Shown here: positions 1-64,000 of the stretch, piece after piece | How positions within the stretch are numbered: the first letter of the stretch is position 1 | Layout: every line of letters begins with the position of its first letter | Assembly (NCBI RefSeq): GCF_007860135.1 | Contig: NZ_SJPV01000011.1 | Coordinates: 1-64,000 of the forward strand | Length of the DNA stretch: 64,000 nt | Direction: 5' to 3' | From: Novipirellula artificiosorum | Lineage (GTDB): Bacteria; Planctomycetota; Planctomycetia; Pirellulales; Pirellulaceae | Program-made: the position numbers and the translations under genes | The notes under the pieces: model-generated | Databases searched by the model: none | Seen by the model: the letters and a program-made list of their open reading frames with translations, nothing else | What the model was told of the DNA's origin: nothing

Positions 1-48
1 GCTGTGTTGGTGATAGTCCAGTCCGACGTGATAGGTTATTTTCGACAT
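1..48 (-). CDS. IS110-family transposase, N-terminal end only (runs off the window)
   Basis: Read on the minus strand from the ATG at 48, the first 16 residues are MSKITYHVGLDYHQHS. This resembles the start of IS110-type (DEDD) transposases, which open with a V-G-L-D-x-H block containing the first acidic residue of the RuvC-like catalytic core. A GGAG stands about nine bases before the ATG. The rest of the gene lies outside the window, so neither integrity nor element ends can be judged. The identification rests on a short stretch. Confidence 0.55.
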   Translation of the reverse strand, partial: MSKITYHVGLDYHQHS

Positions 49-149
49 TGCTCGTTGCTCCGAGTGAAATCAGGGGAAGTTAGATATCACTTGGTTTTAC
101 TCTGCAGCGAGCATTTCATCCCCATCTACGTTAGTTATGATCCCACGAT

Positions 150-603
150 GCTTAGTGAGTGAGGCCAGAACCATCGTAGAGCTCACCATGTCGGCCACGA
201 CGGGCATCTGGGTCCACAACACTTAAAGTTCGGTGACCGCCCTTAGGATTTTGGCAGTCACCGACGATCTTGCCGATCACGGCCAACATCCGCAATCGTA
301 GACTGGCCAGCAGTACTATGGTTGAGGGCACGGCGATGTTGGCGATGACATGCGTGGCCTCTTTAAGACGAAGTCGATCCTCGCAAAGTATCGAAGGACC
401 TCTAAATTGAACATTCGCAGTGGTGGTATCGCTGGCTGCCCTTGGTCACGACTGTAATACTATTCCAACTCGGGAGCGAAACTTTCTCACGGGATCAATT
501 CCAAGGCATCCAACAGGGGATGCTCGTTGGATAGCAATTGATTGCAGTACTCAACATCCCGCAGACCGAGATCCTCAAACCAGCCACAACCGTCCCGAAG
601 CAT
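150..603 (-). pseudogene. Decayed transposase remnant
   Basis: No intact gene lies between 49 and 842. On the minus strand from the ATG at 603 a reading frame runs through a helix-rich segment to ELIP, meets TGA, and then continues ESFAPELE before a TAG. This resembles the LIPWxxFRPxLE block of IS5/IS1182-type transposases with Trp mutated to stop. Further down, at about 160-250, another frame gives DPDARRGRHGELYDG, like the DPDAR segment of such transposases. Several stops and frame changes separate the pieces. I infer an old, non-functional insertion sequence. No terminal repeats were found, and 604-842 shows nothing recognisable. Confidence 0.4.
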
Positions 604-842
604 TCTTATAACTCCAGACCGCCAACCTAAGAAAGAACTCGGACGCCTGATGTAATTCCACCCACCACAATACAGAAGACTAATTCAGCAGTCTCCTACG
701 GCGTCGGAAAGCTCTCTTGCTGTTAGCTGACCGTAGGTGCGCTATCGTGCTGCGACGGCTGATGGCTTGAAATCCCTTCCGGGATAGAGAACGACCTGTG
801 TCTAGCTGACAAGCTTTTGCTTCAGGCTACGAATAATCTGGG

Positions 843-1379
843 CTAGCTCATTCGCTTGATGATGGCCCGGCAAAAATCGGGCAGATCATCCGGACGCCGG
901 CTGCTGATGTGGTGTCCATCGACGACCACAGCGGCATCTTCGTAGCTCGCTCCAGCGTTGACCAAATCGTCTTTGATCCCAGGCGAACCGGTCACGCGAA
1001 CGCCACGATAAACACCTGCTGAAATAGGAATCCAGCCGCCGTGACAGATGGCCGCGATCGGTTTGAGTGCGGTGTCGAAGTTACGCACCAGCGCAAGGAC
1101 CAAGGGATCACGTCGAAGCTTGTCCGGCATGAACCCGCCGGGCACGACCAATGCATCGAAGTCGGTTTCGGAAACCTCTTCAAAGGCTTTGTCGCTGATG
1201 CAAGGGTACCCGTGTTTTCCGTTGTACAGCGTGTTGGCCTGGGGGCCCGCAACGACGGTGGTTGCACCGGCTTCTTCGAGTCTGAGCTTTGGATACCACA
1301 ATTCCAAATCTTCGTAGATTTCCCCCGTGAAAAGGAGAACACGTTTTCCGCTCAGCGGCATCGATTCGTTACGATTCAT
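843..1379 (-). CDS. DJ-1/PfpI family protein
   Basis: This 178-residue protein has the flavodoxin-like DJ-1/PfpI (class I glutamine amidotransferase-like) fold. It starts with a hydrophobic strand (VLLFTGEIYEDLELWYP), has the conserved PGGFMPDKLR segment, and carries the nucleophile elbow AICHGGW, where Cys is the presumed reactive residue followed by His. Family members act as proteases, deglycases, chaperones or hydratases, so the substrate cannot be told from sequence. The length matches single-domain family members. The first ATG is followed by a second Met six codons later, which could be the real start. The gene stands alone, divergent from the remnant at 1605. Confidence 0.85.
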   Translation of the reverse strand: MNRNESMPLSGKRVLLFTGEIYEDLELWYPKLRLEEAGATTVVAGPQANTLYNGKHGYPCISDKAFEEVSETDFDALVVPGGFMPDKLRRDPLVLALVRNFDTALKPIAAICHGGWIPISAGVYRGVRVTGSPGIKDDLVNAGASYEDAAVVVDGHHISSRRPDDLPDFCRAIIKRMS

Positions 1380-1853
1380 CGTAGATCCATTGTTGTGGGG
1401 AAAGTAATGACGTCTTTGAAGAAGGTAGCCTTCGCTTCGAGCAATTCCACTTATCCTCGATGGACTCTCGTCGTCCAGGTGAAACCTAGCAGCAGGTTGT
1501 GCCAGGTTTTACCCCGGCCACGTACTTATGGAAAACGCTCAGTGCTTTGTCGCAGGTCCATTTTAGGGTAGTGGATCTTCAACGGCGTGTCGATTTAGTC
1601 CGCGTTGCGATCGACACCTCAGCATGTCGCGTCAAAATATCGACCACAACATTGTACGCCGTTACCGTGTACCGTGTCTCAGGTCACGAGTCGCTTGTAC
1701 GAAATCACAGTCCATCAAGTCCCCGGTGACGTGAATCAAGTGGTGGTCGAAGCGTTCAATCCGTCGAACGACTTGCTCGGCACAGCAAGCTTGGAACTCT
1801 CGAACGGTGCGACTCCAACGACGGTAATCAATAGCCCAGGAACTGCGAAATGA
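1380..1853 (+). pseudogene. Remnant of a secreted-protein gene (C-terminal part)
   Basis: An open frame from 1605 ends at 1853 and overlaps the next start (ATGA). Only its second half, from about 1680, looks protein-like: SRLYEITVHQVPGDVNQVVV and then a typical beta-strand-rich ending. No plausible start, ribosome site or signal peptide precedes it, and 1380-1600 contains nothing recognisable. I read it as the tail of a gene whose 5' end is lost. Its tight coupling to the next gene suggests both once belonged to one operon. The family is not recognised. Confidence 0.35.
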
Positions 1854-2989
1854 ATCGATTCACGACACTCTTACTAGTCTCTGCTTTTGCCAGTTGTGAC
1901 CCTGTTTTTGGGCAGCAAGAGCCGCTTCGGGTTGATGCCGGCTTCTCGGGAAAAGTGGCCGAGGCGATGGTGCTTCGCGATTCGATCAAGAATGGAGCGT
2001 TCGAATATGAACTAGAAATATCTCCTCCAGGTGCTACTCAGGTTCAGCAGAAAACGACTGGGAGCTATTATTTTGATTATGAGTCGGAGCGGTCGCTTCA
2101 TTTGTTGTCAGTTGCAACTCGACAGGAGGGGACCGGCGAAATTGAAACCAGAAGAGGCGTTGGACTTCAGACTCGCGAGACCACTGCGATCCAGGAGCCA
2201 GAGAGTACCAAGCTACGCGTGAAAGGTACCGTGCCTGGGCAGAATTACCGAGTCATGATGCCCTTTGAATTTCGAGCATTCGGTTACGCCTTTTTCGGCA
2301 ACTACCGCAATCGCCATTCCTTTGAAGAAGTTCTGTCATCCTATCTGGTCTGGCATGATCCCCAGATTGTTTCCCAGGAATCCGGTGTAATCCACTACGA
2401 TGCTGGGGAAGTTAAGTTTTCGATGGAGACCGAGAAAGACTATTGGCTCTCGTCGCATGAGTTCATTCGAAACCGATACGAAATGGTCGATGGAACATCC
2501 GATGGAAAAAACTCAACGAAAAACTTGACGACGATACGTTTACCGTCGACAGAGTCGGAATATATCCGTTGCGATGGAACAGGTTCTCCCGAGGGTGACT
2601 TCTTGACGGAATCCTTTGATACAGAGGAGATCGACTGTGTTTTGTTTAGATATTGCAAAGCGGATTGTGAGATTCTCTCGGCCGTCGTCGATCCGTCCGC
2701 GCCTATTCTAACCCGCTTGGCCGTTTGCAAGTCAAGTAGCCAAACCCCCTTCCCCTCTCTTCCCTTCCGGTCAACGCCATTGAAGACAGCCTCCATTCTA
2801 CGTCGGGACAAAGCATTAGGACTCTTCGGTTTAGATGGCTTCGCTGCCCCGCTCGCCGGTTCGAATTCGGATGCAGTCGTCCATGGGCAGGACAAAGATC
2901 TTGCCGTCGCCAATCTCGCCGGTGTGTCCGCCTTGCAGAATCGCGTCGACCGTCGGTTTGACGAACTCTTCGTTGACCGCAATCTGTAG
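1850..2989 (+). pseudogene. Secreted hypothetical protein, 3' end apparently replaced
   Basis: The protein begins with a classical signal peptide (MNRFTTLLLVSAFASCDPVFG, cleavage near residue 21) and continues as a beta-rich, Tyr/Arg-containing secreted protein with no recognised family. From about 2690 onward the frame becomes Ser/Pro-rich and then reads antisense through the 3' half of glnB (2831-2989), which makes a native C-terminus unlikely. The real gene probably ended or was broken near 2690. A frameshift or deletion would explain the chimeric tail of about 100 residues. The start overlaps the preceding remnant by four bases. Confidence 0.5.
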
Positions 2990-3169
2990 TTGAACTTTTC
3001 GTAGCAGATTGACGCTGAATTCGTGACCTCGATAAACCCCCGTTTGGCCCTTTTGGCGACCGAATCCTTGACAATCCATCACGGTCAAACGAAACACGTC
3101 GACCTTGGTGAGTGCCTCTTTGACCGCTTCGAGTTTGCTCGGTTGAATGATGGCGATGATCAGCTTCAC
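2831..3169 (-). CDS. glnB: Nitrogen regulatory protein PII, Phe at the uridylylation position
   Basis: This 112-residue protein covers the whole PII family length. It contains the GFGRQKG segment at 35-41, the T-loop, the B-loop TGEIGDGKIFV and the C-terminal RIRTGE motif. PII trimers sense ATP/ADP and 2-oxoglutarate and plug ammonium channels. The T-loop reads YRGHEF, so residue 51, the Tyr that is uridylylated in proteobacterial GlnB/GlnK, is Phe; Tyr46 is kept. Uridylylation at 51 is therefore impossible. The start is GTG (3169-3167), supported by the conserved MKLIIAIIQP beginning. Its position downstream of amt on the same strand argues for a GlnK-like role. Confidence 0.93.
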   Translation of the reverse strand: MKLIIAIIQPSKLEAVKEALTKVDVFRLTVMDCQGFGRQKGQTGVYRGHEFSVNLLRKVQLQIAVNEEFVKPTVDAILQGGHTGEIGDGKIFVLPMDDCIRIRTGERGSEAI

Positions 3170-3269
3170 GGGACTACTTCGTGCAGGGGAGATCGGAGTG
3201 ACGACGCATTTTAGTCGTCAGCCTCGCCCCCGGTTAGGGGTTGTCGGTTTGAGCGGGTCGGGAGTAACC

Positions 3270-3309
3270 AAAAAAGAGCCGGCCTGCTTCTTGCGAAGCG
3301 GGCCGGCTC
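3270..3309 (-). terminator. Intrinsic terminator between amt and glnB (distal)
   Basis: On the minus strand GAGCCGGCC and GGCCGGCTC (3276-3309) form a strong GC stem whose loop pairs further (GCTTC/GAAGC). The stem is followed at once by six T residues (3270-3275). This is a textbook Rho-independent terminator for transcripts coming from amt. It implies that glnB can also be transcribed from its own promoter. Confidence 0.8.
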
Positions 3310-3342
3310 GATCGAGACCCTCTTGGTTGCCACAGGTTGGAA

Positions 3343-3397
3343 GAAAAACCCCGACCCGTGCCGAATGAGGCGGACATTCGTCACGGGTCATTGGGGC
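3343..3397 (-). terminator. Second, upstream terminator-like hairpin after amt
   Basis: On the minus strand GACCCGTG..GAATG pairs with CATTC..CACGGGTC around a seven-base loop, with a two-base mismatch on each side of the stem. It is followed by GGGGTTTTTC. It lies just upstream of the 3270-3309 terminator in the same orientation, giving a tandem pair. The stem is imperfect, so an RNA-processing or regulatory role is also possible. Confidence 0.55.
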
Positions 3398-3482
3398 TTC
3401 TTCTGGCCCAGGCAAGAGCCAAGAAGTCAACGTTTTGCAAGTTCCTCAAACGTGGAGTTGGGTCCGTTTTTCTCACCGGGCT

Positions 3483-3534
3483 GCTCCGCCAGAACACAGC
3501 CTTGAGATCCTATCTCGTGTGAATCTGGCGGAGC
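3483..3534. repeat. 11-bp inverted repeat downstream of amt
   Basis: GCTCCGCCAGA (3483-3493) is perfectly complementary to TCTGGCGGAGC (3524-3534), with a 30-base loop. It lies 40 bases after the amt stop, in front of the two terminator hairpins. It has no T-run of its own and may stabilise the 3' end of the amt mRNA. The role is inferred. Confidence 0.45.
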
Positions 3535-3573
3535 TGCGGTGGTAGTTCGTTCCTCAGCTGAAAAGCCAATCGA

Positions 3574-5100
3574 CTAAGCGATCGCTCCCCCTGAGATTGC
3601 GTCGGATGGGTAGGCGTGCATGCCATGCTCCGAAATATCCAAACCGGCTGCTTCTTCTTCTGGCGAAACCCGGAGGAAGCCGATCGCCTTGAGCAAAAAG
3701 AATAGCCCACCCATTGTGATGAAGGCCCATGCACAAATCACCAACGTTGCGAAGGCCTGGATTCCGATAAAGGCTCCCACGGATTCCACCCCATCAGGCA
3801 GGTCGCCAAAGATCCCGGTGGCGATACCACCCCAAACACCACACAAGCCGTGGACCGGCCATGCACCGACCGGGTCGTCGATGTGAAGCTTATCGAGTAA
3901 GACAATCCCGATGACCACCAACGCTCCACCAATCGCACCAATCACAATCGATTCAACTTGGCTGACGCGGTCACAGTTTGCAGTGATCGCAACCAAACCA
4001 CCGAGGACACCGTTGAGGGCCATGGTGAGGTCCGGTTTGCCGAACAAAGTCCAACCGGTAAGCAAGGCAACGATGGCACCAGCGGCGGCGGAGATCGTTG
4101 TCGTGACAGCAATGTAAGTGGTCGCCTCTGCGTTTGCAGCACCCGAGTAAGTCAGTTGGCTACCTGGATTGAAACCGTACCAACCCACCCACAGAATGAA
4201 CACGCCAAGTGCGGCAAAGGCGATGTTGTGCCCCGGCAAGGGAACGCTTTTTCCATCCGCGGTATAGCGTCCAAGCCTCGGTCCAAGTGCAATGGCACCG
4301 GCAAGACCTGCGAAACCCCCAACCGCGTGGACGACGACACTGCCGGCGAAGTCTTGGAATCCCATCGCGTCAAGGAAGCCACCTCCCCATTTCCAGGAAC
4401 CGCTAATCGGATAGATCAAGCCGGTTAACAATGCACTGTAGATCAAGTAAGCACCAAACTTCATTCGGCCAGCAACTGCACCCGAGACAATCGTCGCTGC
4501 GGTCGCCGCGAAAGCAACTTGGAATAAGAAATCAGCAGAGTTCGACGCGTAAGCGCCATCAGAGTAGGCGGGAGCCGATGCCCAGACTTCTTCGCCGTTC
4601 ACTTCTTCAATCTGAGCATCACGAGAGATGAAGGACCCAGGCGATCCCAAATAGCCCTCCGCGATCCAAGACCCCGGATACATCAGTGCGTAGCCAATCA
4701 GCAGAAAGAGCAGCACGCCAACGGCGAGGTCCATCACGTTCTTGGCAAGAATGTTGACGGTGTTTTTGGCAGAGTTCATTCCGACTTCGACCATCGCGAA
4801 GCCTGCTTGCATGAACAGAACCAAAACCGCACAGACGAACATGATTAAGGTGTTGATCGCATAATCGTTTGAGTCGTCGTAAGAGAGGTCGGAGACCTTG
4901 TCGCCGGCATTCCAGCCGACCGGTGCCGCGTCCTCCGCAGCATCGACTGCGCCCGCGTCGGTTGCCTCCGCAACCTCCGTGACTGCCGCTGGCTCGTCCT
5001 GAGCCGAAGCGACCGACGCGAGCGTCAAGCCGACTCCCATCATCCCCAAACACACGAACACGGTGAGCACTGGAGCTCGAAAATGTTGTAACATCGACAT
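3574..5100 (-). CDS. amt: Ammonium transporter (Amt family)
   Basis: This is a 508-residue Amt/Mep/Rh channel with an N-terminal signal peptide (cleavage near residue 33, SVASAQ) followed by an acidic Ala-rich linker and then about eleven membrane helices. The twin-His pore residues are visible as VVVHAVGGFAG (His258) and GAWPVHGLCG (His417). Amt trimers conduct ammonium across the inner membrane and are gated by PII. The PII gene downstream and the sigma-54-type promoter upstream fit nitrogen-limitation control. The C-terminal tail is short. A porin gene on the same strand precedes it by about 590 bases. Confidence 0.96.
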   Translation of the reverse strand: MSMLQHFRAPVLTVFVCLGMMGVGLTLASVASAQDEPAAVTEVAEATDAGAVDAAEDAAPVGWNAGDKVSDLSYDDSNDYAINTLIMFVCAVLVLFMQAGFAMVEVGMNSAKNTVNILAKNVMDLAVGVLLFLLIGYALMYPGSWIAEGYLGSPGSFISRDAQIEEVNGEEVWASAPAYSDGAYASNSADFLFQVAFAATAATIVSGAVAGRMKFGAYLIYSALLTGLIYPISGSWKWGGGFLDAMGFQDFAGSVVVHAVGGFAGLAGAIALGPRLGRYTADGKSVPLPGHNIAFAALGVFILWVGWYGFNPGSQLTYSGAANAEATTYIAVTTTISAAAGAIVALLTGWTLFGKPDLTMALNGVLGGLVAITANCDRVSQVESIVIGAIGGALVVIGIVLLDKLHIDDPVGAWPVHGLCGVWGGIATGIFGDLPDGVESVGAFIGIQAFATLVICAWAFITMGGLFFLLKAIGFLRVSPEEEAAGLDISEHGMHAYPSDAISGGAIA

Positions 5101-5289
5101 CGCCTACTTTCTTCTTTTGAGAGGTGAAACCATTTGGATTGGTGAATTGCGACAGCTGCAAAACGCCAAAAATTTTGAAGCGGCGGACGCTTCTGGTTTC
5201 TCACCATCAACTCCTGCCCGGGCCATTTTTCATTGCTCGCGAGCTAATCGCTGAAGAAACAGGATCCGCCGTTCTATGTTTTGCTGGTG

Positions 5290-5306
5290 AGCAATCGCCG
5301 GGCCAA
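5290..5306 (-). promoter_or_regulatory. Sigma-54 (-24/-12) promoter for amt
   Basis: The minus strand reads TTGGCCCGGCGATTGCT. Against the sigma-54 consensus YTGGCACGrNNNTTGCW it matches all defined positions except one (C for A in GGCAC), with the invariant GG and GC at exact spacing. Transcription would start near 5278, giving a leader of about 180 bases before the amt ATG at 5100. The remainder of the 5101-5687 gap shows no gene, and no enhancer sites were identified. Confidence 0.7.
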
Positions 5307-5687
5307 ATCAGCGGAAGACGGCTTGATTGATGTCGTAAACGGTTCCGACAAAAGGCTTTAAGATATTGAGGAATTTGCGTTTCGTCGCTGCAACCGGCCC
5401 AATGCGCATGACGTGAGCCTCGTGCTTAAGCATCTAGCACAGGCATTGCCTAGTTAGCGGGCATCGCAATTGTGGATTTCGATCCGACCTGGAATGAGAC
5501 GTTCACCGATGCACAGAACGGCATAGCGATCGCTCCGAAGGACTTCGCCCACCCAAAGGGAGAGAGAAGCGATACGACACGACCTTCGACGGAGGGGGGA
5601 CTCCTTCGGGGTAAGACGAAAAAAGACGAGCCCCCGCTTACGCAAGAGGCCCGCCTTTTCAGGATCGTCGTCGTTTCGTATCGGAAA

Positions 5688-7085
5688 CTAATAGGTAATC
5701 ACGGTGTCGATGCCAAACGTGGTCTGGGTGTTGGCGTTGTCCTGAAGTAGCGGGTCCCCAATCGCTGCAAGCCAGTCGCGATTCCCGTAAACCCAGTCAT
5801 AGCGGATTTCAGGGCGGACAACCACATTCGCATGCGGTCGAACATTGACCCCCAGTGTGAGTGCGTAGACATCGAAATCTTCGCTGGCTGGGTCATACCC
5901 TGCTGCGACGATCGCTGCAGCGTCAGCGGGATTCGCAGCATCGGGGTCTGCGTAGCCACGACTGTCCGCTTGAACCTGCCACCATTCCATGCGGGCTCCG
6001 ATGGAGATGCAGTCGTTGATTTCTCGGATCAAGTACTGGTTGATTCCAAAGGTATCGCGAACAGTCTGCTCATCCCGATCGTCGCTGGTCAGCAAGTCGG
6101 TTTGAAAAACGTATTGCAATTTGTCCGTCAGCGCGATGTCGGCAACGACCGAATGCATGTAGCCTTGTTCAAAAGCATCGAGGTTATTGGCGAACACACC
6201 GCCAACCGCCGAATAGGTCAACGTCACGTCGTCGTTGAGCGATAAAGAGGCACCACCCAAGAACGCGTCACCATTGTCTTCAAAGCCACTGTCCCAGCCC
6301 AGTACATAGCCACCGAACAGCTCTAACTTTTCCATTCCCGAATAGGTCGCTAACGCACCGGTATGGGTGAACGGTTCGCTGTTGTACATCGTGTAGGCGT
6401 GGCTATAGAAGAAGTTTCCGGTCGCTTGGACCACTTCCCATCCGATGATCGTATAAAAGTGGCCTGCCTTGACCGACCAATCGCCATAGCCCGCTTCCAT
6501 GTATAGTTGTGGGATCGCGTGACCATAGTCGGGTCCGTTGTCCCATTGGTTATCCCAATGGTTGTTGTCGATTCCGAATGCTTGCGTATCGGGACCGTCT
6601 GTACCGTAAAGGTAATCGATGCGGCCACCGATGTCGAAACCGCACGAGGTATCGATTGCTTTTTCCGCATACAGCCACGCTTGATGGACCTGTGCTTCGT
6701 TGGCACGATTGTTGAACAACGGCAAGGATTTATTGTTGTAGCCAACACTGACCCAACCGCCAACGGAGAAGTTTCCGCATTCGCCGAACAACATGCACGG
6801 GTCGCCCAAGTTGCACTCGCAAGCGCTGTCAAAAATGCTGCCACAATCGTCTTCGCATCCGACTTCGCAACCCTCCATGCAGCCCGTGCCAAAGCTGGTA
6901 TCGGCGACGCCACAGTTGCACGCACCTGCGCAACCGCAAACCGATTCGCCGACTTCAAGGTAACCGACCTGAGCGATTGGGTTGGCGGTGTTCGCGTCGC
7001 CTACGTCGTAAACGTTCTGTCCTTCGGCGGCAAAGCCAGTGCCAGCGCAAAGCATGGCGAGTAGTGCCAGGTAGTTCTGTTTCAT
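5688..7085 (-). CDS. Cys-rich BBP2-type outer-membrane porin
   Basis: This 465-residue outer-membrane beta-barrel protein is of the putative beta-barrel porin-2 (BBP2/OmpL-like) type. It has a signal peptide (residues 1-19, ending GFA), a Cys-rich plug and then alternating amphipathic strands ending in Tyr (FGIDTVITY), as in barrel proteins. The segment from about residue 40 to 100 carries twelve Cys in CGC, CNC, CMEGC and CEDDC patterns, suggesting disulfides or metal binding. The open frame extends upstream to 7340, but the signal peptide and a GGGGGAG ribosome site fix the ATG at 7085. It precedes amt on the same strand and may deliver nitrogen compounds (inference). Confidence 0.82.
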   Translation of the reverse strand: MKQNYLALLAMLCAGTGFAAEGQNVYDVGDANTANPIAQVGYLEVGESVCGCAGACNCGVADTSFGTGCMEGCEVGCEDDCGSIFDSACECNLGDPCMLFGECGNFSVGGWVSVGYNNKSLPLFNNRANEAQVHQAWLYAEKAIDTSCGFDIGGRIDYLYGTDGPDTQAFGIDNNHWDNQWDNGPDYGHAIPQLYMEAGYGDWSVKAGHFYTIIGWEVVQATGNFFYSHAYTMYNSEPFTHTGALATYSGMEKLELFGGYVLGWDSGFEDNGDAFLGGASLSLNDDVTLTYSAVGGVFANNLDAFEQGYMHSVVADIALTDKLQYVFQTDLLTSDDRDEQTVRDTFGINQYLIREINDCISIGARMEWWQVQADSRGYADPDAANPADAAAIVAAGYDPASEDFDVYALTLGVNVRPHANVVVRPEIRYDWVYGNRDWLAAIGDPLLQDNANTQTTFGIDTVITY

Positions 7086-7550
7086 TTTCGCGGACTCCCC
7101 CATCCGTAAACCTTGTCCGATCACGATGCAACCATGCAATGTGATACGGTGTTTTGCAAGCAATCGAACCCTTTGACGAAAAGGTTCGTGGTTTTGCCAA
7201 TCATCGCCGCTGGCTGTCGCGCTATGCTCCAGCCGCACAACGGGTCCTGATCGCCTAGCTGGATTTATCGGCACCACCGGAAGCGAAAGTTGAGGCTCAG
7301 CCGTCCCGAATCGAGTATCGGTTAAACCAACCTTCATCATTTGGTAAGATCTGACGGTCAGGCAGGTCGGGTGGGGCTTTGGTGGCGATTCCGTTAGGCT
7401 GCCAGCGAGTAAATCGACGTCCGCCCTGGTAACTCGGTGCGCGAGGAATCATACTTGCAGGGCGTCCGGCACCGACAGAATGCCCGGTCGGTGTAGGGAT
7501 TTTCGCCACCCAGTTGCCCCAAACCTCTCGTTATTCACGTAAACGCGAAC
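7086..7550. other. Divergent intergenic region, no gene seen
   Basis: This 465-base region lies between the divergent porin and ketosynthase genes. The minus-strand frame stays open to 7340 but has no protein-like character before 7085. Promoters for both flanking genes must lie here, yet no clear -35/-10 or sigma-54 element was found. Confidence 0.5.
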
Positions 7551-8906
7551 ATGCCGGAAAAACGAATCGTCATCACCGGTGCGGGAGTTGTATCGCCGAT
7601 TGGAATTGGGCACGCCGATTTTTTTGATGCGGTTTTGCGTGGGGATTCGGGGATCCGGTCGCTCGAAGACCGGGATGACGACGGGCCGACGCCGCCGGAC
7701 GAATCGAACGATCCTGGGATTTGGATCGGAGCCCCGGTGATTGGTTTCGATGCAAAACGCTTTGTGAAGCCGCGCAAGGCGATTAAGGTGATGTGCCGCG
7801 AAATCCAGTTGTCGTTTGCAGCATCGATGATGGCGGTTGACGACGCGGGGCTGTCGGGCGATTTACCGGCTTCCAGCGACGGTCCAATCCGGCCAGATCA
7901 AATCGGTACGGTTTTTGGCAGTGAAATGCTGTTCGGCCCCCCCACAGAGCTGGTGGATGCCTTTATCGATTGCATCTCTGAGAACGGTAGCGTCATTGAA
8001 TCGCAGTTCGGTGCCGCCGCGATGCGCAAAGTGATGCCGCTGTGGATGTTGAAGTACCTTCCCAATATGCCGGCCTGCCATGTCGGCATCGCGTTGAATG
8101 CGCACGGGCCAAACAACACCCTTGTCCTCGGTGACACATCGGCCCCAGCGGCGATGATGGAAGCGATTTCGTGCATTCAGCGGGGCACCGCGACTTGGGT
8201 GATGTCAGGCGGTTGCGGGACGCGGATCAACACCACTCGGATGAATTACCGCAACGATTTGCCAACGGCGGATGTCTCGGATCCGATCTCGGCGTCGTCA
8301 CGCCCCTACGATCAAGCGTCCGCAGGTGTCGTTGGCGGCGAAGCCGCAGTTTCGTTTGTCTTGGAATCGATGGAGACGGCGAGATGCCGCGGTGCAAACC
8401 CGTTGGCGGAAGTGGTGGCGATGGCGTCCCGGTTTGTTGCTTCGGGAGGCATGTCCTTGGCGAAACGTTCCAACCTGAATCACCCCAGCGGCATTCGCGG
8501 TTCGGCTCAAGCGATCGAATTGGCGGTCGGCGAGGCCATCCGCAAAGCTAACCTTGCTACGGCGGATATCGGGTTTGTCGTCAGCCATGCGATGGGCGAT
8601 CCGCTGATGGATGAGCAAGAACGCCGTGCGTTGGAGCGCTGCTTGCCGGGGGTTCCTCTGGTGACACCGATCGGTTTGGTCGGACACTGTGGCGCGGCAA
8701 GCGGGTCGATTGAAGTCTTGGTGGCGGTCGTGGCGCTTTCTCGAAAGGTCGTACCGCCCTCGATCGTGTTGCCCGAAGCAGGAGCCGCGACCGTCGAGCG
8801 GCGTGACGCCCAACCGCTCACTCACGACCACGTTCTTTGCATCAGCCACACGTCCGAAGGGAATGCGATCGCGACGGTGCTCGGCCGAGCGGCTTTGCCG
8901 AGTTGA
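7551..8906 (+). CDS. Beta-ketoacyl synthase-like protein with Cys-to-Asp active site
   Basis: This 451-residue thiolase-fold protein aligns over its length with FabF-type ketoacyl-ACP synthases: the start RIVITGAGVVSPIG, the GPN block, and the two His regions VSHAMGDPL (His346) and GLVGHCGAASG (His379). Where FabF has TACTSG, this protein has LGDTSA, so the nucleophilic Cys is Asp195. It keeps both His residues but cannot form the usual acyl-thioester. This resembles chain-length-factor or KSQ-type homologues, where the Cys is Gln. A role as a partner subunit or decarboxylase is inference. No ACP or KS partner is adjacent. It is convergent with aroA. Confidence 0.85.
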   Translation: MPEKRIVITGAGVVSPIGIGHADFFDAVLRGDSGIRSLEDRDDDGPTPPDESNDPGIWIGAPVIGFDAKRFVKPRKAIKVMCREIQLSFAASMMAVDDAGLSGDLPASSDGPIRPDQIGTVFGSEMLFGPPTELVDAFIDCISENGSVIESQFGAAAMRKVMPLWMLKYLPNMPACHVGIALNAHGPNNTLVLGDTSAPAAMMEAISCIQRGTATWVMSGGCGTRINTTRMNYRNDLPTADVSDPISASSRPYDQASAGVVGGEAAVSFVLESMETARCRGANPLAEVVAMASRFVASGGMSLAKRSNLNHPSGIRGSAQAIELAVGEAIRKANLATADIGFVVSHAMGDPLMDEQERRALERCLPGVPLVTPIGLVGHCGAASGSIEVLVAVVALSRKVVPPSIVLPEAGAATVERRDAQPLTHDHVLCISHTSEGNAIATVLGRAALPS

Positions 8907-8951
8907 ATGCATTTTGGGCGATGAACGCAACGGAGTCGGGGAGCCCGTCGC

Positions 8952-10421
8952 TTAGCTTCCCTGTTTCGGGCTCGCTTTGGCTTTTGCGGATCCCCAACGG
9001 TGTGGACGGCCTAGCAAACGCTCTAAGTCCGCGAAGAATTCCGGGTAGGTTTTCGACGTACAAGAAGGGTCTTCGATCCGAACGGCATCCAGCTTGAGCC
9101 CCGCTAGCGACAAACTCATCGCCATGCGGTGGTCATGATAGGTCTTCAAATCGGCCCCCTGCCAACCGGAATCCTGTTGTGGCGGCGTGATCGAGAGCCC
9201 ATCGTCATGTTCGCTGATCTGGGCGCCAAGCTTGCGAAGCTCACAGGCAAGGTCGCCGATTCGGTCGGTTTCCTTGAATCGGTTGTGAGCGACCCCGCGC
9301 ACTCGCGTCGGTCCATCGGCGAACAAGGCGACGACGGCTAAGGTTTGGACGGTATCACTGATCGCGTTCATGTCGACGTCGACGCCGCGTAGTGGTTTGC
9401 CGACGACCGTGATCGAGTCTGCTTCGTGCAAGACCTCGCAGCCCATCTTTTCAAGCACGTCCACAAACCCAACGTCCCCCTGGATCGCACGGCGAGACAA
9501 ACCGTTGACCGTGACTCGTCCGCCACTGATCGCTGCGGCAGCCCAAAAGTAGCTTGCCGCCGAAGCGTCCGGCTCGATGCAGTAGTCGCAACCTCGATAG
9601 CCGAATCCGCTGGGTTGGGGGAGAGCGGAAATCTCAAACGCAATCGTTTCCCCTTCGGACAATCCCTCGCTCACTACGGTCACGTTGGCGCCGAACGATC
9701 TCATGACGTCGACCGTCATGTCGACGTAGGGACGCGATACCAATTCGCCATCGACGACAATCCGCGTTCCGGCGTCGACGGTTGGTTTCGCGGCTCCGAT
9801 TGGGCGAATCGGGGCCGCCATCATCAGGCCACTCAGGTATTGGCTGCTAACGGATCCCGCAACATGCAGTTGGCCCGGCTTCCAGCCGCCTGAATCGATG
9901 TGCACGGGGGGACACCCACCTGGCGATTCGGCACGAATCGATCCGTCCAAGATCGGTTGGATCGCTTGGACCAAGTCGCCGATCGGCCGTTGGTGCATAC
10001 GCGGAACGCCGGTCAACCGATAGTTGCCACCAAACGCAGACAAGGCTGCCGTCAGAAATCGGACGGTCGTCCCGCTGTTGGCGATGAACAGCGACGCTGT
10101 CGCAGGCTTGGATTTCGCAGCAGGAAAGAAAGGCTCTTGTGGGTTTGCAACCTCAATGGTTTTACCCGCGTCATCGACGCGAACCTCCATGCCGATCTTT
10201 TGAAGCGCTTCGATCATCACTTCGGTGTCTTCGCTGCGAAGGGCACCGGTAAGTCGCGAGCGTCCCGCAGCGAACGCTGCGCAGATCAGAGCTCGATTGG
10301 TCAAGCTCTTGCTACCCGGTGGCGTGATCGAACCCAGCACGGGGCCGCCCGGGACGACTTGGACGTAGGAATCCTGGGCGTCGGAGTTTGAAACGCGGTT
10401 TCCCGCGGGAGCCTGATTCAT
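8952..10421 (-). CDS. aroA: 3-phosphoshikimate 1-carboxyvinyltransferase (EPSP synthase)
   Basis: This 489-residue enzyme of the shikimate pathway joins shikimate-3-phosphate and PEP. Recognisable motifs are PPGSKSLTNRAL near the start, the PEP-binding NSGTTVRF, the basic/acidic RFKETDRI segment and the final DHRMAMS. It is somewhat longer than the usual 430 residues because of an N-terminal extension (MNQAPAGNRV...) and several loop insertions. The variant NSGTT replaces the common NAGTA loop of glyphosate-sensitive class I enzymes. Its 3' end faces the ketosynthase gene 45 bases away. A small membrane protein gene lies 40 bases downstream of the window-coordinate end at 10421. Confidence 0.95.
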   Translation of the reverse strand: MNQAPAGNRVSNSDAQDSYVQVVPGGPVLGSITPPGSKSLTNRALICAAFAAGRSRLTGALRSEDTEVMIEALQKIGMEVRVDDAGKTIEVANPQEPFFPAAKSKPATASLFIANSGTTVRFLTAALSAFGGNYRLTGVPRMHQRPIGDLVQAIQPILDGSIRAESPGGCPPVHIDSGGWKPGQLHVAGSVSSQYLSGLMMAAPIRPIGAAKPTVDAGTRIVVDGELVSRPYVDMTVDVMRSFGANVTVVSEGLSEGETIAFEISALPQPSGFGYRGCDYCIEPDASAASYFWAAAAISGGRVTVNGLSRRAIQGDVGFVDVLEKMGCEVLHEADSITVVGKPLRGVDVDMNAISDTVQTLAVVALFADGPTRVRGVAHNRFKETDRIGDLACELRKLGAQISEHDDGLSITPPQQDSGWQGADLKTYHDHRMAMSLSLAGLKLDAVRIEDPSCTSKTYPEFFADLERLLGRPHRWGSAKAKASPKQGS

Positions 10422-10461
10422 AAATCGGTTCGTTCAGGTAGGATCGAGGGAGGGCAATCGA

Positions 10462-10731
10462 TTAGGTGACCACCCCCGTTTGAGCCGGTACATACAATGC
10501 CGCCACGATCATAAAACCGAGCGTTGCGGTGTGAATCAGCCAGGCATCATCGCAATGAATCACCGTTCGAAGCGTGGCCAGCGTCATCACGGCTAGTACG
10601 GTAAAAAACTGTCGTTCCGCCCATTTGGCCCAACAGCCATAGCTGACTTTGCTTAAAAACAGAACCGACATGGCCACCATTGGCAAGATGATAGCATCTA
10701 CGATTCGGAGCAACTGGAGTAGATCGGTCAT
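10462..10731 (-). CDS. Small three-helix membrane protein
   Basis: From ATG 10731 this is an 89-residue protein with three hydrophobic stretches (LRIVDAIILPMVAMSVLFL, FFTVLAVMTLATL and LIHTATLGFMIVAALYV), and so probably a small inner-membrane protein. The frame extends upstream to 10875, but the upstream residues are unlike protein and the ATG fits the first helix. It lies just upstream of aroA on the same strand and may be co-transcribed. No family was recognised. Confidence 0.55.
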   Translation of the reverse strand: MTDLLQLLRIVDAIILPMVAMSVLFLSKVSYGCWAKWAERQFFTVLAVMTLATLRTVIHCDDAWLIHTATLGFMIVAALYVPAQTGVVT

Positions 10732-10884
10732 GAGAAGAGAGTTCCGAGAAGAATCCTTGGGGTGAGCCGCACAGCGGCGTCCATTGCCGCTGGTCGCTTT
10801 TCTCATCTTCGGATCGCACAACGATAGGTGAACTTGAGCGATTCTTGAAATTTTTCGAGAAATGGATTCCTTCACCGATGCGAG

Positions 10885-12249
10885 CTAGGCGGCCAAATTC
10901 GAACCCACGTCGGTGCGGTAGGCCGACCAAGCCGGCAAAAACCCGGCTAACAAGGCCAATGCAATCACCAAGGGCAGCACCGCCAATTCGTAGGTGCTGG
11001 TCGTGAACATCGTCGCTTGCACGCCGGTTTGCTCTTCGATGTAGCCGCTCGCACACCAAATCGCAAAGTGGGCCAGGAACCAGCCCAACACACCACCGAT
11101 CAGCGCAATGATAAGACTCTCAGCCAAGATGATCGTCGTCACGGTATCGCGGCGAGCCCCGAGCGCCCGCATCACGGCGATGTCGCGTCGGCGGTCGTTC
11201 ATCGAGTTATAAATTGCCACCAAGACTCCGACGGCTGCCACGACACAGGTGATCAAGGTGATCGCCAAGAGCGCCTTGAGCAGCGGCCCCACGATCGCGG
11301 TCATCAGCTTTGCGATCTCGCCGACGGGTGCCGCAGCTTGTGCTTGCAGCCCTTCATTGATCTTGTTCTGCATCCCGGGTGCAAACATTAAGTTGCCATT
11401 GCGGACCAGGATGGACGTGACTTCACGTTGCGGAATTGAAAGCGGTTTGTGTTCGGGGTCGAGCTGTTTCCAATCGTCGTTCTCGACGATCACTTCGTCG
11501 CCGGTCAGCGGTTTGGAATGGTTGTTGAGTAAATAGAAACCTTCGAGGTTCACAAAGGTCGCTCGATCGTTGGGGGTTCCGGTCGGGTCAAGGATTCCCA
11601 CAATTTTGAAACCCTGTCCGTGCCCTTTTCCTTCGGGATCACCGTGCGTTGGATAGAAGACATCCCCGGCGTGCATTCCCATTTCCGAAGCGACTCGCGA
11701 ACCGAGCACGGCTTCGAAGTAGCCGTTTTCTTGAGTGAATGCTTTGAACGCGCGGCCTTCTTTGAAGGTAAACGGTTCATCGACGTTGGGGCCATGACGC
11801 AGCTTTTCAAAGAAATCGGTTGTGGTGCCAACCGCGCGGAATTCCCCGTAGTAATCGCCAAGGGCCAGCGGGATCGCGTAGCCGCCGGCCACGAATCCCA
11901 CGTACTCGCCGTCACGCTCGCCCAGCTTTGGGTCGCCACCATAGCGGCGAACCATCTCGGCTCGTTCCGGTTTGGAGAAAAATTCCATGTACTCGGTGAA
12001 CGGCAAGTTCTCGATCGGCTGGCTCAAGTAGTAAACACTGTTGAGCGTTAATTGTAGCGCGCTACCTTTGGGGCCAACGACCAGGTTGTACCCAACGGAT
12101 GCATTTCGAGAAAACGCTTCGCTGATGATGCCGAAGATCGAAAGGACTAACACGACCAACCCGACACCGAGTGCCAACGACAGCGTGGTCAGCGAACTCG
12201 ACAAGGAACGGTGACAGAAGTTGCGCCAAGCGATTTGGATCAAGGACAT
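10885..12249 (-). CDS. ABC transporter permease, MacB/FtsX type
   Basis: This 454-residue permease has the MacB-type topology: one N-terminal membrane helix (SSSLTTLSLALGVGLVVLVLSIF), a large periplasmic domain of about 250 residues, then three C-terminal helices, the second following the RRRDIAVMRALGARR coupling segment. ATG 12249 is preferred because MSLIQIAWRNFCHR is the canonical amphipathic start; the frame is open further upstream but reads as non-protein. The ATP-binding partner lies directly upstream. Such pairs act as mechanotransmission exporters for lipoproteins, peptides or drugs; the substrate here is unknown. Confidence 0.9.
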   Translation of the reverse strand: MSLIQIAWRNFCHRSLSSSLTTLSLALGVGLVVLVLSIFGIISEAFSRNASVGYNLVVGPKGSALQLTLNSVYYLSQPIENLPFTEYMEFFSKPERAEMVRRYGGDPKLGERDGEYVGFVAGGYAIPLALGDYYGEFRAVGTTTDFFEKLRHGPNVDEPFTFKEGRAFKAFTQENGYFEAVLGSRVASEMGMHAGDVFYPTHGDPEGKGHGQGFKIVGILDPTGTPNDRATFVNLEGFYLLNNHSKPLTGDEVIVENDDWKQLDPEHKPLSIPQREVTSILVRNGNLMFAPGMQNKINEGLQAQAAAPVGEIAKLMTAIVGPLLKALLAITLITCVVAAVGVLVAIYNSMNDRRRDIAVMRALGARRDTVTTIILAESLIIALIGGVLGWFLAHFAIWCASGYIEEQTGVQATMFTTSTYELAVLPLVIALALLAGFLPAWSAYRTDVGSNLAA

Positions 12250-12326
12250 CGGTAGAAGCGGGTGCGTAGGGGGAAGGGGTTTTGAAGGAACGGCTTGAAA
12301 GGTTCTCGCGTCCGTTCGCCAAGGGC

Positions 12327-13025
12327 TTACATCGGATGTGCGAACGCATGGTTGATCTCGTCCAGCTTCTCGATTCGATGGAAACGCTCGGCCACCTCCA
12401 TGCTGTGAGTCACCATCAACATCGCGAGCTTCTCGTCGATACACGATTGTCGGATTAAATTGAGGACCGCTTCGGCGCTAACCGGGTCGACGTTCGCGGT
12501 GGGTTCATCGGCGAGCAGCAATTTTGGTTTTGCCGCCAGTGCTCGGGCGATCGCCACGCGTTGTTGCTGACCGACGCTCAGCTGAGCCGGGCGGTAGTGG
12601 GCACGGTCGGCCAGCCCGACCCGGTCGAGCAACTCCAACGCACGGTGGGAATCATGGCGCCCGTGTCCAAACGTCATCCCGAGTCGGACATTTTCGATGG
12701 CAGTGAAGGCGGGTAGCAGATTGAAGGTCTGAAAAACGTAACCAATGGTCGAAGCGCGAAATCGGTCACGACCTTGTTCGCTTAGCATCGTCAAGTCCGT
12801 TCCCGCCAATCGGATCGAACCGCTGTCGGGTGTGAGCAACCCTGCGATCAGGTGCAACAGCGTTGTCTTTCCCCCACCGCTTTCGCCAATCAATGCAACC
12901 TGTTCACCCGATGCGATGGCAAAGTTGGCGACGTCCAAAACCTTCAACCGACCGCCGCCGGGTTGATCGAATGTCTTGACCAGATCGGTGATCTTTAACG
13001 TCATGTTGGAGCTTTCCAAGGTCAT
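12327..13025 (-). CDS. ABC transporter ATP-binding protein, LolD/MacB type
   Basis: This is a 232-residue nucleotide-binding subunit with Walker A GESGGGKTT, Q-loop VFQTFNLLPAF, signature LSVGQQQRVAIARAL, Walker B LLLADEPTANVD and the switch His in MVTHS. The order and the FNLLPAFTAIENV segment are typical of the LolD/MacB/FtsE group, which pairs with the downstream permease at 10885-12249 (77 bases away). ATG 13025 is chosen; ATG 13004 (MTLKITDLVK) is an alternative. The frame extends antisense into smpB, but that part is not protein-like. It probably drives an inner-membrane exporter acting at the outer envelope. Confidence 0.9.
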   Translation of the reverse strand: MTLESSNMTLKITDLVKTFDQPGGGRLKVLDVANFAIASGEQVALIGESGGGKTTLLHLIAGLLTPDSGSIRLAGTDLTMLSEQGRDRFRASTIGYVFQTFNLLPAFTAIENVRLGMTFGHGRHDSHRALELLDRVGLADRAHYRPAQLSVGQQQRVAIARALAAKPKLLLADEPTANVDPVSAEAVLNLIRQSCIDEKLAMLMVTHSMEVAERFHRIEKLDEINHAFAHPM

Positions 13026-13066
13026 GGGTTGTTCTTTCTCGGCAGGGGGCAACCGGGGGGGAGCGT

Positions 13067-13570
13067 TTAGCGACGCCGCATGGCTCGTTGCAGTCCACGT
13101 TCGGTATCGCGTTTTTTCAACGTCTCGCGTTTGTCGAAGATCTTCTTTCCTTTGGCCAGCCCCATGACACACTTGGCGATGCCTCGAGCGTTGAAATAGA
13201 CCCTTAGCGGCACAAGGGTCAAACCCCGCTGCAGCGCCGCACCGGCGAACTTGTCGAACTCACGCGCATGGACCAGCAATTTTCGTGGGCGCCGCGGGTC
13301 ATGATTCCACATGCCGGCGTTGTTGTAATGAGCGATATCGGAACCGATCAGCCATAATTCGCCAGATTTCACACGAATGTAGGCTTCATCAAGCGACATT
13401 TTGCCTTCGCGCATCGATTTCACCTCGCTGCCGATCAACATCAATCCACACTCGACAGAATCGAGGATTTCGTAACGGTGGCGAGCTTTTCGGTTTTCGG
13501 TGACGATCGTGAAGCCCGTGTCCGCCTTTTTTCCCGAAGTCGACTTTTTCGATTTTTTGTTCTTTGCCAT
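13067..13570 (-). CDS. smpB: SsrA-binding protein SmpB
   Basis: This 167-residue trans-translation factor binds tmRNA and delivers it to stalled ribosomes. Family hallmarks are visible: NRKARHRYEI near residue 26, GSEVKSMREGKMSLDEAYIRV, the RKLLVH segment, LVPLRVYFNARGIAKCVMGLAKGKK and a basic C-terminal tail (KRDTERGLQRAMRRR) that probes the empty mRNA channel. A Lys-rich N-terminal extension of about 18 residues is somewhat longer than usual. It lies 41 bases upstream of the ABC ATPase gene and is divergent from lipA. No tmRNA gene is seen in the window. Confidence 0.96.
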   Translation of the reverse strand: MAKNKKSKKSTSGKKADTGFTIVTENRKARHRYEILDSVECGLMLIGSEVKSMREGKMSLDEAYIRVKSGELWLIGSDIAHYNNAGMWNHDPRRPRKLLVHAREFDKFAGAALQRGLTLVPLRVYFNARGIAKCVMGLAKGKKIFDKRETLKKRDTERGLQRAMRRR

Positions 13571-13713
13571 GGACCCTGTTTTTTCTTTGCATCAAGCCGG
13601 GAATTGTAACGCGAAGGGAGGTTCTAGCGCAGACGGGCGGAGCGGCTTCATTACAATGCGATGGTTGTTACCGTTTGGTTCATTCGTTTCGCTCGCATTT
13701 CACCCCCCATCCT

Positions 13714-14628
13714 ATGGCTTTTCGCTTACCTGTTGTCGCTGAACCCGAAATGCCTGCCGGAGCGGACCTCAGTGCTTCGGGACGTTTGCCCCGCTGGCTG
13801 CGTCGCCCGGTTCCGCGCGGGAATTCCAACCACATGACCAGCGGGCTGCTCGATGAATTGAAACTGGAAACGGTCTGTGACAACGCCAAGTGCCCCAACC
13901 GGATGGAGTGTTACAGCCAGCAAACGGCAACCTTCATGATTTTGGGCAACGTTTGCACCCGTCCGTGCGGGTTTTGTGCCGTTCACCGGGGCCGTCCGGA
14001 AATGCCGGAATCGGATGAACCGAGTCGAGTGGCCGAAGCTGCCGCTCGATTGGGGTTGAAGCATGTGGTGATTACCAGCGTCACGCGAGACGATTTGCCC
14101 GATGGTGGTGCCGAGCATTTTTATCAATGTGTGGTGGCCGTGCGTGAGCAGACCGGGGCGACGACCGAAGTGCTGACGCCCGATTTTATTCACTGCAAAG
14201 AATCGCTCGAGCGAGTGATCGAGGCGGAGCCAGACGTGTTCAACCATAATATGGAAACCGTACCGCGGCTGTATCGCCGGGTTCGCGGGCCCAAGAGTGA
14301 TTATCGTTGGACACTCGAAATGATGCGGCAGGTCAAGCGATACAATGCAGAGGTGGCGACCAAGAGCGGTTTGATGTTAGGGCTGGGCGAGCAGCGTGGT
14401 GAATTGCTCGAGGCGTTCGCCGATCTACGCGAGCATGGCGTCGATTTCTTGACGCTCGGTCAATACCTGCAACCGGGCGACAAGTACTTGCCGGTGGTCA
14501 GATACCTTCCGCCCGAAGAGTTTGAGGAGCTCGGCGAGATCGCACGCAGCATGGGCTTCAAGCAGGTGGCCAGTGGGCCGTTTGTACGCAGCAGCTACCA
14601 CGCGCGTGAAATGGCGGAAAACAAGTAG
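13714..14628 (+). CDS. lipA: Lipoyl synthase
   Basis: This 304-residue radical-SAM enzyme inserts two sulfurs into octanoyl groups on lipoyl carrier proteins. Both iron-sulfur cluster motifs are present: the auxiliary cluster CDNAKCPNRMEC and the radical-SAM CTRPCGFC. The TSVTRDDLPDGGAEHF block, the NMETVPRLYRRVR segment, the LGLGE motif and the terminal SSYHA (the conserved Ser cluster ligand) complete the family signature. ATG 13714 is chosen over the long upstream extension, which reads antisense to smpB and lacks protein character. Its 3' end converges on the HAD gene 16 bases away. Confidence 0.95.
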   Translation: MAFRLPVVAEPEMPAGADLSASGRLPRWLRRPVPRGNSNHMTSGLLDELKLETVCDNAKCPNRMECYSQQTATFMILGNVCTRPCGFCAVHRGRPEMPESDEPSRVAEAAARLGLKHVVITSVTRDDLPDGGAEHFYQCVVAVREQTGATTEVLTPDFIHCKESLERVIEAEPDVFNHNMETVPRLYRRVRGPKSDYRWTLEMMRQVKRYNAEVATKSGLMLGLGEQRGELLEAFADLREHGVDFLTLGQYLQPGDKYLPVVRYLPPEEFEELGEIARSMGFKQVASGPFVRSSYHAREMAENK

Positions 14629-14644
14629 CCGCGGCGAAACCCCT

Positions 14645-15367
14645 TCACGAAACGAACAGCGAGCAGACCTGGGCGACGTCCGACAAGTCATCGAGAACGA
14701 CGTGCGGGTTTTCGGCCTCGAGTGCTTGGCGGTCGTAACGGCCGGTGCAAACGCCAATGGTTCGGGCACCGATCGCGTGGCCGCAGCGGATATCCGCTGG
14801 TGTGTCGCCAATCACCATCACCTGTTCGGTTGCCTCATCCCCGAAAGCGTCCCGGATGGTTGCCATTGCCCTGCGGGCCAAATCGTCGCGATGGCAATCG
14901 TGGTCGCCGCCGACGATCCAGCGAAAATAGCGGCTCAGACCGAAATGGCTGAGCTTGAAAGTAGCGCTTTCATGCAGATTCCCCGTCATTACGCTGACGC
15001 AAACACGGGAATCGTCGGCAATGGCGCGGAGCACGTCCATCACGCCGGGAAGTACCTCGCCACCACGTTCGGTGAGCACCGCCGGCAAAAAGGACAAGTA
15101 GCGCTGCTGCAATCGTTGGCGGTTCGAATCGCTGGGCGGCAGTTGGTTGCGAATCAACAACTCGTTGAGGATTTGCCGATCGGTCCGCCCGCAAAACGGG
15201 ATATCGACCCGGGCGGCGTCAAGCTGGAACTCGTCTTCGAGCGCCGATTCCAACGCTCCACGGCCTCCTTCGTTGGTGCGCAGCAGGGTGCCGTCGATGT
15301 CAAACAGCAGGGTTCGGATGGTTTGGGTCGGAGAAAGCACGTTTCGGTCAGTTGTGGGGAGTAACAA
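14645..15367 (-). CDS. HAD-family phosphatase (phosphoglycolate-phosphatase-like)
   Basis: This 240-residue haloacid-dehalogenase hydrolase has all four motifs: LLFDIDGTLLRT (nucleophile Asp and acid Asp), SVMTGN (motif II), Lys in the TFKLSHFGL region (motif III) and VMVIGDTPADIRCG (motif IV). The helical cap after the DxD motif and the overall length fit beta-phosphoglucomutase/phosphoglycolate-phosphatase-like enzymes. Substrate is uncertain. The ATG at 15367 gives an N-terminal extension of about 16 residues before the core; a later start at a TTG is possible. It is divergent from menG. Confidence 0.85.
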   Translation of the reverse strand: MLLPTTDRNVLSPTQTIRTLLFDIDGTLLRTNEGGRGALESALEDEFQLDAARVDIPFCGRTDRQILNELLIRNQLPPSDSNRQRLQQRYLSFLPAVLTERGGEVLPGVMDVLRAIADDSRVCVSVMTGNLHESATFKLSHFGLSRYFRWIVGGDHDCHRDDLARRAMATIRDAFGDEATEQVMVIGDTPADIRCGHAIGARTIGVCTGRYDRQALEAENPHVVLDDLSDVAQVCSLFVS

Positions 15368-15516
15368 TCATGCGGTCTTTGGAATAGTTTAGAGGTCCGA
15401 GTCAAGTCTGTACCTGACCGATCGGTCGGCAACGGACGACGGTTTTCGCCGCGATCGATCGCTCGCCAATGGGGGCATCGCCGCCCCACGCATCTTTCCC
15501 GCAACCAGCACATCCT

Positions 15517-16356
15517 ATGACCGCATCGGTTTTCGAACAACACGAAATGGCCCCCATCGACAACGATTCTGCTGACCGTGATTCTGCCGGCGATGATTCC
15601 GCCGTGCCCGGCGTTGATAAGAGTGGGACGCGGGTGCGAGAGATGTTTCGTCAAATCGCCCCTCGATACGATGCGATGAACCACCTGTTGTCGCTCAGCA
15701 TCGACCGCTATTGGCGCTGGCGAGCGGTGCGGCGGTTGCGGATGGAGCCGAACCATCCCGTGCTCGATACATGTACGGGAACGGGTGACTTGGCGATCGC
15801 GATCGCCAAAAAGGCACCGCCGTCGGTGCACGTCATGGGCAGCGATTTTTGCACCGCGATGCTGGAAATCGCCTGCCAAAAACGGCGGCCAGGGAAAAGC
15901 AGCGAAAACATCGAGTTCATCGAAGCCGATTCGCAAGCGTTGCCCTTTCCTGAAAATACGTTCCAGTGCGTGACCGTCGCGTTCGGATTGCGGAATGTGA
16001 CCGATACCGATCAGGGGTTACGTGAGATGGTGCGAGTTTGCACCGCTGGCGGCCAGGTGGTGGTCTTGGAATTCTCCCAGCCACGGATGATCGGTTTGCG
16101 GCAGCTCTACGGTTTCTACTTTCGCATCATCTTGCCGCGAATTGGTCAATGGTTCGCTCGCAATGACAAATCGGCCTACAAGTACCTGCCCGAGTCGGTG
16201 GGCCAGTTTCCTGATGGACAGACGCTCGCCGATCGGATGACAGCCGCTGGGATGGTGCAGGTTCGCTTCACCCCGATGACCTTCGGAGTGGCCACGATTT
16301 ACGAGGGGAAGAAACCCTCAGTGCGGAACGAGTTGATGAAACAGGGGCAGCCTTGA
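15517..16356 (+). CDS. menG: Demethylmenaquinone methyltransferase
   Basis: This 279-residue UbiE/MenG-type SAM methyltransferase carries out the last C-methylation of menaquinone. The SAM site [20 protein letters not shown] (about residue 88), VHVMGSDFC, the UbiE-specific [10 protein letters not shown] and VLEFSQP followed by the [14 protein letters not shown] segment are all visible. ATG 15517 follows a short leader; residues 1-40 form a Ser/Asp-rich low-complexity extension that may be dispensable. Its stop overlaps the ubiX start (TGATG). It is the first gene of a four-gene overlapping set that ends with mqnE, so the quinone is menaquinone made by the futalosine route. Confidence 0.92.
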
Positions 16357-17036
16357 TGTCGGACTTGAATCAAGATTACCCCGTTGTCTTGGCGATGACC
16401 GGCGCAAGTGGCGCGATCTACGGGGTTCGCTTGCTGCAGCTCCTCAGCCGCAGCGGGACCGAGGTCCATTTGACGATCAGCCCGAGTGGTGCGGCGGTGA
16501 TTCGACAGGAATTGGATCTTGAGGTGGATCTCAACGACGCCGACTTGCTGCCGCTTCTTCGCTATGTGCCAAAATGGTCGAATCCGACCGGTGTATCGAT
16601 GTTGGCGGGTGATTTGCCGGCGGGCGATTTGGCGGCACAGCGTGCGAACATCCACTACCACCGTTACAACGACTATTTCACACCGATCGCCAGCGGTTCG
16701 TTTCGCACTTCGGCAATGGTGGTTTGTCCCTGCAGCGGCAGCACGCTGAGTGGGATCGCCCATGCCTCGGCATCGAATTTGATCCAACGAGCGGCGGAGG
16801 TTCATTTGAAAGAGCATCGACGGTTGGTGCTGGTGCCGCGGGAAACGCCACTGAGTGTGATGCAGCTGGAGAACATGCAACGAGTTGCGGCGGCCGGAGC
16901 GGTGATGTTGCCGGCGATGCCGGGCTGGTATCACGGTGTCGATTCGCTTGATTCGCTCGTCGATTTTATCGTCAGCCGGATTTTGGATCAGATCGGTGTC
17001 GACAATTCCCTAATCGGCCGCTGGGGCGAAGCATGA
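16356..17036 (+). CDS. ubiX: Flavin prenyltransferase UbiX-like
   Basis: This 226-residue flavoprotein of the UbiX/Pad1 family makes prenyl-FMN for UbiD-type decarboxylases. It has the start VVLAMTGASGAIYGVRLLQ, the Ser/Thr phosphate-binding loops, CPCSGSTLSGIAHA and the ending VLVPRETPLSVMQLENM. A UbiD partner is needed in some futalosine-route menaquinone pathways, which explains its position here. A central insertion of about 30 residues (DLPAGDLAAQRANIHYHRYN) makes it longer than the usual 190-200. The start overlaps the menG stop by one base, and the stop overlaps mqnP by four. Confidence 0.92.
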   Translation: MSDLNQDYPVVLAMTGASGAIYGVRLLQLLSRSGTEVHLTISPSGAAVIRQELDLEVDLNDADLLPLLRYVPKWSNPTGVSMLAGDLPAGDLAAQRANIHYHRYNDYFTPIASGSFRTSAMVVCPCSGSTLSGIAHASASNLIQRAAEVHLKEHRRLVLVPRETPLSVMQLENMQRVAAAGAVMLPAMPGWYHGVDSLDSLVDFIVSRILDQIGVDNSLIGRWGEA

Positions 17037-17941
17037 GCACGCGAGATTGGCTTGGGCTGATTCGATTCAGTCACACTCTTTTTGCGCTGCCGTTTGCTGC
17101 TTTCGCGGCGGTGATGGCGTTTACCACGCCGCTCGCATCCGCAGACCGGCCGGTATTTCGTGTGCAAGATGCTGTCGGGATTCTGTTCTGCATGGTGTTT
17201 GCTCGTAGCGCGGCGATGGCGTTCAATCGTTTGGTGGATCATCGGATCGATGCCGAAAATCCTCGAACGGCCCAGCGGCATTTGCCGGCTGGTTTGTTAT
17301 CGCGAAACAGCGTGATGGTTTTCACCGTTTTGTGTTCGATCGGCTTTGTTGCTTCCACGCTGTTATTCTGGCCAAACGCGTTGCCACTTGCCGGATCGAT
17401 TCCCGTGCTGGTTTTTTTGTTTGGCTATAGTTTGGCGAAACGATTTACCGCGGCGTCGCACCTTTGGCTTGGTGTTGCACTGAGTCTGGCGCCGATTTGT
17501 GCTTGGGTCGCGGTACGCGGAAACGAAGTGTTGACGAATCCCAGCGATTTGCTGGCCCCCGTTTTGTTGGCGGCGGCGGTAGCGGCTTGGGTGACCGGGT
17601 TCGATATCATTTACGCTTGCCAAGACGCTGAGTTTGACACCAAGCTGGGCCTGCACAGTGTACCGGCTCGGTTTGGAGTGGGTGGCGCCTTGCAGATGGC
17701 TGCGGTTTGTCATGTGGTGATGCTTGCCTTGTTGGCGTTGTTGCCATGGGTGGCGGGATCCTCGGGGCTGGGCACTTTGTTTTGGATCACGTTGGTGGTC
17801 ATCACGGTGATGGTCCTGTGGCAACACGCGTTGGTGCGTCCGCACGACTTGGGCCGCGTGAACCAGGCCTTCTTTAATACCAATGCGGCGATTAGTTTGA
17901 CGTTACTGATTGCAGGCACAGTTGATTGTTTGTGGGTATGA
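17033..17941 (+). CDS. mqnP: UbiA-family prenyltransferase (menaquinone, MqnP-like)
   Basis: This 302-residue integral-membrane prenyltransferase has eight to nine predicted helices. The first Asp-rich prenyl-diphosphate motif is NRLVDHRIDAENPRT and the second DIIYACQDAEFDTK, both on cytoplasmic loops. UbiA homologues next to mqnE are assigned to prenylation of the 1,4-dihydroxy-6-naphthoate-derived ring (MqnP), rather than ubiquinone. ATG 17033 overlaps the ubiX stop (ATGA), and its own stop overlaps mqnE the same way, pointing to translational coupling. A 4-hydroxybenzoate substrate cannot be excluded by sequence alone. Confidence 0.9.
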   Translation: MSTRDWLGLIRFSHTLFALPFAAFAAVMAFTTPLASADRPVFRVQDAVGILFCMVFARSAAMAFNRLVDHRIDAENPRTAQRHLPAGLLSRNSVMVFTVLCSIGFVASTLLFWPNALPLAGSIPVLVFLFGYSLAKRFTAASHLWLGVALSLAPICAWVAVRGNEVLTNPSDLLAPVLLAAAVAAWVTGFDIIYACQDAEFDTKLGLHSVPARFGVGGALQMAAVCHVVMLALLALLPWVAGSSGLGTLFWITLVVITVMVLWQHALVRPHDLGRVNQAFFNTNAAISLTLLIAGTVDCLWV

Positions 17942-19104
17942 ATCGAATGAATCAAGAAACAAAAGCTCGTTTTCGAGAAATCCGAGACAAGGTCGAAGCC
18001 GAACAGCGGTTGTCGCTTGAGGATGGGATTTTTCTCTATGATCCCGGGGTCCGGCTTCAAGAAATTGGTGAGCTCGCGAATTGGGTTCGCGAGCGGAAGA
18101 ACGGAAACGTTGGGTACTACAACATCAACACCCATTTGAATCCGACCAACGTTTGCGTCTATCGATGTCGCTTTTGTGCCTTTCGAAGTGATCTGCGTGA
18201 CCCCAAGGGCTACGCGATGACCGATGAACAGGTGCTGGATCGAGGACGCGAAGCGACCGAGAACGGCTGCACGGAAATGCACATTGTCGGCGGGCTGCAT
18301 CACCAAAAAACGTACCACTGGTACCGGAATATAATCGAGCTGTTGCACACGAATTACCCGCAGATTCACTTGAAAGGCTGGACCGCGGTGGAGATCAATT
18401 GGTTTGAGTTTCAGACCAAGCAATCGGTCCGCTGGGTGTTGGAAGATTTGATCTCCGTTGGTTTAGGCAGCATGCCGGGTGGAGGGGCTGAGATCTTCCA
18501 CCCCGAAGTTCGCGACCAATTGTGTGAACACAAAGCGAATACGCACGCATGGCTTGATATTCATCGAACGGCTCACCAAATCGGGCTGCGAACCAACTGC
18601 ACGATGCTGTATGGGCATGTGGAAAAAGCGTTTCATCGGATCGATCATTTGATCCGGTTGCGTGAACTGCAAGACGAAACCGGAGGCTTCCAAGTCTTCA
18701 TCCCGTTGGCCTTTCATCCCGAAAATACGAAGTTGTCGGACATCAGGAAACCTTCGGCGCTGATGGATCTGCGGACGATCGCCATCAGCCGGTTGATGCT
18801 CGATAACATCCAACACATCAAAGCGTACTGGATCATGTTAGGCGTCGAGACGGCGCAAACGGCCTTGGCCTACGGAGCCGATGATCTTGATGGTACGGTG
18901 CGTCACGAGTTGATTTACCACGATGCTGGCGCAACGACACCGGAATGCCTGTCGATTGATAAGATCCGTGGATTGATCAGTGAAGCGGGACGCGAACCCG
19001 TTGAAAGAGACACCATCTATCGACGGGTGCACCGTGATTCAAACGATTTCACGAAATGGAACAGCGGCGCTTCGGTCGACGCACAAGCTGCGACGACTAC
19101 ATGA
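17938..19104 (+). CDS. mqnE: Aminofutalosine synthase
   Basis: This 388-residue radical-SAM enzyme makes aminofutalosine from 3-[(1-carboxyvinyl)oxy]benzoate and SAM. The cluster motif is CVYRCRFCAF (Cys73, Cys77, Cys80), preceded by NINTHLNPTN. Family markers are MHIVGGLHH, the LKGWTAVEI segment, SMPGGGAEIF, HRTAHQIGL, FQVFIPLAFHPENT and GADDLDGTV. The length is normal. The start at ATG 17938 overlaps the mqnP stop; the 3' end overlaps the convergent gene at 19097 by eight bases. MqnA, MqnC and MqnD are not in the window, so the pathway must be completed elsewhere. Confidence 0.94.
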   Translation: MNRMNQETKARFREIRDKVEAEQRLSLEDGIFLYDPGVRLQEIGELANWVRERKNGNVGYYNINTHLNPTNVCVYRCRFCAFRSDLRDPKGYAMTDEQVLDRGREATENGCTEMHIVGGLHHQKTYHWYRNIIELLHTNYPQIHLKGWTAVEINWFEFQTKQSVRWVLEDLISVGLGSMPGGGAEIFHPEVRDQLCEHKANTHAWLDIHRTAHQIGLRTNCTMLYGHVEKAFHRIDHLIRLRELQDETGGFQVFIPLAFHPENTKLSDIRKPSALMDLRTIAISRLMLDNIQHIKAYWIMLGVETAQTALAYGADDLDGTVRHELIYHDAGATTPECLSIDKIRGLISEAGREPVERDTIYRRVHRDSNDFTKWNSGASVDAQAATTT

Positions 19105-19309
19105 ATTGCGTGTTGTCGGTGTGAACGACCATCGCACCGGGCTGCGCCGAATTGGTGCGATAGTAGTCCGGGGCCCAGCGACCCAGTTCCACAAACATGG
19201 CGATCACGGCAATCAGCAGAAAGATCACGCTCAGCAGCAGCATGACGGTGTAAACACTCGCTGGCTGTTTGCGACTCTTGGCGGGCTCAGTCGAGGGTAG
19301 TGTCGACAC
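19097..19309 (-). CDS. Small single-pass membrane protein
   Basis: This is a 70-residue protein with one strong membrane helix (VYTVMLLLSVIFLLIAVIAMFVEL) after a polar N-terminus, ending in a short extracytoplasmic tail. No family function is known to me. It starts 23 bases before the stop of the preceding coiled-coil gene on the same strand, so the two are probably translationally coupled and may act together. Confidence 0.65.
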   Translation of the reverse strand: MSTLPSTEPAKSRKQPASVYTVMLLLSVIFLLIAVIAMFVELGRWAPDYYRTNSAQPGAMVVHTDNTQFM

Positions 19310-20123
19310 GGTCGTTCTCCTGGATGGTTCCTTGACTGTAATCCGGCAAAATCGCGGCGACCGAGTGGTCGGGTTCTACCTTCAGCACTTCCAACTTGCC
19401 CACATAGCGACCTTGACGCGTCACTTCGAGCCGGTGACCTTTCCGTAGTCCGTCGTCGTAACCGATGGAAACTTCGACAAGTTTCTTGGGACGATTGATC
19501 ACAAGAACTGTGCCGTTGCGGTCGGGTGGGGCACCGCCAATGGGCTCGTTGATGTCGATCCCTTTTGCATCGGTGACTTCCTTGTAACGCGTGACCTGGG
19601 CCATCAACTGATCGTTGCGATCTTGTTGAATCTGAACGATGCCACGGAGCTTGTTCATGTCGTTGGTCAACTTCAACGTCTGGGTGAACAGTTCATCGCG
19701 GTCTTGTTGTTCTTTGCGAATTTGGTCCCGGAGCCGAGCGGTTTCCGAGGTCAACTCTTCCAACTGTTGAGCACGACTGCGATCGGTCTGCGTCAGCACC
19801 GTGTTTTGTGCTTCCAATTGTTGAACGCTCGACTCGCTGTTCTGCAATTGGCTTTCGAGTTGATCAAGCTGGGTTTGTAACGCAGCCAGCGCCGTCCGCC
19901 GAGCGGCTTGTTCGCGACTCAGCGCTGCACGCGTTCGTTCCGTGGTGTCGCGAAGTTGTTGATTCGTTGATTCGGTGGTCCGAATTTGTGCTTTCAGTCC
20001 CGTAGGTCCCATGACCACATCGCGCCAGTTGCGGTGGGATGCATTGACCGCAAGAGCCAACACCATGAAGGTCAAGCTTAGGATCAGGATGATGACTGAG
20101 AACGACTTCCCAAGTAGGGTCAT
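19287..20123 (-). CDS. Membrane-anchored coiled-coil protein
   Basis: This 278-residue protein has an N-terminal membrane anchor (SFSVIILILSLTFMVLALAV) and then about 150 residues of heptad-rich Gln/Arg/Leu/Glu coiled coil (residues 50-195). It ends in a beta-rich domain with VLVINRPKKLVEVSIGYDDGLRKGHRLEV and a GKLEVLKVEPDHSVAAI segment, reminiscent of small barrel domains in planctomycete hypothetical proteins. It is probably periplasmic or paracryphoplasmic with the helix in the inner membrane. The function is unknown. It overlaps the small membrane protein gene downstream by 23 bases. Confidence 0.75.
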   Translation of the reverse strand: MTLLGKSFSVIILILSLTFMVLALAVNASHRNWRDVVMGPTGLKAQIRTTESTNQQLRDTTERTRAALSREQAARRTALAALQTQLDQLESQLQNSESSVQQLEAQNTVLTQTDRSRAQQLEELTSETARLRDQIRKEQQDRDELFTQTLKLTNDMNKLRGIVQIQQDRNDQLMAQVTRYKEVTDAKGIDINEPIGGAPPDRNGTVLVINRPKKLVEVSIGYDDGLRKGHRLEVTRQGRYVGKLEVLKVEPDHSVAAILPDYSQGTIQENDRVDTTLD

Positions 20124-20433
20124 TGCGAAGATTCCGTATTACGTTCCGGCCGACAAGAGACGATTGAAGTTTCCGTCGGTCAGGAGCGAGCGATTAACCA
20201 AAAACCAGTAAAAGGTCGCCCTTGCCGACAGTATTTGCCTGTTCAGACGAGATTGCCTCACTTAACACGCTATTGAAGTATAGTTAGCGGCGAAATCGAA
20301 TGTCAACGAATTCATAGGGAAAACCCTGAATCCGAGCTGTGATTGTAAGCGGTGGCCGATTGTACCGGTCGTTTGACGTCTTTGGGTTGCTCGGAACCCA
20401 TCTCGGCTCCGCCAGAAAAGCACGAAGCCTGGC
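20124..20433. other. Intergenic, no gene seen
   Basis: This 310-base stretch lies between the kinase stop and the coiled-coil gene start, both on the minus strand. It is AT-richer near 20205-20330 and presumably holds the promoter for the 20123 gene, but no clear element was recognised. Confidence 0.5.
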
Positions 20434-21333
20434 TCAGTACTCGCCTTTGATCATCCGAATCGATTGCAGGAACTGGTCCATTGTGGGGGTTCGCTCTTCC
20501 ACCTTTGGCTGAAGTGCCGCCATGATGGCTCGGGCGAGTTTCGGGTCGATGTTGGGGCAATACTGCAACAAATCCTTCGGGGGCGAGGTGTCGTGGTAGA
20601 GCGCGGCGCGGCCATTGACCTCATCCCCTTGCCAAGGGTGCTTGAAACTACAAAGGCAATAACAGGTGATCCCGAAGGAAAAAATGTCGACGCGCTGGTC
20701 CGTGTGCCGTCGTCGAACGATTTCCGGCGACATGTACAACGGGGTGCCGGTGCGGTTCCCCGGTGCCATGAACGGTGGGGTGGCGGGGATGGTCAGTCCA
20801 AAGTCGATCAGCTTGACCCCGCTGATGTCGGGCAGACAAATATAATTGCGCGGACAGATATCTCGATGAATGAAACCGCGAGAATGAACATATTTGAGCG
20901 CTTCGCCCATTTCGCGAATGAGCATCAACCTTCGGCCCTCGACCAAGCTCTCCTGCTTTTTGACGATAATGTGCTGTAGACTGGGGCCTTCGATGTATTC
21001 CATCACCAAGATCGGCTGGCCCTTGGTCGTCAGGCCGGCTTCGTAGGTTTTGACGATGTGGGCGTGGGACATCCCCATCGCGATTTCCCCTTCGCTCGGC
21101 TTGTTCAAGCGTTTGAAGCGGCTCTCGAACAGCTCCATCTTTTCGATGTCGAGCAATTTGACGCCGACGATCCGGTCTTGTTCCCGATCGCGAGCGACGA
21201 AGAAGCTACTCATCGTTCCGATCGCGCTGGTGCGCATCCGTTCGAATCTCGCTTCCACGTTGATTCGGCTTGTCGCTTTGGCTGCGGATGCCCCCGAACC
21301 GAGCCTCGCTTTAATCGAATCGAAAAGACCCAT
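20434..21333 (-). CDS. Ser/Thr protein kinase with degenerate P-loop
   Basis: This is a 299-residue soluble Hanks-type kinase with no membrane or sensor domain. The VAIK-equivalent Lys59 (VGVKLL), HRD at 156-158 (HRDICPRN), DFG at 177-179 and an APE-like SPE after an activation loop (GTPLYMSPEIV) are all present. The Gly-rich loop is unusual: TSAIGTMSSFF has one Gly where GxGxxG is expected. The catalytic-loop Lys (HRDLKPEN) is Cys, as in no standard Ser/Thr kinase, so activity may be altered. It follows accD by 110 bases on the same strand. Substrate is unknown. Confidence 0.88.
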   Translation of the reverse strand: MGLFDSIKARLGSGASAAKATSRINVEARFERMRTSAIGTMSSFFVARDREQDRIVGVKLLDIEKMELFESRFKRLNKPSEGEIAMGMSHAHIVKTYEAGLTTKGQPILVMEYIEGPSLQHIIVKKQESLVEGRRLMLIREMGEALKYVHSRGFIHRDICPRNYICLPDISGVKLIDFGLTIPATPPFMAPGNRTGTPLYMSPEIVRRRHTDQRVDIFSFGITCYCLCSFKHPWQGDEVNGRAALYHDTSPPKDLLQYCPNIDPKLARAIMAALQPKVEERTPTMDQFLQSIRMIKGEY

Positions 21334-21351
21334 TGGAATGATGCAACCTCG

Positions 21352-21415
21352 AAAAAAAACGTTTCAAAGGGGGACCCACCCCCTCTAAACAGCACGACCT
21401 CTAAAAGAGAGGGGT
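21352..21415 (-). terminator. Possible weak terminator between accD and the kinase gene
   Basis: On the minus strand AGAGGGGT (21408-21415) can pair with ACCCCCTCT (21378-21386), with a T8 run at 21352-21359. The T-run starts about 19 bases after the stem, further than usual, so this could instead be a leader structure of the kinase mRNA. Confidence 0.3.
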
Positions 21416-21442
21416 CCTTCAGGAAGACCTGCCGAAAGAAAC

Positions 21443-22255
21443 CTACTTTCCACAATAGTCGATGGCGCGAGCAATCTCGGTTTTTAGGCTCTTTCTCGGA
21501 ACGATCCGGTCGATGTATCCATGTTCCAGCAAGAATTCGCTCGTCTGGAACCCCTCGGGCAGCTCAATCCCGATCGTTGCCTTAATTGTTCGCGGGCCGG
21601 CAAATCCGATCAATGCTTTGGGTTCTGCAAAAACCAGGTCGCCGAGCGACGCGAAGCTGGCAGCGACGCCTCCCATGGTCGGATTGGTCAGCACGCTAAC
21701 AAACAACCCGCAGGCTTCGTCGTAGCGGGCCAGCGCCGCGGTCACCTTGGCCATTTGCATCAGCGACAAGATTCCCTCGTGCATTCGAGCCCCTCCACCG
21801 CTGGCGCTAATGATGATCAGAGGCAGCTCCTGTTCGGTCGCAAATTCGACCAAGCGAGTCAGCCGTTCCCCCACGACCGATCCCATACTGCCCATGATGA
21901 AGGCACTGTCGGTGACGGCGAACGCAACGCGACGGGCACGGATCATGCCGGTTCCCGTGACCACCGCATCGGTTAAGCCTGTGCGTTTTTGTTCACCCAC
22001 TAAACGCTCAGAGTATTTCCGTCGATCGGCGAATTCCAGCGGGTCGGTCGAACGGAGGTGCTCGTTCATGGGTTCGAAGGTGCCATCGTCGAGCACCTGC
22101 GCGATTCGCTCGTGGGCAGAAACGTAGAAGTGGTACTCGCATTTTGGACAGACATTCAAACGCTGCTCGACCTCTTTTTTATAGACCGAAGCGGAACAGC
22201 CTGGACATTTGACCCACAAACCTTCGGGGACGCCGCGTTTCTTGGATTGGCTCAT
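21443..22255 (-). CDS. accD: Acetyl-CoA carboxylase carboxyltransferase subunit beta
   Basis: This 270-residue protein transfers the carboxyl group from biotin to acetyl-CoA as part of the AccA/AccD heterotetramer, the first step of fatty-acid synthesis. The N-terminal four-Cys zinc ribbon is CPGC...CPKC (residues about 18-40), followed by the crotonase-like core with [31 protein letters not shown] and [13 protein letters not shown], the standard AccD oxyanion and CoA-binding segments. ATG 22255 is preferred, as the zinc ribbon follows closely; the frame continues to 22327. AccA is not adjacent. Confidence 0.95.
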
Positions 22256-22414
22256 GGGTGTCGAAGTCTCAGCAAGAACGGGGGATTGGGAATGGACGGT
22301 TGCCATCGGAGCGGACAGGGGCGACATGGGAAATCGAGGAAAATCGGAATACCGAATGTACTTTATCGAGTTGGCTCGATCGATGCCGCCTCAAATTTTG
22401 GCGCTCTGGCGGGG

Positions 22415-23566
22415 CTACGGCAACAGCTCGGCTGCGACGGCATCGGCGAATAGCAGCCCTGACGGGGTCAATCGAATCCGGTCTTCAGATCGCTCGAGCC
22501 AGCCGACCGTGATCGCTTGCTCGATTTCCGCGGCACACTCGCTCCACAGATTGACCCCTGTGTCTCGGCCGATCTCGGTCAAGTCGATCCCATCGATCAT
22601 GCGGACGCCAAACGCAGCTCGCTCGCGAGCCGATTGCCGCTGCGTCAAGGTTTCGGTTTCTGCGACGGGACTTTCACCTCGTTCCATCCGGTTCAAGTAG
22701 GTCGTGGTGCTGCGGTGGTTCACTTCGCGTCGTCCCTCCGAAAACCTCGCTGCGCCGGGGCCCGCTGCGAACCAACCGCGGCCTAGCCAATACGCCATGT
22801 TGTGGCGACTGTGAAATCCGGGCAACGCAAAATTGGAAATCTCGTATTGGGCCATGCCCGACTCGGCGGTCAGATGTCGCGTCGATTCGTACATCTTGAT
22901 TTCCGTTGTTTCACTGACGCTCTTGATTTGGCCGTGCATCCGAGCGTTCCAAAACGGCGTTCCCTTTTCAAAGGTCAAGGCGTAGGCCGACAGATGTTGG
23001 ACCGGTAAATCCAACACAGTCCGCAAATCGGCTTGCCAATCCCGCAACGTTTCCCCCGGCGCGGCAAAGATCAAATCGATCGAAACGTTGCCAATCACCT
23101 CGGCCGCCTGTTCGACCGCGCGAGTCGCTTGTGTGGCAGAGTGGTTACGTTCGAAACGCTTCAGTTTTGCTGTCTGAAACGACTGCACCCCGAGACTGAT
23201 TCGGTTGACGCCGTACTCCGACAGCACGCGAAGCTTTTCTGTATCCACGTCCTCGGGGTTTGCTTCGGACGTCCATTCGACCGCATCGTCAAAGCGGAAA
23301 CGTCGCTGCAGGATCTCGAGCAATCGTGCGAGCCGATCGTTTGGCAGATGAGTTGGCGTTCCTCCGCCGAGATACAACGTGTCGACGACGGGGCGATCGA
23401 GCGGGGCCAATTCTCGATCGATTGCGTCAAGGAATCGATCGATCAGATCCTCTCGACCGGCGATCACGCTGAAATTGCAGTACCCACAACGATGACGGCA
23501 AAAGGGGACATGCACATAGGCAGATCGAGGAATCGGCCAATCGCGGTCGGGTATCGTCAAAGCCAA
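22415..23566 (-). CDS. hemW: HemW-like heme chaperone (radical SAM)
   Basis: This 383-residue protein has the radical-SAM motif VPFCRHRCGYCNF (Cys at 3+2 spacing followed by Phe, not Cys). It was long annotated as oxygen-independent coproporphyrinogen oxidase, but the CNF ending and lack of the HemN N-terminal Cys pattern place it with HemW, a heme-binding chaperone. The DTLYLGGGTPTHLP block, TSEANPEDVD and RISLGVQSFQ segments and the C-terminal HemN_C-type domain (RERAAFGVRMIDGIDL) are typical. It overlaps the upstream MBL-fold gene by ten bases. Confidence 0.9.
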   Translation of the reverse strand: MALTIPDRDWPIPRSAYVHVPFCRHRCGYCNFSVIAGREDLIDRFLDAIDRELAPLDRPVVDTLYLGGGTPTHLPNDRLARLLEILQRRFRFDDAVEWTSEANPEDVDTEKLRVLSEYGVNRISLGVQSFQTAKLKRFERNHSATQATRAVEQAAEVIGNVSIDLIFAAPGETLRDWQADLRTVLDLPVQHLSAYALTFEKGTPFWNARMHGQIKSVSETTEIKMYESTRHLTAESGMAQYEISNFALPGFHSRHNMAYWLGRGWFAAGPGAARFSEGRREVNHRSTTTYLNRMERGESPVAETETLTQRQSARERAAFGVRMIDGIDLTEIGRDTGVNLWSECAAEIEQAITVGWLERSEDRIRLTPSGLLFADAVAAELLP

Positions 23567-24396
23567 AGCCTCATGCGACCTTGCATCAGATCCGGCAGCA
23601 CTTTGCTGACCATTCGTTTCACCTGATTCGTATTGTACCGCGTACTCAAATGCGCCGCGATGATCAATTCATTTTTGAATCGGTCGGCACGTTTGCGGTA
23701 GTCGTCGACATGCATGTGCCCATGTTTGTGGATCTTGTCCTTGCGATGCTCCGGTGCAACGAAAGTCATCTCGGTGACCAATACATTTGCCTCATAGAAC
23801 ACGGGATTTTCGTCGAGTCCTGGAGGGGAGGTGTCGCCCGTGTACGCGAACACTGGGACGCGAGTCTCTTGGGTGATCTCGGTCCCCGAGAGTTTCAGAT
23901 CGCGCAGCTTGTCGCCGTCAAGGCCAACAAATTCAGGTTTTAGTTTGTGCCGTCGTTGGTGCACAACAAACCCAAGCGATTCGATCGTGTGACGCGTCGG
24001 CAGTGCCGTCACGACATATTCGCGGCTGATCGACGTTTCGTCGCCTGGTAGCAAGCCGATCAATTCACAGGGCATCGCTCCGCGATCGAGTCGCCGGAAC
24101 ATCTGTAACATGTCCCAGGCGGTATCGACTGCGGAATCGGGTAGATAGATGACTGGGGGATCCATCTTCATCATTCGTCGCCGCGACACGTATGCCGGCA
24201 ATGCAGCGATGTGATCGAGGTGGGTATGCGAGATAAACAGCGTCGACGTGCCCATGAAGTCCCAGGGCTGAATGCCGCAGTCGAACAAGACCTTGAGTTC
24301 GTTGACTCGCCAACACGTTTGCACCGCGGCACGCGAGTAGCCTTCGATCGTCAGACCGTCGTGGTGATGAGAGAGGACGGGAGCGTTTTCAACCAT
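23557..24396 (-). CDS. MBL-fold ribonuclease Z-like hydrolase
   Basis: This 279-residue metallo-beta-lactamase-fold protein has the metal-binding HTHLDHIAALPAY motif, the later YTGDTSP Asp and the C-terminal HLSTRY His, the set of ligands seen in RNase Z/ElaC proteins. The segment between is shorter than in canonical RNase Z and lacks an obvious flexible arm, so it may instead be a related phosphodiesterase. ATG 24396 (MVENAPVLSHHHDG) is chosen over the open frame that extends upstream into scpA antisense-like sequence. It overlaps hemW by ten bases and follows scpA by about 110. Confidence 0.75.
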   Translation of the reverse strand: MVENAPVLSHHHDGLTIEGYSRAAVQTCWRVNELKVLFDCGIQPWDFMGTSTLFISHTHLDHIAALPAYVSRRRMMKMDPPVIYLPDSAVDTAWDMLQMFRRLDRGAMPCELIGLLPGDETSISREYVVTALPTRHTIESLGFVVHQRRHKLKPEFVGLDGDKLRDLKLSGTEITQETRVPVFAYTGDTSPPGLDENPVFYEANVLVTEMTFVAPEHRKDKIHKHGHMHVDDYRKRADRFKNELIIAAHLSTRYNTNQVKRMVSKVLPDLMQGRMRLWL

Positions 24397-24508
24397 GGAG
24401 CGAAACAGGGGGGGATGGACGGGCGATGCGAAGCAGGAAAGGTCGACGGGGCGCGTTGCCAGCGGATGAAGATATCGCGAAGTCACGGTTTGCTGTACCA
24501 GACTGCCG

Positions 24509-25312
24509 CTATCGCATTCGAACCGGCATGTTGCTCGATTCGATTTTGGCCGCACCGTAGTTGTCGACTTCGTTGACATTCAATTGGTCGGAATAGTTCG
24601 CCGTCCGCACGACGACGACCTCGCCATGCTCGTCCTGCTCCACCGCCGCGCCGTGGTGCCGGGTCAATTCCAAGGTGGCCAAGAACCAACCGATGAGCGA
24701 AGATTTATGAATCCCGCCGGTGACCAAATCCATCAGCGGTACGCGTTCGTGGTCCCGCAAGGAATCGTGGATGCGTTGCATGTAAACGTGAATCGGAGTG
24801 TCGTCGTACACGACTTCGGTTACCGGTGGCCCCGCGGATTCTCGCATGATCCGGCCAAACGCACTGACCAAGTCCCAAATTTCCAAATCGACGATCGGTT
24901 GGTCGCCCGGATCGATCCGCCGGTTGGGCAAATCGTCACTCATCCGCTCGTATCGCTGCTGCCAGCGCTGCCCCATTTCATCCAAGACTTCGGCCGCATC
25001 CCGGATTTCTTTGTACTGCAGCAATCGCTCAATCAATTCCGACTGAGGATCGAGGAGCTCTTCTTCGTCCGATTCCTCGACCACTTTGGGCAGCACCGAC
25101 AAGCTTTTCATCTCGACCAACGTGCTGGCGAGGTCCAAGAAATCACCGACGTCGCCCAGATCGAGCTCTTTCAAAATGTCCAAATACTCCAGGTATTGAT
25201 CGACGATCTTCGCCAGCGACATCTCCGCCAGCGACACTTCTTGGCGCCGAACGAGGTAAAGCAGTAGGTCGATTGGACCTCGATAGGCAGGCAATTCAAT
25301 GCGAAAACTCAT
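24509..25312 (-). CDS. scpA: Segregation and condensation protein A
   Basis: This 267-residue kleisin bridges the SMC heads together with ScpB during chromosome segregation. The N-terminal YRGPIDLLLYLVRRQEVSLAEM segment is diagnostic, followed by the DYLEYLDIL-like helix, an acidic linker (residues about 85-100) and a C-terminal winged-helix region (TGGIHKSSLIGWFLATLELTRHHGAAVEQ). The last 20 residues after the winged helix are a short extension. ScpB and SMC genes are not adjacent. It is divergent from ilvN. Confidence 0.93.
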   Translation of the reverse strand: MSFRIELPAYRGPIDLLLYLVRRQEVSLAEMSLAKIVDQYLEYLDILKELDLGDVGDFLDLASTLVEMKSLSVLPKVVEESDEEELLDPQSELIERLLQYKEIRDAAEVLDEMGQRWQQRYERMSDDLPNRRIDPGDQPIVDLEIWDLVSAFGRIMRESAGPPVTEVVYDDTPIHVYMQRIHDSLRDHERVPLMDLVTGGIHKSSLIGWFLATLELTRHHGAAVEQDEHGEVVVVRTANYSDQLNVNEVDNYGAAKIESSNMPVRMR

Positions 25313-25502
25313 CCGTCGGTGCTGCTTTGGGAATAGGGCCAGGGGGAGAGAACGGGTCGCCAGCGGTAGTATAGACCAAAAATCGCTTGAACCTGGAAGC
25401 GGAAAGGGTGGTCATGGTGTTGATTGCAAAACCACTTCCTCGGTCGTGCGACGGCTCTGCCAAGCGGTCGAAACGACCCGCCGACGGCCTCCGAGGGCCA
25501 TC

Positions 25503-25531
25503 GTCCATCGACCCCATGGCGGTCGATGGAC
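25503..25531. repeat. 11-bp perfect inverted repeat in the scpA-ilvN gap
   Basis: GTCCATCGACC (25503-25513) pairs perfectly with GGTCGATGGAC (25521-25531) around CCATGGC. It is the only structured element noted in the 383-base divergent region 25313-25695 and lies about 165 bases before ilvN. It could be an operator or leader hairpin. No leader peptide rich in Leu/Ile/Val codons was seen, so classical attenuation is not supported. Confidence 0.4.
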
Positions 25532-25695
25532 CGATTCCGTGGTCGCGATATCGCCCGATTCCCGCAAAAAACGACTCCAAACGACTCGATTGGTCCGCAG
25601 CGGGCCTTGTTGGGGGTTTGTTCGAAAATTATCATGCTCCGCTTGCCCCATGCGGCGTCCGTCTCCCTTTTTCAAGTAATCGACATCCAAATTCG

Positions 25696-26274
25696 ATGAG
25701 CAATCCCAATCAAGGGCCAGGGCCCAACCCACCGCAGGTGTCCAATCAACGGCATGTGCTCTGTGCGCTGGTGCAGAACGTCCCGGGCGTTCTTGCCCAC
25801 ATCTCCGGCATGCTCGCTTCGCGCGGATTCAATATTGATTCGCTGGCGGTCGGTGAGACCGAGGATCCGAATCTGTCTCGCATGACCTTTGTCGTGGTGG
25901 GCGATGTTCATGTGCTCGATCAAGTCGGCAAGCAGCTCGAAAAGATCGTCACGGTCGTGCGAGTGCTCGACGTCAGCAGCCGCGATTTTGTGGAACGGGA
26001 TTTGTTGCTGTTGAAGGTCAAAGCGCCCGCCGGAACGGTTCGCTCGGAAATCCGCGAATTGGTCGATATTTTTCGCGGCAAGATTGTCGACGTCGGTCCC
26101 GACGAGGTGATGATCGAAATCAGTGGTCGAGAGAATAAGGTCCAAGCGTTTATCGAACGCATGCGACCCTATGGAATCACCGAACTCTGCCGCACGGGCC
26201 GCATCGCGATGGTACGAAGCGAAAACCGAATGCCCAGCATCAACGACCTTGCTGCGGGCCTTGCTTCCGCGTAA
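25696..26274 (+). CDS. ilvN: Acetolactate synthase small (regulatory) subunit
   Basis: This 192-residue ACT-domain protein activates the catalytic IlvB subunit and confers valine feedback inhibition. The ACT domain starts at RHVLCALVQNVPGVLAHISGMLASRGFNIDSLAVG (residues about 19-53) and continues to the RVLDVSSRDFVERDLLLLKV linker; the second half (EIRELVDIFRGKIVDVG..EISG) is the ACT-like C-domain of the IlvH/IlvN family. ATG 25696 gives an N-terminal Pro/Asn-rich tail of 18 residues. The large subunit is not in the window; ilvC follows after 78 bases, so the pair is probably one operon. Confidence 0.95.
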   Translation: MSNPNQGPGPNPPQVSNQRHVLCALVQNVPGVLAHISGMLASRGFNIDSLAVGETEDPNLSRMTFVVVGDVHVLDQVGKQLEKIVTVVRVLDVSSRDFVERDLLLLKVKAPAGTVRSEIRELVDIFRGKIVDVGPDEVMIEISGRENKVQAFIERMRPYGITELCRTGRIAMVRSENRMPSINDLAAGLASA

Positions 26275-26352
26275 CGGCTCTGGCACCGATCCGAAACCTC
26301 ATTTCACAACCCATTTCAAAACTCAATTCAACCGAAAGACGGTATCCCAACG

Positions 26353-27357
<1,005 letters not shown>

Positions 27358-27381
27358 TTGTCTTCAAGCCGCCCAAGGCCT

Positions 27382-28029
27382 ATGGAAAAATCGCCGATCG
27401 GTGTTGCGCCGATCGTTGTTGAGCACCTGACGAGGCTACAAACGGAAGCGGTTGAGCGTTGGCATCGCGAACCGATCGACGATCCCTACTCGGGATTCGA
27501 GTCGCTCGTCTGCCAACAACACCAGCAAAATTTTCGTTTGTGGCACGCAGAAGATGAGGCACGCGATCGGTTGGCCACAGACAGGCAGCTTGCCAAGGTC
27601 AAGCGATCGATTGATGGTTTGAATCAAGCTCGCAACGACTTGATCGAAAAGCTCGACGATGCAATCACTGCCATGCTTCACGAAGGTGGCGTGTCGGTTG
27701 ACGAGCAAGCGTCGATCAATACCGAAACTCCGGGCAGTGTGATCGATCGGCTCTCGATCATGTCACTCCGGCGTTTTCACTATCGGGAACAACTTGATCG
27801 AGACGACGTGGATGCCGACCATCGACAAACGGTGACAAATCGGGTCACGCTTTGCGAGCAGCAACACCATGATCTCGCCCATTCGTTGCAAGAATTGCTC
27901 GATGACCTGTTTGCGGGTCGAAAACGTCACAAAACGTATCGGCAAATGAAGATGTACAACGACCCGTCACTGAATCCCGCGATTTATCGGTCCCGTCAGG
28001 CTGGCTCTTTAGATGTCAGACGACTCTGA
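27382..28029 (+). CDS. DUF4254 family protein
   Basis: This 215-residue, largely helical soluble protein has the DUF4254 pattern: an early NFRLWHAEDEARDR segment, a central ETPGSVIDRLSIMSLRRFHYREQ block and a C-terminal KRHKTYRQMKMYNDPSLNPAIY ending. The molecular function of the family is unknown; members sit near lipopolysaccharide or glycosyltransferase genes in other bacteria. ATG 27382 is chosen, although a TTG 24 bases earlier is also possible. It follows ilvC by only 24 bases and may be in the same transcript. Confidence 0.82.
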   Translation: MEKSPIGVAPIVVEHLTRLQTEAVERWHREPIDDPYSGFESLVCQQHQQNFRLWHAEDEARDRLATDRQLAKVKRSIDGLNQARNDLIEKLDDAITAMLHEGGVSVDEQASINTETPGSVIDRLSIMSLRRFHYREQLDRDDVDADHRQTVTNRVTLCEQQHHDLAHSLQELLDDLFAGRKRHKTYRQMKMYNDPSLNPAIYRSRQAGSLDVRRL

Positions 28030-28067
28030 CAGCATACCTGATTCGTAGCACGGAAGGTGTTTTTTCA

Positions 28068-29165
28068 TTGACGTTCTACATCATTTTGATTGCGTTTTTC
28101 TCCTTGTTCGGAACTGCGGAATCTGTCGCAAAGACAATCTTTTTGAGTAGCTCTGGCAATGATGCTGACAGCGGCGCGGATGAAGAACACCCGGTCTTAA
28201 CTCTTCACCGGGCGAAGCAACTCTGCGCAAGTTCTTGCGACCCATCATTTGAAATCTTGTTGAAAGGTGGGGAGACATTTACCTACTTCAAAGCAGTAAC
28301 CGTCACCCTCTATAACAGTGATGAAACGACCTTCGCTTTTGTTTGGGATATCGATAAGCCGCTTAAAATATCGACGTACGGATCGGAAGATAAGGCACGC
28401 CTTTCTGGCGCAGGTTATTTTCATCACAGCGGGGGACCCGGACAGGCTATCCTGATTGTTGAGCCCAGCAGCAAAGATGTATTGATCGAGAATCTCCTTT
28501 TTGAGATGTGGGAACTTGGAACGATCATGACCTTCAATACGGAAAACGTGCACATTCGGAATGTAAAGATCGACAAGGTTGGCCCCTACTATTTTCCTGA
28601 AGAACAAACCTCCGGGATCTTTTGCGCTGGAGTTCTTTATCCGAAAAACTCAACACGCATCCTTATTGAGGATGTCGTGATGACAAACTGCCACAACAAT
28701 TATGAGCAAGTTGGCGAGTTGCATGGTTTTTATTGTACGCGCTTAAACCATTCGGAAATACGGAATTGTTTTCTGCAAAATATCAGTGGATCGCCATTCA
28801 AGTTCCGACGGAAAGACGCCAATAATTGCTACATCCATGGCAATCAATGCTATTACACGGGTGTCTCGACGCAGACACCAAATCAGGTCCAGTTCGGCTT
28901 CTTGCGATACAGCGGCGATCCAGGCGGCAATTGCCCTTATGCGTTGACATTTGAGAATAATATCTTTCACTATCCTTACTGCTGGATTGGAAAAGAAGAT
29001 CCTCAAACTTGTATGGCTGTCCGATCGACAATTAGTAATGTTGATTCATGCGGAAGCGACGCATCCGAAAATCCCGACAGGGTGAGATGGATCAACAATG
29101 ATTTCGAGTTTCATTGGAAGATGTCCAAGTACTGGACCGGGCCGGACGTCAACAAGGACGAATGA
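28068..29165 (+). CDS. Secreted right-handed beta-helix protein
   Basis: This 365-residue exported protein has a signal peptide (TFYIILIAFFSLFGTAESVA, cleavage near residue 21) followed by TIFLSSSGNDADSGADEEHPVLTLHRA, the typical entry of pectate-lyase-like right-handed beta-helix proteins, and repeated short strands (VHIRNVKI, ILIEDVVM, SEIRNCFLQN). It is rich in Cys. The likely start is TTG 28068, eight bases after GGAAGGTG. The sequence is visibly more AT-rich than its neighbours, suggesting horizontal acquisition. The polysaccharide substrate is unknown, and no clear catalytic Asp/Lys set was identified. Confidence 0.65.
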   Translation: MTFYIILIAFFSLFGTAESVAKTIFLSSSGNDADSGADEEHPVLTLHRAKQLCASSCDPSFEILLKGGETFTYFKAVTVTLYNSDETTFAFVWDIDKPLKISTYGSEDKARLSGAGYFHHSGGPGQAILIVEPSSKDVLIENLLFEMWELGTIMTFNTENVHIRNVKIDKVGPYYFPEEQTSGIFCAGVLYPKNSTRILIEDVVMTNCHNNYEQVGELHGFYCTRLNHSEIRNCFLQNISGSPFKFRRKDANNCYIHGNQCYYTGVSTQTPNQVQFGFLRYSGDPGGNCPYALTFENNIFHYPYCWIGKEDPQTCMAVRSTISNVDSCGSDASENPDRVRWINNDFEFHWKMSKYWTGPDVNKDE

Positions 29166-29209
29166 TGCGTTCACCAGAATGCTGATCGTGGACGTTCGTT
29201 GCGCTCTCC

Positions 29210-29476
29210 TTGGACTCCGCCTCCACATTCTTTGAACACGGTTCACTGGGCTATTCGGAGACAGGCACAAACGGCCGTTTCGATGGGCTTGAACTGAAAT
29301 GCGAGGGCTGGCGGGTCGAAGCACTCGAAATGGAACGAATCGAATCCAGCTACTTCGGCGATCCGTCTCGATTCCCAGATGGGACCGCAACCTTTGACTG
29401 TGCGCTGTTGATGCGAGATACTATCCATGCATGGCACGGACGCCCCGATCTGTGCTGCAGTGCAACCGGAGTGTAA
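29210..29476 (+). pseudogene. Fragment of a conserved-looking hypothetical gene
   Basis: The frame encodes GYSETGTNGRFDGLELKCEGW, then RVEALEMERIESSYFGDPSRFPDG and FDCALLMRDTIHAWHGRPDLCC before stopping. The composition and alternating hydrophobic pattern are protein-like, but there is no ATG, no ribosome site and only about 85 residues. I read it as a gene fragment. The family is not recognised. Confidence 0.35.
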
Positions 29477-29596
29477 CATGGAAAAGCACCTGAGGAAGAC
29501 ATGTGGGGCTGGCTCGCTGCGCACGATCACGTTTTCCTCCTGCCCGTTTATCGTGCTCATTGAACCGTCGCGCCACGTCTCCAATCAGGCCGAATC

Positions 29597-29979
29597 ATGA
29601 AATACCTCGTTCATCAACTGCGTCCCTTCCTTCTTTGTGCGGTTCTGGCTTCGATTGCCAATCATGCCATCAATCAAGATGTCAAGGCTGCCGGATCTGA
29701 CCTGGCCTTGCTGCTCTCGCCGAACCGCGATTACGCAGTGGTAAGTGCCGTGCGAAGGCTCTTTTGTCGCAGCAGAACATTGCGATGCTTGAAGCCAATC
29801 CCGAGAAACAAGAATATCTGAAACGGCTGCGTGATGATGCAGCGATTAACATCAAGACCACTCGTACCTGGCTGAATCTTGCGCATGCTATTGCGATTGC
29901 GGATGTCCCCCGTGATCTTGCCGCTTATGATGACGTGAAGTTGAGGGTCAAGTCGGTGAAGGTGAACGAAGCCAAATAG
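29597..29979 (+). pseudogene. Small secreted protein gene broken by a frameshift
   Basis: From ATG 29597 a signal peptide (RPFLLCAVLASIANHAIN) leads into DVKAAGSDLALLLSPNRDYAVV. A shift of frame near 29735 is then needed to continue as KCRAKALLSQQNIAMLEANPEK and so on to VKSVKVNEAK at 29979. Both halves look like one protein of about 127 residues with a helical C-terminus. Either a true frameshift mutation or an assembly error explains it. The remaining sequence in 29166-30021 shows nothing else. Confidence 0.45.
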
Positions 29980-30021
29980 AGCAAAACACCACTGTCAACG
30001 TTTCGTGGGTCATTTCAAAGG

Positions 30022-31500
30022 TCACCGTATCGCTTGACCTGACGCCGTCGGGCGTAGGATGAGTGTCGATTTCGCTGGGGCTTGGATCTTCACTTCCAGG
30101 CATTCTCCCCACCACGGATGATCGACCTTATTGACGCTTTGCATCGTAACGCCTTTGCTGAAGATTGGCTGGAGTGTCAATCCTGGTAAGTTCCACGTTT
30201 CACCCAAGACCTGCTCCTCATCGATCCGTGGCGCTGCAACGTAAAACAGCATCGGATCCTTGGATTCTCCGGTCCGCTCGATCTGCAGCGATTGTCCCAC
30301 AATCGCTGGTGCCACGTGTTCGGTTGTTCCGTGCATCATCAACCAACCGATTTCTGACCCGACCTTCCAATGGATCGTCGCGGGGAAGTGTTGCTCCCAG
30401 CGGCGTTCGAGCTGCATGGCTCCCATCATCAAGTTCTTGTCGATCCATGCGGTCACGATTCCGCGACTACAAACACGCTCCAAGGCTCGCGGTCCGCCAC
30501 GGAATTCCGCCAACCGGGGCAGAACCTCAGCGGGCACGACGGGCTTGAGGATCGCGATGACCGGCGAGTAGCTCCGTTCCTCGCTCTTGCGACCGGGTCC
30601 CTGGGGAAGAGGAGCAAGCTGCTGTTCTCCGAGGGCCATGCCAATCCAAATGCCCGTGATGGCCACGTATTCCGACATGTCCATACCATAGGAACGAACG
30701 AACGGCCCGCACATATTTCTCATCTCGGCATGATAGAATTCACCAACATCGTGCCAGAGGTCAGCCTCCATCTGTGCACCCATGGAACGCATCGAGTCCC
30801 AACATGCATGCTTACGCCACATCCCCAGCGCCATGAAGTTGACGCCGTAGTAGGTCGGCGAGTTGTATTCGTCAAAGGTCTTGTGTTGATAGTAGCTCTC
30901 GAAAATCGCCGCCGCATTCTTGCGTGCAAGTGATTGCAAATCGTCGCGATGCTCGTGCGTGCCAACGTAGTCCATCAGAAAGGCACTCATGATGGCGATA
31001 TTCGTGTAGCCGGTTCCGACATTCCTTTGTTTCGCTCCCTGCGCTGCGCGAAGCAACGCCTGTCGAATCTCCTGCACCAGATCCGTGGGCAGTTGGTCAC
31101 CGAATTCTTCGAGCGTCAAAATCAGTGAGCAGCCAACGAACTCGCGCCAGTTGTAGTCCACCTTTGTTTCGTTCAACCGTGTTCTCCAAACACCGTGCTT
31201 CGCGTTGCCGGGTCCATCGGTGTGCTGCAGCTTGACAAGCTCTCGCAGAATGGCAATCGCCGTCGCCCGGTCGTGTTTTTGATTCCGCCAGAGCAATCCC
31301 AGCGCAACATACGAGGCCCCACGCGTCCCACTCTGGGCGTACGCAGTACCATTCGACGTCGCCGTCGTTTTCGGTAGCGCATCCTCAACCTGCTGGCGGA
31401 TAAACGGGTTCTCTGGCCATGGCGGGGCGGCTTCGCTTGTGTTGGTAACAAGGGTCTGCGTCGCGAGCAAACAGAGAATGAGCAGAAATGGAGGTCGCAT
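30022..31500 (-). CDS. Secreted alpha/alpha-toroid-like protein, unknown function
   Basis: This 492-residue exported protein has a signal peptide (RPPFLLILCLLATQTLV, cleavage after about residue 24) and a helical N-terminal two-thirds (RQQVEDALPKT..., RQALLRAAQGAKQRNVGTGYTN). The DEYNSPTYYGVNFMALGMW block resembles helical-toroid polysaccharide lyases and glycosidases, and a beta-rich end follows (KSTLILRPTA). No catalytic assignment is possible. ATG 31500 is preferred to the TTG at 31512 because the signal peptide starts there. It shares strand with the SHD1 protein upstream but is 180 bases from it. Confidence 0.6.
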   Translation of the reverse strand: MRPPFLLILCLLATQTLVTNTSEAAPPWPENPFIRQQVEDALPKTTATSNGTAYAQSGTRGASYVALGLLWRNQKHDRATAIAILRELVKLQHTDGPGNAKHGVWRTRLNETKVDYNWREFVGCSLILTLEEFGDQLPTDLVQEIRQALLRAAQGAKQRNVGTGYTNIAIMSAFLMDYVGTHEHRDDLQSLARKNAAAIFESYYQHKTFDEYNSPTYYGVNFMALGMWRKHACWDSMRSMGAQMEADLWHDVGEFYHAEMRNMCGPFVRSYGMDMSEYVAITGIWIGMALGEQQLAPLPQGPGRKSEERSYSPVIAILKPVVPAEVLPRLAEFRGGPRALERVCSRGIVTAWIDKNLMMGAMQLERRWEQHFPATIHWKVGSEIGWLMMHGTTEHVAPAIVGQSLQIERTGESKDPMLFYVAAPRIDEEQVLGETWNLPGLTLQPIFSKGVTMQSVNKVDHPWWGECLEVKIQAPAKSTLILRPTASGQAIR

Positions 31501-31684
31501 GGGATGATCCAAAATCGTGGGGTCAACAAACCAAAATCGCAGTGATGGTCAATGATATCCGAATATTTGGTGGATTGACGTGGGCTCGGTTTGTGCACGG
31601 CAGTCGACAGCAAGCGTCGTTTGCATCGGCTGGGGCGACGTCAACAACGGCAGACGATTGGTGAGCAACGACCGGGAGCATTAA

Positions 31685-33178
31685 TCATTGACCGAGAACG
31701 CCGCTGGCTTGGAGTGCCACGAGGGCTCGCTGGATCGCTGCGTCAAATTCCTTCTGATTTTCGGCGGCGGCCGCTTCTTGGAACCTTTCGGCCAAACTCA
31801 TGTAGCTGGCGTCCTTGAAACCACGTGCCATGCTGGTCCCCACGATGCGTCCCTCCAGGGCAGCTTTGGAAAGCGATTGAACCTCCTTGGCCTTCGCTCG
31901 CTGCGCCGTAGGTATCGTCAACAGGCTTTCCGCAAGAGGCCGCGGCATCCATCGCCCGTTGATGCGAACCAGCGGAAACGTCTTCCGCTGACCCGTTGGA
32001 TAGACCAGGGTCAATGTCCCACCCTCTGCCTCCTCCGTAATGACGAAGCGATCCCAGAATGACTGCAGTTGTTCCGCTGGAGCCAACGCAAGGAGCGTCG
32101 CGACGTGTGTGCCGACGCGGTCGCAACGGTGACGAAAAGCGGCATCAAATCCGTCTCCTCGGATCTCGTCATCGATACTGCCAACCAATTGGGTGAACTC
32201 ATGGAGCAAGTCGGTGGCGGGCTCGTAGACCCTCGCGAAAGCATCAACGTTCGGCTGATCCTCAAGCAGCATCTGGACGACCGGATTGTTTAGCACAAAG
32301 GCTCGACGCTTGCGCAGTGCAGCGACCAATTCCTTGAGGAAATGCGCCTGCCCCAGCCCCTTTGAACTGACCTGATCCAGGACCTTGAGGGCGTCGCGAT
32401 GCTCCTGACTAGCAAGGTAATCGCGAAAGTCATCCGGGACCCAGTCCCAAAAGGCCTGCAAATTGCCACGCGTGGCCTGCTGCTGCAGGTAATCGAGTGT
32501 TTCCTGGGGCGAGAGTCCTTGTGGAAATTTGGAATTCGTGTCTGTCGATCCCTCGTAATGTGACAGGTCCATCGTCGTGACGGTGGGTTGGGGCGTCACT
32601 GCCAAGTTCGCCGGAACGGGTTTTGCCGAAGAGTTTGTGGCTGGCTTCGTCTTGTTGGTCACGGAGGACACGGACGAAGGCGCAGCCGGATCCGTGAGGC
32701 TTCCAGGAATCACCGCGGTGTCGTCTTCCCATCGCAACTGATCGGCCGTCCGCCACTCGTCGGGTGAAGAGTCCCATCCGTCATAATCAAACCGAAATCG
32801 CTCGCCATCAACCTCTTCGATTACGCCTTTCCACCAAGAATTGCCCCATTTGATTTTCACGCGATCACCGACCTTAGGCAGCACGGGCGCTGTAGCAACT
32901 TTCGGCTTCGCTCGCTGTTCTCGGTACCATGCGACCGAATGCTCCTGGTCCTCGTCTGAGAACAACGCATAGGGCACCTCAACAACGTCTCCGTCGCTTT
33001 TCCGAAGCTTGATCTTAGGACCTGCTTCGCTGCGTTCAACGCCCACGATGGTGGCGCTGAGCGAAAAAAAACCTGAGCGATCGCGCCAAACACGCATCGC
33101 CCCGTCCTCTGCCAGCAACGTCGGAGAGGACACCAGACACAAAACCAAGACAAGCTTGGGGCAAACAGAAGGATTCAT
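31685..33178 (-). CDS. Secreted SHD1-domain protein with Tudor-like domain
   Basis: This 497-residue exported protein has a signal peptide (residues 1-24, ending LLAED) and an SHD1 domain (MRVWRDRSGFFSLSATIVGV...KIKLRKSDGDVVEVPYALFSDEDQ, about 27-83). A Tudor/SH3-like module follows (GDRVKIKWGNSWWKGVIEEVDG...WDSSPDEWRTADQLR, about 105-150), then a Thr/Ser/Pro linker and a helical C-terminal half. SHD1, named from yeast Sla1 where it binds NPFxD-type peptides, is frequent in planctomycete secreted proteins, where its role is unknown. ATG 33178 is chosen for the signal peptide. Confidence 0.75.
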   Translation of the reverse strand: MNPSVCPKLVLVLCLVSSPTLLAEDGAMRVWRDRSGFFSLSATIVGVERSEAGPKIKLRKSDGDVVEVPYALFSDEDQEHSVAWYREQRAKPKVATAPVLPKVGDRVKIKWGNSWWKGVIEEVDGERFRFDYDGWDSSPDEWRTADQLRWEDDTAVIPGSLTDPAAPSSVSSVTNKTKPATNSSAKPVPANLAVTPQPTVTTMDLSHYEGSTDTNSKFPQGLSPQETLDYLQQQATRGNLQAFWDWVPDDFRDYLASQEHRDALKVLDQVSSKGLGQAHFLKELVAALRKRRAFVLNNPVVQMLLEDQPNVDAFARVYEPATDLLHEFTQLVGSIDDEIRGDGFDAAFRHRCDRVGTHVATLLALAPAEQLQSFWDRFVITEEAEGGTLTLVYPTGQRKTFPLVRINGRWMPRPLAESLLTIPTAQRAKAKEVQSLSKAALEGRIVGTSMARGFKDASYMSLAERFQEAAAAENQKEFDAAIQRALVALQASGVLGQ

Positions 33179-33485
33179 TTTTTCGAGTCGAAAGGAAACG
33201 AAGGAGCGCTTGACTAGCTGAAACGAGGGAAAACCACCTGAGCGGCGAGGTCGGGCATTCTTGAATGGCAAAACCCTCAGCGCCGCCGGGTGATCCTGTC
33301 ATCAGTCTCGATGAATGACCGTTGGATTGCAACCTGTATCCTCTCGCGACCCGTATTGCGTCAAAAGACGCAGGCAGTAGGGGCGTTCATTTTGTAAGAT
33401 GGAAATCGAACGCTCCGAGACCATGGATCCCCTGACGGTTCCGTTGCCAATCTAACGGGTCCGCAGTGCCCAACAGGAACCTACC

Positions 33486-34952
33486 ATGCAAACCACCACG
33501 CGATTACTGATTGTCTGCTTTTCGATTCATTGTTGTGCCACCAACTTGTTTGCACAGGCGAAGGATTTCTCTGCGGTTCGTGCCGGTGTCTTCTTTGACA
33601 ATCCGCTGCGGACCTGGGATGGATTCGGATTCAACTATGTCGAAACAGCACATTCCTATGACATGTCGAAATTCAACCAGGAGTACGGCGGATTCAGCCT
33701 GCTCGATGAACAGGAAAAGCAGGAGATCGTTCAATTGGTCTTTGGCGAGGAGGGTTTAAAGGTTGGCTTGGTGAAGATGTTTTTGGGCGCCAATCACCAG
33801 CAGGAACCCGGTGGGTCCTATGACCATGAATCAACCACAAGGAATATGCGCTATTTCGTCAAGGAAGGGCTGAAGCTTACTCGGCAGCGTGGAGACGATT
33901 TGCAGATCATCACGACCCTGTACGGGCCTCCCGGTTTCATGACGCTTCAGAAGGCCAATCGAGGACGCGACCTTGATCCCAAGTTCAAGAAGGAACTCGC
34001 GCTCTACATGATCGACTGGGTCAAGTTCCTCAGGGAAGAGGAACAATTGCCAGTGAAGTATTTGTCCTTACACAACGAAGGCGAGGACTGGCATCGTTGG
34101 AACCACGAAGGACTGACCGAACGGCGCAATCATGATTACAACCTTTACTGGCCCGTTGAACAAATCAACGAGTTCCTAAAGTTTATGCCCGCGTTGTTGA
34201 AGGAACATGGATTGGATGACGTCGGCATGACACCGGGGGAACCATCGAATTGGTATCGCTTTGCCGCTTGGGGATTGGCGCACGGAATCGCCAAAGACAC
34301 CGATGCAGTCAACGGGCTGGGTTTAATCACGTCTCATGGGTTTTATCGTGGTGCGTACGGACATTGGTTCGGAGAACACAACAGCGTGACCAACGACTTG
34401 CTGCGAGAACAGCGTCCTGGCTTGCACTCCTGGGTTACATCCACCAGTTGGTCAGCGATGGACGCCAGTTTCGTCAAAGAGATTCATGGCAATATTTATA
34501 CCTCGAAGGTCAACGCAATCATCCCTTGGGCAGGCATTCAACGTCCGACCCACTGGGTTGGCGGTGACCCGAACCCGGGTTCTGCAATTAAAGTGGATGA
34601 AGACGGCAACTACGAGGTGCGCAAAGGATACTACTTCTATAAACAGGTATCGCGTGCCGGTCAGCCCGGTATGGGCGTGGCCGAAACGTTTGCAATGAAC
34701 TCCGCAGTCGCCGTGATTGGCTTCAGCCGCGAACAAACTGACAACGCCGATGCATTTGTTGTCGCGAACTTGAGCAAGGGAACGAAAAACGTGTCGGTTC
34801 AAATATCGGGAACGGATTCGAAGTCGTTTTCGGCCTTCATCACCACAAGCGGCGACGAGAACTTCAGCCCAGCCGGAAACTACGAGGTTCGTAACGGGGC
34901 GGTATTTGTGGAAGTTCCGTCGGGAGCCGTCATCACTTTCTTGGGACAGTAG
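33486..34952 (+). CDS. Secreted GH30-like (beta/alpha)8 glycosidase homologue
   Basis: This 488-residue exported protein has a signal peptide (about residues 1-23, LFAQ). The core resembles GH30-type clan A glycosidases: FGFNYVETAH, LVKMFLGANHQQEPGGSYD, the strand-4 acid/base region YLSLHNEGEDW (Asn-Glu), and a beta-sandwich C-terminal domain (DAFVVANLSKGTKNVSVQISG). Where a nucleophile Glu is expected after strand 7 the sequence reads HSWVTSTSW, with no Glu, so hydrolase activity is doubtful. It ends just before the RHS ORF, whose open frame reaches back into its 3' end. Confidence 0.7.
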   Translation: MQTTTRLLIVCFSIHCCATNLFAQAKDFSAVRAGVFFDNPLRTWDGFGFNYVETAHSYDMSKFNQEYGGFSLLDEQEKQEIVQLVFGEEGLKVGLVKMFLGANHQQEPGGSYDHESTTRNMRYFVKEGLKLTRQRGDDLQIITTLYGPPGFMTLQKANRGRDLDPKFKKELALYMIDWVKFLREEEQLPVKYLSLHNEGEDWHRWNHEGLTERRNHDYNLYWPVEQINEFLKFMPALLKEHGLDDVGMTPGEPSNWYRFAAWGLAHGIAKDTDAVNGLGLITSHGFYRGAYGHWFGEHNSVTNDLLREQRPGLHSWVTSTSWSAMDASFVKEIHGNIYTSKVNAIIPWAGIQRPTHWVGGDPNPGSAIKVDEDGNYEVRKGYYFYKQVSRAGQPGMGVAETFAMNSAVAVIGFSREQTDNADAFVVANLSKGTKNVSVQISGTDSKSFSAFITTSGDENFSPAGNYEVRNGAVFVEVPSGAVITFLGQ

Positions 34953-35016
34953 CGGATCAGCAGGCTTCAAATCACCCTTCAAGTGTCGTCATACCATCGA
35001 CGTATCCCTTGATGAC

Positions 35017-38000
35017 ATGACCTACACGCAGTCCAGTGAATATGACGCACATGGCAACGTCGTCAAACAAGTGGATGGCAACGGAAATGTGACGCTGTAC
35101 GAGTACGACCTCTACGATCGTCCGACAAAACGCATCGAAGCTGCGGGGAAACTCGATGCAACGACCGAGTATGCCTATGCGTATGGGGAAATGTCGGTTG
35201 ATGCTGCGGTTCCGTTCGATTCGTCGTACACCTACCGTTACGAAAAGAATTCAGCTGGCAATGTTTCGCTGTTGGTGGAAAACAAGTTTGGCCAACCGAT
35301 GATGGTGGTAGATGAAATCGGACGGCTGACGAGGTATCACGTCAACGCGGCTCAGCAAATGGTCGGCATCACGATGCCCAACGGTGGGAATATTGTCTTC
35401 AACGTCGATGGACGCGGACGGCAAATCAGAAAAACCGGACCGACGACGGAAGAAATCGTGACGGTCTATGATGACGCAAACCGCCAAATCAAAACGATCG
35501 TAACCAATCCAGCGACAGGCGATCAGGTTTCCACAGCCGTTTACAACTTGTTCGACACGATTGCCGAGACGTCAAACCCCCTTGGAGTCGTGACACGCTT
35601 CGAACATGACGCCGCCAATCATCCGATTCGTGTGATTGAAAATGTCGAGGGAGAGGCAAAGCGAACGACCGAGCATGAATTGGACGAGCGCGGGCGAGTG
35701 ATCCACACAACCGTTAACCAACTGGCGAGCACGGACAACGAGTACTTCCCCAGCGGGCGACTCAAATCGGTAACCAATGGACGAGCGGCCTCGGTTACAA
35801 TGGTCTATGACGAACGGGGACTGCTGGTCACGCAAACGGATGCAGGAGGCGGAATCACTCACCATGTCTATGACGGTAACGGAAACCGCATCGCAACTGT
35901 CGACCCCCGTGCGGAAGGCGATCGTGACAATGCGGTGTTCCGACAAACGTACGAGTACGACGAGTTGAACCGGTTGATCACCAGCATCAATCCGCTCGGT
36001 GAGACAACTCGATACGAGTACGATTTGCTGGGCAATCAAACACGGATCATCGATCCGCGATCGACCGAGGATACGCCGATCGAGACGCAGTTCGAGTATG
36101 ACCGAATCAACCGTCTAACGAAGACGACCAACGCACAAGGTCGCTCCACCCGCTACGAGTATGACTTAAGTGACAACGCGACGAAGATCACCCGACAGCG
36201 ACTGACACTTGAGGGAATTGTCAACGATGTCACGGAGTACGTATACGACCTCAGCAGCCGATTGCAGGAAGCGAGCGATGCTGCGGGATACGTGACCACG
36301 TACCAATACGACGCGACGGGCAACATGACCAGTATCATCGATCAACGTGGCTCGGCGGCGCGAACCGATTTCACTCATGACAAGTTGAATCGAGTGGTCA
36401 AACAGACGATGGCGGCTGGATCGACGATCGCAGCGTCAACGCAAACGATCTACCACCCATTGGGAATGGTCCAAGAGACGATCGATCCAATGGGCCAACG
36501 CGTCGTCACCACGTTCGATTCGCTGCTGCGCCCCGAAACAACGATTATCGCGAAAGACTCGACGAAGCCAGCCGTGACGACGTACGAATACGACGTAGTG
36601 GGAAACTTGATTTCGCTGAGCGATCCACGGGGCGACTTCTACAAGCGATCGTTTGAACACGACAAGATGAATCGCCAAATCAAAGAATCAGGGAACTCGG
36701 GAACCGTGGCTTCACCGAAACCCTACGAAATCGTTACGGAATACAACGACGTGGGGCAGCCCGTTCGGCAAACCGATCCGCGCGGTGGTGGTTTAGAAAC
36801 AAGAATGGACTATGACGCCGCTGGACGTTTGACCGTGCAATACGACGCATTGGACCAAGAAACTCGCTACCAGTACGATGCAGCGGGTAACACGACGCGA
36901 ATCGATACCCCTTCGCTCGATGGAGTCAGCACCGCAGCGCTGGAATTCCAATACGATGCTCTCGGTAATCGTACGTCGATGCGAGACGCTTTGGGCAACA
37001 CGACCTGCTTCGTGACGGACGACAGCGGTAACGTGTTGCTGACGGTGGATCCACGAGCGAACTTGACGACCTGTAACATCGATGATCGCGACAACGCATT
37101 CGCAACACAGATGTTCTATGACGCACTGGGTCGGCGAATTGCGGTGGTGGATACAGGCGGCTATCGCGCAGAAACGGAATATGACGCACTTGGTAACATC
37201 ACAAAGCAAATCGACCCAAGAACCTTTGACGCAGCGACACCCGGCGAATTTGTTACCGAATATGTCTATGATCCACTGGGGCGGCTGACCGAAACGCATT
37301 CGCCGATTGGCATGATGGGCAGCGACGAAATCGCGATTGAAAAATTCAGCTACGACTTGGCGGACAATTTAGTCCGTTACGAAGATCCGCGTGGACCAGA
37401 GTATGCGACGACGTATGAATACGACCCGCTCTACAATCGAACGGTCAGTCGACAAAATGTCGTTGTCGCGACGACGGGACCGACGGTGCTTGAGACGATT
37501 TCGGAGTACGACTTGGTGGGCAACCTTGTCCGTTCCGTCGATCCACGCGGTGCGTTTCATGCTGTTGAGTTTGAATACGATGGCGGCAATCGCTTGGTCG
37601 CGATGATCGAACCGACCGGGACCGAAGCGGACCCGGGGCCGCTTGCAATCACTCGCTATGAGTTCGACGAAGCAGGCAACCTGATCGCCGAACAAGACCC
37701 ACGGGGTGAGTACTATACGGTTCGTAGGGTGGTCGATCCGCTTGGGCGAGTCGAATCGCAATCGGTTCCTCGAGGCTCAGCCGATCAACCGCTCGCCGCC
37801 GCCGTTACCACTTATCAGTATTTCCCCGGCGGAACAATCAAAGCGATTCACAATCCTCGTGAAAACGCTGGCGAAGACATTCGGGCAACGGTATTCAGCT
37901 ACGACGTCGCCGGCCGTCAAATCTCGATGATCGACTCACTCGGTGCGGTCACGCAGTACGAATTGGACGCGATTGGAAATGCACTTACCATCACCGAAGT

Positions 38001-41000
38001 CGGCGAGGGTGCGACGCCGACGCGTACCACGCAAATGGAATACGACCGCTTGAATCGCATGACCAAGGTGATCGATGCGACTGGATTAGAAACGATCACC
38101 GAATATGACGCGCTCGGAAACGCAGTCCGCGTCACGGGGCCACTTTCCAATGCCAATGGGCCATCGGTGATCGAGCGAGTTTACGATGGTCGGTCGATGG
38201 TTCGCAGCGAGACGAATGCGGAAGGTGACACCACGACTTACGAATATGACTTCGCAGGAAATCGAATTGCAATCGGGGATCCTCGCGGCGATTGGGCCGA
38301 CACAACGATGGAATATGACGGAGCGAACCGGATGATTGCCACTCACTATGCAACCGGTTCTGCAGCCGACCCCGGTCAACTGGTGACGACTCGAATGGAA
38401 TACGACGGAATCGGCAATGTCACTCGTGTCATTGACCCACGCGGTGACGACTTTGCAACGGAAACGGTCTTTGACCATCGCGGTCTTCCCATCGAAGTAC
38501 GCTACAGCGCGGGTCGCGAGGAGAACCCAACAATCGAAGTCGACCGGTTTGAGTACGATCTTGCCGGAAACCTCGTTCGCAGCATCGACCCTCGCGGTGA
38601 CGACTATGCTACGGCGCACACGGTCAATGCCGCTGGACAGATCACTTCGACGACGTATGCCGTGTTGGCAGCGAGCGGCCCGTCACACCTTACCGAAACG
38701 TTCGCCTACGACGCCGAAGGAAATCGGACTCTGCATATCGGTATTGGCGGCAACGATTACATCACTCGGCACGCGTACGATGCGGTTGGCCGTGTCACAT
38801 CGACCACCGACGCAATCGGGGAACAAACGTCTTACCGTTACGATCGGTATGGCAACGTCTTGGCGGTCACCGATGTCTATGGCACCACGAACAACACCTA
38901 CGATGCTTTGAATCGTCTACAAACAACCACCAACGCTGAAAATGAAACGACCGTTTATGAGTACTCGGGCACGGGACTTGAAGTCACCACAAGGGATCCG
39001 CTCGGTCGTACGTCGCAAACCATTCGCGACCGGTTGGGCCGTGTCGTCGAGTCCATCGATGCCGCCGGGCAGTCGAGTTTCCAAGAATACGATGCCGTCG
39101 GGAACGTTGTCCGAATCATTGACCGTAACGGTGTCGTTAGCGAATCGATCTATGACGCGAGGAAGATGCCTCTCTCGGTCACTCGAGCCGTCGACACCCC
39201 GCAAGAAATCACAACGCGATACGAATACGATTCACTCGGGCGACAAGTTGCGCAAATCGATCCGCGAGGCGACTACTATCGAACCGAGACGGTTTACGAT
39301 GCTCGTAATCGCATGATCGAGCAGCGTCGACACGCCGGAACACCCACGACCCCCGGCATCGGATCACCGGACGCAGAAGAGGATTGGATCGTTGAAAAGT
39401 ATGAATACGATTCCGTGGGACATTTGATCGCCATGACTCCCGCTCGTGGAGATTTCTATACCGTTTACACCGAAGTCGATGGGCTTGGCAGGGTAACCCA
39501 GATCACTCAGCAAGTTGGCACACCCGCCAATCCGGCGGAAGCGGTCCAAAAGTTTCAGTACAACAACGCCGGCCAGAAAGTTCGCGTTGTCGATGCACTC
39601 GGCCATGTGATTACTCGGGATTACGACCTCGTCGGTCGAATGGTTTCCGAAACCGTCGAGCGTGAGGGTGCAGACGACCTGGTTACCCATTGGAATTATC
39701 TCGATACTGATGCGGGGTATCGAATCGAACAGGTCGATGCGGCAGGCAATTTGTCCTTGGCGACCGACTACGACAAGGTTCAACGGGTGGTGACGATTCA
39801 GCCGCGATCGGGGGAAACCGAAAATCGCAGCTACGACGATGCCGGCAATCTGGTGACCGCAACCGTCGGCGATATCCGACGTGAGTTCGAATACAACGAA
39901 CTGAACCGCCTGGCACGCGAATCGGATGGGCAGGATCACAACTACACCTATAGCTATGACGCTGTTGGAAATCTGTTGACCAAACAAGATGCTCGACAAA
40001 GCAATCCTGTGGTCTACGTCTACGACGCATTGAACTTGCAGCGATCGATTCGACAGTCCGACGGTGGTTTGACACAGCTCGAATACGACAAGGCTGGCAA
40101 CCTGAGTCGAGTGATGGACGCGGAAGGAAACGTGACGAGTTTTGAATTTGATGCGATGCACCGAATGGTTAACGACACCAACAAATTCGGCAGTCGCACT
40201 TACACGTATGATCCGGCCGGGAATCCAACGCGTTACGTGGACCGCAATGGACGTGTGACCGTTCGCCACTACGATGGAAATTCGCGTCTCCTGCAAGAAG
40301 ATTGGCTTGATGCAACTGGAAGCACCACCAACAGCTTGTCGTTTACCTACGACGTGCTGGGGCGGATGACAAACGCTTCAAGGGGAGAGGCATCGAACAC
40401 GTTTGCCTTTGCCGATGATGCGACTTCGCAAGTCACTGCCGTCACAACGTCGATCGCCGTTGGCGTCGCCCCGTTGGCGATCAACTACGAAAGAAACAAA
40501 CTTGGCCAGACGACGAGCTTCACTGCGTCATTGGGATCGCAAGATGGCATCATTCAGGAAGCATACGCCTACGGTACCACCGATGATCGTTTGGTTGAAA
40601 TCGAGCAAACCGGTACAGCGGTGAACCGCAAGCGAGTTGAGTTTGAGTACCACGATGGCGTTTCGGTCTATAAAGAGATTCGCCGGTACGGAAGCGATGA
40701 TGCGAGGGTCTTGACGACCACCACATTGCTGAACGACCGGCAATTGATTGACCAAATCCAACACCGTTCGGCGACGACTGGGACGATCAATCAATACCGT
40801 TATACCTACGACGCTGACGCGCGCATTACATCGATTGCAGATGAATACGGCCGCGCCACTTACCAATACGACGCGAGTGGTCGGTTGATCTCCGTATCGA
40901 ACACCGATCCACAAATGGCGGATGAATCCTTCACGCTTGATGACGTCGGGAACCGCACTGCGAGCAGTGAGCACGGGGATGGCTACAGTTATGTCGAGCA

Positions 41001-44000
41001 AAATCGTTTAGCCAGCGACGGCATGTTTTACTACGACTATGATGCCGAAGGAAATTTGATAACTCAGACGGCGATCGAAACCGGTGAGGTCATGCACTAC
41101 CAATGGGACCACCGCAATCGGTTGCTCGCCTCGATCACCGAAGACGCCAACGGCAATCTGGTCGAAGTCGTCGAGATCGGCTACGACGCTCTGAATCGAC
41201 GTGTCTGGAAACGCGTGGATCCGGATGGCGTGGGGAATAAGCCTGTCACATGGCGCGGCTATCTTTACAACGCAGATGATGTGCTGTTCGAGGTCGTTGA
41301 CGTTGGCGGATTGGGCGTCGGAGCCGGTCCGGTGGTCGATGTGGTTTACTTGCATGGAGCGTCCGGGGACACGCCATTGGCACAAGACCACCAAGGCAGC
41401 ACGACTTGGTTGTTGCCCGATCATCTCGGCACGGTCCGTGATTTGGTCGGTGCCGATGGTCAACGATTGGATCACCTTCGCTATTCGGCCTATGGGGCGA
41501 TTGTCTCGCGGCTCGATCCCAACGTCTTCAATCGCTACTTCTTCACGGGCCACAGCTACGAACCGGAACTCGGCTGGTACAACTTCCGCGCCCGATACTA
41601 TGACCCAACGAACGGACGCTTTGTGAGTATCGATCCGATCGGATTGTCCGCCGGCGATCCGAACCAATACCGCTATGCCATGTCGGATCCAATCAACATG
41701 GCCGATCCGACCGGACTATCGGGAATCCCATCGGCGATGGCCAACCCTTACTTCGACCAAATGAGGTCGGTTCGCGATGCGGTGACCGATAGCCGGTTGG
41801 CGTTTGAGAAGAACATGTCGGTTGGCAACTTCAATGTCATGACGTTTGCGATGGGGACGATCAGTAGTACCAATATTGCAGTCGAAGCACTCGCGACCAT
41901 TGCAGCGACGGTTGCGTTGTCGACCAACCCGGTGACCGCCCCTTACATGGTCTACTACACGGCATACGCCACCGGGAAAACGGCCTATGGCCTCGTCAAG
42001 CAAAGTCAGCAGCCAGGACGTGAGGGATTTGAACTTTGGGACGGCGTGAAATTGCTGCTGACGGTTGGCGCGTCTGCGATTGGACCCACTGTTGGCACCT
42101 ACGCCAGTGTTGCGCTCAACTCGGCTGACGTCTATGTTGCGCTCGCCTATGAGAAAAACCTCAATGCAATGGACAGTCGGCTGATGGGATCGACGACGGG
42201 ATTGATTGGCGACGTCGCTTCCTATCACGCAACGACCGGCTTAAGTACGACCTCGAAAGGTGTCAAGGGCGACTTCGCAGTCATGAAGGCGGAATGGTCA
42301 GGAACCGTTGGCCAGGTCCGAGACGGAACGATCCCGTATTTGTTAGGAGTTGGGAAAAACCTCAAAGGCCTCGCTTCGGATGTGACTCGATTGCAGCAGT
42401 ACCAAGCGGATGTCCAAACCTATCGACAATCGCTCGCTGGCAACGCCGACGCGATTGCGATCCGCAATCAGATCAAGCCGCCCGATTTCCAAACGAATAC
42501 GTTCAAGCAATTTGCCCGACTGATCGATGCCGCACAAGCCGCAAAGCTAGGATGGCACGGCAGCTTGGATCATCAAATCCGCTCGGTTGCCGTGAATCGG
42601 ATCGGAGAACGGGGCGAGTTGTCGATGAAAATGTTGCAAAAAGACATCGCGAAAAATCCTGAGCTGGCGGAGATGACCCCCGCACTGGTCAAGATGGAAC
42701 AAGATCTGATCTCGGCAGCAACGTCAGCCAAATGGGATTACCCGCTGGATTTGAACACGCAAGGAAACCGCGCATGCAATGCTGGCCGCGCTTTCATCGA
42801 CGAAATCCGAGGCACTGGTTACACCTCTCGAATTGAAGCGACACAGAATCGAGTGATTCAATTCAACGCCGAACACAACCCGGTGTACCGCAAACTGATT
42901 GGCCAAATGGTCGATGCCGAAATCAATCGTAGCGGTGCCATGTTGACATCAACAGCGAAGGCTTCCCTTCGCGAGCAAGCGATCGCCTTGCATGCATCGA
43001 CGCTGATTCGGGTCAACAATCCCGCTGCGCCAACCCTGTCTGCGCCGTTTTCCCATTTGGGCATCAAAAACAAGCTGCCAAAGATGATCAATCGTGTGAA
43101 GGGAGAAGTTCTCAATCGCATGTATCCCACCTTGGAAAAAGCGATCGCTCAACACGAAGCACTGAAATTCTACATCAAGACAGGCGATACAACGCAGCAG
43201 ACCAAGAACATGGAGTCGCTGTTGCGAAGCCATGTGGGAACGTTGCAGAAACAGCGGGCTGGGTTGCGAGCGTATGAACGGGGGATGAAGGAATTGTTCC
43301 CAAGTGGACGACAACCGATGGATGTCGTTGGCTACACGCGCTACCAGCAAGCCCAGGCGATGAAGAAAATTCTCACCGATCATCCCTACTCGTTCGAGGG
43401 GCCGTTCAACCACTTAGCGGACCGGCTGATCACCGCTGCACCTTCTGAATTCGCTGAGATTCTGGATCTTCCTTTCACGACTCGGCAAGATGTCCAGGAT
43501 CTTGCCGACGTTGCTCGTGCCATCAATAACGGCAAGCTCGAGGTTCCAGGTATCAACAAAGGTGGAGTCGTCGCGCTGATGCTGCAAGGAACAGCCGGTG
43601 CGACGTTGAGCCAGATCGCATTTCGTGCGGACTTCATCAAAGACGTTTACTCGGGGAATTTCCAGCGACTACACGGCACCCTGCAAAAACCCTTGGAGGC
43701 ATGGAGGACGCTAGCCGATATCACCAAGAGTCCGATGATGGAAGGGACCACGGATGTCGATATGGGACTCATCGTCAAGGGCGGTGGCAATAACCTGCTG
43801 AGCGTCTTCAAAGAAGCTCAGGTGACGTTTCCCAACGGCAAAATTCAGCGACTTCCCGGCGGAGACGCAATTAGTGCCATCGTCAAGTATTCGGATCCAC
43901 AATCTTTCATCGGCAGAACCGCTCGCAAGACCGGTGTTGAAGTGCCGGTGGAATGGTATGTGTACCAAAATCAAGAACTGGCACAGATCGCCGACGCCGC

Positions 44001-45984
44001 TGCGGCACGAAGCACGCCGATCGATCGCGGTGGCATTAGCGTGATCACCAATGGCAATTCATTCGATGTCGTTGCCCACTACTCGCCTCACCTGGACCCT
44101 GCTGCGCAACTAGGTGGAGCCTCACGCACAATCCTCAGCGGTATGATGCACTCGGCAGTGGTCCAGTCGTCGACATCGCGAAGCATCGTCACGGCGAACG
44201 AGCTTGGACCTGCACTGATCGAAGCGATGAGCCGTTGGCACTCGACCGACTTGGACCTCCCCGAACCCACGATCCATTTGCGAGTCGAATCGCTTGGTGG
44301 CACGCGGCTTGGATACACGACGCTTGACAGAATCGATCAGAACGGTCATCCGATCGAAGCGACCATCGTCATTGATGACGACGCCGCCGGCCATGGTTGG
44401 TTCGTTGACCCAACACCATCGAGCGATACCGAGTTTTTGGTCGACACAGACGGAATCATGAAAGCCAGCGAGGATCCAGCGATTGGCCGCTTTGACGTCT
44501 TGTCGGTCATGCAACATGAACTGGGGCACCTCTACGGCTTCACGGAGTCCTTTGATGGGTTCGATTTGAATCAAGCGTCCAATCGCCAAGGCAGGCAATA
44601 TGTCGCCACATCGACCGAGACGCTATGGTTGGATCCGAGCGGTAGCGAATTGGATTCCAGCCGACACGCGTCGTTGCTGATGGCCGGATCGATCCAGCTC
44701 GGGGTGCGCAAAACGCCGTCCCCCGCGGAAGTCGATTCGATCGCCGCGGCGCTAGATTCAAGTCAATTCGGATTCGCGAGCCTAGCGGTTGATGGCGACT
44801 TGACTGCGGCGGTGATTGGTTTCACCCCCATTCGCGAAGCCTTATTGGCCGCCAATGATGGCATCTCGCATGGGGTGACCAATGGAAGGTTCACGCAAAC
44901 CCATCCCGATGCAGCCGATTTCGGTTGGACGATGGTCGGCGATATTCGAGTTGCGGACAACCAAGCAACGATCAGCGAAAGTGTTGGCATGATCAGCGAC
45001 CTGTCGCAAACGTTCGTTGTGCCGCAAGGTACCCGCTCCGTCTCATTTACGCTCGGCGGCATCACCTTGGATGTCGGCCAAGGCGATCATCCCAGCGAGG
45101 CGTTCGAAGTTGCGATTCTATCCACAAATACAATCCAATCGATCAGCGATGAAATGGTTGGACTTGCAGGTGGTGACGCGATACTGAACATCGCACCCGA
45201 TGGCACGACTCGGTTTGCCTCGGGCGTCACTGTGGAGGGAATCACGGACAGTGGCGACAAGATCACGGATCTGGCCGCTCCGATTCGTGTGACAGCAGCA
45301 CTGCCCGAGTTCATATCCGAAACGGCCGTCACTGTATTCTATGATCTGATCGGATTCGGTGAAGACACCAGTCGTACACAGGTCAGCAATGTCTTGCTTG
45401 AAAGCACGAACACGCTGACATGGCACAATGCCGACCTGTCGGTCGATGTAAGCGGCGACGGCAAAATCAGTCCCTACGACGCACTGCTGATCATCAACGA
45501 GCTAACCGACCGTCGCTACAGTCATCACCTAACAGGCACCCTTGTTACCGTCACATCCACCGTTCACCCACCACCCTACTTCGATGTTACTAATGATGGG
45601 AAGCTCACGGCCGAGGATGCCGTGCGAGTGATCAATGCATTGTCAATGGTGCCACCGCCGCTCCTTGCTGGATGGCAGAACCCGAGGCTACATGAAGACA
45701 TCAATGACGACGGGAAAGTGACTGCCGGCGATGCGTTACTCCTCATCAACGAGCTTGTCGATCGCTACTTTAGCGATCCCGAAACGGGCAAGCTTTGCGA
45801 GATTGATGCGACGCACCATCCCGCGCCCTACTACGATTGCAACGGCGATGGAAAACTCACTGCCGTTGACGCGCTGATGACGATCAACTACCTCAGCCGT
45901 CAGCAAACAGGCGAAACGGAGCAAGCCGTCACGGAGGGGCTCATCAACCTTCTCAGCCAACAGCAACGAGAGACAGCATTCTAA
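35017..45984 (+). CDS. Giant RHS/YD-repeat protein with zinc-protease and dockerin C-terminus
   Basis: From ATG 35017 the frame runs 3655 residues. Residues 1 to about 2100 are tandem YD/RHS repeats (YEYDxxGN, YDPxGR), which fold into a cocoon-like beta shell. The RHS core at about 2130-2234 includes HLGTVRDLVG, GWYNFRARYYDPTNGRFVSIDP and DPTGL (2230-2234), the usual processing and junction point. The following 930 residues contain two hydrophobic stretches and helical regions without a recognised family. MQHELGHLYGF (His3167) is a zincin motif inside a domain with IVIDDDAAGHGWFVDPTP. Residues from about 3476 form two pairs of dockerin-like Ca-binding repeats (DVSGDGKISPYDALLIINEL). No signal peptide is visible at the N-terminus, suggesting a lost 5' end. 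Confidence 0.85.
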   Translation: MTYTQSSEYDAHGNVVKQVDGNGNVTLYEYDLYDRPTKRIEAAGKLDATTEYAYAYGEMSVDAAVPFDSSYTYRYEKNSAGNVSLLVENKFGQPMMVVDEIGRLTRYHVNAAQQMVGITMPNGGNIVFNVDGRGRQIRKTGPTTEEIVTVYDDANRQIKTIVTNPATGDQVSTAVYNLFDTIAETSNPLGVVTRFEHDAANHPIRVIENVEGEAKRTTEHELDERGRVIHTTVNQLASTDNEYFPSGRLKSVTNGRAASVTMVYDERGLLVTQTDAGGGITHHVYDGNGNRIATVDPRAEGDRDNAVFRQTYEYDELNRLITSINPLGETTRYEYDLLGNQTRIIDPRSTEDTPIETQFEYDRINRLTKTTNAQGRSTRYEYDLSDNATKITRQRLTLEGIVNDVTEYVYDLSSRLQEASDAAGYVTTYQYDATGNMTSIIDQRGSAARTDFTHDKLNRVVKQTMAAGSTIAASTQTIYHPLGMVQETIDPMGQRVVTTFDSLLRPETTIIAKDSTKPAVTTYEYDVVGNLISLSDPRGDFYKRSFEHDKMNRQIKESGNSGTVASPKPYEIVTEYNDVGQPVRQTDPRGGGLETRMDYDAAGRLTVQYDALDQETRYQYDAAGNTTRIDTPSLDGVSTAALEFQYDALGNRTSMRDALGNTTCFVTDDSGNVLLTVDPRANLTTCNIDDRDNAFATQMFYDALGRRIAVVDTGGYRAETEYDALGNITKQIDPRTFDAATPGEFVTEYVYDPLGRLTETHSPIGMMGSDEIAIEKFSYDLADNLVRYEDPRGPEYATTYEYDPLYNRTVSRQNVVVATTGPTVLETISEYDLVGNLVRSVDPRGAFHAVEFEYDGGNRLVAMIEPTGTEADPGPLAITRYEFDEAGNLIAEQDPRGEYYTVRRVVDPLGRVESQSVPRGSADQPLAAAVTTYQYFPGGTIKAIHNPRENAGEDIRATVFSYDVAGRQISMIDSLGAVTQYELDAIGNALTITEVGEGATPTRTTQMEYDRLNRMTKVIDATGLETITEYDALGNAVRVTGPLSNANGPSVIERVYDGRSMVRSETNAEGDTTTYEYDFAGNRIAIGDPRGDWADTTMEYDGANRMIATHYATGSAADPGQLVTTRMEYDGIGNVTRVIDPRGDDFATETVFDHRGLPIEVRYSAGREENPTIEVDRFEYDLAGNLVRSIDPRGDDYATAHTVNAAGQITSTTYAVLAASGPSHLTETFAYDAEGNRTLHIGIGGNDYITRHAYDAVGRVTSTTDAIGEQTSYRYDRYGNVLAVTDVYGTTNNTYDALNRLQTTTNAENETTVYEYSGTGLEVTTRDPLGRTSQTIRDRLGRVVESIDAAGQSSFQEYDAVGNVVRIIDRNGVVSESIYDARKMPLSVTRAVDTPQEITTRYEYDSLGRQVAQIDPRGDYYRTETVYDARNRMIEQRRHAGTPTTPGIGSPDAEEDWIVEKYEYDSVGHLIAMTPARGDFYTVYTEVDGLGRVTQITQQVGTPANPAEAVQKFQYNNAGQKVRVVDALGHVITRDYDLVGRMVSETVEREGADDLVTHWNYLDTDAGYRIEQVDAAGNLSLATDYDKVQRVVTIQPRSGETENRSYDDAGNLVTATVGDIRREFEYNELNRLARESDGQDHNYTYSYDAVGNLLTKQDARQSNPVVYVYDALNLQRSIRQSDGGLTQLEYDKAGNLSRVMDAEGNVTSFEFDAMHRMVNDTNKFGSRTYTYDPAGNPTRYVDRNGRVTVRHYDGNSRLLQEDWLDATGSTTNSLSFTYDVLGRMTNASRGEASNTFAFADDATSQVTAVTTSIAVGVAPLAINYERNKLGQTTSFTASLGSQDGIIQEAYAYGTTDDRLVEIEQTGTAVNRKRVEFEYHDGVSVYKEIRRYGSDDARVLTTTTLLNDRQLIDQIQHRSATTGTINQYRYTYDADARITSIADEYGRATYQYDASGRLISVSNTDPQMADESFTLDDVGNRTASSEHGDGYSYVEQNRLASDGMFYYDYDAEGNLITQTAIETGEVMHYQWDHRNRLLASITEDANGNLVEVVEIGYDALNRRVWKRVDPDGVGNKPVTWRGYLYNADDVLFEVVDVGGLGVGAGPVVDVVYLHGASGDTPLAQDHQGSTTWLLPDHLGTVRDLVGADGQRLDHLRYSAYGAIVSRLDPNVFNRYFFTGHSYEPELGWYNFRARYYDPTNGRFVSIDPIGLSAGDPNQYRYAMSDPINMADPTGLSGIPSAMANPYFDQMRSVRDAVTDSRLAFEKNMSVGNFNVMTFAMGTISSTNIAVEALATIAATVALSTNPVTAPYMVYYTAYATGKTAYGLVKQSQQPGREGFELWDGVKLLLTVGASAIGPTVGTYASVALNSADVYVALAYEKNLNAMDSRLMGSTTGLIGDVASYHATTGLSTTSKGVKGDFAVMKAEWSGTVGQVRDGTIPYLLGVGKNLKGLASDVTRLQQYQADVQTYRQSLAGNADAIAIRNQIKPPDFQTNTFKQFARLIDAAQAAKLGWHGSLDHQIRSVAVNRIGERGELSMKMLQKDIAKNPELAEMTPALVKMEQDLISAATSAKWDYPLDLNTQGNRACNAGRAFIDEIRGTGYTSRIEATQNRVIQFNAEHNPVYRKLIGQMVDAEINRSGAMLTSTAKASLREQAIALHASTLIRVNNPAAPTLSAPFSHLGIKNKLPKMINRVKGEVLNRMYPTLEKAIAQHEALKFYIKTGDTTQQTKNMESLLRSHVGTLQKQRAGLRAYERGMKELFPSGRQPMDVVGYTRYQQAQAMKKILTDHPYSFEGPFNHLADRLITAAPSEFAEILDLPFTTRQDVQDLADVARAINNGKLEVPGINKGGVVALMLQGTAGATLSQIAFRADFIKDVYSGNFQRLHGTLQKPLEAWRTLADITKSPMMEGTTDVDMGLIVKGGGNNLLSVFKEAQVTFPNGKIQRLPGGDAISAIVKYSDPQSFIGRTARKTGVEVPVEWYVYQNQELAQIADAAAARSTPIDRGGISVITNGNSFDVVAHYSPHLDPAAQLGGASRTILSGMMHSAVVQSSTSRSIVTANELGPALIEAMSRWHSTDLDLPEPTIHLRVESLGGTRLGYTTLDRIDQNGHPIEATIVIDDDAAGHGWFVDPTPSSDTEFLVDTDGIMKASEDPAIGRFDVLSVMQHELGHLYGFTESFDGFDLNQASNRQGRQYVATSTETLWLDPSGSELDSSRHASLLMAGSIQLGVRKTPSPAEVDSIAAALDSSQFGFASLAVDGDLTAAVIGFTPIREALLAANDGISHGVTNGRFTQTHPDAADFGWTMVGDIRVADNQATISESVGMISDLSQTFVVPQGTRSVSFTLGGITLDVGQGDHPSEAFEVAILSTNTIQSISDEMVGLAGGDAILNIAPDGTTRFASGVTVEGITDSGDKITDLAAPIRVTAALPEFISETAVTVFYDLIGFGEDTSRTQVSNVLLESTNTLTWHNADLSVDVSGDGKISPYDALLIINELTDRRYSHHLTGTLVTVTSTVHPPPYFDVTNDGKLTAEDAVRVINALSMVPPPLLAGWQNPRLHEDINDDGKVTAGDALLLINELVDRYFSDPETGKLCEIDATHHPAPYYDCNGDGKLTAVDALMTINYLSRQQTGETEQAVTEGLINLLSQQQRETAF

Positions 45985-46196
45985 GCACGTCATCATCGGC
46001 GTTGTAGGCAACAAGTTGAATATCTGGATCTCGGCTTTGTGGTAACATCGACGACGGTTTGTGTGCAAATCTAGGGCCAGGGATCGGCCAGAAGCCGTGT
46101 TGCTCGACGGCATCGACTGTAACGCTCCCTGACTTGGTGTTGCGGTGCCAAAACCTCGCATCGCATGTCCAATTCAAAACTCTTGAAATTTTCTTG

Positions 46197-46221
46197 GGAA
46201 TAGAACTCGTTTTTGATCGTA
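46197..46221 (+). promoter_or_regulatory. Candidate ECF-type promoter for the sigma/anti-sigma operon
   Basis: GGAATA (46197-46202) and CGTA (46218-46221) with a 15-base spacer resemble the GGAAC/CGT signature of many ECF-sigma promoters. Transcription would start about 50 bases before the sigma ATG, which would suit autoregulation. The rest of the 291-base gap after the RHS gene shows no gene. Confidence 0.3.
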
Positions 46222-46275
46222 GTAGTGGGCAGAGACGGCAAGTTGCCGTGGGCTTTCCAAAACGGCAGACCTGAA

Positions 46276-46803
46276 ATGGACCACATCGCAACGTTATCGA
46301 ACGAGGATCTGAAAGATCTGGGAAACCAGGGATTCACGTTGGCGCTGCGATTGCTAAGTCATCGAGAAGATGCAGCGGATGCGGTTCAAGACGCGATGCA
46401 CCAGTTGTTCCGCAAGCATGCTTCGTTCGATTCGGGACGCGGATCCCTCAAGTCTTGGTTCTTACGGATCGTCAAGAACCGCTGCATGGACATGCGACGC
46501 AAGGCACAGCCCGTTTCCGCTGGATCAGATTTTGACCCACTCGATCGTTCTTCGGGGTTGCCCCAAGACAACCTCGTTAAGAAGGAAGGGGTGGACATTG
46601 TCCGCGACGCATTAAACCAACTTTCCGAAGAATCGCGAGAGATCTTATTGTTACGAGATTTTCATGGACTCCGCTATGCAGAGATTGCGGACGTGCTCGG
46701 TATTTCGCCGGGCACCGTCATGTCACGGCTGCATCGTTCGAGAGAAAAGTTGCGAGAACAGATTTCCCACACAGGGGGACGAGACAAGCATGTCCAGTTG
46801 TAA
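46276..46803 (+). CDS. RNA polymerase sigma factor, ECF subfamily
   Basis: This 175-residue sigma-70-family regulator has region 2 (LRLLSHREDAADAVQDAMHQLFRKHASFDSGRGSLKSWFLRIVKNRCMDMRRK) and region 4 (ALNQLSEESREILLLRDFHGLRYAEIADVLGISPGTVMSRLHRSREKLRE), joined by a short linker, with no extra domains. The helix-turn-helix is intact. ATG 46276 is chosen; the upstream open frame is not protein-like. It overlaps the anti-sigma gene by 14 bases, the standard arrangement for an ECF sigma held by a membrane anti-sigma. The signal sensed is unknown. Confidence 0.92.
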   Translation: MDHIATLSNEDLKDLGNQGFTLALRLLSHREDAADAVQDAMHQLFRKHASFDSGRGSLKSWFLRIVKNRCMDMRRKAQPVSAGSDFDPLDRSSGLPQDNLVKKEGVDIVRDALNQLSEESREILLLRDFHGLRYAEIADVLGISPGTVMSRLHRSREKLREQISHTGGRDKHVQL

Positions 46804-47230
46804 CCAAATCAACGAACGCCTCTCCGGCTTCCTGGATGGTGAATTGACTCAGGGCGATCACCAACGCGTTGAGGTGCATTTACGTTCCTGCGAAAGCTGT
46901 CGAGAAGAGCTGGCGGCAATGAAAGAAATCAAAGCGGCTGTTTCGAATGGTTATGTTGTATCCGAACTGGATCACGAAAGATGGGAGAAGATGATGAATG
47001 ACCGACCTGCACGTTTGAGCCGTGGAATCGGCTGGACGCTGTTGATCTCTGGGATCGCTTGGATCTTGAGCCTAGCGATCTGGGAGTTCGCAATCGATAA
47101 CGATGTACCCCTTCACATCAAATTGCCCATCAGTGCGATTTGGTTCGGCGTCCTGTTTCTATTCCTGTCGGTTGCGCGGCAGCGGATCATTTCCTATAAG
47201 ACGGACAAATACAACGAGGTAAAGATCTAA
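46790..47230 (+). CDS. Zinc-finger anti-sigma factor, membrane-bound
   Basis: This 146-residue protein has the zf-HC2/ZAS pattern: Cys near residue 4, LSGFLDGELTQGDHQRVEVHLRSCESCREEL with the HxxxCxxC zinc motif (His31 region), then a linker. Two membrane helices follow (RGIGWTLLISGIAWILSLAIW and IKLPISAIWFGVLFLFLSVA). It is expected to bind and hold the preceding sigma factor in the cytoplasm until a stimulus releases it. Two helices instead of one is a modest variation. It overlaps the sigma gene by 14 bases and the YbjQ gene by one. Confidence 0.88.
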   Translation: MSSCNQINERLSGFLDGELTQGDHQRVEVHLRSCESCREELAAMKEIKAAVSNGYVVSELDHERWEKMMNDRPARLSRGIGWTLLISGIAWILSLAIWEFAIDNDVPLHIKLPISAIWFGVLFLFLSVARQRIISYKTDKYNEVKI

Positions 47231-47556
47231 TGAATGTGGTAACAACCGAACAAGTTGCCGGTCGAACCATCACGGAATCTCTGGGGCTTGTCCGTGGCAA
47301 CACGATACGCGCTCGGCATATCGGAAACGATATCATCGCAGGATTCCGCAACATCGTCGGTGGCGAAATTCACGAGTATGCCAAGCTGATGGGCGAAGCT
47401 CGTGAACAGGCGATCGATCGGATGGTTGCCGAAGCAAAGGAACTCGGCGCCGATGCGGTCGTCAACGTTCGCTTCTCGACTTCGGTCATTATGGGCGGAG
47501 CAGCGGAGATGCTCGCCTACGGAACGGCCGTGAAGCTGGATGAAGCGGACCACTGA
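47230..47556 (+). CDS. YbjQ/UPF0145 family protein
   Basis: This 108-residue protein matches the YbjQ (UPF0145) family in length and pattern: VVTTEQVAGRTITESLGLVRGNTIRARHIGNDIIAGFRNIVGGEIHEYAKLMGEAREQA, then MVAEAKELGADAVVNVRF and an AYGTAVK ending. It forms a beta-barrel-like pentamer in solved structures, and the biological role is unsettled. The start shares a base with the anti-sigma stop (TAATG), so the three genes are translated as one operon. It may be a regulated effector of the sigma factor or part of the signalling. Confidence 0.88.
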   Translation: MNVVTTEQVAGRTITESLGLVRGNTIRARHIGNDIIAGFRNIVGGEIHEYAKLMGEAREQAIDRMVAEAKELGADAVVNVRFSTSVIMGGAAEMLAYGTAVKLDEADH

Positions 47557-47598
47557 TCTGGTGCATTTTTGTAAATGATGTGGGAGCTGATCGGAGAA

Positions 47599-47660
47599 GG
47601 GGGCAGGTACGAATAGCCAAGTGGGCTGAAGGGTGCTTCGCACTATTCGTGCCTGCCCCC
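47599..47660. repeat. 18-bp inverted repeat between convergent genes
   Basis: GGGGGCAGGTACGAATAG (47599-47616) pairs with CTATTCGTGCCTGCCCCC (47643-47660) with one mismatch around a 26-base loop, and TTT follows. It sits between the YbjQ gene and the convergent creatininase gene, so it may end both transcripts. Its regular form suggests a dispersed repeat, but the copy number cannot be judged here. Confidence 0.6.
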
Positions 47661-47701
47661 TTTACCTTGCGTTTGAGACCGATGTCCTACCTAAAAATAC
47701 T

Positions 47702-48484
47702 CTAAAACGGGAACGTCTCGTCGAGTTCGGATGCTGCCAATTCCACCAAGAAACTTGACAAGCGATCCACCATGACTTGCATCAGCATTTCTCCCTTTTG
47801 GGCGGATGCGGGATGCGGGTTTCCACAACCGGTGTTGGTTGTCAACAAATGCCATGGACGCGAAAGGTTGACCCAGCCTCGCTGGATTGCACGAAGCCGC
47901 GCTGGTTTGACCGATCCCTCGTCGGCCGCCAACGAACCGTCGTCGTTCCTGCGGACCAAGTGACCAAAATAGGCCAATCCGAGGGACGTTTCCATCTCTC
48001 CGGCGTGGTCACCTGGATCGTCAAAGATCTCTGGCTGCACATCTGCGGTGAGTTCCCGAAACCAATTGCAGAGGAAGAGATGCGATGAGGTTTGCCCCAT
48101 CAGTTCACGAATCAGCGGTTTGAATTCATTGCCACCATGGCCATTGAGCAGGACCACCTTTTTGATGCCATGTCTCGATAGCGATTCGACCAAGTCGCGA
48201 ATCACCAAGCCGATGGTGCTGGGGTTCACGTTCATGGCCAAGGCACACTTCGCCATGTTGGTCTCGGTACCATACGGAAGAGTTGGCAACATGAAGACCT
48301 TTGCGTCTTGCTTCCAGGCAGCCTCGCAAGCCAGCGTTGCAATCGCATCGGCCTCGAACGTGTCCGTTCCGTAGGGCAGATGCAGATTGTGCGGCTCGGT
48401 CGCTCCGAACGGCAAGACCGCGACTTCGTACTTCACCTGCGAAACGTTCGCGTAATTGGTTTCGGCTAAGATCCATGGTCGCAT
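47702..48484 (-). CDS. Creatininase-family amidohydrolase
   Basis: This 260-residue metal-dependent amidohydrolase fold has the metal ligands spread as in creatininase and MftE: GATEPHNLHLPYGTDT (Glu, His, Asp), LNGHGGN and GDHAGEMETS (His, Glu). Family members include creatinine amidohydrolase, the riboflavin-pathway ArfB and mycofactocin MftE; the substrate here cannot be told. ATG 48484 gives MRPWILAETNYANV, a normal family start; the longer frame extends antisense into leuS. It lies 56 bases after leuS on the same strand. Confidence 0.88.
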   Translation of the reverse strand: MRPWILAETNYANVSQVKYEVAVLPFGATEPHNLHLPYGTDTFEADAIATLACEAAWKQDAKVFMLPTLPYGTETNMAKCALAMNVNPSTIGLVIRDLVESLSRHGIKKVVLLNGHGGNEFKPLIRELMGQTSSHLFLCNWFRELTADVQPEIFDDPGDHAGEMETSLGLAYFGHLVRRNDDGSLAADEGSVKPARLRAIQRGWVNLSRPWHLLTTNTGCGNPHPASAQKGEMLMQVMVDRLSSFLVELAASELDETFPF

Positions 48485-48540
48485 GAGCAGGTTCTCGCTC
48501 GTTTTTGAGTAGGGTAGCAGCCAGAAAGGTCCAAAGCCAA

Positions 48541-51372
48541 CTATTTGACGACTAGGTTCACCAACCGTCCTGGGACGACGATTTGTTTGATGATCGTCTT
48601 GCCTTCGATCAACGCCGCAACCTTTTCGTCTGCCAGTGCGATTTTGGCCAAGTCGTCTTTGCTGATATCGGGAGGTACGTTGATTTTGGCCTTGATCTTC
48701 CCGTTGATTTGAACGGGGACTTCGATGCTGCTTTCGACTAACGCCGACTCGTCCCAGACTGGCCAAGCTTGCTTCGAGATGGAACCCTCTTGGCCTAACA
48801 ACTGCCAGAGCTCTTCGCACAAATGGGGAGCAAACGGTGAGAGGAGTTTAAGAAAGGTCAGCATCGCTGTTTTGGGGCGTTTTTCGCTTCGCGTAAAGAA
48901 ATTGGTGCATTCCATCATCTTGGCGATCGCCGTGTTGAAACTGAGTGATTCGCAGTCTTCGGTGACCTTGCGGATCGTTTGATGCAGCACTCGTAATTGG
49001 TCTTGGTCGCAGGGCTCCTCCACGATCGCGTCGACGACCGTCAACTCGTCTGCGTCTTGATCGATGATCATGCGCCACACTCGGTCGAGGAAGTTGCGCA
49101 CGCCACCAACACCTGTCATGGCCCACGGCTTCGTCGCTTCCAAGGGCCCCATGAACATTTCATAGAGCCGCAGCGCATCCGCACCGTATTCACGGACGAC
49201 CAAGTCAGGGTTCACGACATTGCCTCGGCTCTTGGACATCTTGTGAGCACGGCTGTCGACTTTGATCTGCTTTTTGGACTTCAGCACAAAGCCTTCGCCT
49301 TGCTTTTCCACGTCGTCTTCGTCGACCACGACCGATTCAACGGGTTGTCCGTTGACACTGACATGACCTCCTTCACGATCACGACGCACATCGGTTGAAG
49401 ACACCGGTTCACCATCGCCATCGACATAGCCGGAAAATTCGACTTCGCCAAGAATCATGCCTTGGTTGATCAAACGGCCGAACGGTTCTGGCGTGCTGAC
49501 GTGACCACGATCATAGAGCACTTTGTGCCAAAACCGCGAATACAGCAAATGCAGCACGGCGTGTTCGGCGCCTCCGACATACAAATCGACGGGCATCCAT
49601 TGCTTTTCTTTTTCCGGATCGACGAAGCACTGATCGTTGTTGGGATCAATGTAGCGCAGGTAATACCAACACGATCCGGCCCACTGGGGCATTGTGTTGG
49701 TTTCGCGGCGATAACGTACGCCGTCAATCGTGACGTACAACCAATCGTCATCAGCTTTGGCAAGTGGCGGTTCGGGGCGACCGTGTGGCTTGAAATCTTC
49801 AAGCTCCGGAAGGCGTACGGGCAAATCGGCTGGATCAACTGCACGTTTCAGCCCCGTCGCGTTCCCATTCGCATCAAGCTCGTGCAGGATCGGGAAGGGC
49901 TCGCCCCAGAATCGCTGGCGACTGAACAACCAATCACGCAGTTTGTAATTGACCGCTTCGGCCCCCATCCCCGCTTGCGCAAGCGACGCGGTGACGCTCG
50001 CTTTGACCTCGGCCGTAGTCTTTCCGTCAAACTCCGCGCTGTTGATCGCTTTGCCCTCGGCGACAAAGCACACATCCCCGGCGAGAATCGCCTCACGGTT
50101 GGGATGGTCGACCGCTGGGTCAACGACGGGGATCACCTTCAAATCATATTGCTTGGCGAATTCAAAGTCGCGTTCATCATGAGCAGGCACCGCCATGATC
50201 GCTCCGGTGCCATAGCCCGCAAGCACGTAATCGGCGACCCAAATCGGGATCGGTTGTTGATTGACGGGGTTGATCGCATGCGATCCGGTGAAGACACCTG
50301 TTTTTTGCCGATCGCCTTCGGTCCGTTCGCGGTCAGATTTGAAGGATGCCTTTTCACAATACGCTTTGACTTCGTCGGCTTGCTCCGCCGTAGCCAAACG
50401 CTTGATCAGCGGATGCTCTGGGGAGACCACCATGTAGGTTGCTCCGAAAAGCGTGTCGGGCCGTGTCGTGTAGACACGTAGCGCCGAGTCAATCACGGTG
50501 TTAGGCATTCCCGATGCTGTGCGGCTTGTTTTCCAAGACTCAAACTCGGACAGATCGCCGAGAAAAAAATCGACTTCTGCGCCGGTGCTGCGACCGATCC
50601 AATCTTGTTGAAGCTTTTTGATTCCGGTTGGCCAATCGAGGTCATCCAGCCCATCAAGCAGGCGCTCGGCGTAGGAGGTGATTCGTAACATCCATTGTCT
50701 TAACGGAATGCGTTTGACCGGATGGCTACCTCGTTCGCTCTTGCCGTCTTGGACTTCTTCGTTGGCCAGCACCGTGCCGAGAGCAGGGCACCAGTTGACC
50801 AACGCATCGTCTTGATAGGCCAAGCGGTGTGAATCGCGATAGCCTTCGACCGCCGTGCGGCCTGCGCTCTGAACGTCTTCGGGAATCGGCAACTCGGAGA
50901 TCGGCCGACCCTTCTGAACCTCGTTGTCGAACCACGTATCGTAAAGGACCGTGAAAATCCACTGGGTCCAGCGAAAGTAGGCTTCGTCCGTCGTCGCCAA
51001 AACGCGGGTCCAGTCATAGCTGAACCCGAGCATTTTGAGTTGCCGCGTAAACGTGTCGATGTTTCGCTGAGTTTGGATTCGCGGGTGTTCGCCGGTGCTG
51101 ATCGCATGTTCTTCGGCCGGCAAGCCGAAAGCGTCAAAACCCATCGGATGCAGCACCGATTCACCTCGCATCCGAGCAAACCGGGAAACGATATCGGTCG
51201 CCGTATAGCCTTCGGGATGCCCGACATGCAGCCCATCACCGCTGGGGTAGGGAAACATGTCCAAAACGTAGCGTTTCTTGCCCGTGGGGACCTCGGGAGT
51301 GGCGAAGGTGCGGTTTTCGTCCCAGAAAGCTTGCCAGCGAGGTTCGATTTCGGCAGGATTGTATCGGGGCAT
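48541..51372 (-). CDS. leuS: Leucyl-tRNA synthetase
   Basis: This 943-residue class Ia synthetase has the HIGH-type motif [17 protein letters not shown] near the N-terminus, the CP1 editing domain ([32 protein letters not shown]), the [13 protein letters not shown] loop and a C-terminal tRNA-binding domain ending [13 protein letters not shown]. An insertion of about 60 residues before KMSKS ([20 protein letters not shown]...) is longer than in E. coli and typical of planctomycete and some other LeuS. ATG 51372 ([14 protein letters not shown]) is chosen; the longer frame is not protein-like. It is divergent from the lipoprotein gene. Confidence 0.96.
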
Positions 51373-51515
51373 GGCGAGGATCGCTTTGGCGAAATAGTAT
51401 TTGGAAAGGGGTTGTGAAGTGGCAGATTCTAGGAAAAGGAGGGGCTGACCTAAAGGAGTCACGCGGACGACTACGGTTGACTCGTTGGTGGATGGAACGC
51501 TACAGGTCGTTCATC

Positions 51516-52481
51516 ATGCAAATCCTCCGCACGATTGTCGATTTTCTTCGGTTGCCCTTGGCGCCTCTTTCGTGTGCGCTCGTTGTTTTGTTGCTCAGTG
51601 GCTGCGGCGTGCGCGCTCCGATCCATTTTTGGCAGCCTCCGATCGTTCAATCCGCGGTCGGTAAACGGGTGGCCGTCTCCAAAGTGGCGGGGCCAGAGGA
51701 GATCGCCGACCGAATCCACGAAAGACTACTGGCCTCCCCCCCCAATGATACCGGCCGGCAACTGAAACTGGTCAATACCGAAAAATTGCAAGCAAAGACC
51801 GCGATTCAGCTGGTGTCGGCCATCGACGATCAGACCAGCGACGTGGCATTGGCATCGGTCGCCCGTCGTGAAGGCTATGACTACATGCTTCGCGGCGAGG
51901 TTCTGACCCAGCGCGACTATGGGCAAAAAAAAGACTCAATCGACCGGCTGATCATGTCTTGGCGTTTAACCTCGATGGACAACCAAAACCCCTCAAGCGG
52001 CCGGCCCGTTGTGATTGACGAGCAGTTCGCGATCGAACGATATCCCGACTTGGTCTTGATGCCCGATCCGACCGATCGGCTGGTAACGGCTGCGGTCCGC
52101 GAAACTTACCGGCTGATTACCCCGTCGATCGAACGAGAAAAAGTGCCCTTAGCGGTGCCAAGGTGGATGCCGGGCAGCCAAGCGGTTCGCCGCGGGAATG
52201 CGGCAGCACGAACCGGCGATTGGGCTGGGGCAGAGCAGATTTGGAAGCAAGTGGCCGAGCAGCACCCGATGCAGTCCGCGGCGGTTCACAACTTGGCCTT
52301 GGCCGCGGCCGCGGCTCAAGATTTCTCGCAAGCTAAAAAACTCGCTCGTCAAGCGATTCGCCAACATCCAACGCCGATGTATCAAAAGACGATGGTATGG
52401 ATCGAACAAAAACAGCGTGATTACCACGAGGCCTTCAACCTGCCCGACCCACCCGAAGGGTGGTTTGTAACGCGGCGGTAA
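51516..52481 (+). CDS. Lipoprotein with TPR-like C-terminus
   Basis: This is a 321-residue protein with a lipobox LLLSGCGV (Cys about residue 29), so it is predicted to be lipidated and anchored on the envelope. The middle (VAVSKVAGPEEIADRIHERLLAS...) resembles beta/alpha domains of periplasmic assembly proteins. The C-terminal quarter (RGNAAARTGDWAGAEQIWKQVAEQHPMQSAAVHNLALAAAAAQDF) is a tetratricopeptide-like pair. ATG 51516 is chosen; ATG 51492 is possible. Function is unknown. It is divergent from leuS and monocistronic as seen here. Confidence 0.75.
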   Translation: MQILRTIVDFLRLPLAPLSCALVVLLLSGCGVRAPIHFWQPPIVQSAVGKRVAVSKVAGPEEIADRIHERLLASPPNDTGRQLKLVNTEKLQAKTAIQLVSAIDDQTSDVALASVARREGYDYMLRGEVLTQRDYGQKKDSIDRLIMSWRLTSMDNQNPSSGRPVVIDEQFAIERYPDLVLMPDPTDRLVTAAVRETYRLITPSIEREKVPLAVPRWMPGSQAVRRGNAAARTGDWAGAEQIWKQVAEQHPMQSAAVHNLALAAAAAQDFSQAKKLARQAIRQHPTPMYQKTMVWIEQKQRDYHEAFNLPDPPEGWFVTRR

Positions 52482-52870
52482 GCATCGCGTGAACAACAAG
52501 TGACGACTTTGGTAGTGGACGAGGCCACGAGTCCCGTGTTGCAGGACTCGTGGCCTCGTCCACTTCTATGAAATGTTTGCTGCTGTCAAGTGACTGTTGT
52601 GTTGGGGTGGTTGTTGATTGAGTTTGCGTTTAAACGATCCGGTTCCCCATTCTTCTATCCGAGCTCTGATGGCCCAAGTCCCCGACGAGAGAATTAAACT
52701 TAAGTTCTAGTCCTTCAATAATATGTGCGTCTTGCATCAACGCATTATCGACGAAATAGGTGTTTTTCTCCTATAGCAGTTCGATACTTTATTTGCGGAC
52801 GGTCCCCTAGAAGGAAGTCACTGCTCATTTACTCACCTTCAAATTTGCAAGTATTGGCTCAACAAGAGTG
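52482..52870. other. Intergenic region holding a palindrome
   Basis: Apart from the palindrome at 52514-52564 this 389-base region shows no gene. It is AT-rich from 52690 to 52860, probably promoter sequence for the membrane protein at 52871, without a clear -35/-10 pair. Confidence 0.5.
52514..52564. repeat. 21-bp perfect palindromic element
   Basis: AGTGGACGAGGCCACGAGTCC (52514-52534, one base over twenty) is perfectly mirrored by its reverse complement at 52544-52564 around CGTGTTGCA. It lacks a T-run, so an intrinsic terminator is unlikely. The form is that of a REP/MITE-like mobile palindrome. Only one copy was seen in the window. Confidence 0.65.
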
Positions 52871-53299
52871 ATGGAATCAGAAAAGCAAAGTACGAGATTT
52901 GAGATCATCGCCAAAGGAATCACCATTTGGGTGATCATCATCCTTGCCGAGATCATTCACGGCATCCTTCGAGCGATCATCCTTGTCCCAAATGTCGGTG
53001 AGTTTCGATCCAACCAGATCGGTGTTTTCACGGGTTCCGCCATCATCCTTGCAATCGCCTACTTCACCATCCGCTGGATCGGAGCCAAGAGCCGCTTGGA
53101 ACTACTCATGGTGGGAGCCATCTGGCTCTTTTTTACCGTGACGTTCGAGTTGTGTTTTGGACGACTCGTTGTGGGATTATCGTGGGAACGGCTGGGTGCT
53201 GACTACAACGTGCTGAATGGTGGGTTGATGCCAATCGGACTCTTGGTTCTGTTCTTCAGCCCGATGATTACAGTGAAGCTTCGTGACGTTAGAAAGTGA
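52871..53299 (+). CDS. Four-helix membrane protein
   Basis: This 142-residue inner-membrane protein has about four hydrophobic segments (GITIWVIIILAEIIHGILRAIIL, IGVFTGSAIILAIAYFTI, LELLMVGAIWLFFTVTFELCF and LMPIGLLVLFFSPMITV). Short polar loops separate them, and the tail is basic (KLRDVRK). ATG 52871 is used; GTG 52868 precedes it directly. No family function is known to me. It ends about 110 bases before the RNA-like element at 53413. Confidence 0.7.
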   Translation: MESEKQSTRFEIIAKGITIWVIIILAEIIHGILRAIILVPNVGEFRSNQIGVFTGSAIILAIAYFTIRWIGAKSRLELLMVGAIWLFFTVTFELCFGRLVVGLSWERLGADYNVLNGGLMPIGLLVLFFSPMITVKLRDVRK

Positions 53300-53412
53300 T
53301 TAACATCATTCGCCGGGATCGTCTTGACTGTTTTTAACCGCAGTTTCGTAAACCGTAACTGCCGCTTTTGCCATCAAGTGCATGGTTTGCCGTGATGGTA
53401 CCAGCACAGAAG

Positions 53413-53586
53413 CGTTCAACGAAACGATGATCGCAAATTCCGAACGCCGCAAGGCCGCCCGAGTGCCGCCTTGCCGTTCTGCCTTGCTAGGCAAACAAGG
53501 ATCACAAACGACGAACTGAATCTCGTGTTGGTCTGCCAATCTTTTAAGTTACTAGAAGCCTCGCTGTCACCCAGCGAGGCTTTTTT
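53413..53586 (+). ncRNA. Candidate structured ncRNA, copy A
   Basis: This 174-base intergenic element is not protein-coding and ends in a strong intrinsic terminator: AAGCCTCGCTG (53556-53566) pairs with CAGCGAGGCTT (53572-53582) and is followed by T6 (53581-53586). Upstream is a two-part helix: GAACG (53442-53446) with CGTTC (53475-53479), a CC bulge, and GCAAGGC (53449-53455) with GCCTTGC (53468-53474). A second copy occurs at 60423-60594 in the same orientation with a compensatory change in this helix. A promoter was not identified. It does not match an RNA family I can recognise. Confidence 0.6.
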
Positions 53587-54352
53587 GTTTATCGTATGTG
53601 AACCCCGTGCAAGCCGAGAAGCGATTGGCAACGACTTAGGATTGTTTTGGCTTTTGATCATCGACCAGTCTTAACACCATTGTTTCTCAAGCTATTTTGA
53701 ATGCAGCAATACCTCTGCGATTTCTCGCACACGATTCATTGTAATGCCTTTGCGTTGCTCGACATCAGACTAACCAGCGATAGATCGTAGTGACCACTGA
53801 CCGCGGGGTGGTCGATGATGCTGCTGGGGGTTATTGCTCATGGTGTTGCTTATCCGTGGGAAGCAGATGGTTTGTAAATACAAGGCCCTAGAAGCTTTCA
53901 CTCACTTGGATAGACTGGAACATTCAATTCAGCCGGAAGAGTTCATGATAACCGATTCACAGAACCAACAAACGATTGCTCTATCTGACATTGGCATGAA
54001 ATCGCCTCTCAGGAAGCAATTGGCTGCGGTTTGGAAAGAGGGCAACTTCACCAAGTCAGCTATCGCCTTCCTCACTAAAGGGGGCATGGACTTTTTCAAG
54101 AATAAATGCCTCCGTAGCCAATTGGTATTGCTGGAGGTCGCTTGATCACGAGAAAAACAAAGTGCAAGCCGGAAATGCGCAAGGCACCATTTGATTCGCT
54201 CGTTTTCGATATACTTTTCTCGTCGCATCAGGCAGGCAGACCAGAAGATCGAAGGAAAGGCAATCGGAAGTTCCAATGCTGTGTCCGCAACCCAATGGCT
54301 GAAAATGGATTGCCCAGAACTGCAACACCCCACCTCGAACAGGAATAGAACA
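53587..54352. other. Mostly non-coding region with one doubtful small ORF
   Basis: The only candidate is a 101-residue frame (ATG 53840 to 54145, MVLLIRGKQMVCKYK to LRSQLVLLEVA). It has no recognisable motif, only a weak purine stretch ahead and mixed codon use. The segment AVWKEGNFTKSAIAFLTKGG is moderately protein-like, so it might be a remnant. The rest of the region shows no gene or structure. Confidence 0.3.
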
Positions 54353-54868
54353 ATGAAACCATTCCATCTGATCCTTGCTGTTTCAATTGCCGCCGTATCA
54401 TTTGCTTCTTCAACGACTCTCGCAGAGGAGCCGCCTGAGATGTCTGAACCATCGTTCGTTGTTCATCCCATTGGGCATTTCAAGAGTACTGATGGCCAGA
54501 CTCGAATCGTCGTTGATAAGAAGTTCCAAGCTGGTTTGCTGGGACTGGGCGGCTATTCCCATATCCAAGTTTTTTGGTGGTTCAGCAACAATGATACGCC
54601 TGAGAAAAGAGCGATCCTCCAGGTTCATCCGAGAGGCAACAAAGACAATCCGCTTACCGGTGTGTTTGCAACTCGATCCCCTTTTCGACCGAATCTCATC
54701 GCCTTAACCCTCTGTAAAATCTTGTCGATCAAAGACAATGTGATCGAGATCGAGAAAACCGATGCCTTCGATGGCACACCCATCCTAGACATCAAACCGT
54801 TCATACCCGGTTACGACACGGTAGAAAACGCCAAGGTCGCTGAGTGGCTGGGGACGACTGGAAGCTAA
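54353..54868 (+). CDS. Exported TrmO/TsaA-fold protein
   Basis: This 171-residue protein has a signal peptide (residues 1-24, PFHLILAVSIAAVSFASSTTLA) and then a nearly complete TrmO/YaeB (TsaA) domain: VVHPIGHFKST, the LGGYSHIQVFWWFSNNDTPEKR strand, VHPRGNKDNPLTGVFATRSPFRPNLIALT and DAFDGTPILDIKPFIPGYD. Cytoplasmic TrmO N6-methylates t6A37 in tRNA with SAM; an exported version cannot meet tRNA in the same way, so another substrate is likely. ATG 54353 has an AGGA about 12 bases before it. The last 10 codons lie in a segment duplicated at 56662. Confidence 0.75.
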   Translation: MKPFHLILAVSIAAVSFASSTTLAEEPPEMSEPSFVVHPIGHFKSTDGQTRIVVDKKFQAGLLGLGGYSHIQVFWWFSNNDTPEKRAILQVHPRGNKDNPLTGVFATRSPFRPNLIALTLCKILSIKDNVIEIEKTDAFDGTPILDIKPFIPGYDTVENAKVAEWLGTTGS

Positions 54869-54928
54869 CGGATTCATGTTCACTTCGTCACTACGCCACG
54901 ATACATGAACCCATGAGTCTTTGGCGTC
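54837..54928. repeat. Duplicated segment, copy 1
   Basis: This segment runs from the last codons of the TrmO-like gene (GCTGAGTGGCTGGGGA) over the stop to TTTGGCGTCT. The copy at 56662-56748 matches it closely in two blocks, around GCTGAGTGG..GGGGA and around ATGTTCACTTCGTC, with smaller changes between. The role is unknown. Confidence 0.5.
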
Positions 54929-54985
54929 TGGGCCATATAAAAACTGTCGATCTGAACGGAAGTGAATGGTTGAGTCGAGAACAGT

Positions 54986-55909
54986 TCAGGTACGTCTAGC
55001 GTCAACGTGCAACCATCGCCGAAAAATCGCTGAAGTCCATTCAACCGTCTTTGCCAACGTGAAACCTTTTCGTCGGGGCTGATTTGCATCCGACTGAATG
55101 ACCTTTGGGATCTTGCCGTCATACTCGACTTCCAGTGTCAACCCGCTCTCCGTCGCGCGGACCGCCATGATACTTCGCACATCTTCGATCAAGCGGTAAG
55201 GTTCGAAACGTCCGATCACTTCTTCGCGACGCGAACGAGCGATTTCGAGCGAGCGGTCATCGATTTCCAGCAAGATCCCATCCTTGTCAATAACGCCGAC
55301 AAACTCCTCAACATGTGCGGCATACCGCAACCGTTCCGCCGCAATCTCACGGGGACGACAAACGTGATCGGCAACGCCAGTCGTGGCGGCACTGCGCGGC
55401 ATGCTGTCGAACTTCGCCGAGGCGGAATCTTGGGCGAACGTCAGCCCTCCGGCGTCACTGATCGCCTTCAGCCCAACGGTGCCATCGCTTCCGGACCCAG
55501 AAAGCACGATGCCAACAGCACGCCCAGCCTGATCTTCGGCTAGCGAATGAAAAAAATGGTCAACTGCGGTGAGCGGACTCTCATCGGTGTCGGGCACGAC
55601 GGGCCGAACGGCACCATTCTTTATTTCAAGGAACTGTCTAGCAGGAGCGATGTAAACGCAGCCCGGTTTCAATTTTCTTCGACCGGCGATTTCGATCACT
55701 CTCGTTTCGGTCGCCGTACGGAGCAATTCACGAAGCAGCGAACTACTGGATGGATCAAGGTGCTGAACAAACACCAACGCCAAGCCTTCACATCGTCCAA
55801 GATGTTGCAACAGTTCTCCGAACGCATCAAGCCCTCCCGCAGAGGCACCGACGCCTACGATCAGCGGAGCACCTTTGGGTCCGTTTGCTTAAGATTTCTT
55901 TCCCGGCAT
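54986..55909 (-). pseudogene. CheB-methylesterase/histidine-kinase fusion, disrupted
   Basis: Starting at ATG 55909 the frame reads MPGKKS and meets TAA at 55891-55889. It then continues in frame as ANGPKGAPLIVGVGASAGGLDAFGELL, the genuine start of a CheB-type methylesterase (catalytic Ser in GASAGG, His in VQHLDP, Asp in SGSGSDGT). After about residue 190 a PAS-like segment (VGVIDKDGILLEIDDRSLEI) jumps straight to LIEDVRSIMAVRATESGLTLEVEYDGKIPKVIQSD, the linker of a hybrid histidine kinase. The phosphoacceptor His helix and most of the ATPase domain are missing. It is therefore a remnant of a chemotaxis-like CheB/PAS/kinase protein with an early nonsense codon and internal deletions. A shorter CheB read from TTG 55810 would lack the nucleophile. 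Confidence 0.7.
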
Positions 55910-56405
55910 GGGCCGCTCGGTGGTTGTGAAAGGATGGAAACAAATGAGTTTGGGCCTGACGGTTGGCCGTGACTCTCTTGTGTCATCAGTATATCGAGTT
56001 AACAGTCGGTCGGTAGTTGGGACGCACGCCGATCGACAGCGCAGTTGGAACGGGTACTGCACCGCAAACGGGACACGATGTCGCACTGGGGCTAACGCGC
56101 GGCGAGCGGCCATTTTCGGGGAGGGGAGGGTTGAGGTAGAATCGTGCCTTCATCGGTCACCCAAAAAAACCGCGAGTGACGCCGGAAAACTTTAGCATTT
56201 TTGTCCAGCAACTTGATTAGATTGGAGCTAGGGTTGTTGGACAAGGACTTGCCCCACCACGCAACAGATCACGATTTGAAGAGCCTAACAGGATGGCGCC
56301 ACTTGAAGAGCGGATGGGTGCACCAGCGTCTTGCCGCTCACAATTGGAAATCCGATAGTTGTTTCTCGCACGATGCCGACTGTGATTGTTGTGAAAGAGA
56401 AGAGA
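55910..56405. other. Intergenic, no convincing gene
   Basis: This stretch of nearly 500 bases lies between the CheB remnant start and a small zinc-ribbon ORF. Short frames exist, such as one from 56201, but they have no protein character. A stretch at 56100-56200 with many GA runs has no structure I can name. Confidence 0.45.
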
Positions 56406-56543
56406 ATGAGTAAGCGATGCCCTCCCTGTGGAAAAAAACTTACTAAGTCCCAACGCAATTGGTACGAGTTACCCATCGCGGTATTGTGGCTGCGTCCTTG
56501 GCGATGTCCCCATTGCTTTACTCGATATTGGCGATTTTTTTGA
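56406..56543 (+). CDS. 45-residue zinc-ribbon-like protein
   Basis: From ATG 56406, preceded by a purine-rich AAAGAGAAGAGA, the frame encodes MSKRCPPCGKKLTKSQRNWY, then ELPIAVLWLRPWRCPHCFTRYWRFF. Two CxxC pairs (CPPC, CPHC) separated by about 28 residues could bind zinc. The aromatic-rich ending FTRYWRF resembles small zinc-ribbon proteins seen in planctomycete genomes. It is small and isolated, so a remnant is possible. Confidence 0.5.
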   Translation: MSKRCPPCGKKLTKSQRNWYELPIAVLWLRPWRCPHCFTRYWRFF

Positions 56544-56661
56544 CGATCGCGATCCGTTGGCAAAGTTGTCGGCTTTCCTTTGCAGCTTTGTGTTTCTCGG
56601 GATCAAGCAATCTCCAGCAAGATCAACTTGCAGCCGAAGCGTAGGTTCGCAAGAAGCCGGG

Positions 56662-56748
56662 GTCGCTGAGTGGTTGGGGAAATCTGCAAGATAAGCGATT
56701 CAATGTTCACTTCGTCGCCGCTCCGCGGCACCTCAGGCTTTGGCGTCT
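56662..56748. repeat. Duplicated segment, copy 2
   Basis: This is the counterpart of 54837-54928 (GCTGAGTGG..GGGGA, ATGTTCACTTCGTC, TTTGGCGTCT), with no intact TrmO-like gene upstream. It may be all that is left of a second copy of that gene's 3' end, or a dispersed intergenic repeat. The rest of 56544-56864 shows no gene. Confidence 0.45.
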
Positions 56749-56864
56749 CGTCCCTGTAGAAGCTGATCATGATCACTCAATTGCTCTTGCTGTGGTTGTC
56801 GATCGGAATCACACGGACGAGAATCGTCTGAATCCGATCCAGAGTTTCTCAGAAAGTTGCAACC

Positions 56865-57278
56865 ATGCCGTTTCGAATAACCGGGAAGTACGATCTCGTC
56901 ATCTGTGACATCGACGGCTGTCTGTCGCCGGAGTCACACGCCCCAATCAACATTTCGGGACTGGGGAAGATTGCCGAAGAGTTTCAGAAGCGGAACTGGC
57001 CGATTCGAGTCTCGATGACGTGGCTCTATATCAATTGCGATCTAGAGCACATCAGTAAGGCGACGGCGATCGATCGATTGATGATTCAGACGGGGATTCA
57101 ACCGGAACGAACAGCAGGGATCGGCGATACGATGGGTGATCGGTTTATCGCTGAGCGTGTTTCGTGGTTCGGATGTCCAGCGAATTCTGAAGCCGAAATC
57201 ACCAAGGCAGCCGCCTATGTTTCGCCACACGAGGAAGTTGAAGGCGTACTGGACATTCTTCATCAATTAGTTCACTGA
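56865..57278 (+). pseudogene. HAD phosphatase with an internal deletion
   Basis: This 137-residue frame begins as a HAD phosphatase (KYDLVICDIDGCLSPESHAP, catalytic Asp15/Asp17). After GLGKIAEEFQKRNWPIRVSMTWLYINCDLEHISKATAIDRLM it goes on with motif IV (TAGIGDTMGDRFIA). In full-length relatives of about 240-250 residues, the motif II region and much of the cap lie between GKIAE and RNWPIRV. Here they are absent and the frame is preserved. ATG 56865 follows a reasonable ribosome site (AGAAAG). The protein might be made, but lacks the parts needed for phosphatase action. Confidence 0.6.
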
Positions 57279-57513
57279 GACGAAATTGACGCCTCAAACA
57301 GTACCGCTTTGGAGTGCTCGTCCGAGGCCATAACGCCACCGAACATGTCCAGTGTTCCCCAGTTGGCTGCTGAAGCAAGTGTGCCTTGGATTTCCTCAAC
57401 CGGGCAAGGCCAGACGTTTTTGAAGCGTTCAACACGATCTGGGTTGCTGTCGTGTTTTGGATGGTCAGGATCATTCCTTGAGGGTGGTGTTTCTGAAAAG
57501 TGTCGATTTTTCC

Positions 57514-58908
57514 CTACCTCTCCGTCAGACAGTACAACTTCGTCAGCGTCCGAATCAACAATCGTCCGCCAACCACACTCGGAGTCGCCATGCAAAACTC
57601 ATCAAGTGGGTTGGTATTCAAAATTTCAAATTTGTCACCGGCCTTGATCACATAGGTCCGTCCTTCTTCGCTCAGGCAAAAGATTTTGCCGTTGTATGCC
57701 CAGGGCGACGAAGTAAACGAACCGCCCGGTGAAAATCGGTGCTTCCCGTAAACCTCGTCCCCTGTTTTGGCGTTGTGGCACGTCATGAAGCCCTGGTCAT
57801 AGACCGTGTAGAGATAGTCGCCGTACACGAGTTGGGAGGTGTTGTAGGCTGACGCGGTTGGTTGATACCACTCGATGAACTCGTTTGCTGCAAAATTGCT
57901 CTCCGGCTTCAAATCGCCAGCCGCTCCTGGACGTATCGCGAACGTAGGTCGGTGCGAATCGCCAACGTATCCCGAGGCAAGGTAACACATACCATGCGCG
58001 GCGAAGGGCGACGGAATGACCAAGATGGACATGTCGCCATCAAATTCCCAAAGTAAGTCGCCGTCCAGAGAATAGCTGCGGTTCATCCGGTTGCCCGGCA
58101 CAACGATCTCGGTCCGTTGGTCGTTTCCCCAGACCAGGGGCGTGGCCCACGAATGGGTTTCGTTGCGTTTCGTCCGCCATTTTTGTTCGCCTGTTTTCGC
58201 ATCGAATGAGGCGATCCAGGAATCTTCCAGGTTGTCATAGACAACGAAAACTTGTCCGTCATGCACAACTGGCGATGCCGCTGCACCATAATCCATGTTT
58301 GTCTTTTTCGGTTCAATCGGGTTCGACCAAAGCAGTGTTCCGTCGAGGTCGTAGCAATACAAGCCAACGTCGCCGAACAAGACGTATAGCCGCTCGCCAT
58401 CGCTGGTAGGGGTCTCAGCCGCATAGGAACTCTTCGGGTGTCGCGGCACGACCGGACGCCCCGCCTTCGCTTCGTGTTTCCAGAGTTCTTTGCCATCGGT
58501 CAGGTCATAACAATAAACCATCCAGTGATGAATTCCTTTCGCCGGATCACGGACGCCTTGACCCAAATACAATCCCGCCTTCGGCTTGACGTTCTCTTCG
58601 TCCGCAACCACCGACGAAACAAACACGCGGTCGCCAACGACGATCGGACTTCCCCATCCCTGTCCAGGAACGTCGCTTGACCAAGCGACGTTCTTGGTTC
58701 TGCTCCACTGCGACGGCAGTCGAGGATCGTCACTCGCGACACCGGTTGCGTCGTCGCCCCGAAAACGAGTGAAATCATCCGCCAAACCAACGGAGACAGT
58801 TGCAATGCACAGGATCAGGGCAAGTGGCAAAACTCGCCAATCGCGATGCGATCCAGGGCCAGTGAATCGTCCACAGGCCCTCGCGTGACCATCTACATCG
58901 AAATACAT
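57514..58908 (-). CDS. Secreted PQQ-like beta-propeller protein
   Basis: This 464-residue exported protein has a leader with a late signal peptide (RVLPLALILCIATVSVGLAD, about residues 25-44) and then PQQ-type propeller repeats: WGSPIVVGDRVFVSSV, VYCYDLTDGKELWKHE, LYCYDLDGTLLWSN, IASFDAKTGEQKWRTK and SYSLDGDLLWEFDGD. Such proteins resemble BamB or the non-catalytic propellers common in planctomycetes; PQQ-binding residues cannot be assigned. The ATG at 58908 follows a GAGACAATCA sequence. It is probably periplasmic or in the crateriform envelope space. It is isolated, divergent from the 59165 gene. Confidence 0.8.
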   Translation of the reverse strand: MYFDVDGHARACGRFTGPGSHRDWRVLPLALILCIATVSVGLADDFTRFRGDDATGVASDDPRLPSQWSRTKNVAWSSDVPGQGWGSPIVVGDRVFVSSVVADEENVKPKAGLYLGQGVRDPAKGIHHWMVYCYDLTDGKELWKHEAKAGRPVVPRHPKSSYAAETPTSDGERLYVLFGDVGLYCYDLDGTLLWSNPIEPKKTNMDYGAAASPVVHDGQVFVVYDNLEDSWIASFDAKTGEQKWRTKRNETHSWATPLVWGNDQRTEIVVPGNRMNRSYSLDGDLLWEFDGDMSILVIPSPFAAHGMCYLASGYVGDSHRPTFAIRPGAAGDLKPESNFAANEFIEWYQPTASAYNTSQLVYGDYLYTVYDQGFMTCHNAKTGDEVYGKHRFSPGGSFTSSPWAYNGKIFCLSEEGRTYVIKAGDKFEILNTNPLDEFCMATPSVVGGRLLIRTLTKLYCLTER

Positions 58909-59164
58909 TGATTGTCTCTAATCAGGGGTTTCAAGACGCAGTCGCAATGGCAGCAGGCTGGCCATATCGTTCGCTGGTCCTTTGTTCGATTGTATCCGCT
59001 GCGTAGCCTTTGTGCAGCATTCGGTTGGCAGTGCCGGGTTGCCAGCGACTTACCGATGCCTCGGCTGAGTTACGGGTTGGCATTCTCGCTTGATTAGGCG
59101 ATAACCACGATAGACTCTTGCCAAACTGGCTAGAACCTTCTGCACGTATGAAAGGATCCCTACG

Positions 59165-59353
59165 ATGAAACTGAACGACTTTTACAACGAAGTGTCCCGT
59201 CGAGTTGACACCGAGAAAACCGCGATCTCGGCTGCGGAAACGAAGCGAGTCTTGAGCGAGGCCTTTCTGGTGCTTGCCGCAATGGATGCGACCGAGTCCG
59301 CCGAGACGATCTCGAAAGGATTGGTGACGGCCAAAAAGAAACTGTCGAAATAA
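59165..59353 (+). CDS. Small helical protein, 62 residues
   Basis: This short protein (MKLNDFYNEVSRRVDTEKTA ... VTAAKKKLSK-like ending) is helical and charged with no membrane segment. It is preceded by a clear AAAGGATCCC ribosome site. It looks like a genuine small gene of the type seen near rhodanese and sulfur-metabolism genes, but I do not recognise the family. The downstream rhodanese-like gene starts 135 bases later, so co-transcription is possible. Confidence 0.6.
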   Translation: MKLNDFYNEVSRRVDTEKTAISAAETKRVLSEAFLVLAAMDATESAETISKGLVTAKKKLSK

Positions 59354-59487
59354 GGCGGTTGGATAGCAAGGGTCATGTCTACCTTGTCAGAAAGATGGAA
59401 CCGAAGCAGATCGCTTCGGTGATCGGGGAACGGATGCTCCGACAGCCGACGTTTCAACTAGGCGTTCGTACTGTGTGCACGCCAACG

Positions 59488-60087
59488 ATGCCTCCGACAC
59501 GAGATCAATCAATCATTCAATCAACGACTTTCGCGATCGTCGCTCTCTGCCTTGCCAACACCGTGTTAGCAGCAGGCAATTCCGACCCACGCTCGGACTT
59601 GTTGCTTGACCCAACCGAGTTGGCCAAGTCACCGGATACCTACCTTGTGTTGGATGCTCGGCCACAGGAAGACTACGAGCAATCCCATATTCCCGATGCA
59701 GTTTGGGTCGATCACGAAACCTGGAAAGATGCCTTCGGGATGGGAGACGATGCAACGGCTTGGTCCAAACGCATTGGCAATCTTGGGATCGGCCCCGAGT
59801 CTCAGGTTGTTGTCTATGATGATCATTCGAGCAAGAACGCTGCTCGAATTTGCAAGTCTGCCGACGAACTCAGCGAACTGTTCGCGTTGGCAGGAGTCGA
59901 TCCGCAACGACCGACTGCAACCCATTGCCAATCAGGCGGACGAGCATCCGTGATGGCTTTCGGACTTGAACTGATGGGCATGAGGAACGTCAGCATTTAC
60001 TACGCTGGTTGGAACGATTGGGGAAACGCCAAAGAGACGCCGGTGATCGAAAAGAAGCAGAAGTCGCCTGGGTTGTCGCCGAAGTAG
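59488..60087 (+). pseudogene. Two-domain rhodanese (sulfurtransferase) with internal deletion
   Basis: This 199-residue frame has a signal peptide (TTFAIVALCLANTVLAAGN) and the N-terminal rhodanese domain start (LVLDARPQEDYEQSHIPDAVWVDH...GIGPESQVVVYDDHSSKNAARI). It then joins directly to the second half of the C-terminal domain (KSADELSELFALAGVDPQRPTATHCQSGGRAS, active Cys147; YYAGWNDWGN). A full sseA-type enzyme has about 100 residues between KNAARI and KSADEL (GGW loop, second-domain start); they are missing and the frame is kept. The active Cys and its loop survive, so residual activity cannot be excluded, but the fold is unlikely to be complete. Confidence 0.65.
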
Positions 60088-60422
60088 TGTCCAGATGCCA
60101 TTCCAGCTTTTCCAAAAGGCAGAGTTTGCCTGATTGGCGAATGCCGTTCACGATTCAGGTTTCTGGTTGGAAATGATCCGCTAACTCCAGCACAAGGCCG
60201 CTCACGGGGTATTGTTTAATATCAACAGCGAGTACAACTTTGCAGCGATCGAAGAAACAACAAAGGGAGGGGCAAGTGCTTGATCCACCAAGTTTTTTAG
60301 CCGGGCGACGACTGGCCCGTCGCCACGACCATTTCTGTGTTCCTTTTTCAATCCGAATCTGGTTTTGATGTTAGCCTAACGATACGAAAAGGAGATCGGC
60401 TAACACCGGCATCAGCGAAGTT
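60088..60422. other. Intergenic upstream of ncRNA copy B
   Basis: No gene is seen. A short hairpin GGCGACG/CGTCGCC (60304-60324) and an inverted repeat GTTAGCC/GGCTAAC (60370-60376 and 60398-60404) lie here; the second is close to the start of the RNA candidate and could belong to its promoter or 5' end. Confidence 0.4.
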
Positions 60423-60594
60423 CGTTCGACGTGGATGATCGCTATGCGTGAACGCCGCGAGGCCGTAATAGTGCCGCCTCGCCGTTCTGCCCTGCTGAGG
60501 AAAGACTGATCACGACCGAAGAACCGAATTCCGTGTTGGTCCGCTAACCTTCCATGCTTAGAAAAGCCTCGCTGCCAAGCAGCGAGGCTTTTTT
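60423..60594 (+). ncRNA. Candidate structured ncRNA, copy B
   Basis: This 172-base element is clearly related to copy A (53413-53586) over its length. The two-part helix is GAACG (60450-60454) with CGTTC (60483-60487) and GCGAGGC (60457-60463) with GCCTCGC (60476-60482); the loop is 12 bases in both copies. Against copy A the A-U pair has become G-C on both strands, a compensatory change. The terminator AAGCCTCGCTG (60564-60574) with CAGCGAGGCTT (60580-60590) and T6 (60589-60594) is conserved. It lies in a gap of about 750 bases without a gene. Confidence 0.6.
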
Positions 60595-60834
60595 CGTTTC
60601 TGCTCTCTGAGGTTCCGCGTTTCGTCACGGAACAACCTTTCATCAAACGTACGACCTCCTCAATAGGAGCTGCCGTTCCAAGCCGAAGGGCAAAACCCGA
60701 TTTCCCCTTGGCAATCATCCCGTTTGCATTTCTTTCTCCACATGAAGACAATCGTTGGAAAAGATCTTTTCAGATTACCTTGAAATTCGCATCCAACAAG
60801 TTCATCGGAATCAACACCACATCGAATGGGATCA

Positions 60835-61722
60835 ATGAATAGCAACCATCAACGATTGGGCCGCCGATCTGTGCTGCAAAACGGAACGTTAATCATGGCG
60901 ACAGCGGCAGTCGCTCCTTCCACGCTAATTGCCGAGGAAATCGACTCGACATTAAAAATTGGACTTCTCACCGATTTGCACTTTGCGGACAAGCCACCGG
61001 CGGGGACTCGACACTATCGCGAAACCCTAAACAAGCTCGAAGAAGCGGCATTGCAGTTCGAACAGGACAAACCTGCATTTGTTGTCGAGCTGGGGGACTT
61101 GATCGACGCTGCCGATTCCGTTGAAACCGAGCTGCGTTATTTGAGCACGATTGATCGGCCGTTTTCGGCCATCGCACGGGACCGACATTATGTGCTGGGG
61201 AATCATTGCGTTGACACCCTCCGTAAGGAAGAGTTCCTTGGCAGCGTCGGTCAGGAAAAGTCGTACTATTCCTTTGATCGAGGCGGCGTTCACTTTGTCG
61301 TTCTCGACTCTTGTTTTCGCAGCGATGGCCAACCGTATGGACGCAAAAATTCGGTCTGGACCGATGCCAATGTCCCGGCTGCTGAGCTTGAGTGGTTGGA
61401 AGCGGACTTGAAGTCCGCCTGCAATCGAGTGATCGTTTTCGCGCATCAGCGACTCGATGTGACCAGTCACCATGGAGTCAAGAACGGTGCTGAGGTGCGC
61501 CGGGTGCTCGAAGCTTCAAACAAAGTATTGGCGGTATTCCAAGGACACAGTCACCAGAACGACGTGAAGGACATCGGAGGGATTCACTACTGCACGTTGG
61601 TCGCCATGGTCGAAGGCTCTGGAGCCGACAACAACGGCTATTCGACCCTCAGTCTGAAGGCAAACGGGACGATTTCAGTGCAAGGTTTTCGCCAACAAGC
61701 AACCTACGGTTGGGAATCATGA
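60835..61722 (+). CDS. Tat-exported metallophosphoesterase
   Basis: This 295-residue protein begins with a twin-arginine-type signal (RLGRRSVLQNGTLIMATAAV). The calcineurin-like metallophosphoesterase fold follows with its ligands: GLLTDLHFAD (Asp, His), VELGDLIDA (Asp), VLGNHCVD (Asn, His), VFAHQRLD (His) and FQGHSHQND (His). The dimetal site is therefore complete. Substrate is unknown; such exported members dephosphorylate nucleotides, phospholipids or glycerol phosphates. ATG 60835 is chosen; ATG 60826 adds three residues. Its 3' end is 7 bases from the convergent cytochrome remnant. Confidence 0.85.
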   Translation: MNSNHQRLGRRSVLQNGTLIMATAAVAPSTLIAEEIDSTLKIGLLTDLHFADKPPAGTRHYRETLNKLEEAALQFEQDKPAFVVELGDLIDAADSVETELRYLSTIDRPFSAIARDRHYVLGNHCVDTLRKEEFLGSVGQEKSYYSFDRGGVHFVVLDSCFRSDGQPYGRKNSVWTDANVPAAELEWLEADLKSACNRVIVFAHQRLDVTSHHGVKNGAEVRRVLEASNKVLAVFQGHSHQNDVKDIGGIHYCTLVAMVEGSGADNNGYSTLSLKANGTISVQGFRQQATYGWES

Positions 61723-61729
61723 CGGCAAG

Positions 61730-62221
61730 CTACAGTTGAAGGTCGCCTGTGCTGTCACCGCCACGACCAGCCAACAGAATGGGCGATGTAAAAAGCGTTG
61801 AACCGTTGGTGTCAAACCCTTCGCCACCCGCTCCGTCGGATGGAACTTCCAACCGTGGATCAACCTCGATACCAACCACGTCCCGTACTGCATTGAGGTA
61901 TTCGGTTTGCGTGAGCCGCCGACACATCACATACCCCGCGTACCATGATGTCGTTTCGTCCGTTGCCAACTGAGTGCACAAGTCTTGGCTGGGGCGTGAA
62001 TCAAGCCATGCATGAAAGACCGCGAGATCCAAGCCGCCATCGGCGTCGTCACCCGTGTGACAATCGATGCACCGATCGCGGAGGATGGGCATGATTTTCT
62101 GGTCAAATTCCGTCTGCCAATTCTTCATCGCAAGATCCTCGGCAGACAGCAGCGGAGAGCAAGGCAGCAAAAGAGCAAGGCCGATCCACGTCAAACGCGA
62201 GCTAACGAGATTCCGGTACAT
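61730..62221 (-). pseudogene. Planctomycete cytochrome-type protein (PSCyt1/DUF1587), deleted
   Basis: This 163-residue frame has a signal peptide (WIGLALLLPCSPLLSAED), then IMPILRDRCIDCHTGDDADGGLDLAVFHAW, the PSCyt1 cytochrome motif CxxCH. It passes directly to CTQLATDETTSWYAGYVMCRRLTQTEYLNAVRDVVGIEVDPRLEVPSDGAGGEGFDTNG (DUF1587 start). It ends as TSPILLAGRGGDSTGDLQL. Full members are several hundred to about a thousand residues with DUF1592, 1588 and 1585 domains. Here the middle of the cytochrome region and nearly the whole C-terminal part are absent, yet a plausible C-terminal ending is present. I infer one or two internal deletions. Confidence 0.6.
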
Positions 62222-62284
62222 GTGAAGCTGCGGGCAAGGAGGGGCAGCTTTCGGAGGCGAGCGAATGACACGATTGTAACCCTG

Positions 62285-63592
62285 TCAGGGCTGGCCAAGG
62301 AAATCCATTTCCCAGGTTTCCTCAAGCTTCTCGAAATCGCGACGAAGAAGAAAATCATCTTCCTCGGCCATCTGTTCGAGTTTGCGGACAAGCAAACGAG
62401 TTCGCTTGGCAAGCGGGTGCTCGATCAAGAAAACCATCGCTTGATGCTTTTCGCTGAATCGATCGCTCTCCAGTAGGGTCATCACTTCGTTCAGTTCCAA
62501 CCGCGTTGGTTTGCGTTGGGCCTCTCGCGAAAGTCGCTCTTGTTCACGGCGGTGGGCGGCTTCCACCCGGTCGGCCTTCTGGGTTTCTTGTCGATCGGCG
62601 GCTTGTTGTGCACGGTCATAGAATGCTTGCAGTTCGTCGGCTTGGGCTAAGTGGTAATCCAACTTGACCTTTGCGATTTCAAGCTTGTCTTGTACGTTTA
62701 CGCGAAACTGGCCAATTAAGTTGAGTGACGTTGGTTTCATCGTTTCTCGATCGACGACCCATTCTGCTTGCCCAGCACCATCGAAAGGCAACTTCACCGC
62801 TGCGGATTGTAATTGATACATCTTCGCAACCAGCAACTCGTCTGCTCGCCGGCTCATGACTTTGTACTTGATCGTTTGCGTTGCGGGGATCAGATCGAAG
62901 CGTTCGTAGCGCCGCACCGGAATCATGTTCGCCATCATCTGCTGATGCCTCTGCATCGACTGCTCGAGCCATTTCTCGCCAGGCCGCTTGGGTTCATTCG
63001 TTTCCGGCTCGGACTCATCAGGCGACGGCTCCTCTTTCACGAGGATCGAACCGACAGGAACCGCACGGGTCACCTCCCAGGCAGGCTTCCCTGTGATCTC
63101 GAGAGGTTCAAAAACGATTGTTCTCAGATCGCCAAAGTAGAAGGGCAGCGCCGCGGGTGATGCGTCGTTGTCCTGTTCGATTTGGCCGCTACTTGATAAC
63201 CAGAAAGTGGACTCTTGGGACTTCAGGCCGGGAAAATCGTAGTCTCGATCCCGACGTCCCTTCTCGATGGCGTAACGATCTCTCAGATCAAAGCTTCTCG
63301 AGGCTCGTTCCCGTGCCCGAATCTCAATGGAATCCTCATGATCCGAGCTGTTCATTTGGCCCTTGAACTTGAGCAGCATGGAATCGCCTGCCCGTTGCAA
63401 GACCTCGTATTCGACGACGCCATTGTAATAGTAAAGATGGGCGTCGTAGTTAATTTCGCCGTGAAGCCGATAGCCAAAGGTCTCACCAACGGGAAAGTCG
63501 TACTGCAACTCGGTACGCTGAGCGATTGCGGGCTGCAGCATCCCCAGCGACGCCAACACGATCAATAATGTTGACGACGTTTTCACAGGCAT
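62285..63592 (-). CDS. Secreted hypothetical protein with coiled-coil C-terminus
   Basis: This 435-residue exported protein has a signal peptide (TLLIVLASLGMLQPAIAQ, cleavage near residue 25). The first 270 residues are beta-rich with Tyr/Arg/Glu motifs (GETFGYRLHGEINYDAHLYYY; KLPFDGAGQAEWVVDRETMKP). The last 150 contain a highly charged coiled coil (RAQQAADRQETQKADRVEAAHRREQERLSREAQRKPT) and an EMDFLGQP end. No family is recognised. It lies 50 bases after the next upstream minus-strand gene and may be co-transcribed with it. Confidence 0.65.
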   Translation of the reverse strand: MPVKTSSTLLIVLASLGMLQPAIAQRTELQYDFPVGETFGYRLHGEINYDAHLYYYNGVVEYEVLQRAGDSMLLKFKGQMNSSDHEDSIEIRARERASRSFDLRDRYAIEKGRRDRDYDFPGLKSQESTFWLSSSGQIEQDNDASPAALPFYFGDLRTIVFEPLEITGKPAWEVTRAVPVGSILVKEEPSPDESEPETNEPKRPGEKWLEQSMQRHQQMMANMIPVRRYERFDLIPATQTIKYKVMSRRADELLVAKMYQLQSAAVKLPFDGAGQAEWVVDRETMKPTSLNLIGQFRVNVQDKLEIAKVKLDYHLAQADELQAFYDRAQQAADRQETQKADRVEAAHRREQERLSREAQRKPTRLELNEVMTLLESDRFSEKHQAMVFLIEHPLAKRTRLLVRKLEQMAEEDDFLLRRDFEKLEETWEMDFLGQP

Positions 63593-63640
63593 ACTCCTCG
63601 CAACAAACCGAAACCATCGCGATCGACCATGCCCGCCTGC

Positions 63641-64000
63641 TTATCGTGGCGGCGTGCGTATCGCTTCTGAGACCAGGATATGGGGTGTGTTGACACCACG
63701 CAAGTAAGTTTGTGTGCCGTGGATCTGAATCTCGCTATTGAGGTGCATTCTCAAATTCACTCCGGGGGCCGGAGTTGCATAGGCCACCGTGCGGCCGCGG
63801 TTGTCGGTGATGGCAAACGGTGGGCTGTCCTTCCGCGACGAATAGACTTGAACCAAGAATCCCGATTCTGTCGCGCCGCTTGGACTCGGCAACGTACCGA
63901 GCGACGGAGTTTGGCCAAGCGTTGGTTGAGCGATTGCCGCAGCGGCGGTCGGATTCATCGACACCGGCGATGTAGGAATCGGAAGCGATCCCCCATTTTG
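63641..64000 (-). CDS. Hypothetical protein, C-terminal part (runs off the window)
   Basis: The frame is open to the window edge (QNGGSLPIPTSPVSMNPTA...) and ends at 63641 with LRGVNTPHILVSEAIRTPPR. Pro/Thr/Ala-rich linker-like sequence is followed by a small beta-rich domain (ESGFLVQVYSSRKDSPPFAITDNRGRTVAYATPAPGVNLRMHLNSEIQIHGTQTYLRG). The start and function are not visible. Together with 62285-63592, on the same strand, it may form an operon. Confidence 0.6.
   Translation of the reverse strand, partial: QNGGSLPIPTSPVSMNPTAAAAIAQPTLGQTPSLGTLPSPSGATESGFLVQVYSSRKDSPPFAITDNRGRTVAYATPAPGVNLRMHLNSEIQIHGTQTYLRGVNTPHILVSEAIRTPPR

Follow-up and report, generated by a model that had tools for sequence, protein, structure and literature searches.

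The 64-kb window, the whole 64,000-nt stretch of Novipirellula artificiosorum DNA analysed here, contains one intact and one truncated copy of an intergenic element that is real, conserved, rare and longer than first noticed. The element is probably transcribed and probably represents a new, rare bacterial RNA family. With moderate confidence, it is read here as a stand-alone gene for a structured noncoding RNA of about 390 nt with an intrinsic terminator, accessory in a few Pirellulaceae and probably acting in trans. Its sequence and predicted fold are conserved, no open reading frame is conserved beyond six codons, the end resembles a terminator and no neighbouring gene is constant; from this basis we infer the transcription, the start site and the trans action of the candidate RNA.

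Extent and homologues of the element

The original prediction described two related, terminator-ended elements, copy A (53413-53586) and copy B (60423-60594). The likeness is confirmed as a direct repeat on the same strand (53426-53586 and 60434-60594), 161 nt long and 76% identical without gaps, with an E value of 2.2e-26 by blastn against the whole genome. In this 9.2 Mb genome, A and B are the only copies found by blastn; the 14 other matches at E <=10 each span at most 31 nt. The repeat is real, but the predicted extent of about 170 nt is not: the conserved unit covers about 390 nt (approximately 60206-60599), and only its 3' half had been noticed, copy B being the 3' part. The features of both copies are listed in Table 1.

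Table 1. Features of the element and its surroundings in the window (terminator limits are approximate).
Feature	Position	Strand	Basis
Copy B, full-length element of about 390 nt, sole intact copy in the window	60206..60599	+	homologues in G001, G002, G108; RNAalifold
Conserved upstream block, possibly a promoter/operator region or the 5' end of a longer RNA	60109..60148	+	alignment of B, G001, G002, G108
Most conserved 5' motif GGAGGGGCAARTGCTTGATCCACCAAGTT; predicted hairpin GGA-g-GGGC/GCUU-ga-UCC plus ACCAAGTT	60266..60294	+	homologue comparison
Hairpin GGCGACG/CGTCGCC	60304..60324	+	consensus fold
Hairpin GTTAGCC/GGCTAAC, core pairs invariant, one extra base in G108	60370..60404	+	consensus fold
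Branched 3' domain closed by GTTC/GAAC and GATGATC/GATCAC	60424..60524	+	predicted fold
Bulged hairpin, copy B; G108 has GAATG/CATTC	60450..60487	+	predicted fold
Intrinsic terminator, copy B	60560..60594	+	terminator scan
Copy A, reduced to the 3' domain and terminator by deletion of the 5' half	53400..53590	+	alignments, junction letters
Bulged hairpin, copy A	53442..53479	+	predicted fold
Intrinsic terminator, copy A	53554..53586	+	predicted fold
C-terminal remnant of a small ORF, intact in G001	53306..53399	-	comparison with G001
Remnant of coiled-coil gene X; G001 and G002 have the whole gene next to the element	57311..57400	-	comparison with G001, G002

The proposed search for homologues in related planctomycetes yielded three, one full-length copy each in G001, G002 and G108. 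The single copies of G001 and G002, which belong to the same genus, are 96% and 92% identical to copy A, and their similarity to copy B continues upstream of the 3' half (74% between window 60209-60599 and G001, 75% between 60206-60594 and G002). The G108 homologue, from another genus of the same family, was found with a 396-nt query taken from G001 and is 71% identical over 377 query positions (E 6.6e-40). Comparison of the window with G001 and G002 reveals a further block upstream, near 60101-60148, and the four-way alignment with G108 shows it conserved at about 60109-60148. With A and B, the element occupies 5 sites in 4 of the 241 family genomes; nine more family genomes gave only short matches, of 36 nt or less, to the 396-nt G001 query.

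Within the core, one lineage comprises A, G001 and G002 (88-96% identity), B lies at 72-74% from all others and G108 at 69-74%. Copies A and B are not the product of a recent duplication: the core of B shares 72-73% identity with A, G001 and G002, and 74% with G108. Because B stands at this distance from the one A/G001/G002 lineage, it is either an old paralogue or an arrival from elsewhere.

At copy A, the match between window and G001 runs as far as 53400 and resumes from 53399, points that are 496 nt apart in G001. The junction reads GATGGTA followed by CCAGCACAG, with TA in common. Copy A is thus an element that lost its 5' half by deletion at 53399/53400; the same deletion also took the start of a small ORF that G001 retains in full. 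Over the 211 nt that hold the core and 3' domain, copy A shares 94.3% identity with G001; in the 457 nt next to them, the value is 85.8%. This difference shows past constraint rather than present function, and copy A may be a relic.

Predicted fold and covariation

The RNAalifold consensus built from B, G001, G002 and G108 contains 89 pairs, with 95.5% of cells paired across the four sequences. Two-sided changes occur at nine of the 89 pairs, compared with a shuffle mean of 4.1 and none of 500 shuffles as high, in a structure derived from the same alignment as the one counted; slid pairings give one or two. Further pair types show no excess (211 of 500 shuffles as high). In the five-sequence core, 4 of 49 pairs change on both sides (25 of 500 shuffles as high), and the covariation score is reached in 7 of 500. 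Helices are thus kept through two-sided changes among the four full sequences, and less clearly so in the five-sequence core. The sample comprises four full sequences and one partial one, three of them close relatives; with five sequences, significance of the R-scape type is out of reach.

The nine two-sided changes are distributed over the bulged hairpin (two, CG to UA and AU to GC), the 5' GGCGAC hairpin (two), the long-range helices (three), the small GCC hairpin (one) and the terminator (one). In G108, judged by eye, a GGCGGC/GCCGCC hairpin offset by about 4 nt seems to stand in place of the GGCGAC hairpin. The alignment is therefore debatable for two of the nine counts, both of which come from G108. 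Among ungapped columns, 74 of 97 paired and 28 of 73 unpaired positions are invariant. Within the core, 5 of 25 cells of the GCC/GGC helix fail to pair, and the bulged hairpin loses a single pair in each of G002 and G108.

The details predicted for the 3' half, namely the CC bulge, the 12-base loop, the A-U to G-C change and terminators with the same stem, were all verified in A and B. The bulged helix of copy A is GAACG-CC-GCAAGGC / GCCTTGC-CGTTC, that of copy B carries GCGAGGC/GCCTCGC, and each encloses a 12-base loop. The segments CGTTC and GAAC are parts of a helix that closes a branched domain.

Of the 89 consensus pairs, 3 are broken or gapped in B, 2 in G001, 4 in G002 and 8 in G108, 17 cells in total. 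These counts bear on the idea that the element is a formerly functional unit now decaying in this genome. The missing 5' half of copy A and the remnants of two other genes in the region agree with decay, but in copy B, which differs by about 28% from the other full copies, all but 3 of the 89 pairs are intact, which makes this account highly improbable for the element.

The 178-179-nt copies A and B have folding z-scores of -3.96 and -4.30, with none of 200 shuffles equally stable for either. At full length, the values are moderate: B, G001 and G108 reach -3.2, -2.8 and -2.3, with 0, 1 and 3 of 100 shuffles as stable. As the reverse strand of B gives -2.4, stability alone proves neither an RNA nor its strand; the terminator and the pair changes outweigh it. 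Single-sequence minimum-energy folds deviate from the consensus in places. In the two sequences scanned, B and G001, the terminator is found on the element's strand, with one terminator-like site each. Shuffles yield about as many (means 0.8 and 0.6), although the stems in B and G001 have 16 and 13 pairs.

In this reading, the 5' part of the RNA would carry the conserved hairpin motif together with two other hairpins, the 3' domain would be branched, and the intrinsic terminator would form the end. The same parts can be taken as modules of a large, so far undescribed RNA of 390-490 nt, with an SD-like hairpin exposing a start codon, two hairpins, the branched 3' domain and the terminator. Such an RNA would work by a mechanism other than simple antisense, for example by binding ribosomes or proteins, and would have spread in planctomycete variable islands; we regard this version as unlikely.

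Coding potential, promoters and known families

The 5' motif region has some features of a short coding sequence. In B, G001, G002 and G108, a GGAGG is followed at proper spacing by ATG or GTG and then CTT GAT CCA CCN AGT, with one difference among these codons being synonymous. On this basis, the element could encode a very small peptide (MLDPPS...) and serve as its mRNA, the structured part being an unusual untranslated region. However, only the six codons MLDPPS are held in common behind the GGAGG before the frames diverge; an indel shifts the frame, G108 reaches a stop after 10 codons, the GGAGG lies inside a predicted hairpin and the rest of the conserved element is left unexplained. G002 also has a stop codon just upstream of MLDPPS in its frame. 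A peptide messenger is quite unlikely in the face of these points, and no ORF is kept beyond six codons among the homologues.

Within 52000-62000, ARAGORN finds no tRNA or tmRNA gene. A scan limited to sigma-70 promoters finds none in B or G001. The complement of the 17-nt 5' motif has 13 non-self sites in four genomes at two mismatches or fewer, compared with 2 for a reversed-pattern control; no gene common to these sites was seen by eye among ORFs of at least 100 codons in the four genomes.

Scanned with cmscan against Rfam 15, the 64-kb window has no match at the gathering threshold, and at E <=5 it gives only matches far below gathering scores. Two known classes of DNA element, attC sites and REP sequences, had been named as possible refutations of an RNA family, and both checks were negative. 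The RYYYAAC ... GTTRRRY pair of attC is absent from all 10 strands of the five sequences, and a REP or insertion-sequence repeat was rejected, there being two copies only, 76% alike. An integron cassette was considered because modules are scrambled between the species. Each of the three genomes of the genus has integron integrases that pass the curated cut-off, but on contigs other than the element's; the cassette was rejected on this ground and for want of attC core sites. The proposal of a candidate new ncRNA family gains from the three homologues, from covariation above shuffles and slid pairings, from the lack of an Rfam match and from the negative attC and REP checks.

Genomic neighbourhood

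The neighbourhood differs among the three genomes of the genus. The leuS gene and the one after it (50400-52475) lie in order in contig C5 of G001 and contig C1 of G002, and the matches of several small modules (about 52944 to 61723) are dispersed over C2 of G001 or G002, with some elsewhere. Other repeats are present near the element.

Gene X, whose 312-aa coiled-coil product has no Pfam match above the cut-off, is found on the 3' side of the element in G001 but on the 5' side in G002. In the window, it is reduced to a 90-nt remnant between A and B, and G108 lacks it; X was rejected as an obligatory partner on these two grounds. On the 5' side, the element of G108 adjoins a DUF5131 gene. The gene on the 3' side is X in G001, one whose product has no Pfam match in G002, and one for a metallophosphoesterase at B and in G108. 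These genes are convergent with the element in G001, G002 and G108 and co-directional only at B, where the metallophosphoesterase gene starts 232 nt after the terminator on the same strand. The presence of a metallophosphoesterase gene beside two copies, in opposite orientations, speaks somewhat against a free-standing gene but may be due to chance.

The terminal position of the intrinsic terminator, the co-directional gene behind copy B and the second metallophosphoesterase in G108 would all suit a cis-acting leader that controls its downstream gene by termination. Such a leader is nevertheless very unlikely: in G001, G002 and G108 the convergent 3' gene is beyond its control, and the 3' genes of G001 and G002 are of other kinds. 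Because the 3' genes differ and are mostly convergent, the element resembles a free-standing gene in a variable island rather than a single-gene leader. No gene adjoins all copies, and for this reason the RNA would most likely act in trans, by RNA pairing or by protein binding.

The hairpins might also act as DNA, in a non-autonomous mobile element or a recombination site. Scrambling of the region between species, gene X lying on different sides in G001 and G002, and the other repeats nearby are compatible with this. The description of the element as a mobile RNA was nonetheless not borne out despite the scrambled neighbourhood, as there are at most two copies per genome, no common flanks and no bounding repeats. 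Alignments inspected by eye, the check proposed for matching boundaries, revealed no flanking sequence that the sites have in common. When repeats were sought at B and G108, the terminator and a few short repeats turned up, but no pair bounding the element. Moreover, the RYYYAAC..GTTRRRY pair is missing from either strand of the five sequences, a terminator stands at one end only, and the G-U pairs in the stems suit RNA. A DNA element is accordingly rated as rather unlikely, and a stand-alone RNA gene remains the preferred reading.

Searches in wider samples

Two models were used: R1, the 3' core, was run on the 241 family genomes, and R2, the 5' domain, on samples of the order (396 genomes) and the phylum (392 genomes). 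By these sequence searches, there appear to be no convincing members beyond the five known sites in the family, order and phylum samples; only the best few candidates per genome were scored in the large searches, so distant members were possibly missed.

R1 matched 51 of the 241 family genomes at E <=1, and four of the 51 hold the five known sites. The matches in the other 47 genomes were rejected: in the five inspected (G016, G188, G084, G246 and G149), the alignments show little besides the terminator, and the rest are presumed to be alike. In the order, R2 matched 59 of 396 genomes at E <=1, three of them known (G000, G001 and G002). G108 was not listed, being either not drawn in the sample or missed; given to R2 directly, it scores 161.7 bits. 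In the phylum, 3 of 392 genomes matched at E <=0.001, one of which is G000. A second G000 match (C3:153041-153159, 29.5 bits), a G243 match (24.5 bits, with TTGATCCACCA in common with the element) and a 27.4-bit R2 match in G561, from another family of the phylum, were treated as noise because all are about equally strong.

Exact patterns of the element have no match among viral contigs. Among genome contigs, a set that possibly does not include the window's own or near genomes, the exact 3' hairpin pattern has no match and the exact 5' motif has two, G002 and G108 again. In plasmid and phage records, copy A has only partial matches (at most 26% of the query), and copy B has no match in plasmid records. 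The element is undescribed in the literature covered, which leaves out most subscription papers.

Discussion

Planctomycetes appear to have few known regulatory RNAs; in the rows of a review table, taken apart from their column heading, 8 are given for the whole PVC group versus 345 for Proteobacteria (PMC9029176). A 390-nt candidate with homologues, a predicted fold and a natural truncated variant, copy A, offers a starting point for study. Expression would make the candidate a new RNA family, and its sporadic spread suggests an accessory role.

Among known systems, the element is most readily compared with stand-alone trans-acting sRNAs, which it resembles in being intergenic, with its own terminator, a conserved fold and no conserved ORF or fixed neighbour. 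It differs from them in that no known sequence relative was found, and at about 390 nt it is longer than most bacterial trans-acting sRNAs. It shares with OLE, GOLLD and ROOL a long, branched form and a function that is not evident from the neighbours. These RNAs are larger and more complex, and the element has no Rfam 15 match at gathering score in the window. The imperfect hairpins in a region of scrambled genes, with integron integrases in all three genomes of the genus, recall integron attC sites; the element differs in lacking the core-site pair in the five sequences, and the integrases are on other contigs. Finally, Rhodopirellula-1, a table row in PMC2864571 that gives Proteobacteria and Planctomycetes as taxa and no Rfam number, is likewise a planctomycete candidate RNA, a likeness drawn from the table entry and not from sequence.

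Neighbouring genes and repeats

In G001 and G002, same-genus genomes with one element copy each, the element is adjoined by gene X, yet on opposite sides, as after circular permutation or duplication with loss. The gene X product is a coiled coil of 312 aa whose Pfam resemblance to JetA is weak, below the cut-off. In G108, a genome of another genus of the family, the element has a DUF5131 gene (PF07505, E 1.4e-34) on one side and, on the other, a gene for a metallophosphoesterase (PF00149, E 5e-07); a metallophosphoesterase gene also lies on the 3' side of copy B in the window.

Upstream of copy A, two directly adjoining repeats (52476-52679 and 52680-52806) recur many times in near-identical form across the genome, and several of these copies sit at the ends of contigs. 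This region, where synteny with related genomes stops, contains a perfect 21-bp inverted repeat (52514-52564). Between copies A and B lie two more pairs of diverged duplicated pieces, one direct and one inverted. An integron integrase whose score exceeds the curated cut-off is encoded on other contigs (L035-L037) in each of the genus's three genomes.

Coordinates of duplicated pieces and neighbouring genes
Feature	Location	Genome
Diverged duplicated pair	54825-54946 and 56651-56765	window
Diverged duplicated pair	54108-54162 and 56586-56640	window
Genes flanking the element (DUF5131, metallophosphoesterase)	L048:2444-3385 and L059:6025-7164	G108
Gene X	L031:16307-17245 and L033:18310-19248	G001 and G002

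Short sequence resemblances

The 12-nt word TGATCCGCTAAC occurs three times within and ahead of copy B (60174-60185, 60393-60404 and 60537-60548), the other two occurrences matching it at 83-92%; this repetition may be due to chance. In the weak match of the 5'-domain model R2 in the genome G243 (L114:1459-1554, 24.5 bits), TTGATCCACCA and bases close to it agree with the 5' motif, the most conserved stretch of the element, a likeness that may itself be fortuitous.
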